Shown here piece after piece: positions 1 through 41,060 of a stretch of 41,060 nucleotides of DNA. Source of the DNA: Acidimicrobiia bacterium (GTDB taxonomy: Bacteria > Actinomycetota > Acidimicrobiia > Spongiisociales > ZC4RG35); NCBI GenBank assembly GCA_025928935.1, contig JAICNB010000025.1, forward strand, positions 1 through 41,060, read 5' to 3'. The stretch's first letter is position 1; each line of letters starts with the position of its first letter. Both the position numbers and the translations under genes were made by a program. The notes below the pieces were generated by a model. That model did no database searches. It had not been told where the DNA came from and saw only the letters and a list, made by a program, of their open reading frames with translations.

Positions 1-54
1 GCCGATCGCCCCCAGGGCGATGGCGGTGCCTGTGAGCCGGTTCCCCTCTACCAC
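1..54 (-). other. possible 5' end of a minus-strand gene leaving the window
   Basis: Read on the minus strand, positions 54 to 1 form an open frame starting with GTG (in-frame TTG at 75). It encodes a short, partly hydrophobic segment ending LTGTAIALGAIG and continues past the left edge. If real, this gene would be divergent from gatC. Only 18 codons are visible, so the function cannot be named and the frame may be chance. The rest of positions 55-120 shows no recognisable element. Confidence 0.2.
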
Positions 55-120
55 CAGACCATTCTGGCCCGCCAAAACCGGGTGGTGGTGCGATCTCTTC
101 CGGCTCTTACACTCCGCTTC

Positions 121-414
121 ATGCCGATAGACATCGACATCGCCCATGTGGCCAGACTGGCCCGGCTCGGTCTGAGTGACGAGGAGCTCGAGGCGTACAA
201 GACCCAGCTCGGAGTCATCCTCGAGCACGCCGCCCGTGTCCAGTCACTCGATGTCGAGCCCGGAGTGGAGGCGGCCTACCCGCTCGGGATGGAGAACGCG
301 TTTCGGGATGACGTGGTCCGGCCCTCCCTCAGCCGGGACGAGGTCCTGGCCCAGGCCCCGGACGCCCACGACGGGCAGTTCGTGGTACCGCCGGCGATGG
401 AGGACTCTCAGTGA
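121..414 (+). CDS. gatC: Asp-tRNA(Asn)/Glu-tRNA(Gln) amidotransferase subunit C
   Basis: GatC is the small subunit of GatCAB, the cytoplasmic complex that converts misacylated Glu-tRNA(Gln) and Asp-tRNA(Asn) to the correct amide form; GatC clamps GatA to GatB. The 97-residue product has the typical N-terminus ([19 protein letters not shown]), a middle segment like the usual LDTEGVEPTSHP stretch, and the [19 protein letters not shown] segment that lies across the partners. An in-frame GTG at 82 would add 13 residues that do not look like GatC, so ATG 121 is preferred. It is the first gene of gatC-gatA-gatB, and its TGA overlaps the gatA ATG as TGATG. Length is normal for the family. Confidence 0.93.
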
Positions 415-1874
415 TGGCAGCCGGCATCGCGGACGCCGGGCGCTTGCTGCGCTCGGGCGAGACCACCGCGTCGGCTCTTCTCGAGGAGGCACTGGACACC
501 GCATCCCGGACCGAGGCGCAGCTGCATGCCTTTCTCACCATCGACAGCGGGGGTGCGAGAGAGGCCGCCGCCCGGGCTGACGCAGACTTCGCCGACGGGG
601 TCGATCTCGGGCCCCTCCACGGGATCCCGGTCGCCCTGAAGGACAACATGTGCACCCGCGGGGTGGAGACCACGGCCGGATCCCAGATCCTCGCCGGATA
701 TGTCCCGCCGTACGACGCCACTGTCGTGGAGAGGCTGCGCCACGGAGGTGCGGTCATCGTGGGCAAGACCAATCTCGACGAGTTCGCCATGGGGTCGTCG
801 ACCGAGAACTCGGCCTACGGGCCGACCTACAACCCCTGGGACCTGAGCCGTGTGCCCGGGGGCTCCTCGGGTGGGTCGGCCGCCGCGGTGGCCGCGGGTT
901 CGGCCCTTCTCGGGCTGGGATCCGACACCGGAGGCTCGATCCGCCAGCCCGCGTCGCTGTGTGGCGTGGTGGGGATGAAGCCCACCTACGGCACGGTGAG
1001 CAGGTACGGGCTGATCGCCTTCGCGTCGTCGCTCGACCAGATCGGGCCGTTCACCAGGACCGTCGAGGACTCGGCGCTGGCGCTGTCGACCATCTGGGGA
1101 CACGACCCGATGGACTCCACATCGCACGCGGGGGAGTACCCGGACCCTACCGCCGCCCTCGGCCGTGGGATCGATGGTCTCACGGTGGGTATGGTCACCG
1201 AGCTGTCCGGAGAGGGGTTCGAGCCGGCGGTCGAGGCCGCCACGGGGGACATGCTGGCCCGGCTGGAGAAGGCGGGCGTCGGGGTGGTGGAGGTGTCGTT
1301 GCCGAGCTTCGAGATCGCCCTCTCCGCCTATTACCTGATCGCCCCTGCCGAGGCGTCGTCGAACCTGGCCCGCTTCGACGGGATCAGATACGGGCTCAGG
1401 GTCGAGGGGCAGACCACCGAGGAGTTGATGGCGCGGACCCGGGCGGAGGGATTCGGGCCCGAGGTGATCCGCCGCATCCTCCTCGGCACCTATTCCCTGT
1501 CTGCCGGGTATTACGACGCCTTCTACGGCCAGGCCCAGCGGGTGCGGGCCGCGATCCAGGAGGACTTCGCCCGTGCCTACGACCAGGTCGATGTCCTCGT
1601 GTCACCCACCAGCCCCACCGTGGCGTTCGAGGCAGGGGCGAGGACGTCTGATCCGTTGGCCATGTACCTCTCCGACATCTGCAACATCCCGGCCAACCTG
1701 GCCGGCCACCCCGCGATATCGGTCCCGATCGGGCTCGACGACTCCGGGCTGCCGATCGGGTTCCAGGTCATGGCTCCGCCCCTGGGAGAGCAGATGATGT
1801 ATCAGGTCGCCGCCGAGGTCGAGCGACAGGCGGCGTTCGTGATCGCCCCCACCGCCGTCGAGATGGCGCGATGA
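414..1874 (+). CDS. gatA: Asp-tRNA(Asn)/Glu-tRNA(Gln) amidotransferase subunit A
   Basis: GatA is the glutaminase subunit of GatCAB. It belongs to the amidase-signature family and releases ammonia from glutamine for GatB. The 486-residue protein shows the Lys/cis-Ser/Ser elements: the lysine in [10 protein letters not shown], the serines of the [14 protein letters not shown] loop, and the [22 protein letters not shown] block. The C-terminal [19 protein letters not shown] segment is also typical of GatA rather than of other amidases. The start may be ATG 414 (TGATG overlap with gatC) or the adjacent GTG 411, which adds one residue. The stop overlaps the gatB start as ATGA, which indicates translational coupling and equal subunit output. 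Nothing is missing. Confidence 0.95.
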
Positions 1875-3319
1875 CCTGGGAAGCGGTGATCGGGATCGAG
1901 GTCCACGTGGAGCTCATGACGGCTTCGAAGATGTTCTGCGGTTGTGAGGTCGCCCACGGCGGCGAGCCCAACACCCGGGTCTGTCCCACCTGTCTCGGCC
2001 TGCCCGGCGCCCTGCCCGTGACCAACAGGGCGGCCATCGAGTCGATCATGGCGATAGGCCTGGCCCTGAGCTGTCAGGTTTCGCCACGATCTGTGTTCCA
2101 TCGGAAGAACTACTTCTACGCCGATCTCCCCAAGAACTACCAGATATCGCAGTTCGACGTCCCGGTGTGCCACGACGGCCATCTCGACATCGAGGTCGAC
2201 GGAGCCATCAGGCGGGTCGGCATCGAGCGCGCCCACATGGAGGAAGACACCGGCAAGTCGATCCACGTCGGGCTCGGGGGGCGCATCCACTCCGCCGAGC
2301 GCACCCTGCTCGACTTCAACCGTTCCGGCGTCCCCCTCGTCGAGGTGGTGTCCCGGCCCGATCTGCGGAGTGCAGCCGAGTCGCGGGTCTACGCCCAGGA
2401 GTTGAGATCGGTCATCGCCGAGTTGGGGGTCTCCGACGTCCGGCTCGAGGAGGGGTCGATCCGGTTCGATGCGAACGTGTCGATCCGACCGGAGGGCTCC
2501 GACGCCCTCGGCACGAAGGTCGAGGTCAAGAACATGAATTCCTTTCGCTCCCTGGAACGCGCAGTCGCTCACGAGGTCGAGCGGCAGACTGCGCTCCTCG
2601 AATCCGGGGGCTCCGTCGTCCAGGAGACTCGTCACTGGGACGAGGAGTCGGGGGTCACCCATTCGATGAGGGTGAAGGAGGGCTCGTCCGACTACCGCTA
2701 TTTCACCGAGCCCGACCTGGTGCCGCTGGTGATGAGCCCGGAGTGGGTGGCAGGGGTCGGTGCCCGTCTGCCGGAGCTGCCGGCTGAGCGAAGAGCCCGC
2801 TATGTCAGCCAGGGGCTGGCCCCGTCCACCGCCTGGGTCCTCTCGGGCCTCGACCCTTCCCTCCGCGTGGTGTACGACGATGCGGTCCTCTCCGGGGCCT
2901 CCCCCCAGGCCGCCGCCAACTGGGTCACCGGAGAGGTGGTCGCGTGGCTACGGCGAAGCGGGGCCGATGCAGCCGGGACGGCCCTGGACGGGGAGTCCCT
3001 GGCCGAACTGATCCAGATGGTCGAGGACGGATCGGTGTCCAGCTCTGCCGCCAAGGAGCTGCTCGATGGAGTGATGTCGGGTGAGGGTGGTCCCCGGGGT
3101 GTCGCCGAGCGGCGCGATCTGCTCCAGGTGAGCGATGCCGGGGCCCTCAATGGGGTGATCGACTCGGTGCTGGCCGAGAACCCTCGCGCTGTCGGCGAGT
3201 TCAGGAGTGGCGAGGAGAAGGTGGTGGGGTTCCTCGTGGGTCAGGTCATGAAGGCGACCGGGGGGAAGGCTGATCCTCGCCTCGTCAACCAGCTGCTCCG
3301 GGAGAAGATGACCGGCTGA
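1871..3319 (+). CDS. gatB: Asp-tRNA(Asn)/Glu-tRNA(Gln) amidotransferase subunit B
   Basis: GatB binds the misacylated tRNA, phosphorylates the Glu or Asp side chain with ATP, and transfers ammonia from GatA. The 482-residue protein has the N-terminal kinase-like catalytic domain ([13 protein letters not shown], then the [10 protein letters not shown] and [10 protein letters not shown] blocks) and the C-terminal helical plus YqeY-like tail domain ([24 protein letters not shown]). Cysteines in FCGCE and CPTC near residues 20-40 look like the zinc-binding set found in many, though not all, GatB proteins. It is the last gene of the gatCAB operon and starts in an ATGA overlap with gatA. It implies that Asn-tRNA and/or Gln-tRNA are made by transamidation, as is common in actinobacteria. 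Confidence 0.95.
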
Positions 3320-3333
3320 CCCCACCGGGGTCC

Positions 3334-3364
3334 GGGGGCGCCCCCAGGTTCGACGGTTCGACGG
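3334..3364. promoter_or_regulatory. G/C palindrome plus 8-bp tandem repeat between gatB and pyk
   Basis: The 62-bp gap holds a perfect 12-bp palindrome (GGGGGCGCCCCC, 3334-3345), then two tandem copies of an 8-bp unit (GTTCGACG) at about 3348-3363. No U-tract follows the palindrome, so it is not a clear intrinsic terminator. A purine-rich GAGGAAG just before ATG 3382 is the likely ribosome-binding site of pyk. The palindrome could be a terminator remnant or a protein site; the sequence alone does not decide. Confidence 0.25.
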
Positions 3365-3381
3365 TTAGCTTCGAGGAAGAA

Positions 3382-4815
3382 ATGCAGAGGCACACCAAGA
3401 TCATCGCGACGCTGGGGCCCTCGGTAGGCACCGAGAACGGAGTTGCCGCCCTCGTCGACGCCGGCATCGATGTGGCCCGGCTCAACTTCTCGCATGGTGA
3501 CCACGACTTCCACCGGTCACTGGCCGAGTGGGTCCGTGCTGCTTCCAAGGCATCGGGGCGCAACGTGGCCCTCATGCAAGACATCCAGGGGCCAAAGCTC
3601 CGGGTGGGCGAGTTTGCCGAGGGGGCGGTCGTATTGCGGCCCGGACAGCAGGTGAAACTCGTGCCCGATGCGGAACTTGGCAACGACACGCTGATACCCG
3701 TCGGGTACGAGCCCCTGCTCCGGGATGTGGAGCCCGGTGACCGAGTGCAGCTGGCCGACGGGTTGATTCGCTGCGAGGTCGTAGAGATCACCGAAGACGG
3801 GCTGCTTGCCGACGTGAACGTCGGTGGTGTCCTCTCCGATCACAAGGGGGTCTCGTTCCCCGACAGCACGCTCACCCTCGACATCGTGACCCCCAAGGAC
3901 GAGGCGGACCTCGCCTTCGGCCGGGAGCTGGGCGTCGATTACGTGGCGGCCTCGTTCGTCAGGACAGGTGACGACATCCGCGACATCGCCGGTCTGGCCG
4001 GGGACGTGCCGATAGTGGCCAAGATCGAGCTGGCCCAGGCATACGAGAACCTGGACGACATCATCGGTCCCTCATCGGCGGTGATGGTGGCCCGCGGCGA
4101 CCTCGGGGTGCAGCTCCCGCTGGAGAAGATCCCTCTGATCCAGGCCGAGATCCTGAAGAAGACCAACGCCGCAGGCCGCATCTCCATCACTGCGACCGAG
4201 ATGCTCGAGTCGATGACCAAGAGCCCCCGGCCCACCCGTGCCGAGGTGACCGACGTCGCCCACGCGGTGCTGGCGGGCACGGATGCGGTCATGCTCTCGG
4301 GCGAGACCGCGGTTGGCGATTATCCCGTCCAGGCGGTGGCGGCCATGGCCTCGATCTGCGTCGCGGTGGAGGAAGGGACTCTGTCGATGCGGGACCGGCA
4401 CTCGATCCCCTTCGTAGGCGACGGGAACACCGTCGCCTCGGCGGTGTCCCAGGCGGCCACCGAGATCGCGGTGAATCTGGGGGCGGAGACCATCGTGGCC
4501 TTCACCGAGACCGGGAACACGGCCCGACTCCTCTCCAAGTACCGGCCTGAGGCCAGGATCGTGGCCTTCACCCCCAACGAGGTGACCCTCCGCCAAATGG
4601 CCCTCTATTGGGGGGTGAGCCCACATCCCTTCGAGCGCCGCCGATACACCGACGAGGAGATCGCCTCTGCCGCGGCGATCCTCGAGAAGGAGGGCGTCGT
4701 CAGCAAGGGTGACCGGGTGGTGATGGTCGCAGGCGTCCCCCCCAACATCCAGGCCTCCACCAACCTGGTCAAGGTGCACGTGATCGGGGAACTGTCTCGC
4801 GGTCTCAGCTCCTGA
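3382..4815 (+). CDS. pyk: pyruvate kinase
   Basis: Pyruvate kinase transfers phosphate from phosphoenolpyruvate to ADP, the last step of glycolysis, in the cytoplasm. The 477-residue protein has the expected order: an N-terminal strand with TKIIATLGPS, the substrate-binding LNFSHG and DIQGPKLRVG motifs, an inserted B domain (about residues 70-165), the catalytic lysine region VAKIELAQA, the metal-site MVARGDLGV, the TEMLESMTKSPRPTRAE signature, then the C-terminal allosteric domain (about 345-477). It lies 62 bp after gatB with a good GAGGAAG ribosome-binding site, so it may have its own promoter. The usual TATQMLESM reads TATEMLESM here, a mild variation. Length is normal and it appears intact. 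Confidence 0.95.
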   Translation: MQRHTKIIATLGPSVGTENGVAALVDAGIDVARLNFSHGDHDFHRSLAEWVRAASKASGRNVALMQDIQGPKLRVGEFAEGAVVLRPGQQVKLVPDAELGNDTLIPVGYEPLLRDVEPGDRVQLADGLIRCEVVEITEDGLLADVNVGGVLSDHKGVSFPDSTLTLDIVTPKDEADLAFGRELGVDYVAASFVRTGDDIRDIAGLAGDVPIVAKIELAQAYENLDDIIGPSSAVMVARGDLGVQLPLEKIPLIQAEILKKTNAAGRISITATEMLESMTKSPRPTRAEVTDVAHAVLAGTDAVMLSGETAVGDYPVQAVAAMASICVAVEEGTLSMRDRHSIPFVGDGNTVASAVSQAATEIAVNLGAETIVAFTETGNTARLLSKYRPEARIVAFTPNEVTLRQMALYWGVSPHPFERRRYTDEEIASAAAILEKEGVVSKGDRVVMVAGVPPNIQASTNLVKVHVIGELSRGLSS

Positions 4816-4832
4816 TTACGATCCCGACCCTC

Positions 4833-5126
4833 ATGGGCCAGACCGTCGTTGTCAACCAGGTCACCGAGGCTGGTGAGATCCTCCTGATCGACACCGATCG
4901 GAGCTTCACCGGCCAGGACGGCATGGTCATGTCGCCCGATGACCCGGGTGAGGCGGTTCCCGGGATCCTCGCCGAGAAGCTGTTCGACCTGGGTATCGGT
5001 CTCGACCATATATACGTCCTGCAGAACACCGTTACGGTGAGACGGCCAGGCGGGTGGGACGAGGCGTCCAAGGCCTCGGTCGTGTCCGTCCTGGAGTCCT
5101 TCCTGCTCTTCTACACCGAGGTCTGA
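4833..5126 (+). CDS. small conserved-looking protein of unknown function
   Basis: I do not recognise this 97-residue product. It starts 17 bp after pyk on the same strand, so it is probably co-transcribed. It is acidic overall, has no signal peptide, membrane segment or cysteines, and reads as a folded alpha/beta protein: a first half with EILLIDTDRSFTGQDG, and an amphipathic C-terminal helix (about residues 78-97) ending in LESFLLFYTEV. Codon use matches its neighbours and no better frame overlaps it, which supports a real gene. Its position suggests a cytoplasmic housekeeping role, but no function is assigned. Confidence 0.65.
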   Translation: MGQTVVVNQVTEAGEILLIDTDRSFTGQDGMVMSPDDPGEAVPGILAEKLFDLGIGLDHIYVLQNTVTVRRPGGWDEASKASVVSVLESFLLFYTEV

Positions 5127-5140
5127 GACCTCCCGAGGTC
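5118..5140. terminator. alternating inverted repeats between convergent genes, candidate bidirectional terminator
   Basis: Three alternating 6-bp arms occur in a row: GAGGTC (5118-5123), GACCTC (5127-5132) and GAGGTC (5135-5140). The first pair forms a perfect stem whose 3-nt loop is the TGA stop of the small gene. The second pair is an alternative stem with only 2 nt between arms. It lies in the 20-bp gap between a plus-strand gene ending at 5126 and a minus-strand gene ending at 5147. There is no clear U-tract, so termination is inferred from position and symmetry. Confidence 0.35.
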
Positions 5141-5146
5141 GCCGGG

Positions 5147-7114
5147 TCAGGCGGGGGGAGTGGTCGGCGGAGCCGTGGTGGGAGGTGTCGTCGGCGGTGC
5201 CGTGGTCGGGGGGACCGTGCTCGGCGGCACCGTTGTCGACGGGATCGTCGTGGTGGTGGGACAGGCGGTGGATGTCCCGGGCACCATGCACGGATGGACC
5301 TCGAAGACGGCGAACCTGGGGGCGTAGCGAACGGTCCATTCCTGGACATCGACCACGTTGTTCTCGTCGCCTCCGAGCAGGATGCGCCGGGTCACCGTCA
5401 CGCTCCAACCGCCGAGCTCGGTCTGGGTCTGATCCTGCTGGTTGACGCCGAACTCCGGGTTCGGCTCGTATCGGGGCTCGGGCGGGTCGGTGAGGGCGAA
5501 GCGGTCAGAGACGTCGCCCTTGACGTGGAGGGCGCTGGGACCCCCCTCGGCGTCGACCCATGCTCGGCTCCGCCCATCTGATTGCTCGCCTTTCAAGGTC
5601 CGGCCGTCGTTCTCGCCGAAGATCCGGACGGTGATGGAGGTGTCCGAGTAGCTGGTGTCGATGAGGATCCCGTAATCGGTGTTGTTCCGGAACTTGAGGT
5701 CGGGGCTTCGCCAGTTCAGCGTGGCCTCGACCCCCTCCGGGTATCGGGAGAAGTAGTAGGAGTGGGGCTTGTGCTCGACATCCTCGTAACCACCCCAGAA
5801 GACCGCGTTGTAGAGCGTGGTGGTGAACTGGCTGACCCCGCCGCCGACCGTGTCCTCGACCTCCCCGGCGATGATGGTCCCCGCGGGCAGATACCCGTCC
5901 TCCACCGTGCGCGGGCCGACGTGGTCGTTGAGGCTGAAGGTCTGGCCCGAGGGGACTATGGCGCCGTCCACCTCGTCGGCGATTCGGTGGATGTTGACCA
6001 CCCGGTCCTGGCAACAGTCGTAGTAGGTGGTGAACTGCGCCACCAGATGGTTGATGTTGAGCGCCTCCAGGTCCTCCGTGGTCACCTCGGGGGCGGCGGC
6101 CTCGACGAAGGGGAGCACGCCCTCGCGACCGTCGGTGAATGCGGCGTTTGCCATCCGCAAAGCCGTCTCCGCCTCGTCGATGCGCGTTCCGCTGCTGCCG
6201 GGGACGATCGAGATGCTGTCGCCCTCGATATCGAAGAAGGCGTTGACCGGCTCGGCCTCTACCTGGTCCCGGATCGCGTTGAGATAGCCGTCGACGACCG
6301 CCGGGTCGAATGAGTTGACGATGCGTGGCTCGCTCTCGGTGACCGTCTCCGACTGAAAGGCCTCGAGCAGTTGATCGACGGTGAAGACGACTTCGAAATC
6401 CTCGCTCACCAAGCGAATGGGCTCCACCAACATCGCCTCTGCCTGGTCGACGGCCGCGTCGACGTCCTCGTTGGTCAGTTCCGGCACGATCGTCGTGGTG
6501 GGTATCGATGTGGACTCGGGCGCGAGTGCGAGGAGGTTCGCCTCGACGACGGCACGGGCCGCGGCTCGGTCGACCCCGGTGCCCACCATGGGGTACTCCG
6601 GAGTGGGCACACCGTCGACCAGGCTCACGCCACCCGGGCTCGAGGGCAGGGCGATCACTTCGGCGTCCCACGCGTCGAAGACCGCCTCGATGGCCACGTC
6701 ATCGACGGCCCCTCGAACCGGGACCCTCACGGTGTCGAAGATATGGCTGATCCACCAGGCGAACTCGGAGAGAGGGTTGCCGTCCCGCCCGACCAGGAGA
6801 GCCTCGTCGGCTATCGCCTGTTCGTTGATCTCGAGCCCAGCCTCCGAGGGCTGGATGCTGGCGAACTTGCCATCGACGTTGAAGACAGCCGGACGCGCCA
6901 GATACTCATCTTCCACAGCGAGAAGTGCACTCAGTGCCTGCTCCTCGTCGAGCCCCCCGATCTGGGTGTCGGCCACCTCGACGCGTCCCATCACCTCGCC
7001 TCGCGAGGCGAGCCGGGTCAAGCCGTACGCAGACAAGATGAGCAGGAGGATTCCGGCAACACCCGTGATGAGCGCGCCAAGCGGAGTCCTGATCCAGGAG
7101 AGATATCTATTCAT
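5147..7114 (-). CDS. VanW/YoaR-family membrane-anchored cell-wall protein
   Basis: The 655-residue protein starts with a short cytoplasmic stretch and one membrane anchor (about residues 13-34), so most of it should lie outside the cell. Residues of about 45-340 form two YoaR-like (PG_binding_4) repeats. About 355-500 is the VanW domain, recognisable by PSGQTFSLNDHVGPRT, the GGGVSQFTTTLYNAVFWGG block, and HSYYFSRYPEGVEATL. A short domain follows, and the last 35 or so residues are a low-complexity Thr/Pro tail (TTVPPSTVPPTT type) of the kind that spans or binds peptidoglycan. VanW proteins accompany some vancomycin clusters, but their activity is unknown; here there is no vanHAX context, so a wall-structural role is more likely than resistance. 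It is convergent with the small gene and divergent from the nuclease gene. Confidence 0.85.
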   Translation of the reverse strand: MNRYLSWIRTPLGALITGVAGILLLILSAYGLTRLASRGEVMGRVEVADTQIGGLDEEQALSALLAVEDEYLARPAVFNVDGKFASIQPSEAGLEINEQAIADEALLVGRDGNPLSEFAWWISHIFDTVRVPVRGAVDDVAIEAVFDAWDAEVIALPSSPGGVSLVDGVPTPEYPMVGTGVDRAAARAVVEANLLALAPESTSIPTTTIVPELTNEDVDAAVDQAEAMLVEPIRLVSEDFEVVFTVDQLLEAFQSETVTESEPRIVNSFDPAVVDGYLNAIRDQVEAEPVNAFFDIEGDSISIVPGSSGTRIDEAETALRMANAAFTDGREGVLPFVEAAAPEVTTEDLEALNINHLVAQFTTYYDCCQDRVVNIHRIADEVDGAIVPSGQTFSLNDHVGPRTVEDGYLPAGTIIAGEVEDTVGGGVSQFTTTLYNAVFWGGYEDVEHKPHSYYFSRYPEGVEATLNWRSPDLKFRNNTDYGILIDTSYSDTSITVRIFGENDGRTLKGEQSDGRSRAWVDAEGGPSALHVKGDVSDRFALTDPPEPRYEPNPEFGVNQQDQTQTELGGWSVTVTRRILLGGDENNVVDVQEWTVRYAPRFAVFEVHPCMVPGTSTACPTTTTIPSTTVPPSTVPPTTAPPTTPPTTAPPTTPPA

Positions 7115-7215
7115 GGAGAGGCCGCCCGAAAATCGACCTAGCGCCCGAACGGGATGCTACCGAAGCCGATTTCGTAACCGGAAAGCGTCCCAGCGAAGGT
7201 CTACCCTCGAAGGCA

Positions 7216-7992
7216 GTGGCGATCCGATTCCCGGAAATGGCGCCCGGCGACGCCATACGCATCTCGGCGACCACCTATGTCACCTACCGGCAATGCCCGG
7301 CGCGGGCTGCGGCGCGGCTCCAGGGTATCTACGGTCCCGACACCCGACCGGCCTTCCTCGGAGCGCTGGCGCACCGGGTCTTCAGCCGTCATCTGACGTC
7401 AGGCCCGATCCCTTCCGATGAGTTCGTCCAGGCGTGTCGGGAGGAAATCGGTGGGTCGGCGCTCAACAACAAGCTGGGGGGCCTCGAGCTGCGCCCGTCC
7501 GCCCTGGCCGCCGCGATCGAGGAGGTGCGTGGGCTCTACGAGCGTTTCGTGAAGCTGCCCAGCGAGGGCTTCGAGGGATCGGAGCAGACCATCGATGCCG
7601 CGGTCGGAGAAGGGGTCGACCTGGTGGGGACCGTCGACGCCGTCTATCGGGAGGACCTCGGCGGTCACCGCCTGGTCGATTGGAAGACCGGTGAGCTCGG
7701 TGACCCCGAGAGGCAGCTTCGCTTCTACGCCCTGTTGTGGATGCTCGATCGCAGCGAGGTCCCGGCTTATGTCGAGGCGGTGTCGGTCCGAACCGGCGAG
7801 CGCTATCGATCCGTCCCCACCACAGCAGAGGTGGAGGAGGTCGCTGCCGACATCGCCGACATGGTCGATGCGATCCGGGGCTCTTGGGCCTCGGGCGCCG
7901 ACTTGGACAGGGCGGGAGGCCCCTGGTGTCGCAATTGCCCGCTCCTCGACGATTGCCCGGAGGGGACGACGGCCACGGAGCTGCTGGACTGA
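7216..7992 (+). CDS. PD-(D/E)XK nuclease-family protein with RecB/AddB/Cas4-type Fe-S cysteines
   Basis: The 258-residue protein carries the RecB-nuclease motifs: GALAHRVF with His53, GTVDAVY with Asp141, LVDWKTG with Asp155 and Lys157, and the QxxFY motif (Gln167, Tyr171). Four cysteines are placed as in iron-sulfur members of this fold: one near the N-terminus (Cys27 in YRQCPAR) and three at the end (Cys238, Cys241, Cys247 in WCRNCPLLDDC). It is predicted to be a metal-dependent DNA exonuclease, related to the nuclease parts of AddB and Cas4. No helicase, cas gene or repeat array is nearby, so it stands alone and its pathway is open. The start could be GTG 7216 or ATG 7237; GTG is used because an extended AAGG-rich region precedes it. 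All catalytic residues appear present. Confidence 0.82.
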   Translation: MAIRFPEMAPGDAIRISATTYVTYRQCPARAAARLQGIYGPDTRPAFLGALAHRVFSRHLTSGPIPSDEFVQACREEIGGSALNNKLGGLELRPSALAAAIEEVRGLYERFVKLPSEGFEGSEQTIDAAVGEGVDLVGTVDAVYREDLGGHRLVDWKTGELGDPERQLRFYALLWMLDRSEVPAYVEAVSVRTGERYRSVPTTAEVEEVAADIADMVDAIRGSWASGADLDRAGGPWCRNCPLLDDCPEGTTATELLD

Positions 7993-8000
7993 GTCGATTT

Positions 8001-8018
8001 CGAGCACCGCGATGCTCG
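8001..8018. terminator. hairpin between convergent genes
   Basis: A perfect 6-bp inverted repeat, CGAGCA (8001-8006) and TGCTCG (8013-8018), with a 6-nt loop sits in the 32-bp gap between the plus-strand nuclease gene (stop 7992) and the minus-strand DUF1697 gene (stop 8025). Position and symmetry suggest a bidirectional terminator. Only a short T/A run (TTT before, AAA on the other strand) flanks it. Confidence 0.4.
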
Positions 8019-8024
8019 TGTGGG

Positions 8025-8573
8025 TCAACCGTCCAGAATCCCCAGCAGCCTGGTGACCGTGTTCCAGTTGCGAGCCGTGCCGGCGACGCCGAGCTGTCTC
8101 TCGAAGTAGGCCAGATCGAGCTTGGATCGACCGGAGCCGCCCGGGTAGTGGATGTAGATCTCCCGACCGGACACCTGGAACCGGTCCGATGGCGAGCGGT
8201 CGGGGTCGAGACGGGCAACACGGCCCTTCGATGGCCTCGACTCGAGGAACACGACGTGTAGCAGCCTCGGCTCGACGTCGGGCCCATGGAACGGGTTCGC
8301 CCCCGCCACCTTCGCCAGCTCGTCTCTTGTCCTGACCATGACCCGCACCTTCAGCCCCAGCCCGTCCTGGATCACGTCCTCGATGGTCCTGCTCAACTTC
8401 ACGGCATCGCCCGCTACGGGCGCAACGATGACGTTTCCGCTCTGCAGGAAAGTGCGCACCCCCTCCAGGCCGGCCTCCTCCAGCCTGTCCCTCAGCTGAC
8501 CCATGGGCACCTTGATCCCGCCGACGTTGACCCCCCTCAGCAGGGCAGCCACCGGGGCCCCGGCCTCAGGCAT
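8025..8573 (-). CDS. DUF1697 family protein
   Basis: The 182-residue product matches the DUF1697 pattern: an N-terminal ALLRGVNVGG strand-loop, the conserved LRDRLEEAGLEGVRTFLQSGNVIV segment, a central NPF segment, and a C-terminal YFERQLGVAGTARNWNTVTRLLGI block. The family is widespread, cytoplasmic and of unknown biochemical function. The start chosen is ATG 8573, because GVNVGG normally lies 10-15 residues from the N-terminus; an upstream ATG at 8627 would add an unrelated Arg-rich stretch. The start lies 8 bp inside the end of the upstream fumarylacetoacetase-family gene, so the two are probably co-translated. No missing motif was noticed. Confidence 0.85.
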   Translation of the reverse strand: MPEAGAPVAALLRGVNVGGIKVPMGQLRDRLEEAGLEGVRTFLQSGNVIVAPVAGDAVKLSRTIEDVIQDGLGLKVRVMVRTRDELAKVAGANPFHGPDVEPRLLHVVFLESRPSKGRVARLDPDRSPSDRFQVSGREIYIHYPGGSGRSKLDLAYFERQLGVAGTARNWNTVTRLLGILDG

Positions 8574-9447
8574 CCAGCTCCGACACGTCGTGGGCCGACC
8601 CCGGCCCGCGCGGTGCCCGGACACCACGGTGCTCCCAGTCGCCCCCCAGTGCCGTCGAGATGACCTCCTCCGAGTCGCTGGGCTGGGCGCCCACGTCGGA
8701 TCGAATCGGCTCTTGCCCTTCGACGACGATGTTCGTGAGCTCGCCGAGGCCCTCGACCGCCACGGTGACGACGTCGCCGGGCTCCACGGGCCGTGACCCG
8801 GCCGGGGTACCGCTCAGGATCACGTCGCCGGGGAGCAGGGTGATGGTGCGTGCGATGTCGGCGACCAGGTAGGGCATGTCCCACTCCATCTCGTCGGTGC
8901 TCCCGTGCTGGCGCACTTCGTCGTTCACCTTGGTCGTGATCGTCTTGCCCCGGTAGTCCCAGCCGGTGACGAGACCCGGCCCGACCGGGCACAGGGTGTC
9001 GGATCCCTTCACCCGGAGCATCGAGCCCGCATCGGTGTCACGGAAGTCGTGCAGCCCGAAGTCGTTGGCGATCGTGTATCCGGCGATGTGCGCCTCCGCC
9101 TCGTCCGGGGCGACGTACCGGCAGGTCGAGCCGATGACTATGGCGATCTCCCCTTCGAAGTTGAGGTACCGGCAGCGGGGCGGTCGCACTACATCTCCAC
9201 CGTGTGAGTTGAGCGCGGTAGTGGGTTTGTGGAAATACGTAGGGGCGGGGGGGAGCCTGGTCATGAACTCCGCCACCCGGCTCCGGTAGTTGAGATGGAC
9301 GGCGATGATCTTGCTCGGCTCGACCGGGGGGAGATGCGTCGCATCCCGGGCCGGGACCCGGCGGCCATCATCGGCGATGAGGTCCTCACCTTCCCTGATC
9401 ACGCCGGTGGGCTCCCCATCGAGCAGGATGCGTCGGTAGTCGGCCAT
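8566..9447 (-). CDS. fumarylacetoacetate hydrolase (FAH) family protein
   Basis: The 293-residue protein has the FAH C-terminal-domain fold: KIIAVHLNYRSR at about 46-57, metal ligands Glu98 and Glu100 in NFEGEIAIVIG, Asp129 in IANDFGLHD, then DTLCPVGPGLV and the closing ILSGTPAG motif. The family cleaves or decarboxylates beta-keto acids and includes HpaG-type enzymes, acylpyruvases and 2-keto-4-pentenoate hydratase-like members; the sequence alone does not choose between them. A role in the homoprotocatechuate pathway, whose other parts lie 9-12 kb away, is possible but inferred. The start at ATG 9447 (MADYRRILLDG) fits family length; an ATG at 9543 would overlap the divergent P450 gene. It overlaps the downstream DUF1697 gene by 8 bp. 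About 30 Arg/Pro-containing residues at the C-terminus extend beyond the usual domain. Confidence 0.85.
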   Translation of the reverse strand: MADYRRILLDGEPTGVIREGEDLIADDGRRVPARDATHLPPVEPSKIIAVHLNYRSRVAEFMTRLPPAPTYFHKPTTALNSHGGDVVRPPRCRYLNFEGEIAIVIGSTCRYVAPDEAEAHIAGYTIANDFGLHDFRDTDAGSMLRVKGSDTLCPVGPGLVTGWDYRGKTITTKVNDEVRQHGSTDEMEWDMPYLVADIARTITLLPGDVILSGTPAGSRPVEPGDVVTVAVEGLGELTNIVVEGQEPIRSDVGAQPSDSEEVISTALGGDWEHRGVRAPRGPGSAHDVSELDA

Positions 9448-9481
9448 CGCAGGCAACGGTACCGCCGGAGATGGTGCGAAC

Positions 9482-10756
9482 ATGGAGGCGATGTCCGTCG
9501 GGACGCTTCGCGATGACCGTGGTGAGGAGTACGCCGACCTCACCTCTCATGACACGTTCCTACGGGGCGTGCCCCACGCCACGTTCACTCGCATGCGTCG
9601 TGAGGAGCCGGTGGCATGGGTGGAGGAGGGTGATGGGGACGGGTTCTGGGCCCTGACCAAACACGCCGACATATCGGCGGTGAGTCGGGATTACGGGCGA
9701 TTCACCGCTTCCCGAGGGATCAGGATCGAGCAGATGGCGCCGGACGAGCTCGAGGCCCGCCGCACCATGATGGAGTTCGATCCCCCCGAGCACGCCCGTC
9801 TCCGGCGTCTGGTCCAGCCCGGGTTCAGCCCGAAGGTAGTCGCCACCTACGAGTCGGCCTTCAGGCTGCTGGCCGGTCACGTGCTCGACGGTGCCCTACC
9901 CAAGGGGGAGCTCGACTTCGTGACCGAGATCTCACGTGAGCTCCCCATCAGGCTGCTCTGCCGTCTCCTCGGCGTGCCGGAGACCGATGCCGGCCTCCTG
10001 GTCACCTGGGGCGACCAGATGATCTCCAACGCCGACCCGGAGTACACGCCGGTCGTGATCGACAAGATGGATACCGAGGAGTACCGGTTGTTGCCTTTCC
10101 GGTCACCTGCCGCCCTGGAGGTCTTTCGCTACGCAGAGGAGATGGCGGTGCAACGTCGGAAGAGCCCGCAGGACGACATCATCACGACGCTCCTCACCGC
10201 AGAGCCCGACGGCCAGCCGCTCACCGACCTCGAGTTCAAGAACTTCTTCACCCTGATGATGGTCGCCGGCAACGAGACCACGAGGCACACCATCAGCCAT
10301 GGCCTCATCTACTTGCTCGACCACCCGGGCCAGATGGGGGCCCTCCGGGACGATCCGGCCTCCCTCTCGGCCGCGGCGACAGAGGAGATCCTGAGGGCCT
10401 CGTCGGTGACCATGCACTTCCGGCGCACCGCCACCGAGGCCGTGGAGATGAGGGGAAAGACGATCCAGGCGGGGGACCGCGTGGTCATGTGGTACCCGTC
10501 GGCCAATCACGACGAAGAGGTGTTCGAGCGCCCCTTCGAGTTCGATATTCGACGCCGGCCCAACGATCACCTCACGTTTGGCACCGGCCGACACGTTTGT
10601 CTCGGGGCATCGCTGGCCCGCCTGGAAGTGCGCGTCGTGTTCGAAGAGCTTCTCGAACGGGTGACGGCGATCGAGATAACGGGCGAGCCCGACCGTCTCC
10701 GCTCCAACTTCATCAACGGGATCAAACACCTACCGATCCGCGTGACCCTGGCCTGA
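9482..10756 (+). CDS. cytochrome P450
   Basis: This soluble bacterial-type P450 has 424 residues, normal for class I enzymes that take electrons from a ferredoxin. Visible motifs are the substrate/N-terminal block DPPEHARLRRLVQPGF, the oxygen-binding I-helix AGNETTRH (about 261-268), the ExxR motif in EEILR, and the heme loop FGTGRHVCLGASLARLE with Cys373 as axial ligand. The arrangement resembles actinobacterial P450s of the CYP124/CYP125/CYP142 group that oxidise lipids, sterols or terpenoids, but the substrate cannot be read from sequence. No ferredoxin or reductase gene is adjacent. The start is ATG 9482 with GGAG 11 bp upstream; ATG 9491 is an alternative. It is divergent from the FAH-family gene with only 34 bp between starts, so their promoters must overlap. 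Confidence 0.93.
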   Translation: MEAMSVGTLRDDRGEEYADLTSHDTFLRGVPHATFTRMRREEPVAWVEEGDGDGFWALTKHADISAVSRDYGRFTASRGIRIEQMAPDELEARRTMMEFDPPEHARLRRLVQPGFSPKVVATYESAFRLLAGHVLDGALPKGELDFVTEISRELPIRLLCRLLGVPETDAGLLVTWGDQMISNADPEYTPVVIDKMDTEEYRLLPFRSPAALEVFRYAEEMAVQRRKSPQDDIITTLLTAEPDGQPLTDLEFKNFFTLMMVAGNETTRHTISHGLIYLLDHPGQMGALRDDPASLSAAATEEILRASSVTMHFRRTATEAVEMRGKTIQAGDRVVMWYPSANHDEEVFERPFEFDIRRRPNDHLTFGTGRHVCLGASLARLEVRVVFEELLERVTAIEITGEPDRLRSNFINGIKHLPIRVTLA

Positions 10757-10766
10757 CCACCACGGC

Positions 10767-11474
10767 TCAGAGATGGGTGAGCAGCAGCCCGATGGCCAGC
10801 GTGACGGTGGTCCAGGTGAGGAGACGCAGTGGCCTCTCCCATGTGTCTAGCAGCCGGCGGCGGTCCCAGGCCCGGTCTCCGTCGAACACGACCGACGCCT
10901 CATCGGTCTTGCGTCTCACGTAACGGGCTGGAGTGCTGAGAGCGCGCTGGGCGAGACTGAGCAGGCATGCCATGACTGCCATGAGCGCCACCGGGAGGGT
11001 CAGGGCTTGGGTCTGGGCCCAGAAGCCGACGATCAGCGGGAAGGACCCCCAGGCGAGCCCGAAGCCGAGGTCGGTGTGGAGAACGGGCCACTCCAGCGCA
11101 TAACCGATGGCGAGCACGATCCCGGCGACCGCCCAGAGAAGCACCCACGGCGACATCATGAAGGCTCCCACCACTGCAATCGCCAGCGCCACTCCCATCG
11201 CACCCAGCCCCAAGGACCAGAGGGCGCGGTCGGAGAGTCGTGTGCCCAGCGGGCGGCCCTTGACCTCGTCCAGTGAGTGGGCACCGACGCCGAGCCCGAT
11301 CGCGAACGCAGAAACGGTCCCACCCAGGACGAGCCAGTTCAGCCTCGGGGCCAGCGCGGCCCCGATCGGGACGTAGGAAAGGTGCCAGAGGGTGTACGGG
11401 ACGTGCAGAAGGGACACCACGTCGCCGGTGACGGAACCTGTGGGGGCGTAGAAGGCAGGTCGGTGGTCGCTCAC
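10767..11474 (-). CDS. polytopic membrane protein, UbiA-prenyltransferase-like
   Basis: The 235-residue protein has about six to seven hydrophobic helices. A loop reading HSLDEVKGRPLGT (residues 66-78) sits where UbiA-family prenyltransferases carry their first Asp-rich motif, although the canonical NDxxDxxxD is reduced. The start is taken as GTG 11474 because it overlaps the upstream methyltransferase stop as GTGA; a longer frame from 11513 would run inside that gene. Coupling to a UbiE-like methyltransferase suggests a joint role in quinone or isoprenoid-lipid modification, but this is inferred. It ends 10 bp from the convergent P450 gene. It could also be a non-catalytic relative, since the second Asp motif is not evident. 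Confidence 0.65.
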   Translation of the reverse strand: MSDHRPAFYAPTGSVTGDVVSLLHVPYTLWHLSYVPIGAALAPRLNWLVLGGTVSAFAIGLGVGAHSLDEVKGRPLGTRLSDRALWSLGLGAMGVALAIAVVGAFMMSPWVLLWAVAGIVLAIGYALEWPVLHTDLGFGLAWGSFPLIVGFWAQTQALTLPVALMAVMACLLSLAQRALSTPARYVRRKTDEASVVFDGDRAWDRRRLLDTWERPLRLLTWTTVTLAIGLLLTHL

Positions 11475-12178
11475 CGGGTCTCCGGAGACGAAACCGCCCC
11501 CTTTTGAGCCCACATCACCAAACCCCCGCCCAGGGAGAGCCGGGTGAATCCGACTCTGCTCAGACCGGCGTCCTCCCAGATCCGGGCCAATCGGCCCGGT
11601 GGGAACCGGCCGCCGAAATCTTCGATGTTGGGGCCGAGGAAGCGGCCCACCTCAGGCCATCCCTCCCCGGCGACCAGCCCGGCGGTCGGGAGCACCAGAC
11701 GGGTGTAGAGACGCCACAAAGGGAGCCAGACCCCCGACGGGCGCCCGAACTCGACCATCCCGACCCTGCCTCCTGGTCGCACCACCCTGGTCAGCTCCGC
11801 CATGGCGCCCGCAACATCCTCCACGTACCGGAGCAGATAGCCGAAGGTGACGACATCGAACACTCCGTCGACGAACGGCAGCCGCTCCGCCGTCGCGACT
11901 ACCCCGGTAGCACCTCTGCCCACGGCCGGGATCAGCATCTGATGGCTCTGATCGAGTGAGACGACGTCGGCTCTCCGGTCCTGGAGGAGCCGGGTGATGG
12001 ACCCCGTCCCGGCAGCCACGTCGAGGGCCACTTCGCCGGGCTCGATGGCGAGCTGGGCGATCATCCGCGACCGCCATCGCCCATCCTGGCCCATGCTCAA
12101 GATCCCGGCCCAACGCTCGTACCCCGGAGCCAGTGGTGCGAAGAGATCGCGGGCGATGCGGGTGGGGGAGTCGGTCAC
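11471..12178 (-). CDS. UbiE/MenG-like class I SAM-dependent methyltransferase
   Basis: The 235-residue protein begins RDLFAPLAPGYERWAGILSMGQDGRWR, close to the N-terminus of UbiE/MenG C-methyltransferases (usual form FDxIAxxYDxxNxxLSxGxDxxWR). The SAM-binding loop DVAAGTGS is at residues 53-60, followed by the acidic LDQS strand, AERLPF, and FGYLLRYVEDVAGAMAELTRVVRPGG. It therefore probably methylates a quinone or a similar ring substrate. It is shorter in motif match than a textbook MenG, so a specialised paralogue is possible. The start at GTG 12178 (VTDSPTRIARDLF) fits; a longer frame from 12517 would overlap the divergent CBS gene. It is translationally coupled by GTGA to the UbiA-like membrane protein downstream. 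Confidence 0.82.
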   Translation of the reverse strand: MTDSPTRIARDLFAPLAPGYERWAGILSMGQDGRWRSRMIAQLAIEPGEVALDVAAGTGSITRLLQDRRADVVSLDQSHQMLIPAVGRGATGVVATAERLPFVDGVFDVVTFGYLLRYVEDVAGAMAELTRVVRPGGRVGMVEFGRPSGVWLPLWRLYTRLVLPTAGLVAGEGWPEVGRFLGPNIEDFGGRFPPGRLARIWEDAGLSRVGFTRLSLGGGLVMWAQKGAVSSPETR

Positions 12179-12276
12179 CGATGGGACGGTACCGGACGCC
12201 TCGTGGTGCAACCGACCTGACCTGGCTCCGACCGTCGTTTCACTCGTCGACCGATCGGGTAATCGACTATCCGACC

Positions 12277-12285
12277 AGGAGGTGA
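12277..12285 (+). promoter_or_regulatory. strong ribosome-binding site fixing a GTG start
   Basis: AGGAGGTGA lies before GTG 12290, with 7 nt between AGGAGG and the start codon. It is nearly the full anti-Shine-Dalgarno complement and supports GTG 12290 as the start of the CBS-domain gene. Confidence 0.75.
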
Positions 12286-12289
12286 GATC

Positions 12290-12709
12290 GTGCAAACCAT
12301 CGATCAGGTGATGACCAGGGATCCGGTGACCGTCGACGAAGGGTCGCCGGTCACGGAGGCGGCACGGCGGATGAGAGACGCCAACATCGGGGACGTATTG
12401 GTTAGTCGGCCAGACGGGAGCATCTGCGGGATAGTGACCGATCGCGACCTGGCCCTCATGGTCGTGGCCGAGGGGGCCGATCCCAACAGCATGACCGTGC
12501 GGGACGTGTGCAGTCACGTCATCGAATCCGTCAAATCCGGTGATCCGGTGGGCAAGGCGGTCAGCAAGATGCGGGAAGGAGCGATACGCCGACTCCCTGT
12601 CATCGATGACGGGAAACTCGTCGGGATCGTGACCTTGGGTGATCTGGCCATCGAGCGCGACCCCGAGTCAGCTCTGGCCGACATCAGCGAGGCGCCGCCG
12701 AACAACTGA
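12290..12709 (+). CDS. two-CBS-domain protein
   Basis: The 139-residue protein is made only of two CBS domains (about residues 1-60 and 67-128), which normally pair into a Bateman module that binds adenine nucleotides such as AMP, ATP or SAM. Visible elements are VMTRDPVTVDEGSPVTEAARRM and GIVTDRDLAL in the first repeat, and AIRRLPVIDDGKLVGIVTLGDLAI in the second. It has no catalytic or membrane part, so it is a free-standing sensor or regulatory subunit of unknown partner. It is divergent from the UbiE-like gene (111-bp gap) and 127 bp upstream of the NhaA fusion. The GTG start is supported by a near-perfect ribosome-binding site. Confidence 0.9.
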   Translation: MQTIDQVMTRDPVTVDEGSPVTEAARRMRDANIGDVLVSRPDGSICGIVTDRDLALMVVAEGADPNSMTVRDVCSHVIESVKSGDPVGKAVSKMREGAIRRLPVIDDGKLVGIVTLGDLAIERDPESALADISEAPPNN

Positions 12710-12836
12710 TCTCGAGCCCGGCTGTCGGGGTCGGGTTTCACAGACCGCCGGGTGCGTCCGGATGGCGACAGGTTCGGGGGCCCCGGCGGCTCAACGCTGG
12801 CTGGGATGGGGGCGGACCGGTTAGTTGAATGAGTCG

Positions 12837-14708
12837 ATGCAAGACGGCTCGGCTTCAGCCAACCAAACGGTCGGGTTTCGTCGTCTCGCCTCCCCCTTAC
12901 GGGATTTCATCGCCACCGAGAACTCGAGCGCCATCGTCTTGTTGCTGGCGACCGTCGTCGCCCTGCTGTGGGCCAACTCACCCTGGGCCTCGGGATACGA
13001 GACGTTCTGGAGCACCGAAATGTCGATTCGGGTCGGTGGCGCGGAGCTCTCCCTGGATCTTCGGCACTGGGTCAACGACGGGCTCATGGCCCTCTTCTTC
13101 TTCGTGGTCGGCCTCGAGATAAGACGAGAGTTGGACATGGGGGAGCTCAGGGAGCGTCGGCGCGTAGCGACCTCGGTGGTGGCGGCGGTAGGCGGGATGG
13201 TCGTCCCCCCGGTCCTGTACCTCCTGGTCAATGCCGGAGAGTCGTCTACAGATGGCTGGGGGATCGTCATGGGCACCGACACCGCATTTGCCCTGGCGGT
13301 CCTGGCCCTGGTGGCCGGCCACTTCACCGCCCTCCTCCGGACCTTCCTCCTCACGGTGATGATCGTCGACGACATCATCGCTCTCACGGTCATCGCGCTC
13401 GTGTACACCGAGGGCGTCTCCGTCCCGGCGCTGATCGTTGCCGGCGTCCTCTACCTCGTGGTGCTGGTGATGCGTCGCGCCGGCGTGCGCAACGGGGTTG
13501 CTTACTTCCTGGTCGGGGCGGCCTTTTGGGTGGCCACACTCGCCTCGGGTGTGCATGCCACGATCGCCGGGGTGCTCATGGGCATGTTGGCCACCGCCTA
13601 CCCCCCGTCACAAAGCGAGTTGCAGCGCACCGGTGCGCAGTGGCGCATGTTCCGCGAACAGCCCACGCCCGAGTTTGCTCGAACCGCCAGCCGCAGCCTC
13701 ATCACCACGATCTCGCCCAATGAGCGGCTGCAGTACCTGTTCCACCCTTGGGTCAGCTACTTGATCGTGCCACTCTTCGCCCTGGCCAACGCCGGTGTGA
13801 TCGTGGATGCCGGCAGCGTGGGCCAGGCGCTGACCTCGCCGATCACATTGGGTGTCGTCGTCGGCCTCGTGGTGGGGAAGCCGGTGGGGATCATCGTCTT
13901 CTCTTGGCTGGCCACGCGTGGATGGCTCGGTGGGCTTCCACTATCCGTCCCGTGGCCTGCACTGATCGGGATGTCGGTTGTGGCCGGCATTGGCTTCACC
14001 GTCTCTCTTCTCATCGCGGGTCTCTCCTTCAGTGGCGTAGATCTGCAGAACGCGAAATTCGGCGTGATCGCCGCCTCTGTGCTGGCTTCGGCGCTGTCCT
14101 GGCTCGTGTTCAGGCTGCTGCGACGACTACCCGACCGACCCGGGATGACTGCCACCCAGCTGCGTCCTCTGCCCGATCTGATCGCCCCGGTCGATCCCGA
14201 GGTGGATCACATCCGGGGGCCTGCAGATGCCAGCCTGACCGTCGTGGAGTATGGCGACTTCCAGTGTCCCTACTGCGGACGGGCCGAATCGGTGACTCGC
14301 GAGCTGGTTCGGCACTTCGGCGACGAGCTCGCCTTCGTGTTCAGGCATCTACCTCTCACCGACGTGCATGAGAGTGCGGAACAGGCCGCCGAGGCCGCCG
14401 AAGCGGCCGCCGCCCAGGGCAGGTTCTGGGAGATGCACGACCTGCTCCTCGCCCACCAGGACGAGTTGGATCTGGATGACCTGATCGGGTATGCCACCCG
14501 GCTGGGGCTCGATGTCGAGCGTTTCACGGAGGACCTCATGTCCCGCCAGTTTGCGGTAAGGGTGGCTCGCGACGTCGAGAGTGCGGATGAGAGCGGGGTG
14601 GCGGGCACGCCGACCTTCTTCATCAATGGCAGGCGGCACCACGGAGCCTATGACATCGACTCGCTGACCCAGGCTCTTCGACTGGAGGCAGGCGCCGTCC
14701 GTCGCTGA
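12837..14708 (+). CDS. nhaA: NhaA Na+/H+ antiporter fused to a DsbA-like thioredoxin domain
   Basis: Residues of about 20-425 form an NhaA antiporter, which exchanges sodium for protons across the inner membrane. The key residues are present: Asp148 in MGTDTAFALAVL, the Asp178-Asp179 pair in MIVDDIIAL, and a lysine in VGKPVGI matching the helix-X lysine of E. coli NhaA. After a linker, residues of about 455-620 form a DsbA/thioredoxin_4 domain with a CPYC active site (Cys477, Cys480) in YGDFQCPYCGRA and the cis-Pro motif GVAGTPTFFING. Such fusions occur in actinobacteria and related groups; the domain's side of the membrane is unproven. The start is ATG 12837, with TTG 12825 as an alternative. 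The gene ends 2 bp from a convergent gene. Confidence 0.92.
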   Translation: MQDGSASANQTVGFRRLASPLRDFIATENSSAIVLLLATVVALLWANSPWASGYETFWSTEMSIRVGGAELSLDLRHWVNDGLMALFFFVVGLEIRRELDMGELRERRRVATSVVAAVGGMVVPPVLYLLVNAGESSTDGWGIVMGTDTAFALAVLALVAGHFTALLRTFLLTVMIVDDIIALTVIALVYTEGVSVPALIVAGVLYLVVLVMRRAGVRNGVAYFLVGAAFWVATLASGVHATIAGVLMGMLATAYPPSQSELQRTGAQWRMFREQPTPEFARTASRSLITTISPNERLQYLFHPWVSYLIVPLFALANAGVIVDAGSVGQALTSPITLGVVVGLVVGKPVGIIVFSWLATRGWLGGLPLSVPWPALIGMSVVAGIGFTVSLLIAGLSFSGVDLQNAKFGVIAASVLASALSWLVFRLLRRLPDRPGMTATQLRPLPDLIAPVDPEVDHIRGPADASLTVVEYGDFQCPYCGRAESVTRELVRHFGDELAFVFRHLPLTDVHESAEQAAEAAEAAAAQGRFWEMHDLLLAHQDELDLDDLIGYATRLGLDVERFTEDLMSRQFAVRVARDVESADESGVAGTPTFFINGRRHHGAYDIDSLTQALRLEAGAVRR

Positions 14709-14713
14709 GCTCA
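14706..14713. other. palindrome holding both stop codons of convergent genes
   Basis: TGAGCTCA is a perfect 8-bp palindrome. Its left TGA is the stop of the nhaA fusion on the plus strand; its right TCA is the TGA stop of the PLP decarboxylase on the minus strand. The two genes are thus only 2 bp apart, leaving no room for separate terminators. Confidence 0.7.
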
Positions 14714-16090
14714 GCCAACCAACGTCTTCTCGATCATGTCGATGGCATGATCGATGTGATCGCGGGTGGTTCTCCGGTTCAGGATGGCGAAGCGGAGGAC
14801 GAGACGGCCGGAGATGGTGGTGGGGGAGAGATGCACCATTCGCTCTTCGTTGATCGACTCGAGGGCACGTCTCCCCAGGTCGTCATCTGCAAAGCGGAAG
14901 GCGACGATCGAGAGGTCCGGGGCCCAGGGCGTCTCCAGCCCGTCGATCCCGCCGAGTCGGGTGTAGGCATGACTGGCGAGGTCGAGGGATACGTCGAGTG
15001 CCTCCCGGAATGGCGCCACACCGTGCAGGTGGAGTGGGAGCCACATCTGCAGGGCACGGAACGGTCGGGTGAGCTCGGGCCCGAGGGCGGCGATGTCTCT
15101 CAGGCCGGAGTCGTGGTCTTCCTCACGGAGGTAGGCGCCGCGGCCCTGGTTGGCGTCGATCAGATGGGCCTCGTCTCGGACCAGGAGAGCCCCGGCCCCG
15201 AAGGGGATCGAGATCCCTTTGTGGGGGTCCACCGAGACGGAGTCGGCCTTTTCGATGCCGGACAGGACCGTCCTGCCCCGATCGGTGAGCTGGAAGAAGC
15301 CGCCATAGGCGGCATCCACGTGAAGCCAAAGGCCCTCCGTCTCGGCGACCGGAGCCAGCTGGGAGAGCACATCCACCGTCCCGGTGTCCGTCGTGCCCGC
15401 CGAACCCACCACCAGGAAGGGGTCGAGACCGTCCCGGCGGTCCCGGTCGACGGCCACGGCCAGGGCGTCGGGATCCATCCTGAGATCGGTGTCGATGCCC
15501 ACGACCCGAATCTGATCGCCCCGGAACCCGGCGATTCGGGCCGCCTTCTCCACCGAATGATGAGTGTGGGGCGTGACGTAGATGACGCCCCGCGTGAACT
15601 CGTCCCCGAGCCGAGCCGTCCGGGCGGCGACAATGGCTGTGAGGTTCGCCATCGAGCCGCCGGAGAGGATGAGACCAGAGGCGGTGTCACCCATGTCGAA
15701 GAGGGAGGCCATCCAGCGGACCATCCCGTGCTCGATGGCGGCCATCCCCGGGGCTGCACCAGAGACCCCGGTGTACCGGTTGAGACCGGAGGCGAGGAAC
15801 TCACCCAAGGCACCTGTGAAGAGGCCGGCGTTGGGGATATAGGAGAGATGCCCTCCGGAAGGGTGGAACACCCCGGACTTCCCGGCGTCGTCGACGTCGG
15901 CCAGGATCGACTCCAGGCTGCGGCCGGTCTCGGTGGGCGGGGCCATCAGCCGCGCCGTCAGCGCGTCGTCGAGGTCCACCCCGGAGGCAGGCATGGTGTC
16001 GGCCCGGTCGATCCAGTCCTGGATTACGTTGAGCACGTCCTCGGCGAGAGCGGCTCGCTCCTCCCGCCCCGGCTCGAGTGGTCCCGGCAT
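14711..16090 (-). CDS. pyridoxal-phosphate-dependent (group II) amino acid decarboxylase
   Basis: The 459-residue protein belongs to the group II decarboxylases (aromatic-L-amino-acid, glutamate and tyrosine decarboxylase fold). Visible are the substrate loop HPSGGHLSYIP (76-86), SGGSMANLTA for phosphate binding, His in TPHTHHSVEKAA that stacks on PLP, Asp259 in HVDAAYGG, and the PLP lysine Lys291 in SVDPHKG. The substrate is not certain; length and the HVDAAYGGF context fit aromatic or branched amino acids better than glutamate. An amine such as tyramine or dopamine would feed the ring-cleavage block to its right, but that link is inferred. The start at ATG 16090 (MPGPLEPGREERA) fits the family; an extension to 16237 would overlap the divergent gene. 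It is cytoplasmic, with no signal peptide. Confidence 0.88.
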   Translation of the reverse strand: MPGPLEPGREERAALAEDVLNVIQDWIDRADTMPASGVDLDDALTARLMAPPTETGRSLESILADVDDAGKSGVFHPSGGHLSYIPNAGLFTGALGEFLASGLNRYTGVSGAAPGMAAIEHGMVRWMASLFDMGDTASGLILSGGSMANLTAIVAARTARLGDEFTRGVIYVTPHTHHSVEKAARIAGFRGDQIRVVGIDTDLRMDPDALAVAVDRDRRDGLDPFLVVGSAGTTDTGTVDVLSQLAPVAETEGLWLHVDAAYGGFFQLTDRGRTVLSGIEKADSVSVDPHKGISIPFGAGALLVRDEAHLIDANQGRGAYLREEDHDSGLRDIAALGPELTRPFRALQMWLPLHLHGVAPFREALDVSLDLASHAYTRLGGIDGLETPWAPDLSIVAFRFADDDLGRRALESINEERMVHLSPTTISGRLVLRFAILNRRTTRDHIDHAIDMIEKTLVG

Positions 16091-16176
16091 GTGGCCAAGG
16101 TAGCCACCTGCCCATCGCTTCGCCCACCCCGGATCGGCAGATACGATCAGGTGATCTACACCCTGCGCACCACCTG

Positions 16177-16986
16177 ATGTCGGCCTTTCTCTTCCCCCGC
16201 ACGCCCAGCGGCCGGTCGTCGCTGATCCCCCCGCCACCCTGGCACTACTCGGGTGAGATGCTCACCGTCGAATACCGGACCGACCCGGCCCGGGTCTCCG
16301 AGCTGCTCCCGGAAGGTGTGGAGCCTGCCGGGGAGGACCCAGGCGCGGTTGCCCTCATTTGGGCCGACTGGCAGAGCTGCGGAGACAGCTTCGAAGAGCT
16401 GCTCGACCCGGTGCGCTCCCAGTACAAGGAGTGCTTCGCTGTCGTCCGTTGCACCTGGGACGGGGATACCTTCAGCCGATGTGTGTTCATCTGGGTCGAC
16501 AAGGACTTCGCCCTGGTGCGTGGCTACCACCAGGGTTACCCCAAGAAGATCGGAAGCATGTGGATGACCCGTCCCGTGACCGTGGGCAATGCCGGGCCCC
16601 GGCTGGAGCCCGGCGGGGCGTTCGGCGCCACCCTGGCCGCCGCCGATCGTCGGCTGGCCCAGGCTGTGATCACCCTCGAGTCGCCGGCCCCGGCGCCCGG
16701 CTTCGTGAACGGGCACCCGATGTTGCACAACAGGTGGTGGCCTGCGATCGAATCCGACGGCTCGGGGTCACTGGACGAGCTGGTGACGATGCGCGGCTAC
16801 GACGGCGAGGTGACCGAGGTGTGGGCCGGTTCGGCGGACCTGGAACTGTTCTCCTCACCGGGGGAGGAGCTCTCCTTGCTGGCGCCCGAGGAGATCATCG
16901 GGGGCTACTACCACCGGGTCGGGGTCTCGTGGAGGGGGGGAACGACTTTGCGACGTAACCTGCCACTGGAGGTGGAAAGGGCATGA
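16177..16986 (+). CDS. acetoacetate decarboxylase (ADC)-superfamily protein
   Basis: The 269-residue protein has the ADC fold markers: an early WHYSGEMLTVEYRTDPARVSELLPEGVEP segment, an acidic IWADWQSC strand, and the Schiff-base motif GYHQGYPKKIGS with the adjacent lysines Lys123-Lys124 that match the catalytic Lys pair of ADC. The superfamily includes true acetoacetate decarboxylases and Schiff-base aldolase-dehydratases, so the reaction should not be assumed. Its TGA overlaps the start of the succinate-semialdehyde-type dehydrogenase as ATGA, strongly suggesting that its product or substrate is an aldehyde or keto acid handled by that enzyme. The start is ATG 16177; a longer frame from 16078 overlaps the divergent decarboxylase. 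No signal peptide is visible. Confidence 0.82.
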   Translation: MSAFLFPRTPSGRSSLIPPPPWHYSGEMLTVEYRTDPARVSELLPEGVEPAGEDPGAVALIWADWQSCGDSFEELLDPVRSQYKECFAVVRCTWDGDTFSRCVFIWVDKDFALVRGYHQGYPKKIGSMWMTRPVTVGNAGPRLEPGGAFGATLAAADRRLAQAVITLESPAPAPGFVNGHPMLHNRWWPAIESDGSGSLDELVTMRGYDGEVTEVWAGSADLELFSSPGEELSLLAPEEIIGGYYHRVGVSWRGGTTLRRNLPLEVERA

Positions 16987-18437
16987 CTGCGATCCTGCAA
17001 GAGCTGAAGGAGCGGGGTAAGACCGGTCTCTACATCGGTGGTGACTGGTTCTCGGGGAACGGCGAGCTGCCGGTCGTCGACCCTGCTACCGAAGAAGTAC
17101 TGATCGACGTGGGGCTGGCGGAGGCAAGCCACGCTGCCGATGCGGTCGACGCCGCGGCCGACGCCCTCGGCCCGTGGTCGGAGACCCCGCCTCGTGACCG
17201 GGCGGAGATACTTCGCCGGACCTTCGAGGCGATGCGAGCCCGCGAGGAGGACCTGGCGGAGCTGATCGTCCTGGAGAATGGCAAGGCCTTCCCGGATGCA
17301 CTGGGTGAGGTGCGCTACGCGGCCGAGTTCTTTCGCTGGTTCTCCGAGGAGACGTCCCGAATCGGGGGCGAAGTTCGTCTGGCCCCAGCCGGGGACAAGC
17401 GGATCATGACCGTCCGCCAACCGGTGGGCGTGAGCGTTCTCATCACACCCTGGAACTTCCCCGCCGCGATGGCGACACGCAAGATCGGGCCCGCGCTGGC
17501 TGCCGGCTGCACAGTGATCCTCAAGCCTGCCTCCGACACCCCCCTGACGACCCTGGCGGTGGTCCATCTCATGGAAGAGGCGGGTCTGCCACCGGGGGTG
17601 GTCAACGTGGTGGTGGCCAAGGGCTCGTCCGGCGTCATCGAGCAGATGCTCCACGACTCACGGGTGCGAAAGATCTCCATCACCGGGTCGACCGAATTGG
17701 GCCAGACCCTGCTCCGGGTGGCCGCCGATCAGGTGCTCAACGTGTCGATGGAGCTGGGCGGCAACGCCCCATTCATCGTGTTCGACGACGCCGATCTCGA
17801 CGCGGCGTTGGAAGGGGCGATGGTGGCCAAGATGCGCAATGCCGGCGAGGCATGCACCGCGGCCAACCGGTTCTTGGTTCATTCCGCCGTGGCCCGCGAG
17901 TTCACCTCGATGCTCGCCGGTGCGATGGGCGCGATGAAGCTCGGGCCGGGGATCGACCGCACCAACCAGGTCGGACCGATGATCAACGAGCGGTCTCGTG
18001 ACGACATCGCCCAGCTGGTGCAGTCGGCGGTGGACTCGGGGGCCAGTGTCGCGGTGGGCGCCTCGATCCCGGATCGGAAGGGCTACTTCTACCAGCCCAC
18101 CGTTCTCTCCGACGTCTCTCCAGATGCCGACATCCTCGATCAGGAGATATTCGGCCCGGTGGCGCCGATCGTCACCTTCGACACCGACGATGAGGCGATT
18201 GCCATGGCCAACGACACGGTGCATGGCCTGATATCGTATCTCTACACGAGGGACCTGTCCCGTGGCCTGAGGACCGCCGAGGCGATCGAGTCGGGCATGG
18301 TCGGTCTGAACCGTGGCCTGGTCTCCGATCCGGCTGCTCCCTTCGGCGGGGTCAAGCAGTCCGGGATCGGCCGCGAAGGCAGCCACGAGGGCATCGAGGA
18401 GTTCCTCGAGACCAAATACATCGCCACCAGCTGGTGA
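16983..18437 (+). CDS. aldehyde dehydrogenase, succinate-semialdehyde dehydrogenase type
   Basis: The 484-residue protein is an NAD(P)-dependent aldehyde dehydrogenase of the GabD type. It shows PWNFPAAMATRKIGPALAAGCTVILKPA for cofactor binding, general-base Glu257 in MELGGNAPFIVFDDAD, catalytic Cys291 in NAGEACTAANR, and the closing GRLVSDPAAPFGGVKQSG-like block seen in GabD. Succinate semialdehyde is the most likely substrate. That compound is the last aldehyde of the homoprotocatechuate meta pathway as well as of the GABA route, so it fits the neighbouring HpaE- and HpaD-like genes. The first four bases overlap the ADC-fold gene (ATGA). The gene is convergent with the second dehydrogenase, with a hairpin between them. 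Length and motifs are complete. Confidence 0.9.
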   Translation: MTAILQELKERGKTGLYIGGDWFSGNGELPVVDPATEEVLIDVGLAEASHAADAVDAAADALGPWSETPPRDRAEILRRTFEAMRAREEDLAELIVLENGKAFPDALGEVRYAAEFFRWFSEETSRIGGEVRLAPAGDKRIMTVRQPVGVSVLITPWNFPAAMATRKIGPALAAGCTVILKPASDTPLTTLAVVHLMEEAGLPPGVVNVVVAKGSSGVIEQMLHDSRVRKISITGSTELGQTLLRVAADQVLNVSMELGGNAPFIVFDDADLDAALEGAMVAKMRNAGEACTAANRFLVHSAVAREFTSMLAGAMGAMKLGPGIDRTNQVGPMINERSRDDIAQLVQSAVDSGASVAVGASIPDRKGYFYQPTVLSDVSPDADILDQEIFGPVAPIVTFDTDDEAIAMANDTVHGLISYLYTRDLSRGLRTAEAIESGMVGLNRGLVSDPAAPFGGVKQSGIGREGSHEGIEEFLETKYIATSW

Positions 18438-18449
18438 TCTCTATTTCCA

Positions 18450-18486
18450 CGAGGATCTACTGCGCTTCAAGTTGCGCCAATCCTCG
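18450..18486. terminator. hairpin between two convergent aldehyde dehydrogenase genes
   Basis: A 7-bp inverted repeat, CGAGGAT (18450-18456) and ATCCTCG (18480-18486), brackets an inner GCGC/GCGC pair. It lies in the 57-bp gap between stops at 18437 and 18495. Both flanks lack long T runs, so a bidirectional terminator is the best guess, not a certainty. Confidence 0.45.
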
Positions 18487-18494
18487 CGGGAGGG

Positions 18495-19958
18495 TCAGGT
18501 GACCGTTCCCTGACCGACCTGGACGGTCTTCAGGTCCGAGTGGAAATCGAGGGCGTAGTCGCCGCCTTCACGACCGATGCCTGAGATGCCGATGCCGCCG
18601 AATGGAGCGGTGAGGTCGCGAACAAGGTAGGTGTTGACCCAGATCGTCCCGGCACGAATCCCCCTACCGACCCGTTCGGCGCGCTCCTCGCTGCCGGTGT
18701 AGACGATCCCCGACAGCCCATAGGAGGTCGAGTTGCCCAGGGCGATGGCTGCCTCCTCATCGGTGAAGGTCTGATAGGTGAGGACCGGGCCGAACACTTC
18801 CCTCTGAACGATCTCGGAGTCGTTGTCCACCGGCTCTATCAGGGTCGGCTCGTACCAGAGGCCGTCTTGCTTCCACCGCTCTCCACCCCGGATCACCCGG
18901 TCGCCATGATGGCGGGCCCTCTCGACGAACCCCTCGACCCGAGCCAGGTGGTCGGGATGGATCAGGGGCCCCACTGTCGTCCGCGGGTCCCGGCTGTCTC
19001 CGAGGATGTGGGCATCGGTGTGCCGGTTGAACAGCTCCAGGAAGTCGGTCGAGACGCTCTCCTCCACCAGGAGCCGGGTGCCGGCCAGACAAGTCTGACC
19101 GGCATCGTCGTATTGGCCGGCGGCCCGGCGCGCCGCCGAGTCGAGATCCGAGTCGGCGAAAACCAGCAGAGGGCCCTTCCCCCCCAGCTCGGCGGTGAAG
19201 GGGACGATGTTCCTCGCCGCCGCCTGGCCGATGTGGCGCGCCGTCTCGGGTGACCCGGTGAACGAGATTCGACGCACCCGGCGATCAGAGACCAGAGCCG
19301 CACCCACCTCGTCGCCGTGGCCCTGGACGATGTTGAGGACACCGGGTGGGATGCCGGCATCGTGCGCCAGGTCGGCCAGCAGCGACGCGGACAGAGGCGC
19401 CCATTCGGCAGGCTTGAGGATGACCGCGTTGCCCGCGGCCAGGGCCGGGGCCAGCTTCCAGGTCGAGAGGAGCCAGGGGGCGTTCCATGGCGTGATGATC
19501 ACGGCCGGCCCTGCCGGCATGCGCTCGACATGGTTGTCGGTGCCTTTCGACGACCACCTTCGCTCCTGGTGGGAGACGGCCAGCTCGGCGTAGTTGCGGA
19601 AGTTCTCCGCGCCGCGATGGATCACCCTGGCCTCGAGGCTCTCCAGCAGCATCGCCATGTCGGCACACTCGACGCGGGCCACCATCTCGATGTTCTCGTC
19701 GATCGAATCAGCCAGGCGGAACAGAGGCTCGGCACGCTCCTTCGGGGTCAAAGAGGCCCAGCCGGGGAAGGCGTCCGCAGCCGCGGTCACGGCCAGGTCA
19801 GCAGTGAGAGCGTCGCCACGGGCCACGTCGGCCAGGTGCCAGTCCCAGTCGAGGGGAGAGCGCACCTCGAAGGTGACGTGTGACGACAGACGTCTGCCCC
19901 CGATGTAGTGATCGGGGGACACCGCGGTGTCGGAGATCTCGGCTCGGGCTGACGGCAT
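18495..19958 (-). CDS. aldehyde dehydrogenase, HpaE-like (5-carboxymethyl-2-hydroxymuconate semialdehyde dehydrogenase type)
   Basis: The 487-residue protein is an NAD(P)-dependent aldehyde dehydrogenase. The cofactor region reads TPWNAPWLLSTWKLAPALAAGNAVILKPAEW, which is very close to the HpaE-type pattern. General base Glu257 is in TAELGGKGPLLVF and catalytic Cys290 in DAGQTCLAGTR. HpaE oxidises the semialdehyde made when homoprotocatechuate is cleaved by HpaD. An HpaD-type dioxygenase and a MarR regulator are next to it, and the intergenic gap to the regulator is only 34 bp, so co-regulation is likely. Other hydroxymuconic or betaine-type aldehydes remain possible. The start is ATG 19958 (MPSARAEISD); upstream residues from 20111 would overlap the divergent gene. 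Confidence 0.82.
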   Translation of the reverse strand: MPSARAEISDTAVSPDHYIGGRRLSSHVTFEVRSPLDWDWHLADVARGDALTADLAVTAAADAFPGWASLTPKERAEPLFRLADSIDENIEMVARVECADMAMLLESLEARVIHRGAENFRNYAELAVSHQERRWSSKGTDNHVERMPAGPAVIITPWNAPWLLSTWKLAPALAAGNAVILKPAEWAPLSASLLADLAHDAGIPPGVLNIVQGHGDEVGAALVSDRRVRRISFTGSPETARHIGQAAARNIVPFTAELGGKGPLLVFADSDLDSAARRAAGQYDDAGQTCLAGTRLLVEESVSTDFLELFNRHTDAHILGDSRDPRTTVGPLIHPDHLARVEGFVERARHHGDRVIRGGERWKQDGLWYEPTLIEPVDNDSEIVQREVFGPVLTYQTFTDEEAAIALGNSTSYGLSGIVYTGSEERAERVGRGIRAGTIWVNTYLVRDLTAPFGGIGISGIGREGGDYALDFHSDLKTVQVGQGTVT

Positions 19959-19992
19959 GGGATCGTTCGCTACCCAAGGATATGCTGGCCCC

Positions 19993-20544
19993 ATGCCCAG
20001 GCCTTTGCACGACCATGACGACGACGTGGTGTTGGAGGCCGAACGGGATATCAGGTCGCGGCTCGGGGGGCGCCATCTCGACTTCGAGTCGATGCTCGCC
20101 GTCTCCAACATCTATCGGGCGGCCAATGCGGTGCGCAACCGGATGGAGAGGGAGGTCCTGGGGCCTTCCGACTTGACCTGGGGTGGTTTCACCATTCTCT
20201 TCGTCCTCTGGGTATGGGGCGATCGGGAGACATCCCAGCTGGCCGAGGACTGCGGCCTGGCCAAGGGGACCCTCACCGGGATGCTGCAGACCCTGGAGAA
20301 ACGCAAGCTGGTGGCCAGGTCGAAGCACGAGACAGACGGGCGCCGAGTGGTGGTGACCCTCGGTAGGGCGGGGAGGGACAAGATCGAGTCGGTGTTCCCT
20401 GAATTCAACCGCTACGAGGCCAAGTTCACCTCTGACCTCAGCCCTGAGGAGCGACTGCAGCTGGCCCGACTCCTTCGCAAGGTCACAGCCACCGCCGATG
20501 GGGTGCCCCTGGTCTCCGGCCGGGCGTCACCTAGGATTCGTTAG
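19993..20544 (+). CDS. MarR-family transcriptional regulator
   Basis: The 183-residue protein has a MarR winged-helix domain. The N-terminal dimerisation helix (ESMLAVSNIYRAANAVRNRMERE) is followed by the DNA-recognition helices (SQLAEDCGLAKGTLTGMLQTLEKRKLV) and a wing (RSKHETDGRRVVVTL). MarR proteins typically repress aromatic-catabolism or efflux genes until a phenolic ligand binds. Because it sits between an HpaE-like gene on the other strand (34-bp divergent gap) and an HpaD-like gene 26 bp downstream, it is best viewed as an HpaR-type local regulator. I could not pick out a convincing palindromic operator in the gap. The start at ATG 19993 (MPRPLHDHDDD) avoids overlap with the divergent gene. 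Confidence 0.88.
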   Translation: MPRPLHDHDDDVVLEAERDIRSRLGGRHLDFESMLAVSNIYRAANAVRNRMEREVLGPSDLTWGGFTILFVLWVWGDRETSQLAEDCGLAKGTLTGMLQTLEKRKLVARSKHETDGRRVVVTLGRAGRDKIESVFPEFNRYEAKFTSDLSPEERLQLARLLRKVTATADGVPLVSGRASPRIR

Positions 20545-20559
20545 CTACCGAACCACCCC

Positions 20560-20565
20560 AGGAGG
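20560..20565 (+). promoter_or_regulatory. ribosome-binding site of the dioxygenase gene
   Basis: AGGAGG occurs 5 nt before ATG 20571, a strong Shine-Dalgarno sequence in the 26-bp gap after the MarR gene. It fixes the start of the extradiol dioxygenase. Confidence 0.7.
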
Positions 20566-20570
20566 ATGCG

Positions 20571-21446
20571 ATGGGCGAGATCGTCGGCGCGGGGCTTCTC
20601 AGCCACGCCCCCACCATCATGTTCGATGAGGCGGCCCGGCGGGAGATAAACGACGGCAAGGAGATCAGCCTCGTGCCCGGTCTCATTCGTCTTCGCAGCG
20701 AGGTGCTCGACCGGCTACGCCCCGACACGATCGTCATCATCGACTCCCACTGGGAGACGACCGTGGAGCACGTCTTGGCGGCCCAGGCGAGACGTCACGG
20801 GGTTTTCACCTCCTCCGAGCTGCCCCGGGGGATGGCCCAGATCCCATACGATTTCCCGGGCGACCCGGAGCTGGCCGTGTTGGCCGCGACGCTGGGCCAG
20901 GAGTTGGGCACGCCGACGCATGCCTCGGAGGATGACCACCTTCCCGTCTACTACGCCACGATCAATCTCCTTCACTATCTCCGTGACGATGAGAACGTGG
21001 TCTCCGTGTCTCTCGTCCAGACCGGCGAGACCGACGATTTCATGACGATGGGGGAGGCGATCGGTGAGGCGATATCACGGCTCGACCGTCGGGCGGTGGT
21101 CATCGCCTCGGGTGGCATGAGCCACACCTTCTGGCCCCTCAAAGAGATCAGCAAGCACGAGGCATCCGACCCCATCCACATCGTGACCCCCGAGGCCAGG
21201 GCCGCCGACGAGGAGCGACTCGAGTGGATGAGGGCCGGTGACCATGCCCGGATCGTCGACACCATGGAGGAGTACTTCGAGCACTCGCCGGAGGGGGACT
21301 TCGGCCACTATCTGATGATGCTCGGTGCGATCGGCGGCCCCGAGTGCACAGCCACCGGCGAGCTCTTCTCCGACTACGAGAACGCCACCGGCACCGGCCA
21401 GGTCCATGTCTGGTTCGAACGCCCGGCGGGTGGTTGGATCGCCTGA
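20571..21446 (+). CDS. class III extradiol dioxygenase, 3,4-dihydroxyphenylacetate 2,3-dioxygenase (HpaD) type
   Basis: The 291-residue protein is a LigB-superfamily Fe(II) ring-cleaving dioxygenase. Conserved histidines are His12 in the GLLSHAPT motif and His60 in IIDSHWETT (the likely iron ligands), His123 in EDDHLPVYYATINLL, and His185 in ASGGMSHTFWPL. The length and the PYDFPGDPELA segment match 3,4-dihydroxyphenylacetate (homoprotocatechuate) 2,3-dioxygenases of the HpaD type, so it should open the ring next to the hydroxyls and yield the semialdehyde used by an HpaE enzyme. It follows the MarR gene with a strong AGGAGG site. The monooxygenase HpaBC, the isomerase, the hydratase and the aldolase are not in the window. 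Gallate or protocatechuate-type substrates cannot be excluded. Confidence 0.85.
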   Translation: MGEIVGAGLLSHAPTIMFDEAARREINDGKEISLVPGLIRLRSEVLDRLRPDTIVIIDSHWETTVEHVLAAQARRHGVFTSSELPRGMAQIPYDFPGDPELAVLAATLGQELGTPTHASEDDHLPVYYATINLLHYLRDDENVVSVSLVQTGETDDFMTMGEAIGEAISRLDRRAVVIASGGMSHTFWPLKEISKHEASDPIHIVTPEARAADEERLEWMRAGDHARIVDTMEEYFEHSPEGDFGHYLMMLGAIGGPECTATGELFSDYENATGTGQVHVWFERPAGGWIA

Positions 21447-21531
21447 TTCCGGGTGGCCGGGTGGGTATGTCACCGTGACCGGGCGGCCTGACACCGCAAC
21501 CGGCGCGGGGCGTGGCACAATCGAAAGCGCC

Positions 21532-23043
21532 GTGAACGAGCCGAGCCGCGATGACCTGGCGCAAGATCTCGACTATCTCGCCTCGTCCCTGGAGGCCCTC
21601 GACCTGGACGGTGGGGCCCTCGACACGCGGATGCTCGCTCGGCGAGACTGGATCGTCCGCACCATCCGCCAGTACCTCATTCCCAGGTTCGAGCACCCTG
21701 CCGCCCCGCTGATAGTCGTTTTCGCCGGCCCCACCGGGGCCGGGAAGTCCACCCTCCTCAACTCGATAACCGGGCAAGATCACACTCTCGCGGGCCCGCT
21801 CAGGCCGACCACCAAGGAGCCGGTGGTGCTGTCTTCGGAGGAGCGGGCAGGCGACTACAGCCAGATCGGGGGCATCAGCTGTGACGTGGTGACCGGGCGT
21901 GCGCCGATCCTCGATGAGCTGATCCTGGTCGACACTCCAGACATCGACAGCACATCGGTCGACCACCGGGGGATGGCGGAGACGATGATCGACAACGCCG
22001 ATGTGATCGTGTACGTCAGCTCGGCGCTCCGGTATTCAGACCTGGTCCCGTGGGAGGTGCTGAGGAGGGCTCGATCGAGGGGGGTCCCCCTCATCCAGGT
22101 CTTGAACAGGATCAGGGCATCGTCCCGGGGCGCCCTGGCCGACTACACATCGATGCTCCGCGCCGGAGGACTGGACGGGAACGTGGTGGCAGTGCAGGAG
22201 CACCACATCGAACCAGGAGCTCAGACGATCTCCTCGCCTGCCATCCAGGTGCTCCGTGACCGTTTGGTCTCGGTGATCGAGGCCCGGCGGGCCGGTGCCG
22301 CTGACGTGGTCCAGTCGGTGCTCGATTCTGCCCTCGACCAGACCCGGGACGTCATCGATGCCGCAGCTGCGTCGGTCGATCATCACCTCCTCCGGCGCTC
22401 GGATGTGCGCGAGCTGCTCGGCGTCGACATGACCCGCATCGGGTCACGCCGTGAGGCGGGCCGGGGACCCGGTGTCGACCTACGGCCTCTGGCCGACCTC
22501 GGCGCACGACGGTTCCGGGGCCGGAGGGCGATCAAGCGCCGGGCGCCTTCTCCTGCCGAGGTGACCCGCAGCATCGAGATCTTCGACGAGGCCGTGATCG
22601 CGGCCGTCGATTCCGACCTTCGGCATCAGATCCATGCAGGGGACCTCATCCAGGGAGAGGAGCGAAGACAGCTCCTCGCTGATGCGCATCTGGCGACGCG
22701 CGCCGCCATCAGCGGATGGCGCGGGGATCTGCTCGAGATCCCGGCGGTGGCGTCATCCATCGACCCGCCCCTCGTGTCCCTACTGCTAGGGGTGTCCTGT
22801 TTCGCAGACCCGGAGCCGGCTCTCATCGAGGTCGTGCGGCTCCTGGCCACCGGTCTCGACCTCCCCGGGGACTCGGCCTTCGCCGCGGGGATGCTCACGG
22901 AGCGTCTCGGCCACGTGTACGTCGCGGCCGAGAACCGCGTCAACACCCGGCTGTCGGGAGCGGTGGCGACGCGCCGCTCCATCGACCGGGTGAAGGCGCA
23001 CCGATGGGCGGTCGTAGCCCGGTCGTCGTTCGCGAATGCATGA
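21532..23043 (+). CDS. dynamin-like/YfjP-like GTPase, first of a tandem pair
   Basis: The 503-residue protein has one P-loop GTPase domain (about residues 60-260) followed by an all-helical C-terminal half. G1 is GPTGAGKS (66-73), a threonine for G2 is in RPTTKE, and G3 is DTPDID (134-139). The G4 site reads LNRIR (191-195), so the usual NKxD aspartate seems absent and guanine specificity may be weakened. The Arg-rich stretch near residues 315-345 could touch acidic lipid. Dynamin-like pairs (for example DynA/DynB in Streptomyces) act in membrane remodelling; here no clear membrane segment is seen. The start is GTG 21532. It overlaps the second GTPase by 8 bp and begins 85 bp after the dioxygenase, which marks a new unit. 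Confidence 0.8.
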   Translation: MNEPSRDDLAQDLDYLASSLEALDLDGGALDTRMLARRDWIVRTIRQYLIPRFEHPAAPLIVVFAGPTGAGKSTLLNSITGQDHTLAGPLRPTTKEPVVLSSEERAGDYSQIGGISCDVVTGRAPILDELILVDTPDIDSTSVDHRGMAETMIDNADVIVYVSSALRYSDLVPWEVLRRARSRGVPLIQVLNRIRASSRGALADYTSMLRAGGLDGNVVAVQEHHIEPGAQTISSPAIQVLRDRLVSVIEARRAGAADVVQSVLDSALDQTRDVIDAAAASVDHHLLRRSDVRELLGVDMTRIGSRREAGRGPGVDLRPLADLGARRFRGRRAIKRRAPSPAEVTRSIEIFDEAVIAAVDSDLRHQIHAGDLIQGEERRQLLADAHLATRAAISGWRGDLLEIPAVASSIDPPLVSLLLGVSCFADPEPALIEVVRLLATGLDLPGDSAFAAGMLTERLGHVYVAAENRVNTRLSGAVATRRSIDRVKAHRWAVVARSSFANA

Positions 23044-24250
23044 CTCGCTGGTCGGCCTTCTCGACAAGGCCGATGCCGCGCTGGCCCATTCGGCCGGCGT
23101 CCTCGATCCCGAGGTCGTCGAGTCGCTGGCTCTGCGGGCCGGGAACACGAGGGCCAGGCTGTCATACCCGGAATGGATCGTCGTGGCTGCCCTGGCCGGC
23201 GGAACCGGCTCGGGCAAGTCGAGCCTGCTCAATGCGTTCGCAGGGGAGGACGTGGCCCTCACCGGGGCCATCCGGCCCATGACCTCGACCCCGCTCGCTC
23301 TGGTTCCGGAGCGGGCAGAGACGATGCTGGGTGGCTTTCTGGACGAGCTCGGGATCCCCGATCGCGTCCTGCACCGCGGGCCTGAGTGGCTCTGCCTCAT
23401 CGACCTCCCCGACAACGACAGCGTCGAGGTCTCACACCGTCACACTGTCGACGCGATCCTGCCCCTTGTCGACGTCGTGGCCTGGGTCACGGACCCGGAG
23501 AAATACAGGGACGCTTCCCTCCATCACGGTTACGTGGAGCGGCTGGCTCGATACCAGGAGCAATTCCTGTTCGTGCTCAACCAGACCGACCGGCTCAGCC
23601 AGGGCGATGTCGACGGGGTGGCGGCCGACTTCAGGGAGGCACTCGAACAGGACGGGATCTCCGCCCCTGAGATCGTGCTGATGGCCGCCGACCCCGTGGC
23701 CGGGCCGCCGGTGGGGATCGAGGCCTTCGTCGACTCGCTCGATGCCGCATTGGATCGGCGCCGGGTGGTGCAACGCAAGGCTCTGGCCGACCTGGCCGGG
23801 GTCGCTTCCGAGATGGTCCGATCTTCCTCGGACGCCCGAGCCGCCGACTTCGAGAGCGAATGGGCCGCACAGGTCTCCTCGGCTGTGGCGCTTGCCCTGG
23901 AGGGAAAGGCGGCGGGCGGCGCCCATGACCTCGCCGAGTACATATCCCGACTCGCCGCCGAGATGGGCGGTGAGACCGAGAATCGACTCCTCGACCTCGC
24001 CGTGGCAAGCCACAACACGTTCCTACGCTGTGTCGAATCGGGCGTTCCCGGCCCACCGCGGACGTCGTGGCTGCGTTGGCGCCGGGGCCGAGAGGCGCGG
24101 CCGATGGACGTGTCCTCACTGACCTCTGCGGTCGACATCGAGATCGGCGACGCCGTACGCGAGCTCCTGGTTCGGCGTGGCCGTGCTCATGCCGCAATCA
24201 CCGACCTCGCCCTCGCCCTGGAGGGATTGAGGGAAAGGCCGGTTAACTAG
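23036..24250 (+). CDS. dynamin-like/YfjP-like GTPase, second of a tandem pair
   Basis: The 404-residue partner has a P-loop GTPase domain with G1 AGGTGSGKS (54-62), G3 DLPDND (123-128) and G4 LNQTD (181-185), the last closer to NKxD than in its neighbour. The C-terminal half is helical and Ala-rich, ending in a basic, Arg-rich segment before a short helix. Its start overlaps the end of the first GTPase by 8 bp, so they are translated together and probably form a heteromeric pair. A mechanosensitive channel gene follows after 12 bp. The biochemical role is unknown; membrane or envelope maintenance is inferred only from the family and the neighbour. Confidence 0.8.
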   Translation: MHDSLVGLLDKADAALAHSAGVLDPEVVESLALRAGNTRARLSYPEWIVVAALAGGTGSGKSSLLNAFAGEDVALTGAIRPMTSTPLALVPERAETMLGGFLDELGIPDRVLHRGPEWLCLIDLPDNDSVEVSHRHTVDAILPLVDVVAWVTDPEKYRDASLHHGYVERLARYQEQFLFVLNQTDRLSQGDVDGVAADFREALEQDGISAPEIVLMAADPVAGPPVGIEAFVDSLDAALDRRRVVQRKALADLAGVASEMVRSSSDARAADFESEWAAQVSSAVALALEGKAAGGAHDLAEYISRLAAEMGGETENRLLDLAVASHNTFLRCVESGVPGPPRTSWLRWRRGREARPMDVSSLTSAVDIEIGDAVRELLVRRGRAHAAITDLALALEGLRERPVN

Positions 24251-24262
24251 CCTCGATCGCGC

Positions 24263-25054
24263 ATGGAGGAGATCGCCCCAAACCCGTGGCTGGCGACCGG
24301 GATCGCGGTCGGTTCGGGCGTGGTTCTCTATCTGATCCTGGCCGGGGCCGGAGCCCGTTTTGCCGATCGTATCGGCCGGCAAGCCCCCGATTCGGCGGCG
24401 CGGGTGGCGACGCTCTGGGCCACGGTGAGGCGACTGGTGCTGGTCGTCATCGTGATCCTGCTGGTGCTAATCGTCGTCGACATATGGGGCCTCAACATGA
24501 CGCCCTTCCTCGCGGTGGGCGCTGCGATCGGCGCCGGCCTCGGCTTCGGGGCACAGAACCTGGTGCGAGACGTGATCGCGGGATTCTTCATCCTGGCCGA
24601 AGACCAGTACCGGATCGGTGACACCGTCACCATCGCCAACACGACCGGGAAGGTCGAGGACATCCAGTTCCGCGTGACGGTCCTCCGTGACGGCGAGGGG
24701 AACGTCCACTTCGTGCCGAATGGGCAGATCATCGTGACCTCCAATCTGACCAGCCTCTATGCATCACCAGCCATAGACGTGAGGGTCGACTACAAGACCG
24801 ACCTGGGCCGGGCGATGGACGTGATGCTCGACGAGTTGGCCCGCATGTCCGCGGACGAGGAATGGTCCGATCACATCACCAAGGACCCCGAAATGCTGGG
24901 TGTCCAGGACCTGGTGGGCGCAGGTGTGCTGCTGCGCGCCCGTCTCACCACGATTGCCGACCACCGTTGGTCGGTGCAGAGAGAGGCACTTCGCAGGGTC
25001 AAGAACCGGTTTGCCGCCGAGGGCATCGAGATGGTCACTCAGGTGAGGGGCTGA
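24263..25054 (+). CDS. MscS-family mechanosensitive ion channel
   Basis: The 263-residue protein has three membrane helices (about 11-31, 50-75 and 80-115). The third has the pore-lining Gly/Ala pattern AVGAAIGAGLGFGAQNLVRD typical of MscS TM3. After it come the MscS beta domain (GDTVTIANTTGKVEDIQFRVTVLRD, then VPNGQIIVTSNLT) and a C-terminal alpha/beta domain. It should open under membrane tension to release solutes during osmotic downshock. It lies 12 bp downstream of two overlapping GTPases, so the three are probably one operon. The gene ends in a 16-bp overlap with the convergent lipid-kinase gene. The length is close to that of minimal MscS. Confidence 0.93.
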   Translation: MEEIAPNPWLATGIAVGSGVVLYLILAGAGARFADRIGRQAPDSAARVATLWATVRRLVLVVIVILLVLIVVDIWGLNMTPFLAVGAAIGAGLGFGAQNLVRDVIAGFFILAEDQYRIGDTVTIANTTGKVEDIQFRVTVLRDGEGNVHFVPNGQIIVTSNLTSLYASPAIDVRVDYKTDLGRAMDVMLDELARMSADEEWSDHITKDPEMLGVQDLVGAGVLLRARLTTIADHRWSVQREALRRVKNRFAAEGIEMVTQVRG

Positions 25055-25974
25055 GGACCGGCCAGCACCTGCAGAGACCCCGGCGCCCATTCCACGACGC
25101 CGGCATCGACCAGCCCGAGCGACTCACCGTCCGCCTGGGCTGCGACGGGCGGCGCAGCGTCTATCTCCACGCGCTTCACGTGGGGGACCACTGACATCTC
25201 CGGGATGGTCCCCAGGTCGCCGTTGCGGAGCAGGGTGGGGACGATCCGCGGCACGCGGCGGCGCCGCAGCCGGGAGATGGTGAGGAGCGTCATGGGGTCG
25301 GGGGGCTCGGAGGAGACCCTGAGCGGAATCTGCCCGAAATAGGTGTAGACCTGTCTGAACTGGAGCAGGGCGGCAATCGCTTGCCACTGATCACCGCTCT
25401 CCTCGACAGTCACATGGGGGCGCCGACCGGGGAAGTCCTTGAGTGCGACGCCGAGAGCGGTCCGGGCGTAGTGGAAGGAGCCGAAGCGATATTTGCGGTA
25501 GGGGTCTTTGTCCGCCTCCAGGACGACTGCGGCGTCGAGCCCGAACCCACAGGCGAATACCGCGTGATGAGTGGTCTCGACCGATCCCCGCTTCAACGTC
25601 ATGCGGGCTGTCCCCAGGGTCCGCAGCCCGGTCGCCGGGTCGATCAGCAGACGTGCCGCCTTGGCCGGCTTGGAGGGGATGTCGAGTAGGCGTGCGATGA
25701 CGTTGGTCGTGCCCGCCGGGATGATCCCCAGGGAGGCCCCGGAATCGATGAGCCCCTGGGCCACGTGGTGGACGATGCCGTCGCCTCCCATCGCTGCGAC
25801 GATGCGGGCACCCGACTCCACAGCTTGCGCGGCCTTGACCTCGGCGTCGGCCGCCGTGTCCGGCCAGACGGTCTCCACCTCGGCACCGCGTCGCAACGCA
25901 GACATCACCGCTCGGTGTGCACCCCCGGTGAACTGCGAAGCGGACGGGTTGGCCACCACCACGATGCGCTCCAT
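25039..25974 (-). CDS. diacylglycerol kinase-family (YegS/DgkB-like) lipid kinase
   Basis: The 311-residue protein has the DAGK catalytic domain: an N-terminal VVVANPSAS strand, the nucleotide motif AAMGGDGIVHHVAQGL (GGDGI at 63-67, normally GGDGT), and IIPAGTTNVIARLL (86-96, usually GTGND). A YegS-type C-terminal beta domain follows. It would phosphorylate diacylglycerol or a related lipid such as a sphingoid base; the exact substrate is unknown. The start is ATG 25974 (MERIVVVANP), which gives 34 bp to the divergent GTG gene. Its last 16 bp overlap the end of mscS on the other strand. The two motif changes are small and also occur in active YegS-type members. Confidence 0.85.
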   Translation of the reverse strand: MERIVVVANPSASQFTGGAHRAVMSALRRGAEVETVWPDTAADAEVKAAQAVESGARIVAAMGGDGIVHHVAQGLIDSGASLGIIPAGTTNVIARLLDIPSKPAKAARLLIDPATGLRTLGTARMTLKRGSVETTHHAVFACGFGLDAAVVLEADKDPYRKYRFGSFHYARTALGVALKDFPGRRPHVTVEESGDQWQAIAALLQFRQVYTYFGQIPLRVSSEPPDPMTLLTISRLRRRRVPRIVPTLLRNGDLGTIPEMSVVPHVKRVEIDAAPPVAAQADGESLGLVDAGVVEWAPGSLQVLAGPQPLT

Positions 25975-26008
25975 GGCGCGGCGAGCGTACAGCGGTACCC
26001 TCCGACCC

Positions 26009-26959
26009 GTGACGGACGCCGGGCCGAGATTCTCCCTGGTAGCGGGTGAAGGCGACGGGGCCATGCTGGGCCTGGCCGCCGGTGACGCGGCCGGTGGCAT
26101 CTGGGAGCTCGGGTATAGCGCCATCACCGAACAGGCAACCGTCCTGGCCTATCACCTCATCGAGCACGACCGGCTCGATACCGGGACGGTGGTCCGCGAG
26201 TTGCGCGAGCTCGACGGGTCGGGCGAAGAGGAACCGGTCTATCGGGCCGAGAGCGGGCAGTTCCGTGCGTGGCTCGACCGGGCAGCGGCCGGCAATCCCG
26301 TTCCCGAGGAAGGGGAGTCTCTCGACGGTGCGTCCCGTGCAATCCCCTTGGGAGTAGCCCATCGCCGCGACCCCGGCCGGCTCAGGGAGGACGTTGTCGC
26401 GCTGGGCAGGCTGTTCCACGATGACCCATCGGCCATCCTGGCCGGAGTGCTGGCCGCGTCGGCGGTCGCCGCTTCGTGTTTCGGCCAGTCGGGCCGGGAT
26501 CTGATCGGGGGAGTGGTCGAGACGTGCGAGCCGGTGGTGGCCGTCTTGGGGTCCGAACCGGTCACGCGGCGTCTGATCGACGGCGTGGCCGGGCTCATGG
26601 GTCACATCGGTGTCACCGACGGGAGAGACGCGATCGCGGTGACGGCCGCGGGCAATCATCCGGGTCCATGGGAGCTCGCCCTCGCCGGTCTGCTGCTTTC
26701 GGCCCCTCTCGTCGACCCGTTCCATCTGCCCATCGAACAGGCGGCCCGGATCGGTGGGAGCCCTCTCTCTGCCATGGTGGGCGGGATCGTCGGCGCCCGG
26801 GTGGGGATCAAGGCATGGCCATGGGCATTTGCCAACGACACCTGGTTCGCCGAGGTTGGACGACGTCTGGTGAGGGGCCCGAGAGAGGTGAGGGACCTGC
26901 CGATCCCCTACGCAGTCGAGCATCACCTCATTTCGGGGGAGCGTCAGGGGCTCTACTGA
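26009..26959 (+). CDS. ADP-ribosylglycohydrolase-fold protein with lost metal-site motifs
   Basis: The 316-residue protein follows the layout of ADP-ribosylglycohydrolases (DraG/ARH family), which remove ADP-ribose from Arg, Ser or DNA using two magnesium ions. The first motif is intact, GAMLGLAAGDAAGG (residues 17-30), and the LDGASRAIPLGVAHRRDP and FHDDPSAILAGVLAA blocks match the family scaffold. However, the TDDT metal motif is replaced by AITE around 38-41 (SAITEQATVLAYHL), and the GGDTDT motif near the C-terminus reads IGGSPLSAMVGGIVGA (248-263), with no aspartates. It may therefore be a binding-only pseudoenzyme, or act by another mechanism. The start is GTG 26009; it overlaps the convergent transporter by 32 bp. 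Confidence 0.7.
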   Translation: MTDAGPRFSLVAGEGDGAMLGLAAGDAAGGIWELGYSAITEQATVLAYHLIEHDRLDTGTVVRELRELDGSGEEEPVYRAESGQFRAWLDRAAAGNPVPEEGESLDGASRAIPLGVAHRRDPGRLREDVVALGRLFHDDPSAILAGVLAASAVAASCFGQSGRDLIGGVVETCEPVVAVLGSEPVTRRLIDGVAGLMGHIGVTDGRDAIAVTAAGNHPGPWELALAGLLLSAPLVDPFHLPIEQAARIGGSPLSAMVGGIVGARVGIKAWPWAFANDTWFAEVGRRLVRGPREVRDLPIPYAVEHHLISGERQGLY

Positions 26960-28205
26960 CGACAGGCAGATCGGCCTGGGCCCAATCCCTCTCCGAGTCG
27001 TCCACGCGCCGCAGCACCCACCATCCCGCCGCGATGAAAGCGATCAGCGCACCCATCGCTACCCGTCGTCCCAGCCCGAGCACGTCGACGATGAAGGCCC
27101 ACGTCAGCGGTCCGAGGATGGTTGCGAATCGGCCCACCGTGGCATAGAGACCGTAGAGCTCGCCGAGATGTCGTGGTGGTGAGACACGGGTCATGACCAC
27201 CCTGTCGGCGGACCACGTCGCCCCCAGGGCCAGGCCGCCGAGGGGCCCGATCGCCCAGGCGAGCCCGGTCCGGCCGGTCACCGCGGCTGCGATGCCGGCC
27301 CCGATCGCAACCATCCACAGCACGAGGACGGCTCGAAGGACGCGTACCGGCCCGAACGGCTCGATGACGACGCCGGCGCCGAGGGCGCCGAAGATCGCCG
27401 CGGTGATGGCCACTGCCAGCAGAGCAGTGACGAACCGGCCGTCGAGCCCGAGCTCCTGGATCACGAAGATGGTGAGGAAACCCCCGATCAGGGTGTTGAT
27501 CGCATCGGTGTAAAGAAATCGGCCAACGAGGAACCGGACCACACCGTCATGTGACGAGGCGAGACGCCACGATGAGACCAGCTTGCGCCCCACGTCGCCG
27601 ATGCCCGGCAGTGGGGCGTCGTCGTGGCCCTCGCGTTCCCGGATGAAGAAGAAGGCCGGGAGCGCCAGCAGCAGGAAGGCGAGGGCGAGGAGTCTGAAGG
27701 TGGCGGCGTATGACCACCCCAGGACGTCGAGGGCAAGGATCCCGAGCCCGAGACCGACGAACGAGCCTATGTAGCCCACTCCGACACCCAGGCCCGAGAT
27801 CCTCCCCCGATTGGACGGGGTGCTCACGTCGACGAGGAGTGCGTCGTAGACCACGGCGCCCACGTTGAAGGCGACCAGGGCGATGCCGAGCAGGATCAGA
27901 GTCACCGGCTCCGAGCCGGTGGCGAGCAACGCGGTGGTGGCGACGCAGACGATCGTCGTCAGGACGAGCGTCGGGATACGAGTGCCCCGCACATCGCTCC
28001 TGGCTCCGGCCCATGGCGCCAGGAATATCACGAAGACGCCGGCCACGGCCTCCACGATTGCGAGGGCGCTGTCCGGACGATCTACCGAGATGAGCCATTC
28101 GGGGAAGTAGCGGCCAACGACCCCGAGGGCGAAGATGGTGTTGGCCAGGTCGTAGACGACCCAGGACCAGACGGATCGACGGCCCGGCGCCACCCCGCGC
28201 CCCAT
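26928..28205 (-). CDS. MFS transporter of the Atg22/UMF1 type
   Basis: The 425-residue protein has about 12 membrane helices. The start SVWSWVVYDLANTIFALGVVGRYFPEW is typical of the UMF1/Atg22-like branch of the major facilitator superfamily (family pattern YDWANSA). The substrate is unknown; yeast Atg22 exports amino acids from the vacuole, but bacterial members are not characterised well. It is the last of three minus-strand genes: aminotransferase, alcohol dehydrogenase, transporter, separated by 36 and 21 bp, probably one operon. The start is ATG 28205; GTG 28193 with a purine-rich upstream is an alternative. A paralogue of the same branch lies at 36397-37752. Confidence 0.83.
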   Translation of the reverse strand: MGRGVAPGRRSVWSWVVYDLANTIFALGVVGRYFPEWLISVDRPDSALAIVEAVAGVFVIFLAPWAGARSDVRGTRIPTLVLTTIVCVATTALLATGSEPVTLILLGIALVAFNVGAVVYDALLVDVSTPSNRGRISGLGVGVGYIGSFVGLGLGILALDVLGWSYAATFRLLALAFLLLALPAFFFIREREGHDDAPLPGIGDVGRKLVSSWRLASSHDGVVRFLVGRFLYTDAINTLIGGFLTIFVIQELGLDGRFVTALLAVAITAAIFGALGAGVVIEPFGPVRVLRAVLVLWMVAIGAGIAAAVTGRTGLAWAIGPLGGLALGATWSADRVVMTRVSPPRHLGELYGLYATVGRFATILGPLTWAFIVDVLGLGRRVAMGALIAFIAAGWWVLRRVDDSERDWAQADLPVVSRAPDAPPK

Positions 28206-28226
28206 CAGGTCAAAGTGACAGTCATT

Positions 28227-29300
28227 TCAGAAGGTGACGGCCACGGAGATCAGTTCCTCGCGCCCGAGGAGACCGGCAGCAGCCTGGAGGGCCCGCGACG
28301 CTTCGCTGAGGGGGAACTGATGTGAGACGAGATCATCGATCCGGGGATCTGTGTCGATTTGTCGGGCCGCCCATTGGTAACCGACGGTCGTGGCGCCCAT
28401 CGCTCCCTTGATGGTGAGCTGTTTGGCGACGAGGACGTCGCTGATGAAATGAAACGCCCTGTTCCCTTTGGTCGACGCCAGGATGACCCGACCCCCACTC
28501 CGGACCAGGTCGAGTGCGGTGAACAGCGCCTCCGGGTCGTCGGAGGTGACATCGAGGACGATGTCTGGCCGCCGCCCGATAGCCTCCGCGATGGCGCCGC
28601 CGACATCTTCCCGCTCCGCGTCGATGGCGAGGTCCGCCCCGAGGCGCTTGGCTAGCTCGAGCCGGTCTCGATCATGGGACAGGCCGGTGACCCCGACCCA
28701 TCCTGCACCGGCGGCCTTGGCCGCGATGAGGCAGGCGAGACCCCGCGGTCCCGGCCCGAGGATCAGCACGTTCTCCCCTTCCTGCAGGGACGGGAGCTCG
28801 ACCGCCCACGTGTGACCGGCCGCCAGAGGGTGCACGAAGGTGCCGACCTCGGCCGGCACGTCATCGGTGAGCTGGTGGAGGCGCGCCGCCGGGTCGATGT
28901 AGAGGAACTCTGCGAGCCCGCCCCAGAGCCCGGGCGGCTCGATGGACGGGATGAACCCATAGGAGTTCGACGGCCGGCGACGGGCGCATGTGGCCAGGTT
29001 CAGCTTGCATCGATGGCATTCCCCGCAATGGATCCTGGGCTCGACCACCACACGCGTGCCCACCGGAAATGGGATCGTGGGCCCCGCCCTGGCGATCCTC
29101 CCCACCACCTCGTGACCCGGGATGAGTGGGTAGACCACGTCTTTGGCCTCTCCCTTCCACACCTGGACATCGGCGCCAGAGATGCCGGTTGCCTCGACGG
29201 CGAGCCATCCTCCGTTCAGGGCGGGCGAGGCGGGCAATTCGGTCGGCGAGAAGTGGCGAGGCTCAACGAGCATCATCGCCCGCGCGTTGGTGCCTTCCAT
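28227..29300 (-). CDS. zinc-type alcohol dehydrogenase (MDR family) with altered catalytic ligand
   Basis: The 357-residue protein is a medium-chain dehydrogenase/reductase. The structural zinc cysteines are present (Cys92, Cys95, Cys98, Cys105 in CGECHRCKLNLATC), as are PGHEVVG with His63-Glu64 and the NAD(P) fold VLILGPGPRGLACLIAAKAAG. The usual catalytic-zinc cysteine in GICGTD is Ser41 here (ATGISGADVQ), so the zinc site is changed and activity or metal use may differ. It lies between the aminotransferase (36 bp upstream) and the Atg22/UMF1-type transporter (21 bp downstream) in a likely operon. An alcohol or polyol substrate is plausible but unknown. Confidence 0.85.
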   Translation of the reverse strand: MEGTNARAMMLVEPRHFSPTELPASPALNGGWLAVEATGISGADVQVWKGEAKDVVYPLIPGHEVVGRIARAGPTIPFPVGTRVVVEPRIHCGECHRCKLNLATCARRRPSNSYGFIPSIEPPGLWGGLAEFLYIDPAARLHQLTDDVPAEVGTFVHPLAAGHTWAVELPSLQEGENVLILGPGPRGLACLIAAKAAGAGWVGVTGLSHDRDRLELAKRLGADLAIDAEREDVGGAIAEAIGRRPDIVLDVTSDDPEALFTALDLVRSGGRVILASTKGNRAFHFISDVLVAKQLTIKGAMGATTVGYQWAARQIDTDPRIDDLVSHQFPLSEASRALQAAAGLLGREELISVAVTF

Positions 29301-29336
29301 CGACGGCGAGTGTAAACCTGGTTCCGGAGACCAGGG

Positions 29337-30512
29337 TCAGCGAGCGATGAGACGCCGGATTCGCTCCATTCCCCGCTCGATCTCGGCGTCACCGGTGGCG
29401 TAGGAGAGCCTCAGATGGCCCGGGGCGCCGAACGACTCGCCTGGCACCAGGGCCACTCCCGCCTCCTCCAGGATCGCTGTCGCCAGTTCGTCGGTGGAGA
29501 CCCATCTTCCTTCCAGCACCCTGCTCACGTCTGGGAAGACGTAGAAGGCGCCCTGGGGCTCGACGCAGTCGACGCCGGGGATGTCGCTGACCAGGGAGAA
29601 CATCAGCTTGCGTCGAGCGTCGAATGCCGCACGCATCTCCTCCACCGTGTCCTGAGGGCCGCGAAGAGCAGCCAGGGCCGCGTGCTGGGCCACGTTGTCC
29701 ACGTTGCCTGTGGCGTGCGATTGGTGGCTGTTGGCGGCGTCGACGATGTCTGTCGGGCCTGCCATCCAGCCGACCCTCCATCCGGTCATCGAGTAGGTCT
29801 TGGCCACCCCGTTGATGAGCACCCAGTTCTCGAAGCGGGGCGTGACGGCCGCGATCGAGGGTGCTACATCGGTGAAGTAGGTGAGACGCTGGTAGATCTC
29901 GTCGGCCAGCACCCAAATGTCGTTGGCCTTGGCCCATTCGCCGATGGCACGCGCCTCGTCTGCGGTGTAGACCACTCCGGTCGGATTGGACGGCGACACG
30001 AACACGAGCATGCGTGTTCGCTCGGTCATGGCCGCTTCCAGACTCTCGACATCGACCTTGAACCCGTCTTCGATCCGGGTCGGCACCGATACCGTGACCC
30101 CGCCGGCCAGGTCGATCCCGGCCGGATAGGTCACCCAATGTGGTGAGGGGAGGAGGACTTCGTCGCCGGGATCGAGCAGTGCGGCGAATGCCTGGAAGAC
30201 GGCCTGCTTGGCCCCGTTGGTGACCATGACCTCGGACCAGTCGACATCCACTCCGGAGTAGCGACGGATGTCCTCGGCGATCGCCTCCCGCAGCGGTCGG
30301 AGACCGGCGGAGGCTGTGTACTTGTGGTTCTCGAGGTCGTAGCAGGCGCGGGCGGCGGCAGCCACCACATGCTCCGGAGTGGCGAAATCGGGCTCGCCCG
30401 CGCCGAAGCTGATGACGTCGATGCCCTGGGCCCGTAGCTCCCTGGCCCTTGCACTGATGCCCAGTGTTGCCGACGGGGGGACCCGGCTGAGACGATCAGA
30501 GGCGCGTTTCAT
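29337..30512 (-). CDS. aspartate-type class I aminotransferase
   Basis: The 391-residue protein is a fold-type I PLP aminotransferase of the bacterial AspAT Ib group. Visible features are the GAGEPDFATPEHV start, NGAKQAVFQAF for phosphate contact, SPSNPTGVVYT, LADEIYQRLTY, and PLP lysine Lys238 in NGVAKTYSMTGWRVGW; an Arg in the closing block RLSYATGD binds the alpha-carboxylate. It would move amino groups between aspartate, glutamate and their keto acids, though related enzymes also use aromatic or prephenate substrates. The start is ATG 30512 (MKRASDRLSR); residues read further upstream are Arg/Gly-rich shadow of the repeat gene. It heads a probable operon with the alcohol dehydrogenase and transporter downstream. 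Confidence 0.9.
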   Translation of the reverse strand: MKRASDRLSRVPPSATLGISARARELRAQGIDVISFGAGEPDFATPEHVVAAAARACYDLENHKYTASAGLRPLREAIAEDIRRYSGVDVDWSEVMVTNGAKQAVFQAFAALLDPGDEVLLPSPHWVTYPAGIDLAGGVTVSVPTRIEDGFKVDVESLEAAMTERTRMLVFVSPSNPTGVVYTADEARAIGEWAKANDIWVLADEIYQRLTYFTDVAPSIAAVTPRFENWVLINGVAKTYSMTGWRVGWMAGPTDIVDAANSHQSHATGNVDNVAQHAALAALRGPQDTVEEMRAAFDARRKLMFSLVSDIPGVDCVEPQGAFYVFPDVSRVLEGRWVSTDELATAILEEAGVALVPGESFGAPGHLRLSYATGDAEIERGMERIRRLIAR

Positions 30513-30553
30513 CAACCCGCAGGGTATCCGGGCATGGCCGAAAGCCCGGGAGC

Positions 30554-30847
30554 TCAGCCTTCCAGCTTGTCCTTGGCCGAGTCCATGACGTCGGATGCCT
30601 TCTCCCGGGCGGTGTCGACCGCATCGGAGCCGGCGTCCTTGGCCGAGTCCATGACGTCGGATGCCTTCTCCCTGGCGGTGTCGACCGCATCGGAGCCGGC
30701 GTCCTTGGCCGAGTCCATGACGTCGGATGCCTTCTCCCGGGCGGTGTCGACCGCATCCTCGGCGAAGTCCTCGGCCTTTTGAGCCATGTCTGCGCCCTGT
30801 TCCTTCGCGCCGCCGAACCATCCTTTGATGGTGTCCATCAGTCCCAT
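30554..30847 (-). CDS. LEA-like 11-mer repeat protein
   Basis: The 97-residue protein begins MGLMDTIKGWFGGAKEQGAD, an amphipathic helix, then carries two and a half copies of a 22-residue unit built of two 11-mers, TAREKASDVMD and SAKDAGSDAVD (residues 34-97). It is rich in Ala, Asp and Lys and has no cysteine or tryptophan beyond Trp10. Such 11-mer amphipathic repeats are typical of group 3 LEA and related stress proteins, which stay unfolded and fold on membranes or on drying. A desiccation, osmotic or lipid-binding role is inferred from this. The start is ATG 30847 after an AAGGGATATGAG leader; ATG 30838 is an alternative. It is upstream of the aminotransferase (41 bp) and divergent from the membrane hydrolase. 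Confidence 0.75.
   Translation of the reverse strand: MGLMDTIKGWFGGAKEQGADMAQKAEDFAEDAVDTAREKASDVMDSAKDAGSDAVDTAREKASDVMDSAKDAGSDAVDTAREKASDVMDSAKDKLEG
30569..30756. repeat. 66-bp tandem coding repeat
   Basis: A 66-bp unit starts at 30569, 30635 and 30701, the last copy being partial (ending near 30756). The two full copies differ at only one or two bases, more alike than protein selection alone would need. That points to recent duplication or slippage. It encodes the 22-residue repeats of the LEA-like protein. Confidence 0.85.
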
Positions 30848-30952
30848 CTCATATCCCTTCTCGAACGAGCGCCCAACCCTACGTGAGTGGGCCGAGACCG
30901 ACTGGAGGCGGGGACCGTTTGCCACCGTCAACAGGTAATTTTCAGGTTCTAC

Positions 30953-33436
30953 GTGACACTGCCCAACATCGATCGACCCACCATCGACAGACATCGCCTC
31001 ATCAGACGGTCCCTGGTCGTGTTCGGCCTCATGACCGCCGGCATCGCGGCGCCGGTCCTCGATCTGTATGGCCGGAATCCGGCCGTCTTCGTGGCCAACC
31101 GGAGCACACCCGCGCAAATCGTGATCTTCGGGTTGCTCGTCACCTTCCTCCCGCCTCTGCTCGCCGTCCTGATCCTGACGGTGACGGAGAAGATCGGTGG
31201 GCGGGTCGCGGATGTCGCCTACCTGACGCTCGTCGGGATCGCGGCCACCGCCACGGGGATGGCTATCAGCCGCCAGGTCGTCCCGGAGAGCACCGTCTGG
31301 GCGTTGGTCCTCGGTCTGGGATTCGCGGTGTTCGTGGTATTGGTCTGCAGACGGATAGAACAGGGACTGGCGGTCTTCTCTCTCCTCGGCCCTGCGGTCC
31401 TGGTGATGTTCTTCCTGATCTCTCCCACTTCGCGTCTGCTGGCCGAGCCCGAGGAAACCGCCCCCAGCTCGGACCACGTGGGCGTGCCTGCACCCATAGT
31501 GTTGATCCAACTGGACGAACTGCCCCTCGCCTCGTTGATGGACCGGGAGGGTCAGATCAACGACAGCCTCTTCCCTAACTTCGCCCGGCTCGCCGAGGAG
31601 GGCAATTGGTACCGGAACGCGCTCTCCAATTCCATCGCGACGACCAGCAGCGTCCCGGCGATCCTGACCGGGAGGCTGGGTGACCCCGACTCGAGCCCTG
31701 CCCTGGTCGATCACCCCGAGAACCTGTTCACCCTGCTGGGCGACGGATACGACATGCACGTGGTGGAGTGGCTCACGGACCTCTGCCCCCAAGACCTGTG
31801 CAAGGACTTCGCAGGGAGAGGCCCGGCCCGCTTCGGGAACCTCCTCGCCGACGTCGGTGTCGTCTACGGGCACCTCTCACTCCCGTTATCGGCTCGAACC
31901 AACCTCCCCAGCATCGATGGCAGCTGGAAAGGGTTTCTCGGCCAGGCTGACACGCAAGCCATCGCCCCGGTCGACCTGGACGGTCTCCAGGTCCCCAAGG
32001 CCGGAGTGAGGAGCGGGTGGATCGACTCGTTGGAGCGGGTGATCGACGGGATCGAGGAGGGTGCGCCTACCACCATCCATTTCGCCCACCTGGAGGCTCC
32101 TCACATCCCCTGGCGCACCAACCCATCGGGGACCCACTACCAGCGCCCAGAGCAGTATGACGAAGTGGACGGCGTCGAAGTTGGTGGGACATGGGTCGAC
32201 CGGCCCGACCTTCCCCGTCTCGCCTTCCAACGTCACCTCTATCAGCTCGGGTTCCTCGACGACCGCCTCGGGGCTTTGTTCCAGCGTCTCGAGGAAACCG
32301 GGACGTGGGACGAGGCCCTGGTCATCGTCGTGGCCGATCACGGAGCGTCGTTCGTTCCTGGTCAGCATCGGCGGTGGCCAAAGGAGGACAACCGTGTCGA
32401 CCTCTATCGGGTCCCTCTTTTCGTGAAGCTGCCCGGTCAGACCACGGGGCAGGTGATCGATGAGCCCGCATTCGGCATCGACATCGTGCCGACGATCGTC
32501 GACGTGCTCGACATCGAGACAGAATGGCAGTTCGATGGCCGATCGTTGCTGACGATCGAGGGGACCAATCGCGCCCACGAGACCATCTACTACTGCTGCA
32601 ACGACGAGCCGGTCGGGACAGATATCACCGAGCTGTTCCGGCAGGTGGACAGGAACTATGAATGGGTGCCGGATCAGAGCACCTGGACCGCCGTGGCCGG
32701 AGCCGGGCCGGACGCCGGCCTGGTGGGTCGGGAAGTGAGCGAGCTCGACCCTGTGGAGAGCCCCGATCTGCACTGGGCCCTCACCCAAGCCGATGATCTC
32801 GCCGGAGTCAGCCGCGCCACCGGCTGGGTGCCCACCTACATCTCGGGACGGCTGGAGCTTCCCGAAGACGTCGAAACGGACGATCTGCTGGTTGCCATGA
32901 ACGGCGTGGTCGCCGGCACCGGACTGGTCACACGGGACAGCACGAGCTCGGGCGAGATCCACGCGCTCGTCGCCGAGGACCTGGTCGCCGATGGTTCGAA
33001 CACCGTCCAAATCCTCGTGCCCGACGGGTCCGGTGGCTGGTTGAGCGGGTCGACGGCGGACCTGACCGTCGACTACATGACCGAGGAGGGGCGTCGTCTC
33101 GACATACGGCCCGAGGGGAATCGCAGGATCGAGATCACCGGTGTCGAGCCGACCGACTCGGGCGGGTGGCAGATAACCGGTTGGGCTGCCGACGTTTCCA
33201 ACAAGGTCCCGGCAGACCGCATCTACGTCTATGGCGGCGACCTGCTTCTTATCGCGAGCGAGCCGAACAAGGACAACCAGAACGTGACCCGTTGGTTCAA
33301 GAGCGACGACCTCCTCCGCTCCGGGTTCACCTATGAGATCGAGGAAGGTTCGATCCCTGCCGGTCTGCAGCGGTTCACGGTCGTCGCCGAGTTCGGTGAC
33401 GTGGCCGTGGAGAGCCCGGCCACGATGACGGGCTAG
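30953..33436 (+). CDS. membrane sulfatase/alkaline-phosphatase-superfamily protein
   Basis: The 827-residue protein has five predicted membrane helices (about 20-40, 54-78, 87-106, 113-133 and 138-157), then a large extracellular domain of the alkaline-phosphatase/sulfatase fold. Metal-site elements seen are LIQLDELP (Asp188, Glu189), a possible nucleophile region IATTSSVPAILTG (residues 229-240), and VVADHGASF at about 457-465. Lipoteichoic-acid synthases and phosphoethanolamine transferases have the same layout, so it could transfer or remove a phosphate-linked group on an envelope polymer. A C-terminal part of about 270 residues (from about 555) reads as beta-rich and contains WAADVSNKVPADRIYVYG. 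The start is GTG 30953. Its stop shares CTAG with the convergent methyltransferase gene. Confidence 0.75.
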   Translation: MTLPNIDRPTIDRHRLIRRSLVVFGLMTAGIAAPVLDLYGRNPAVFVANRSTPAQIVIFGLLVTFLPPLLAVLILTVTEKIGGRVADVAYLTLVGIAATATGMAISRQVVPESTVWALVLGLGFAVFVVLVCRRIEQGLAVFSLLGPAVLVMFFLISPTSRLLAEPEETAPSSDHVGVPAPIVLIQLDELPLASLMDREGQINDSLFPNFARLAEEGNWYRNALSNSIATTSSVPAILTGRLGDPDSSPALVDHPENLFTLLGDGYDMHVVEWLTDLCPQDLCKDFAGRGPARFGNLLADVGVVYGHLSLPLSARTNLPSIDGSWKGFLGQADTQAIAPVDLDGLQVPKAGVRSGWIDSLERVIDGIEEGAPTTIHFAHLEAPHIPWRTNPSGTHYQRPEQYDEVDGVEVGGTWVDRPDLPRLAFQRHLYQLGFLDDRLGALFQRLEETGTWDEALVIVVADHGASFVPGQHRRWPKEDNRVDLYRVPLFVKLPGQTTGQVIDEPAFGIDIVPTIVDVLDIETEWQFDGRSLLTIEGTNRAHETIYYCCNDEPVGTDITELFRQVDRNYEWVPDQSTWTAVAGAGPDAGLVGREVSELDPVESPDLHWALTQADDLAGVSRATGWVPTYISGRLELPEDVETDDLLVAMNGVVAGTGLVTRDSTSSGEIHALVAEDLVADGSNTVQILVPDGSGGWLSGSTADLTVDYMTEEGRRLDIRPEGNRRIEITGVEPTDSGGWQITGWAADVSNKVPADRIYVYGGDLLLIASEPNKDNQNVTRWFKSDDLLRSGFTYEIEEGSIPAGLQRFTVVAEFGDVAVESPATMTG
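33433..33436. other. CTAG shared by two convergent stop codons
   Basis: The palindrome CTAG contains the TAG stop of the membrane hydrolase (33434-33436, plus strand) and the TAG stop of the methyltransferase (33435-33433, minus strand). The genes thus meet with a 4-bp overlap and no spacer. Confidence 0.9.
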
Positions 33437-34854
33437 CCGTCGCTGGTCATGGCAGGCTCGCCGCCGGTCGTGATGACGGGCTCACCGCCCGCGCGAGGGA
33501 GGGGCTCGAGGGCGAACAACACCCGGGTGCCTTCACCCAGGGCTTGCTCGGCGACAGTGGCGAAGTGCTGTTGGAGCAACGCCCGGAAGTCCGCCTCCTC
33601 ACCACCGGGGTGGAGCTCGTGGGGGAGCTTGTTGCCGACCAGCTTGACCACCATCTCGTCGGCCGGTGAGACGAACTCGACCAGCACCGGACAGCCGAAC
33701 GACGAGAGCCAGCGGACCACCTCCCGCGGTGGGATGCTCGCCCCGTAGATCAGGTGGTGGATCAGGCCGTAGGCGATGACCAGATCGGGCCGCGCTCTCT
33801 CCATCAGTGACGGTCTCTCCCGGCCCGCCCACCCTTGCGAGGGGGAGGGGTTGGCCAGATCGGTCAGGACGATGGCCAGGCCAGGCCCGGGCCTGCCCCG
33901 GTATAGGGCGTCGAGGACCGGCTCGTGACTGTCGACTGCTACCGCCAGGGCTCCCTTTGCGGCAGCGATCTGGCTGAAATGGCCGTCGTTGGCGCCCAGG
34001 TCGACCACACGGCGTGAGCCGAGCCTGTCCAGGGCGGCCTCGAGGAACTCGCCCTTTGTGGCCCGGTCACGAGTGACATGGCTGCACTCGACGTAGGTCG
34101 ACCACCCCTGATCGGCCCCCTCCCATTCCAGGGAGGCGACCAGCTTCTTCAGCTTCCTCACGTTGGCCAGGATCAGGTCGGCGGTGAATCCTGCCTCACC
34201 CAGCTCACGGCGCACGGAGCGGTCACCCATTCGTGACTCCATCCGCGCCTGAAGTCTGACGTGGAGGAGGGCGCTCGTGTTGAGCCGTTTGCCGGCGGGG
34301 AGGAGCTTCGCCATCTGCTCCGCAGTCGGCCCTTCCAGATCACCTCGGAGCCATGGCTGGAAGGGGACGCCCGCCCAAGCCCGGAGCAGGAGCGGGAAGA
34401 GGAACTGACGTGTGAACTGGCGGTACCCGATCCAGGGCTCTCCCGACCGGTAGGCCTCGAACGATCCCACGTCGATGAAGACCGGGCGACCGTCGACGAA
34501 CTGGACGTTGTAGGGCGTTGCGTCCTTGATGGTGAGCCCGGCTCCGAGGGCGCCCTCGAGAAGATCGAGCTGGAGGAGGGCGGCATCCCGAAGCATCGAG
34601 AACGTCCACTCGTACGGGTAGCTGATGAAATCGAGACGGGGGTGGGCCAGGGCGGCGGCGCTGCCATCCGGCGGGTCCACCTCCACCGACTCGATCAGGC
34701 GGCCGTCGGCGACCGCAGTGCGAAAGAACTTCGTGGCGGAGAGGGAACGCCAACCCTCGAGCCCCCGCTCGTCGAGAAGACGCACGACCTTGTCGCCATC
34801 GATGACGACGCGTGAAGCCGGGTCGCGAAAAGACCCTGGATCGGGGGTGCTCAC
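33433..34854 (-). CDS. SAM-dependent methyltransferase with kinase-like N-terminal motif
   Basis: The 473-residue protein has two parts. The N-terminal half (about 1-250) has no known domain I can name, but contains LTIKDATPYNVQF (107-119) followed by VFIDVGSFE (125-133). That arrangement echoes the catalytic loop and metal-binding DFG region of aminoglycoside-phosphotransferase-like kinases. The C-terminal half is a class I methyltransferase with RVVDLGANDGHFS (282-294), acidic VAVDSHEPV, and a later ALIAYGLIHH-like segment (DLVIAYGLIHHL). The start is GTG 34854; ATG 34929 would overlap the small gene upstream. It follows that gene by 31 bp, so they form a pair. The convergent membrane hydrolase shares its stop site. 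A role in surface glycan or lipid modification is inferred. Confidence 0.75.
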   Translation of the reverse strand: MSTPDPGSFRDPASRVVIDGDKVVRLLDERGLEGWRSLSATKFFRTAVADGRLIESVEVDPPDGSAAALAHPRLDFISYPYEWTFSMLRDAALLQLDLLEGALGAGLTIKDATPYNVQFVDGRPVFIDVGSFEAYRSGEPWIGYRQFTRQFLFPLLLRAWAGVPFQPWLRGDLEGPTAEQMAKLLPAGKRLNTSALLHVRLQARMESRMGDRSVRRELGEAGFTADLILANVRKLKKLVASLEWEGADQGWSTYVECSHVTRDRATKGEFLEAALDRLGSRRVVDLGANDGHFSQIAAAKGALAVAVDSHEPVLDALYRGRPGPGLAIVLTDLANPSPSQGWAGRERPSLMERARPDLVIAYGLIHHLIYGASIPPREVVRWLSSFGCPVLVEFVSPADEMVVKLVGNKLPHELHPGGEEADFRALLQQHFATVAEQALGEGTRVLFALEPLPRAGGEPVITTGGEPAMTSDG

Positions 34855-34885
34855 GTCGGTAGGCGCAGGCTCAGGATGCGCCAGC

Positions 34886-35074
34886 TCAGGACTCGGCGGG
34901 CTGGGTGGTTTCCTCCACCGCGCTGACATCGCCGGCCTCTGAGCCGGTCTCTGCCTTGTTGATCGCTCGTCGGGCCCGGTATGCCTTGAAGGCGACTCCG
35001 ATCCCGGCCAGGCCCCCGATGACCGCCTGGAGGATCATGCTGCCGGAGCCAGGGTCAAGATATCCAAAGATCAT
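34886..35074 (-). CDS. small LDPGSGS-motif membrane protein
   Basis: The 62-residue protein begins MIFGYLDPGSGSMILQAVIGG, followed by one membrane helix (about 14-30), a basic KAYRARRAINK patch and an acidic tail. Small proteins with the LDPGSGS start plus one helix recur in many bacteria, often by surface-polymer genes; none has a settled function that I know of. A good ribosome-binding site (GAGGAG, minus strand of 35082-35087) precedes ATG 35074. It is followed after 31 bp by the methyltransferase gene, so the two are likely co-transcribed. The positive patch after the helix predicts an outside N-terminus and a cytoplasmic tail. Confidence 0.78.
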   Translation of the reverse strand: MIFGYLDPGSGSMILQAVIGGLAGIGVAFKAYRARRAINKAETGSEAGDVSAVEETTQPAES

Positions 35075-35093
35075 GCTTCAACTCCTCTGAGAA

Positions 35094-35109
35094 GCACGGC
35101 GAGCCGTGC
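35094..35109 (-). terminator. hairpin upstream of the LDPGSGS gene, end of the nuclease transcript
   Basis: GCACGG (35094-35099) pairs with CCGTGC (35104-35109) around a 4-nt loop; the arms extend to a 7-bp perfect inverted repeat with a 2-nt centre. On the minus strand a TTCT run follows. It lies in the 112-bp gap between the nuclease-lipoprotein stop (35187) and the small gene's start (35074). This suggests that the upstream transcript ends here, although an operator is also possible. Confidence 0.4.
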
Positions 35110-35186
35110 CGGACCATTGTTGCCCGAATCGCGAGTCAAGCAAACCATCCGGTCATCTCGTGTTCACCCAGGGGACATACGCGTGG

Positions 35187-36017
35187 TCAGCCCGAGTATC
35201 GATGTCGCGCCACGACTCGCCCAGAGGTGTCGAGCAACAGAGCCATGTCGCCCCCGTTGTTCCAGACCGAGCTGTCTCCGGGGTCCCAGCATGGATCCGT
35301 GCTCGCCACTGTCCGCTCCTCTCGCGGCCCGATCGAGAGCCCGCCGGGAAGGTGGCATCGGTGCACCGAGGACTCGTCGCGGATCGTCCACCCGCCCAGA
35401 TCGACTCGCTCCTCGCTGGCGAGGGCGACCCATTCCTGGCCCAGCACCTCATCGTCGGGCCCTTGGGGGTCGAAGCTCGAGCTCGCGCCGACGATCTCCA
35501 CCGATGGTGAGGGGCCCGAGGCCCCGCACACCGTCTCGGACCACATGCCCCGCCCCATCTCGTAAGCCTCGGCTTCGGCGTCGAGGAGCGTCTCGCCTCG
35601 GGCGTCGCCCTCCACGGGGGTGGTGGCGATGGCAAAGCCGCCCCCGACCTGTTCGAGGTTGACCAGGAGATCGCCCAGCCAGAGGTAGGCGAGGGTCCGA
35701 TCGAACTGGTCCTGCCCCATGTCCGCCAGGCCCACCTCTTGTCCTTCCACCAGCTCGACGAGTCGCTGCTCCGCCTCCTGGCCGAGGCACTCGTCGCTCT
35801 CCGGGGCGTTGATCCCCATGAGCCGCACTTCGATCTCCGCCGATCCCGTCTCGACCACCAGCGAGTCGCCGTCGTTGATCCGGGTCACCGTCCCCGGGAT
35901 GACGTCCCCGGGCAGTGCGCCGGCGGTATCGGGCCCGGCAGTGACGTCTACGACCCCGTCAACTCCGCACCCGGTGATGAGCAAGCCGAGGAGCACCCAA
36001 CGCCCGATGCGGGTCAT
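35187..36017 (-). CDS. thermonuclease (SNase)-lamin tail domain lipoprotein
   Basis: The 276-residue protein is predicted to be an exported lipoprotein: a short hydrophobic signal ends in LLITGC with Cys17 as lipid anchor. Residues of about 38-165 form a staphylococcal-nuclease-like domain with NDGDS (49-53), Arg65 in VRLMGINAPES, Glu73, and Arg107 in FDRTLAYLW, the catalytic set of the family. Residues of about 180-276 are a lamin-tail (LTD) domain (VALASEERVDLGGWTIRDE to ALLLDTSGRVV). It should cut extracellular DNA or RNA at the cell surface; LTD often aids targeting. The ATG start overlaps the stop of the LapA-like gene as ATGA, so translation is coupled. A hairpin follows it before the LDPGSGS gene. 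Confidence 0.88.
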   Translation of the reverse strand: MTRIGRWVLLGLLITGCGVDGVVDVTAGPDTAGALPGDVIPGTVTRINDGDSLVVETGSAEIEVRLMGINAPESDECLGQEAEQRLVELVEGQEVGLADMGQDQFDRTLAYLWLGDLLVNLEQVGGGFAIATTPVEGDARGETLLDAEAEAYEMGRGMWSETVCGASGPSPSVEIVGASSSFDPQGPDDEVLGQEWVALASEERVDLGGWTIRDESSVHRCHLPGGLSIGPREERTVASTDPCWDPGDSSVWNNGGDMALLLDTSGRVVARHRYSG

Positions 36018-36385
36018 GATCCCCGATAACGCTCGAGCTCTTCCCTGTCTTGTCGCTGCCGTCTTCTCCTCCGGCGGTACGCGCCCCCGATCAGGGAGGT
36101 GAGGAGAGCGACCGCGCCGATTGTGATCAGGATGACGATGGCCAGCGGGAACTGGCCGTCCATCCACATGAACCTGACCGGCACCGGGTCGGTGTTCTGG
36201 ACGGTGAAGACGACAACGATGGCGATGCCGAGCATGAGGAGGATCGCTCCCCAGGCGACACCGGTCGATTCGCCACGACGATTGTCCGGTCCCTCCTCTC
36301 GGGCGGGTCCGTCCGGTCCGGCCGGGGCGAGGTCCTCGGGCTCGGGCTCGTCGGGGAACGGGTCCGTGCGATCGTCGGTCATCAT
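36014..36385 (-). CDS. LapA (DUF1049)-family membrane protein
   Basis: The 123-residue protein has an acidic, Pro-rich cytoplasmic N-terminus (about 1-42), two membrane helices (about 44-64 and 80-104) and a very basic C-terminus (RRRRRRQRQ). The VVFTVQNTDPVPVRFMWMDGQFPLAIVILI core is the LapA domain pattern; E. coli LapA takes part in LPS-assembly control, but actinobacterial roles are not settled and no LPS genes are here. It lies between the Atg22/UMF1 transporter (11 bp upstream) and the nuclease lipoprotein (ATGA overlap), so the three are probably one unit. The start is ATG 36385; ATG 36382 is an immediate alternative. Confidence 0.83.
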   Translation of the reverse strand: MMTDDRTDPFPDEPEPEDLAPAGPDGPAREEGPDNRRGESTGVAWGAILLMLGIAIVVVFTVQNTDPVPVRFMWMDGQFPLAIVILITIGAVALLTSLIGGAYRRRRRRQRQDREELERYRGS

Positions 36386-36396
36386 GCGTCCTTGTT

Positions 36397-37752
36397 CTAG
36401 CCGATCCTATGTGGCGCCGCCGATGTGTCGGGGGCCGGTGTCCGGAGACCTGCGCGGTTCTGCCGGGCCTGCTCTACGTCGACTGATCGGAAGAGCAGGC
36501 CGCCAGCGATGAAGAAGAGGGCGATGGAGAGGATGGCGAGCCGGGCCGACCCGGTCGCCTGCCGCACGAAGGCAAAGACGAAGGGCCCCCAGATCGAGCT
36601 GAACTTGGAGAAGACCGAGTAGAACCCGTAGAGCTCGGCCGACTGTTCCTCGGGGATCATCGATCCGTAGAGGCTCCGGGAGAGGGCCTGTGTGCCCCCG
36701 AGCACGAACCCGATGACGACCGCCAGGGCGAGGAACGGAGCGGCCTGGCCGATGGGCAGGAAGAACGCAGCCAAAGTCACGGCAGCCCACACGGCGATGC
36801 TGGCGAGGAGGGCCCGTCTCGCCCCTATTCGAGCGGCGAGTCTGCCGAATCCCATCGCTCCGAAGAAGGCGACGAACTGAACCACTAGCACCCCCCCGAC
36901 GACGATCGTGATCCCGAGGTCGAGGGTCTCGGTGGCGTACACCGCTGCCAATGCGATCGTGGTCTGCACCCCGTCGTTGAACAACATGAAGGCGACGATG
37001 AACACCAGCAGCGGGCGGTTCCGTGCGACCTTGCGCATCGTGGCCAATGTCCGGCCGAACCCGAATCTCGCATAGGTCCACCAGGTGGGCGCGATGTCAC
37101 CGGGTAGTGGCTGGGAGGTGCCCACCCTCGGAAGGCGACGGAAGGAGAGGATGCTGAACGCCAGCCACCAGATCCCCGCCGAGCCGATTGCGATCCGGGT
37201 GGCGAGGGCGGTGTCGATCGGTATCAGACCATCGCTCAGCTGGATCAGGGCAAGGGAGAGGAGGAGATGCAGCCCTCCGCCCAGGTAGCCCCAGGCGAAC
37301 CCCCTCGAGCTGACCATGTCGATGGTGTTGTCTGTGGTCAGATCGGGCAGGTAGGCGTCATAGAAGACATTGCCCCCGACGAAGCCGAGGTGGGCGAGGA
37401 GGAACAGCACCAGTGAGAGGAGCACGTCCCCGGTCGTGCTGAAGAAGAGCAAGGACGCGAACACGGCGCCCCACGTCGCGAACACCGTCAGGAACCTCTT
37501 CTTCGAAGCCGAGAAGTCGGCGATGGCCCCCAGCACCGGCGTGAGCAGGAACATGATCAGCGGGCCCACCCCAACCGCGAGGGCCCACAGGTCCTGGCCG
37601 GTCCAGTTGCGGCCGAACAGGTCGACTCCGCCGTCTCCGACCACTTCCGCGGCGAAGTAGGCGGGGAGAACGGCGGCCAGGATGGTCGTGGCGTACGCGG
37701 AGTTGGCCCAGTCGTAGGTGATCCAGGCCCGGATGGCGCCCGGGTCGTTCAC
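36397..37752 (-). CDS. MFS transporter of the Atg22/UMF1 type (second copy)
   Basis: The 451-residue protein has about 12 membrane helices and the branch hallmark ITYDWANSAYATTILAAVLP at its N-terminus, plus LGAIADFSASKKRFL in the first loop and GGTQALSRSLYGSMIPEEQSAELYGFYSV in the second half. These match bacterial UMF1/Atg22-like MFS transporters. The substrate is unknown. It is related in design to the transporter at 26928-28205, but the two are not recent copies. GTG 37752 gives the compact family-like start (VNDPGAIRAW); GTG 37782 is an alternative, and neither has a strong ribosome-binding site. It is the first gene of a unit with LapA and the nuclease lipoprotein, and is divergent from the sugar-dehydrogenase gene. 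Confidence 0.85.
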   Translation of the reverse strand: MNDPGAIRAWITYDWANSAYATTILAAVLPAYFAAEVVGDGGVDLFGRNWTGQDLWALAVGVGPLIMFLLTPVLGAIADFSASKKRFLTVFATWGAVFASLLFFSTTGDVLLSLVLFLLAHLGFVGGNVFYDAYLPDLTTDNTIDMVSSRGFAWGYLGGGLHLLLSLALIQLSDGLIPIDTALATRIAIGSAGIWWLAFSILSFRRLPRVGTSQPLPGDIAPTWWTYARFGFGRTLATMRKVARNRPLLVFIVAFMLFNDGVQTTIALAAVYATETLDLGITIVVGGVLVVQFVAFFGAMGFGRLAARIGARRALLASIAVWAAVTLAAFFLPIGQAAPFLALAVVIGFVLGGTQALSRSLYGSMIPEEQSAELYGFYSVFSKFSSIWGPFVFAFVRQATGSARLAILSIALFFIAGGLLFRSVDVEQARQNRAGLRTPAPDTSAAPHRIG

Positions 37753-37814
37753 GTGCCCAACTGAGTTCGCCCTTGGGGCCACGTTGCGGCAAGCTAGACC
37801 TAGCGTGTCCCGCG

Positions 37815-39029
37815 ATGCGCCGCCTCCTGGTCCCTCTCCTTCTCCTCTCGGTGACGGCCTGTCTCACCCAACAGGGTGAGCCCACCGGTCCGGACGTCTC
37901 GACCGCACCCCCGATTACAACTGTGACGACAGCGGGAGCGAGCACTGTCCCGGACACCGCCTCGACCACGTCGGTGCCGACCACGACCTCGACGACCGCT
38001 CCCACCACGACTTCCACTCTGGCCTTGGACCGGACCGTCCTCGCCTATCAGGTGGTGGCCGATCTCGACTTCCCGGTCCAGCTCACGGCCCGGCCGGGGG
38101 AGGAGCACGGCTACGTCATCACCAAGGACGGCGTGGTATGGCTGTTCGACGGCGCCGCGGTCGCCGGCGAACCGGTCCTCGACATCAGTGACCGGGTGCG
38201 CAACGAAGGGGAGCAGGGCTTGCTCTCGATCGCATTGCATCCGACAGACCAGGGACGGCTCTATCTGCATTACTCGGATCCGTCGGGCGCCACGGTGGTA
38301 TCCGAGTTCACGCTCTCCTCCCCGAGCCAGGCCGACCCTGCCAGCGAGAGGGTCCTGCTTCACCAGGACCAGCCGGCGGGGAACCACAACGGCGGGATGG
38401 TCCAATTCACCCCGGACGGCGCCCTGCTCCTGGGCCTGGGTGACGGTGGGGGCGCCAACGACAGGTTCGGCAACGGGCAGAACCCCGACACCCTGCTCGG
38501 CGGCCTGGTGTCCCTGAGCGTCGAAGGAGAGCCACAGCCGTCCAAGTACGCGATGGGTCTGCGCAACCCCTGGCGGTTCTGGATCGACGGCGAGACGATC
38601 TTCATCGCCGACGTGGGTCAAAACTCGATCGAAGAGGTCTCGGTCACCCCGCTCGAGCCCGGGCTCAACTACGGGTGGCCGCTGTTCGAGGGCCTGCAGT
38701 GCTTCAACTGTTCGAGCGGAGACGAGGAAGGGCTGGTCGCGCCCGTGCTGGAAGTGCAGCATGGCGACGCGGGGACCTGCTCGATCACCGGAGGGATCGT
38801 CTACCGGGGGGCCACCTTTCCCCAGCTGAACGGCCACTACTTCTACTCCGACTACTGCGGCGGGTACTTGCGCAGTTTCCTGTTCAGCGACGGGGCGGCC
38901 GCCGACCCGCGCGACTGGTCGGAACAGGTCGGCATCCCCGGCCGGGTGACCGGGTTCGGGGTGGATGGTTCGGGCGAGATGTTCGTCACCACGACCGGAC
39001 AGCTGCTCGAGGTGGTGGCTGGGGGCTGA
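37815..39029 (+). CDS. PQQ-dependent-type aldose sugar dehydrogenase lipoprotein
   Basis: The 404-residue protein is an exported lipoprotein with lipobox SVTAC (Cys16), then a Thr/Ser/Pro-rich linker (about 35-72) that would span the wall. The remaining part is a six-bladed beta-propeller of the soluble glucose/sorbosone dehydrogenase family: FPVQLTARPGEEHGYVI, GEQGLLSIALHP, the active-site NHNGGMVQFTPDG, GLRNPWRFWID, IADVGQNSIEEV, and NYGWPLFEG. It should oxidise sugar at the cell surface if PQQ is available; no pqq genes are here, and some family members do not use PQQ. Extra cysteines around CFNCSS and CSITGG may form disulfides. It starts at ATG 37815 and is followed by HIT and DMT genes. 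Confidence 0.87.
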   Translation: MRRLLVPLLLLSVTACLTQQGEPTGPDVSTAPPITTVTTAGASTVPDTASTTSVPTTTSTTAPTTTSTLALDRTVLAYQVVADLDFPVQLTARPGEEHGYVITKDGVVWLFDGAAVAGEPVLDISDRVRNEGEQGLLSIALHPTDQGRLYLHYSDPSGATVVSEFTLSSPSQADPASERVLLHQDQPAGNHNGGMVQFTPDGALLLGLGDGGGANDRFGNGQNPDTLLGGLVSLSVEGEPQPSKYAMGLRNPWRFWIDGETIFIADVGQNSIEEVSVTPLEPGLNYGWPLFEGLQCFNCSSGDEEGLVAPVLEVQHGDAGTCSITGGIVYRGATFPQLNGHYFYSDYCGGYLRSFLFSDGAAADPRDWSEQVGIPGRVTGFGVDGSGEMFVTTTGQLLEVVAGG

Positions 39030-39052
39030 CCGGCCGCCGTAGTCTGCCAGCG

Positions 39053-39475
39053 ATGGCCACCCTCTTCACCCGGATCATCGATGGTGATATCCCCGGCACG
39101 TTTGTGTGGCGCGACGACCAATGCGTCGCTTTCCTCTCTATCAACCCACTCCGGCAGGGCCACACCCTGGTCGTGCCCAGGGAGGAGGTCGACCACTGGA
39201 TCGATTGCCCCCCAGAGCTGGCCAACCACCTCTTTTCCGTCGCCCGCCAGATCGGGATGGCTCTCCAGAGGGCTTTTCGCCCCACCCGGGTGGGACTCAT
39301 GATCGCCGGCCTCGAAGTGCCCCACCTCCACATCCATCTGGTGCCCATGGATGGGGTGCACGATCTCGACTTCGCCAACGCGGCGAGCTCGGTCGAGACC
39401 GAAGAGCTCGACTCTGCCGCGGAGAAGATCCGGTCCGAGCTACGCAGGATGGGTGTCCCGGGAGCCGACCACTAA
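39053..39475 (+). CDS. HIT-family nucleotide-binding protein
   Basis: The 140-residue protein has the histidine-triad signature HLHIHLVPM (His91, His93, His95), preceded by INPLRQGHTLVVP, and starts FTRIIDGDIPGTFVW as in the HinT branch. HIT proteins hydrolyse nucleoside phosphoramidates or dinucleotide polyphosphates in the cytoplasm; in this branch the third family residue is normally His-x-His-x-His-x-x, present here. It begins 23 bp after the sugar dehydrogenase, and its TAA is immediately followed by GTG of the next gene. Co-transcription with the DMT gene downstream is likely. The start at ATG 39053 gives the usual length. Confidence 0.93.
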   Translation: MATLFTRIIDGDIPGTFVWRDDQCVAFLSINPLRQGHTLVVPREEVDHWIDCPPELANHLFSVARQIGMALQRAFRPTRVGLMIAGLEVPHLHIHLVPMDGVHDLDFANAASSVETEELDSAAEKIRSELRRMGVPGADH

Positions 39476-40306
39476 GTGGAGGTGGTGCTTGGGGGCATCA
39501 GCTCCCTTCTGTATGGCTTCGCCGACTTCCTCGGAGGTGAGGGCGCCAAACGCGCCCCGGCCGCCGCGATCGTGCTCTGGGCGGGTGTGCTCAGCTTCCC
39601 TCTCATCCTGGTCGTTGCGTACCTCGTCGGCGGCGACGCCCGGATGTCCGACTATCTACTGGGCGCCGGGGCCGGAATCGCCGGGGCCCTGGGCCTGGTG
39701 TCACTCTTCGCCTGCCTGGGACGGGGCCGGGCCGCCGCGGTGGCACCGACCGCAGCCGCCGTCGCTGCCGTGATCCCCGTGATGGTCGCGGTCATCGGAG
39801 GTGAGCGCCCATCTCTTCTCGCCTGGGTGGGAGTCCTGGTGGCGCTACCGGCGATCGTGCTCAGCGCCTGGGTGGCCGACCCCGGAGAGTCCCTCAAGGG
39901 GAGCGTCGGCTACGGGCTGACCGCCGGGCTGGGCTTTGGGGGGTTCACCGCCATCATCGGGCTCACCGATCCCGATTCGAATTTGCTCCCCCTCATCACT
40001 TCTCGCGCCTCGACGATGCTGGCCGTCTTGCTGCTCACTGGGCTCGGCGTCTGGAGGCTGGTCGGCTTCGGCTCGTCGCCGCGTCTGCTGGTGGCCGGGA
40101 ACGCCGTCCTCGACGTGAGCGGGAACGTTGCCTTGCTCCTTGCGGTTCGGGCCGGTTCTCTGGCGCTCGCCGCCGTCGCCGCCTCCTTCTACCCGGCGGT
40201 CACCGTGCTCCTTGCCCGGCTGGTCAACGGGGAGCATCTTCGGGCCCGACAGTTGGTCGGGATCGCTCTCACCGTCCTGGCGATGTCCGCCATCGCCCTG
40301 AGCTGA
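39476..40306 (+). CDS. EamA/DMT-superfamily transporter
   Basis: The 276-residue protein has about ten short membrane helices in two EamA-like halves (about 1-135 and 145-276), the layout of the drug/metabolite transporter superfamily. The N-terminus GGISSLLYGFADFLGGEGAK and the closing half with VAASFYPAVTVLLARLVNGE match the family. Many members export amino acids or metabolites; no substrate can be named. GTG 39476 follows the HIT gene's TAA with no gap, so it is translationally linked; GTG 39482 or 39485 are near alternatives. It ends 7 bp from a convergent small DMT gene. Confidence 0.85.
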   Translation: MEVVLGGISSLLYGFADFLGGEGAKRAPAAAIVLWAGVLSFPLILVVAYLVGGDARMSDYLLGAGAGIAGALGLVSLFACLGRGRAAAVAPTAAAVAAVIPVMVAVIGGERPSLLAWVGVLVALPAIVLSAWVADPGESLKGSVGYGLTAGLGFGGFTAIIGLTDPDSNLLPLITSRASTMLAVLLLTGLGVWRLVGFGSSPRLLVAGNAVLDVSGNVALLLAVRAGSLALAAVAASFYPAVTVLLARLVNGEHLRARQLVGIALTVLAMSAIALS

Positions 40307-40313
40307 TCCGTTG

Positions 40314-40748
40314 TCAGCCCCTGACCACGAGCCAGGTGCCGCCGATGACGAGGGCGATGCCGAGCACCCGGACTGAGTCGAGGCTCCTCCCATCCCCGAA
40401 CCAGCCGAAGTGCTCGATGACCGCGCCCAGGACGAGAGTCGCCCCCGTGAAGAGGGTCAGGCCCGCGGCGAGCCCGAGATTGGCAACGGTCACGCCCAGC
40501 GACGCCACCACGACCAGACCCATGAGCCCAGCACCGAACACCCACCACGGGAGCTCCCTGATCTCGGCGAGACGGCTCCCCTGGAAGATCAGCATGAGCA
40601 CGGTCACCGCTAGCCCTCCGCCTGCATAGGTCACGAAGGTCGAGGCCAGGGTCCCCACTCTCTCCTCCATCAAGCCGAGCCATTGAGATTGGAGGGCGCC
40701 GGCCAGTCCACCGAGGACGGCGATCACCACAACGACCAACAGGTTCAT
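40314..40748 (-). CDS. DMT transporter of the DUF606 type
   Basis: The 144-residue protein has about five membrane helices and reads as a half-size DMT protein of the DUF606 (YdcZ) family: LLVVVVIAVLGGLAGALQSQWLG at the start, then LPWWVFGAGLMGLVVVASLGVTV, and LVLGAVIEHFGWFG. Half-size members usually pair as dimers or with a second copy. It is convergent with the EamA gene, and its start (ATG 40748) is 98 bp from the divergent MFS gene. The substrate is unknown. Confidence 0.87.
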   Translation of the reverse strand: MNLLVVVVIAVLGGLAGALQSQWLGLMEERVGTLASTFVTYAGGGLAVTVLMLIFQGSRLAEIRELPWWVFGAGLMGLVVVASLGVTVANLGLAAGLTLFTGATLVLGAVIEHFGWFGDGRSLDSVRVLGIALVIGGTWLVVRG

Positions 40749-40846
40749 CTGATCATCCAGGATGGTCGGTGGGCGCCTGCATCTGGGGGATCACCTCCAA
40801 TACCTACCATCCGCCCATCGTCGAGCCCGCCCGTCATGAGCGTCCT

Positions 40847-41060
40847 GTGCGCCCTGCCGTGGCCACCCTCCTGCTTCTCAAGCTGGTGGCGAACACGGCG
40901 TTTCGCTTCGTCTACCCCTTTCTCCCGGCGATCGCCCGCGGCCTGGGCATCGACCTGACTCAGGCCGGGGCGCTGGTCTCGGTGCGGTGGGCCAGCTCCT
41001 TGGCGACTCCTGCTGTCATGTCCATCGCCGGCAGGGTCCCCGGTAGCAGGCGCCTGCTGA
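40847..41060 (+). CDS. MFS transporter, 5' end only
   Basis: The frame opens with GTG 40847 and runs off the right edge; 71 codons are visible. The product begins VRPAVATLLLLKLVANTAFR and continues FVYPFLPAIARGLGIDLTQAGALVSVRWASS, the first two helices of a major-facilitator transporter with a typical Arg in the first half. A GTG at 40859 is another possible start. No substrate can be proposed. It is divergent from the DUF606 gene, and the 98-bp gap between shows no clear operator. Confidence 0.7.
   Translation, partial: MRPAVATLLLLKLVANTAFRFVYPFLPAIARGLGIDLTQAGALVSVRWASSLATPAVMSIAGRVPGSRRLL

Follow-up and report, generated by a model that had tools for sequence, protein, structure and literature searches.

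The closest described relatives of the locus analysed here are the noeA and noeB genes of S. meliloti, the alfalfa symbiont, which were named in 1995 as host-range genes; the role of NoeA in nodulation host range is a genetic phenotype and concerns S. meliloti only. No biochemical function of NoeA or NoeB was found in the literature searched. In a 2022 analysis of the Legionella kinome (PMC9758233), Lani_1194/NoeA was described as an atypical kinase that has Arg where the catalytic Lys would be expected and carries an attached methyltransferase, and the ion-pair Glu was not identified in this family. Of two conserved neighbours of the kinase-methyltransferase gene, the same analysis found one in 65% of 816 neighbourhoods and the other in 38%. 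The Legionella anisa genes Lani_1193-Lani_1194-Lani_1195 resemble the present locus in combining a NoeA-family kinase-methyltransferase with a neighbour of the alkaline phosphatase (AP) fold and a second conserved neighbour (PMC9758233). The small membrane protein called LDPG below may well correspond to Lani_1193. Lani_1194 was treated in that study as a possible effector kinase, unlike the envelope-modification reading pursued here. A further system of related design is WbdD of E. coli O9a, in which a kinase and a class I methyltransferase phosphorylate and methylate the O-antigen (PMC3482155).

Layout of the locus

The window, a stretch of 41,060 nucleotides that was analysed as a whole, is a contig of an actinobacterial, Acidimicrobiia-like genome of 3.08 Mb; the nearest named homologues of the fusion gene described below are those of Acidimicrobiia. 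To our knowledge, no host plant is known for this organism. The initial annotation had described three genes lying together, and all three open reading frames were found:

34886 to 35074, minus strand: gene of the LDPG protein, an ORF of 62 residues with MIFGYLDPGSGS at the start, one membrane helix and a tail that is basic and then acidic.
33433 to 34854, minus strand: NoeA-like kinase-like/methyltransferase fusion; the frame is open to an ATG at 34929, and the likely start is the GTG at 34854.
30953 to 33436, plus strand: NoeB-like AP-superfamily membrane protein of 827 residues; Pfam Sulfatase E 3.5e-20, and a profile match to NoeB.

The cassette combines a small membrane protein with YLDPGSGS, a fusion of kinase-like and methyltransferase halves, and an AP-fold membrane protein with five helices. 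The fusion gene probably starts at the GTG at 34854, since a 78%-identical homologue (L048) has its initial M at the corresponding codon (MSTPDPGSFRDP). With this start the gene begins 31 bp past the stop of the LDPG gene, reproducing the gap annotated initially. The NoeB-like gene is convergent with the fusion gene and their stop codons overlap, in agreement with the stop-to-stop arrangement annotated before; being on the opposite strand, it is not part of one operon in the window.

The gene order LDPG-noeA-noeB is the same in the nodL-noeA-noeB region of S. meliloti pSymA (nod box n5), and the genes are homologous. The two regions differ in that the S. meliloti genes follow nodL on a symbiotic plasmid and all share one strand, whereas the window is a chromosomal-type contig in which nodL is absent and the third gene is convergent. 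The proteins also differ in length, with 553 residues in S. meliloti NoeB against 827 in the NoeB-like protein of the window, which has an extra C-terminal part. The initial annotation could not place the set in a known pathway, a view which has to be given up, as the genes belong to the NoeA/NoeB family of host-range genes named in 1995 and the kinase-methyltransferase neighbourhood was described in 2022. The cassette is therefore known in outline, the neighbourhood with its AP-fold partner having been published (PMC9758233), and the window holds a further member. What is added here is the regular presence of LDPG, its independent tie to NoeB and the unnamed LDPG gene within nodL-noeA-noeB, none of which has been described by motif in the literature searched. 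Our main reading, to which we assign a probability of about 45%, is that the LDPG-NoeA-NoeB unit decorates an envelope glycan or glycolipid.

The window's own flanks hold no glycan genes from which a polymer could be named. A small protein encoded at 30554-30848 on the minus strand, beside the start of the NoeB-like gene, contains a unit of about 23 residues three times in nearly identical form (AVDTAREKASDVMDSAKDAGSD). Upstream of the LDPG gene (35187-36167, minus strand) lies a gene for a nuclease-like lipoprotein, with a thermonuclease-type motif and a lamin-tail-like C-terminus by eye, for which no link to the cassette was seen.

The NoeB-like membrane enzyme

The family profile of the membrane enzyme aligned with NoeB at an hhalign probability of 99.2% (E 1.4e-19) with the catalytic motifs in register, so by profile comparison it is a homologue of NoeB. 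The AlphaFold model showed the five helices and the AP/sulfatase fold which had been annotated initially, and the following features were assigned:

30974 to 31420, plus strand: five membrane helices, residues 8-156 (AlphaFold: 8-41, 53-81, 83-109, 114-134 and 136-156).
31484 to 32650, plus strand: catalytic domain of the AP fold (residues 178-566), aligned by VIA-align at Z 25-29 with sulfatases, phosphonate monoester hydrolases and YejM/PbgA.
31640 to 31642, plus strand: Thr230, predicted to be the nucleophile, where sulfatases have their cysteine; Thr in 46, Ser in 4, Pro in 1 and Cys in 0 of 51 relatives.
32336 to 32344, plus strand: Asp462-His463-Gly464, predicted metal ligands; D and G invariant in the 51 relatives, H in 45 and E in 6.
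32753 to 33055, plus strand: C-terminal beta-rich domain, residues about 601-701; pLDDT above 90 to residue 700.

Beyond residue 700 the pLDDT is below 55, and confidence remains low up to the stop. LtaS, EptA/MCR and YejM/PbgA have the same succession of about five membrane helices and an outer AP-fold domain. The alignment with YejM/PbgA (6xlp) covers residues 2-563 of the NoeB-like protein with Z 25.0 and an rmsd of 13.4, and MCR-1 was found by Foldseek with the NoeB-like model; unlike all of these enzymes, the NoeB-like protein has extra C-terminal beta domains. Assignment to lipoteichoic acid synthase LtaS was rejected at an NCBIfam equivalog score of 26.9 bits against a cut-off of 970, and assignment to LapC/YejM/PbgA at 18.1 bits against 825.

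The description of the enzyme as sulfatase-like held for the AP-superfamily fold, with a score above the Pfam Sulfatase cut-off, and failed for the sulfatase cysteine. The C-x-P-x-R motif of type I (formylglycine) sulfatases, in which the Cys (or a Ser) is converted to formylglycine, is absent, the window having T-T-S-S-V-P at this place, and this class was rejected. The residues expected of AP-superfamily phosphoesterases and phosphotransferases were found instead, namely a Thr or Ser nucleophile in 50 of the 51 relatives together with D188, H379, H384, D462 and H463. D188, H379, H384, D462 and G464 are invariant among these relatives, which were collected by iterated profile search and so may include more distant members of the superfamily. 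Given Thr or Ser where a sulfatase needs Cys, the enzyme is probably a phosphoesterase or phosphotransferase, acting on phospho-esters by hydrolysis or transfer, and this is likelier than a sulfatase. Two tandem NoeB-like genes stand beside a single NoeA homologue at L037, L090, L095 and L122.

The LDPG protein and its tie to NoeB

The small membrane protein with its LDPGSGS start is present as annotated. It has no model in Pfam or NCBIfam, and the string 'LDPGSGS' did not occur in the literature searched. In the YLDPGxGx motif, Y and D do not vary among 43 homologues. Many of them carry a signal-peptide-like stretch ending in A-x-A ahead of the Y, as in AHAYLDPGTGS, and others begin two to five residues ahead of it. 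Either arrangement would place the motif outside; a single membrane helix would follow, and the basic tail would lie inside. On S. meliloti pSymA an unnamed gene of 71 residues with YLDPGTGS was found between nodL and noeA, overlapping the noeA start.

All seven LDPG copies retrieved from Actinomycetota that lie away from NoeA adjoin a NoeB-like gene, although two of the seven (L162 and L163) share one genus and are thus not fully independent. In two other genomes a single long NoeB-like protein has an LDPG-like segment at its N-terminus. At L167 (4872-7070) and L168 (81-2264), a signal-peptide-like stretch, AYVDPS and a membrane helix make up an LDPG-like segment that precedes a NoeB-like protein in a single open frame. 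Samples of Pseudomonadota, Bacteroidota and Planctomycetota were searched with the LDPG profile only, and the 29 LDPG genes obtained were classified by hand: 19 had both neighbours, 3 had a NoeB-like gene only, 4 had NoeA only (at least two of them on short contigs) and 3 had neither, including L220, a gene of the AYVGPGAG kind which scored above the cut-off. LDPG accompanies the NoeB-like enzyme about as regularly as it accompanies NoeA, which suggests that it is a subunit or helper of the NoeB-like enzyme.

Similarly built small proteins with AYIGPGAG or AYVGPGAG are encoded at L212, L213, L219, L220, L222 and L223. A sulfotransferase-looking neighbour, recognised by eye from an LARAGTT/LARSGST motif, was seen at L212, L220, L222 and L223, and at L219 such a neighbour adjoins a true LDPG gene. 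These proteins may form a second, analogous small-protein family that accompanies sulfotransfer. Weak matches of the AYIGPGAG type (L213, L222, L223 and others), having no NoeA or NoeB neighbours, were rejected as LDPG members and not counted.

The window's own genome contains a second LDPG and NoeB-like pair without NoeA (L160, G000:C23:6000-21000), situated in a sugar-modification cluster; the pair follows genes for a GFO/IDH oxidoreductase, a DegT aminotransferase and a hexapeptide transferase, and a third NoeB-like gene lies 4 kb upstream of it. At L161 (G013:C12:112500-131500) an LDPG and NoeB-like pair comes directly after a phosphonate-type gene set, with four NoeB-like and two LDPG genes within 14 kb and NoeA absent. 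In this set the PEP mutase carries a fused cytidylyltransferase; the other members are a TPP enzyme, an iron alcohol dehydrogenase and a gene with a weak match to CDP-glycerol glycerophosphotransferase. On gene content the set has the make-up of a phosphonate pathway. Both surroundings hint at the kind of substrate. The envelope-polymer role that had been proposed initially for the cassette would fit such surroundings of related loci.

The NoeB-like enzyme could also be a hydrolase, a phosphodiesterase or phosphatase which removes or recycles what NoeA adds, forming a cap-and-uncap switch with LDPG as regulator of the hydrolase. The AP superfamily is rich in hydrolases, and phosphonate monoester hydrolases are among the enzyme's structural neighbours (2w8s, Z 26.4; 2vqr, Z 26.0). 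However, NoeB-like genes are paired with LDPG also where NoeA is absent, so that removal of the NoeA product cannot be their sole task, and the Thr nucleophile is that of known membrane phosphotransferases, as it is used by LtaS and EptA. We regard this explanation as unlikely and keep to the decoration of an envelope glycan or glycolipid.

The NoeA-like fusion

Pairwise comparison of the fusion with S. meliloti NoeA gave 32% identity over 463 aa (E 2e-71), and S. meliloti noeA was among the fusion homologues in plasmid records; phage records gave no match. Judged from these alignments, the fusion is a homologue of NoeA over the full length. In the structural model the kinase-like half comes first and the methyltransferase second. 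The pair of kinase-like motifs annotated before was found in the first half, and a methyltransferase domain in the second:

34507 to 34527, minus strand: KDATPYN (residues 135-141), the kinase-like catalytic loop, in which D136 and N141 do not vary among 66 homologues.
34456 to 34476, minus strand: IDVGSFE (residues 152-158), the DFG-like metal-binding motif, in which D153 and S156 do not vary among 66 homologues.
33487 to 34122, minus strand: class I SAM methyltransferase domain spanning residues 270-481, which VIA-align places with class I methyltransferases at Z 11-13.

In the methyltransferase domain D310, G312 and N314 are invariant in the homologue alignment. A PADLOC match of the fusion to mad2 (E 0.0013) was weak, covered the methyltransferase half only and was set aside.

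That the N-terminal half is kinase-like, as first annotated, gained support from structure and from the published family analysis, but not from sequence profiles alone, which miss known kinases. In the AlphaFold model (mean pLDDT 90.2), R50 is in the N-terminal strand 47-52, the loop with D136 and N141 lies between strands 132-134 and 142-145, and D153 comes immediately after strand 148-151, an arrangement which fits the layout of a kinase catalytic hairpin. Foldseek with the model of the whole fusion matched the kinase PknG (E 6.2e-6) and the kinase-methyltransferase WbdD; the VIA-align rows, that of WbdD included, span the methyltransferase half. Profiles of the N-terminal half did not reach known kinases, gave no match in the PDB sequence-profile search and no significant score against proteins encoded by the same genome, two of them Pkinase and four APH, although the Pkinase comparison, itself non-significant, aligned the catalytic loops in register. 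No Pfam or NCBIfam model covers this half.

WbdD resembles the fusion in uniting a kinase and a class I methyltransferase in one protein, and the methyltransferase halves align with Z 11.9. It differs in domain order, its methyltransferase being N-terminal to the kinase (fusion residues 270-481 align to WbdD 4-224), in its C-terminal coiled coil, and in a kinase half whose sequence relation to the fusion is undetectable. At L211 (967-1889) a NoeA-like gene is split over two frames, seemingly without the first part of the methyltransferase half, and still stands between LDPG and NoeB-like genes.

A pseudokinase or protein kinase that regulates or marks its membrane partners, for instance at the LDPG tail, with the methyltransferase modifying a protein, would be in keeping with the Arg at the place of the catalytic Lys and the ion-pair Glu not identified in the family (PMC9758233), and the LDPG tail would be cytosolic in the topology given above. 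Yet this tail is the least conserved part of the LDPG protein in the homologue alignment. Moreover, R50, D136, N141 and D153, the equivalents of PKA K72 (Arg here), D166, N171 and D184, are each present in 66 of 66 homologues from many phyla, and such invariance suggests catalysis. We consider a regulatory or protein-directed role improbable, and envelope decoration remains the preferred reading.

Conservation of the gene neighbourhood

The scan of named genomes yielded at least 566 loci encoding relatives of the fusion, the best 80 of which were analysed. The LDPG gene lies directly upstream on the same strand in 76 of these 80 loci, which come from many phyla, and a NoeB-like gene adjoins the fusion in 57 of the 80. 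Of the 47 loci in which at least 2.5 kb were available on both sides, 40 had a NoeB-like gene no more than about 3 kb away from the fusion; none was nearby in the other 7. The density of AP-fold genes was 0.149 per kb within 3 kb of the fusion and 0.014 further out, a difference of about tenfold. Among 20 regions from the window's own order, LDPG was present in all and a NoeB-like gene in 19. The grouping of LDPG, fusion and AP-fold genes exceeds chance, and the recurrence in unrelated genomes on which the initial annotation had been made to depend is thereby confirmed.

In 296 genomes of Actinomycetota, 33 encode the fusion at E 1e-60 or better and 32 of these have an LDPG match, the sole exception being a genome in which the fusion gene is cut by a contig end; four further genomes showed weaker LDPG matches within long frames. 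On the fusion tree the phylum labels require 14 changes over 11 groups against a least possible number of 10, so the gene appears to have been mostly inherited within phyla, with some mixing.

That the third gene is an unrelated neighbour and the unit is made up of LDPG and NoeA only would agree with its opposite strand in the window and with the 7 complete loci lacking it, but is very improbable in view of the tenfold density near the fusion, the 19 of 20 regions of the same order and the LDPG-NoeB fusions.

Proposed function

In the proposed decoration of an envelope glycan or glycolipid, NoeA, a soluble protein, would act at the cytosolic face, where it would phosphorylate a sugar or lipid linked to the membrane and, by analogy with WbdD, methylate that phosphate or a nearby group. 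LDPG, from its conserved co-occurrence and fusion with NoeB, would be a small membrane subunit of the NoeB-like enzyme, with its YLDPG(S/T)GS end out and its basic tail in, and may connect this enzyme to NoeA. The NoeB-like enzyme, with its active site outside and a Thr nucleophile, would transfer or trim phospho-groups on the exported product.

This model draws on the homology to NoeA and NoeB and the gene order shared with the region behind nodL in S. meliloti; on the kinase-like layout of the model, the PknG match, the four invariant kinase residues and the published conclusion on the family (PMC9758233); on a NoeB-like enzyme whose nucleophile is Thr or Ser and whose metal-site residues are invariant; and on the LDPG-NoeB pairs without NoeA, the LDPG-NoeB fusions and the sugar (L160) and phosphonate (L161) surroundings. 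Counted against it are the 7 of 47 loci without a NoeB-like gene, the third gene on the other strand in the window, the N-half profiles that miss known kinases, and window flanks without glycan genes.

More tentatively, YLDPG(S/T)GS proteins could be an unrecognised family of small subunits of membrane AP-fold phosphotransferases, distributed over many phyla with or without NoeA and including the unnamed fourth gene of nodL-noeA-noeB, which jointly would install an undescribed phosphate-based decoration, sometimes methylated or of the phosphonate kind. NoeA and NoeB occur with this third membrane protein across many phyla, mostly in non-symbionts, which points away from a role in nodulation only and towards general envelope chemistry.
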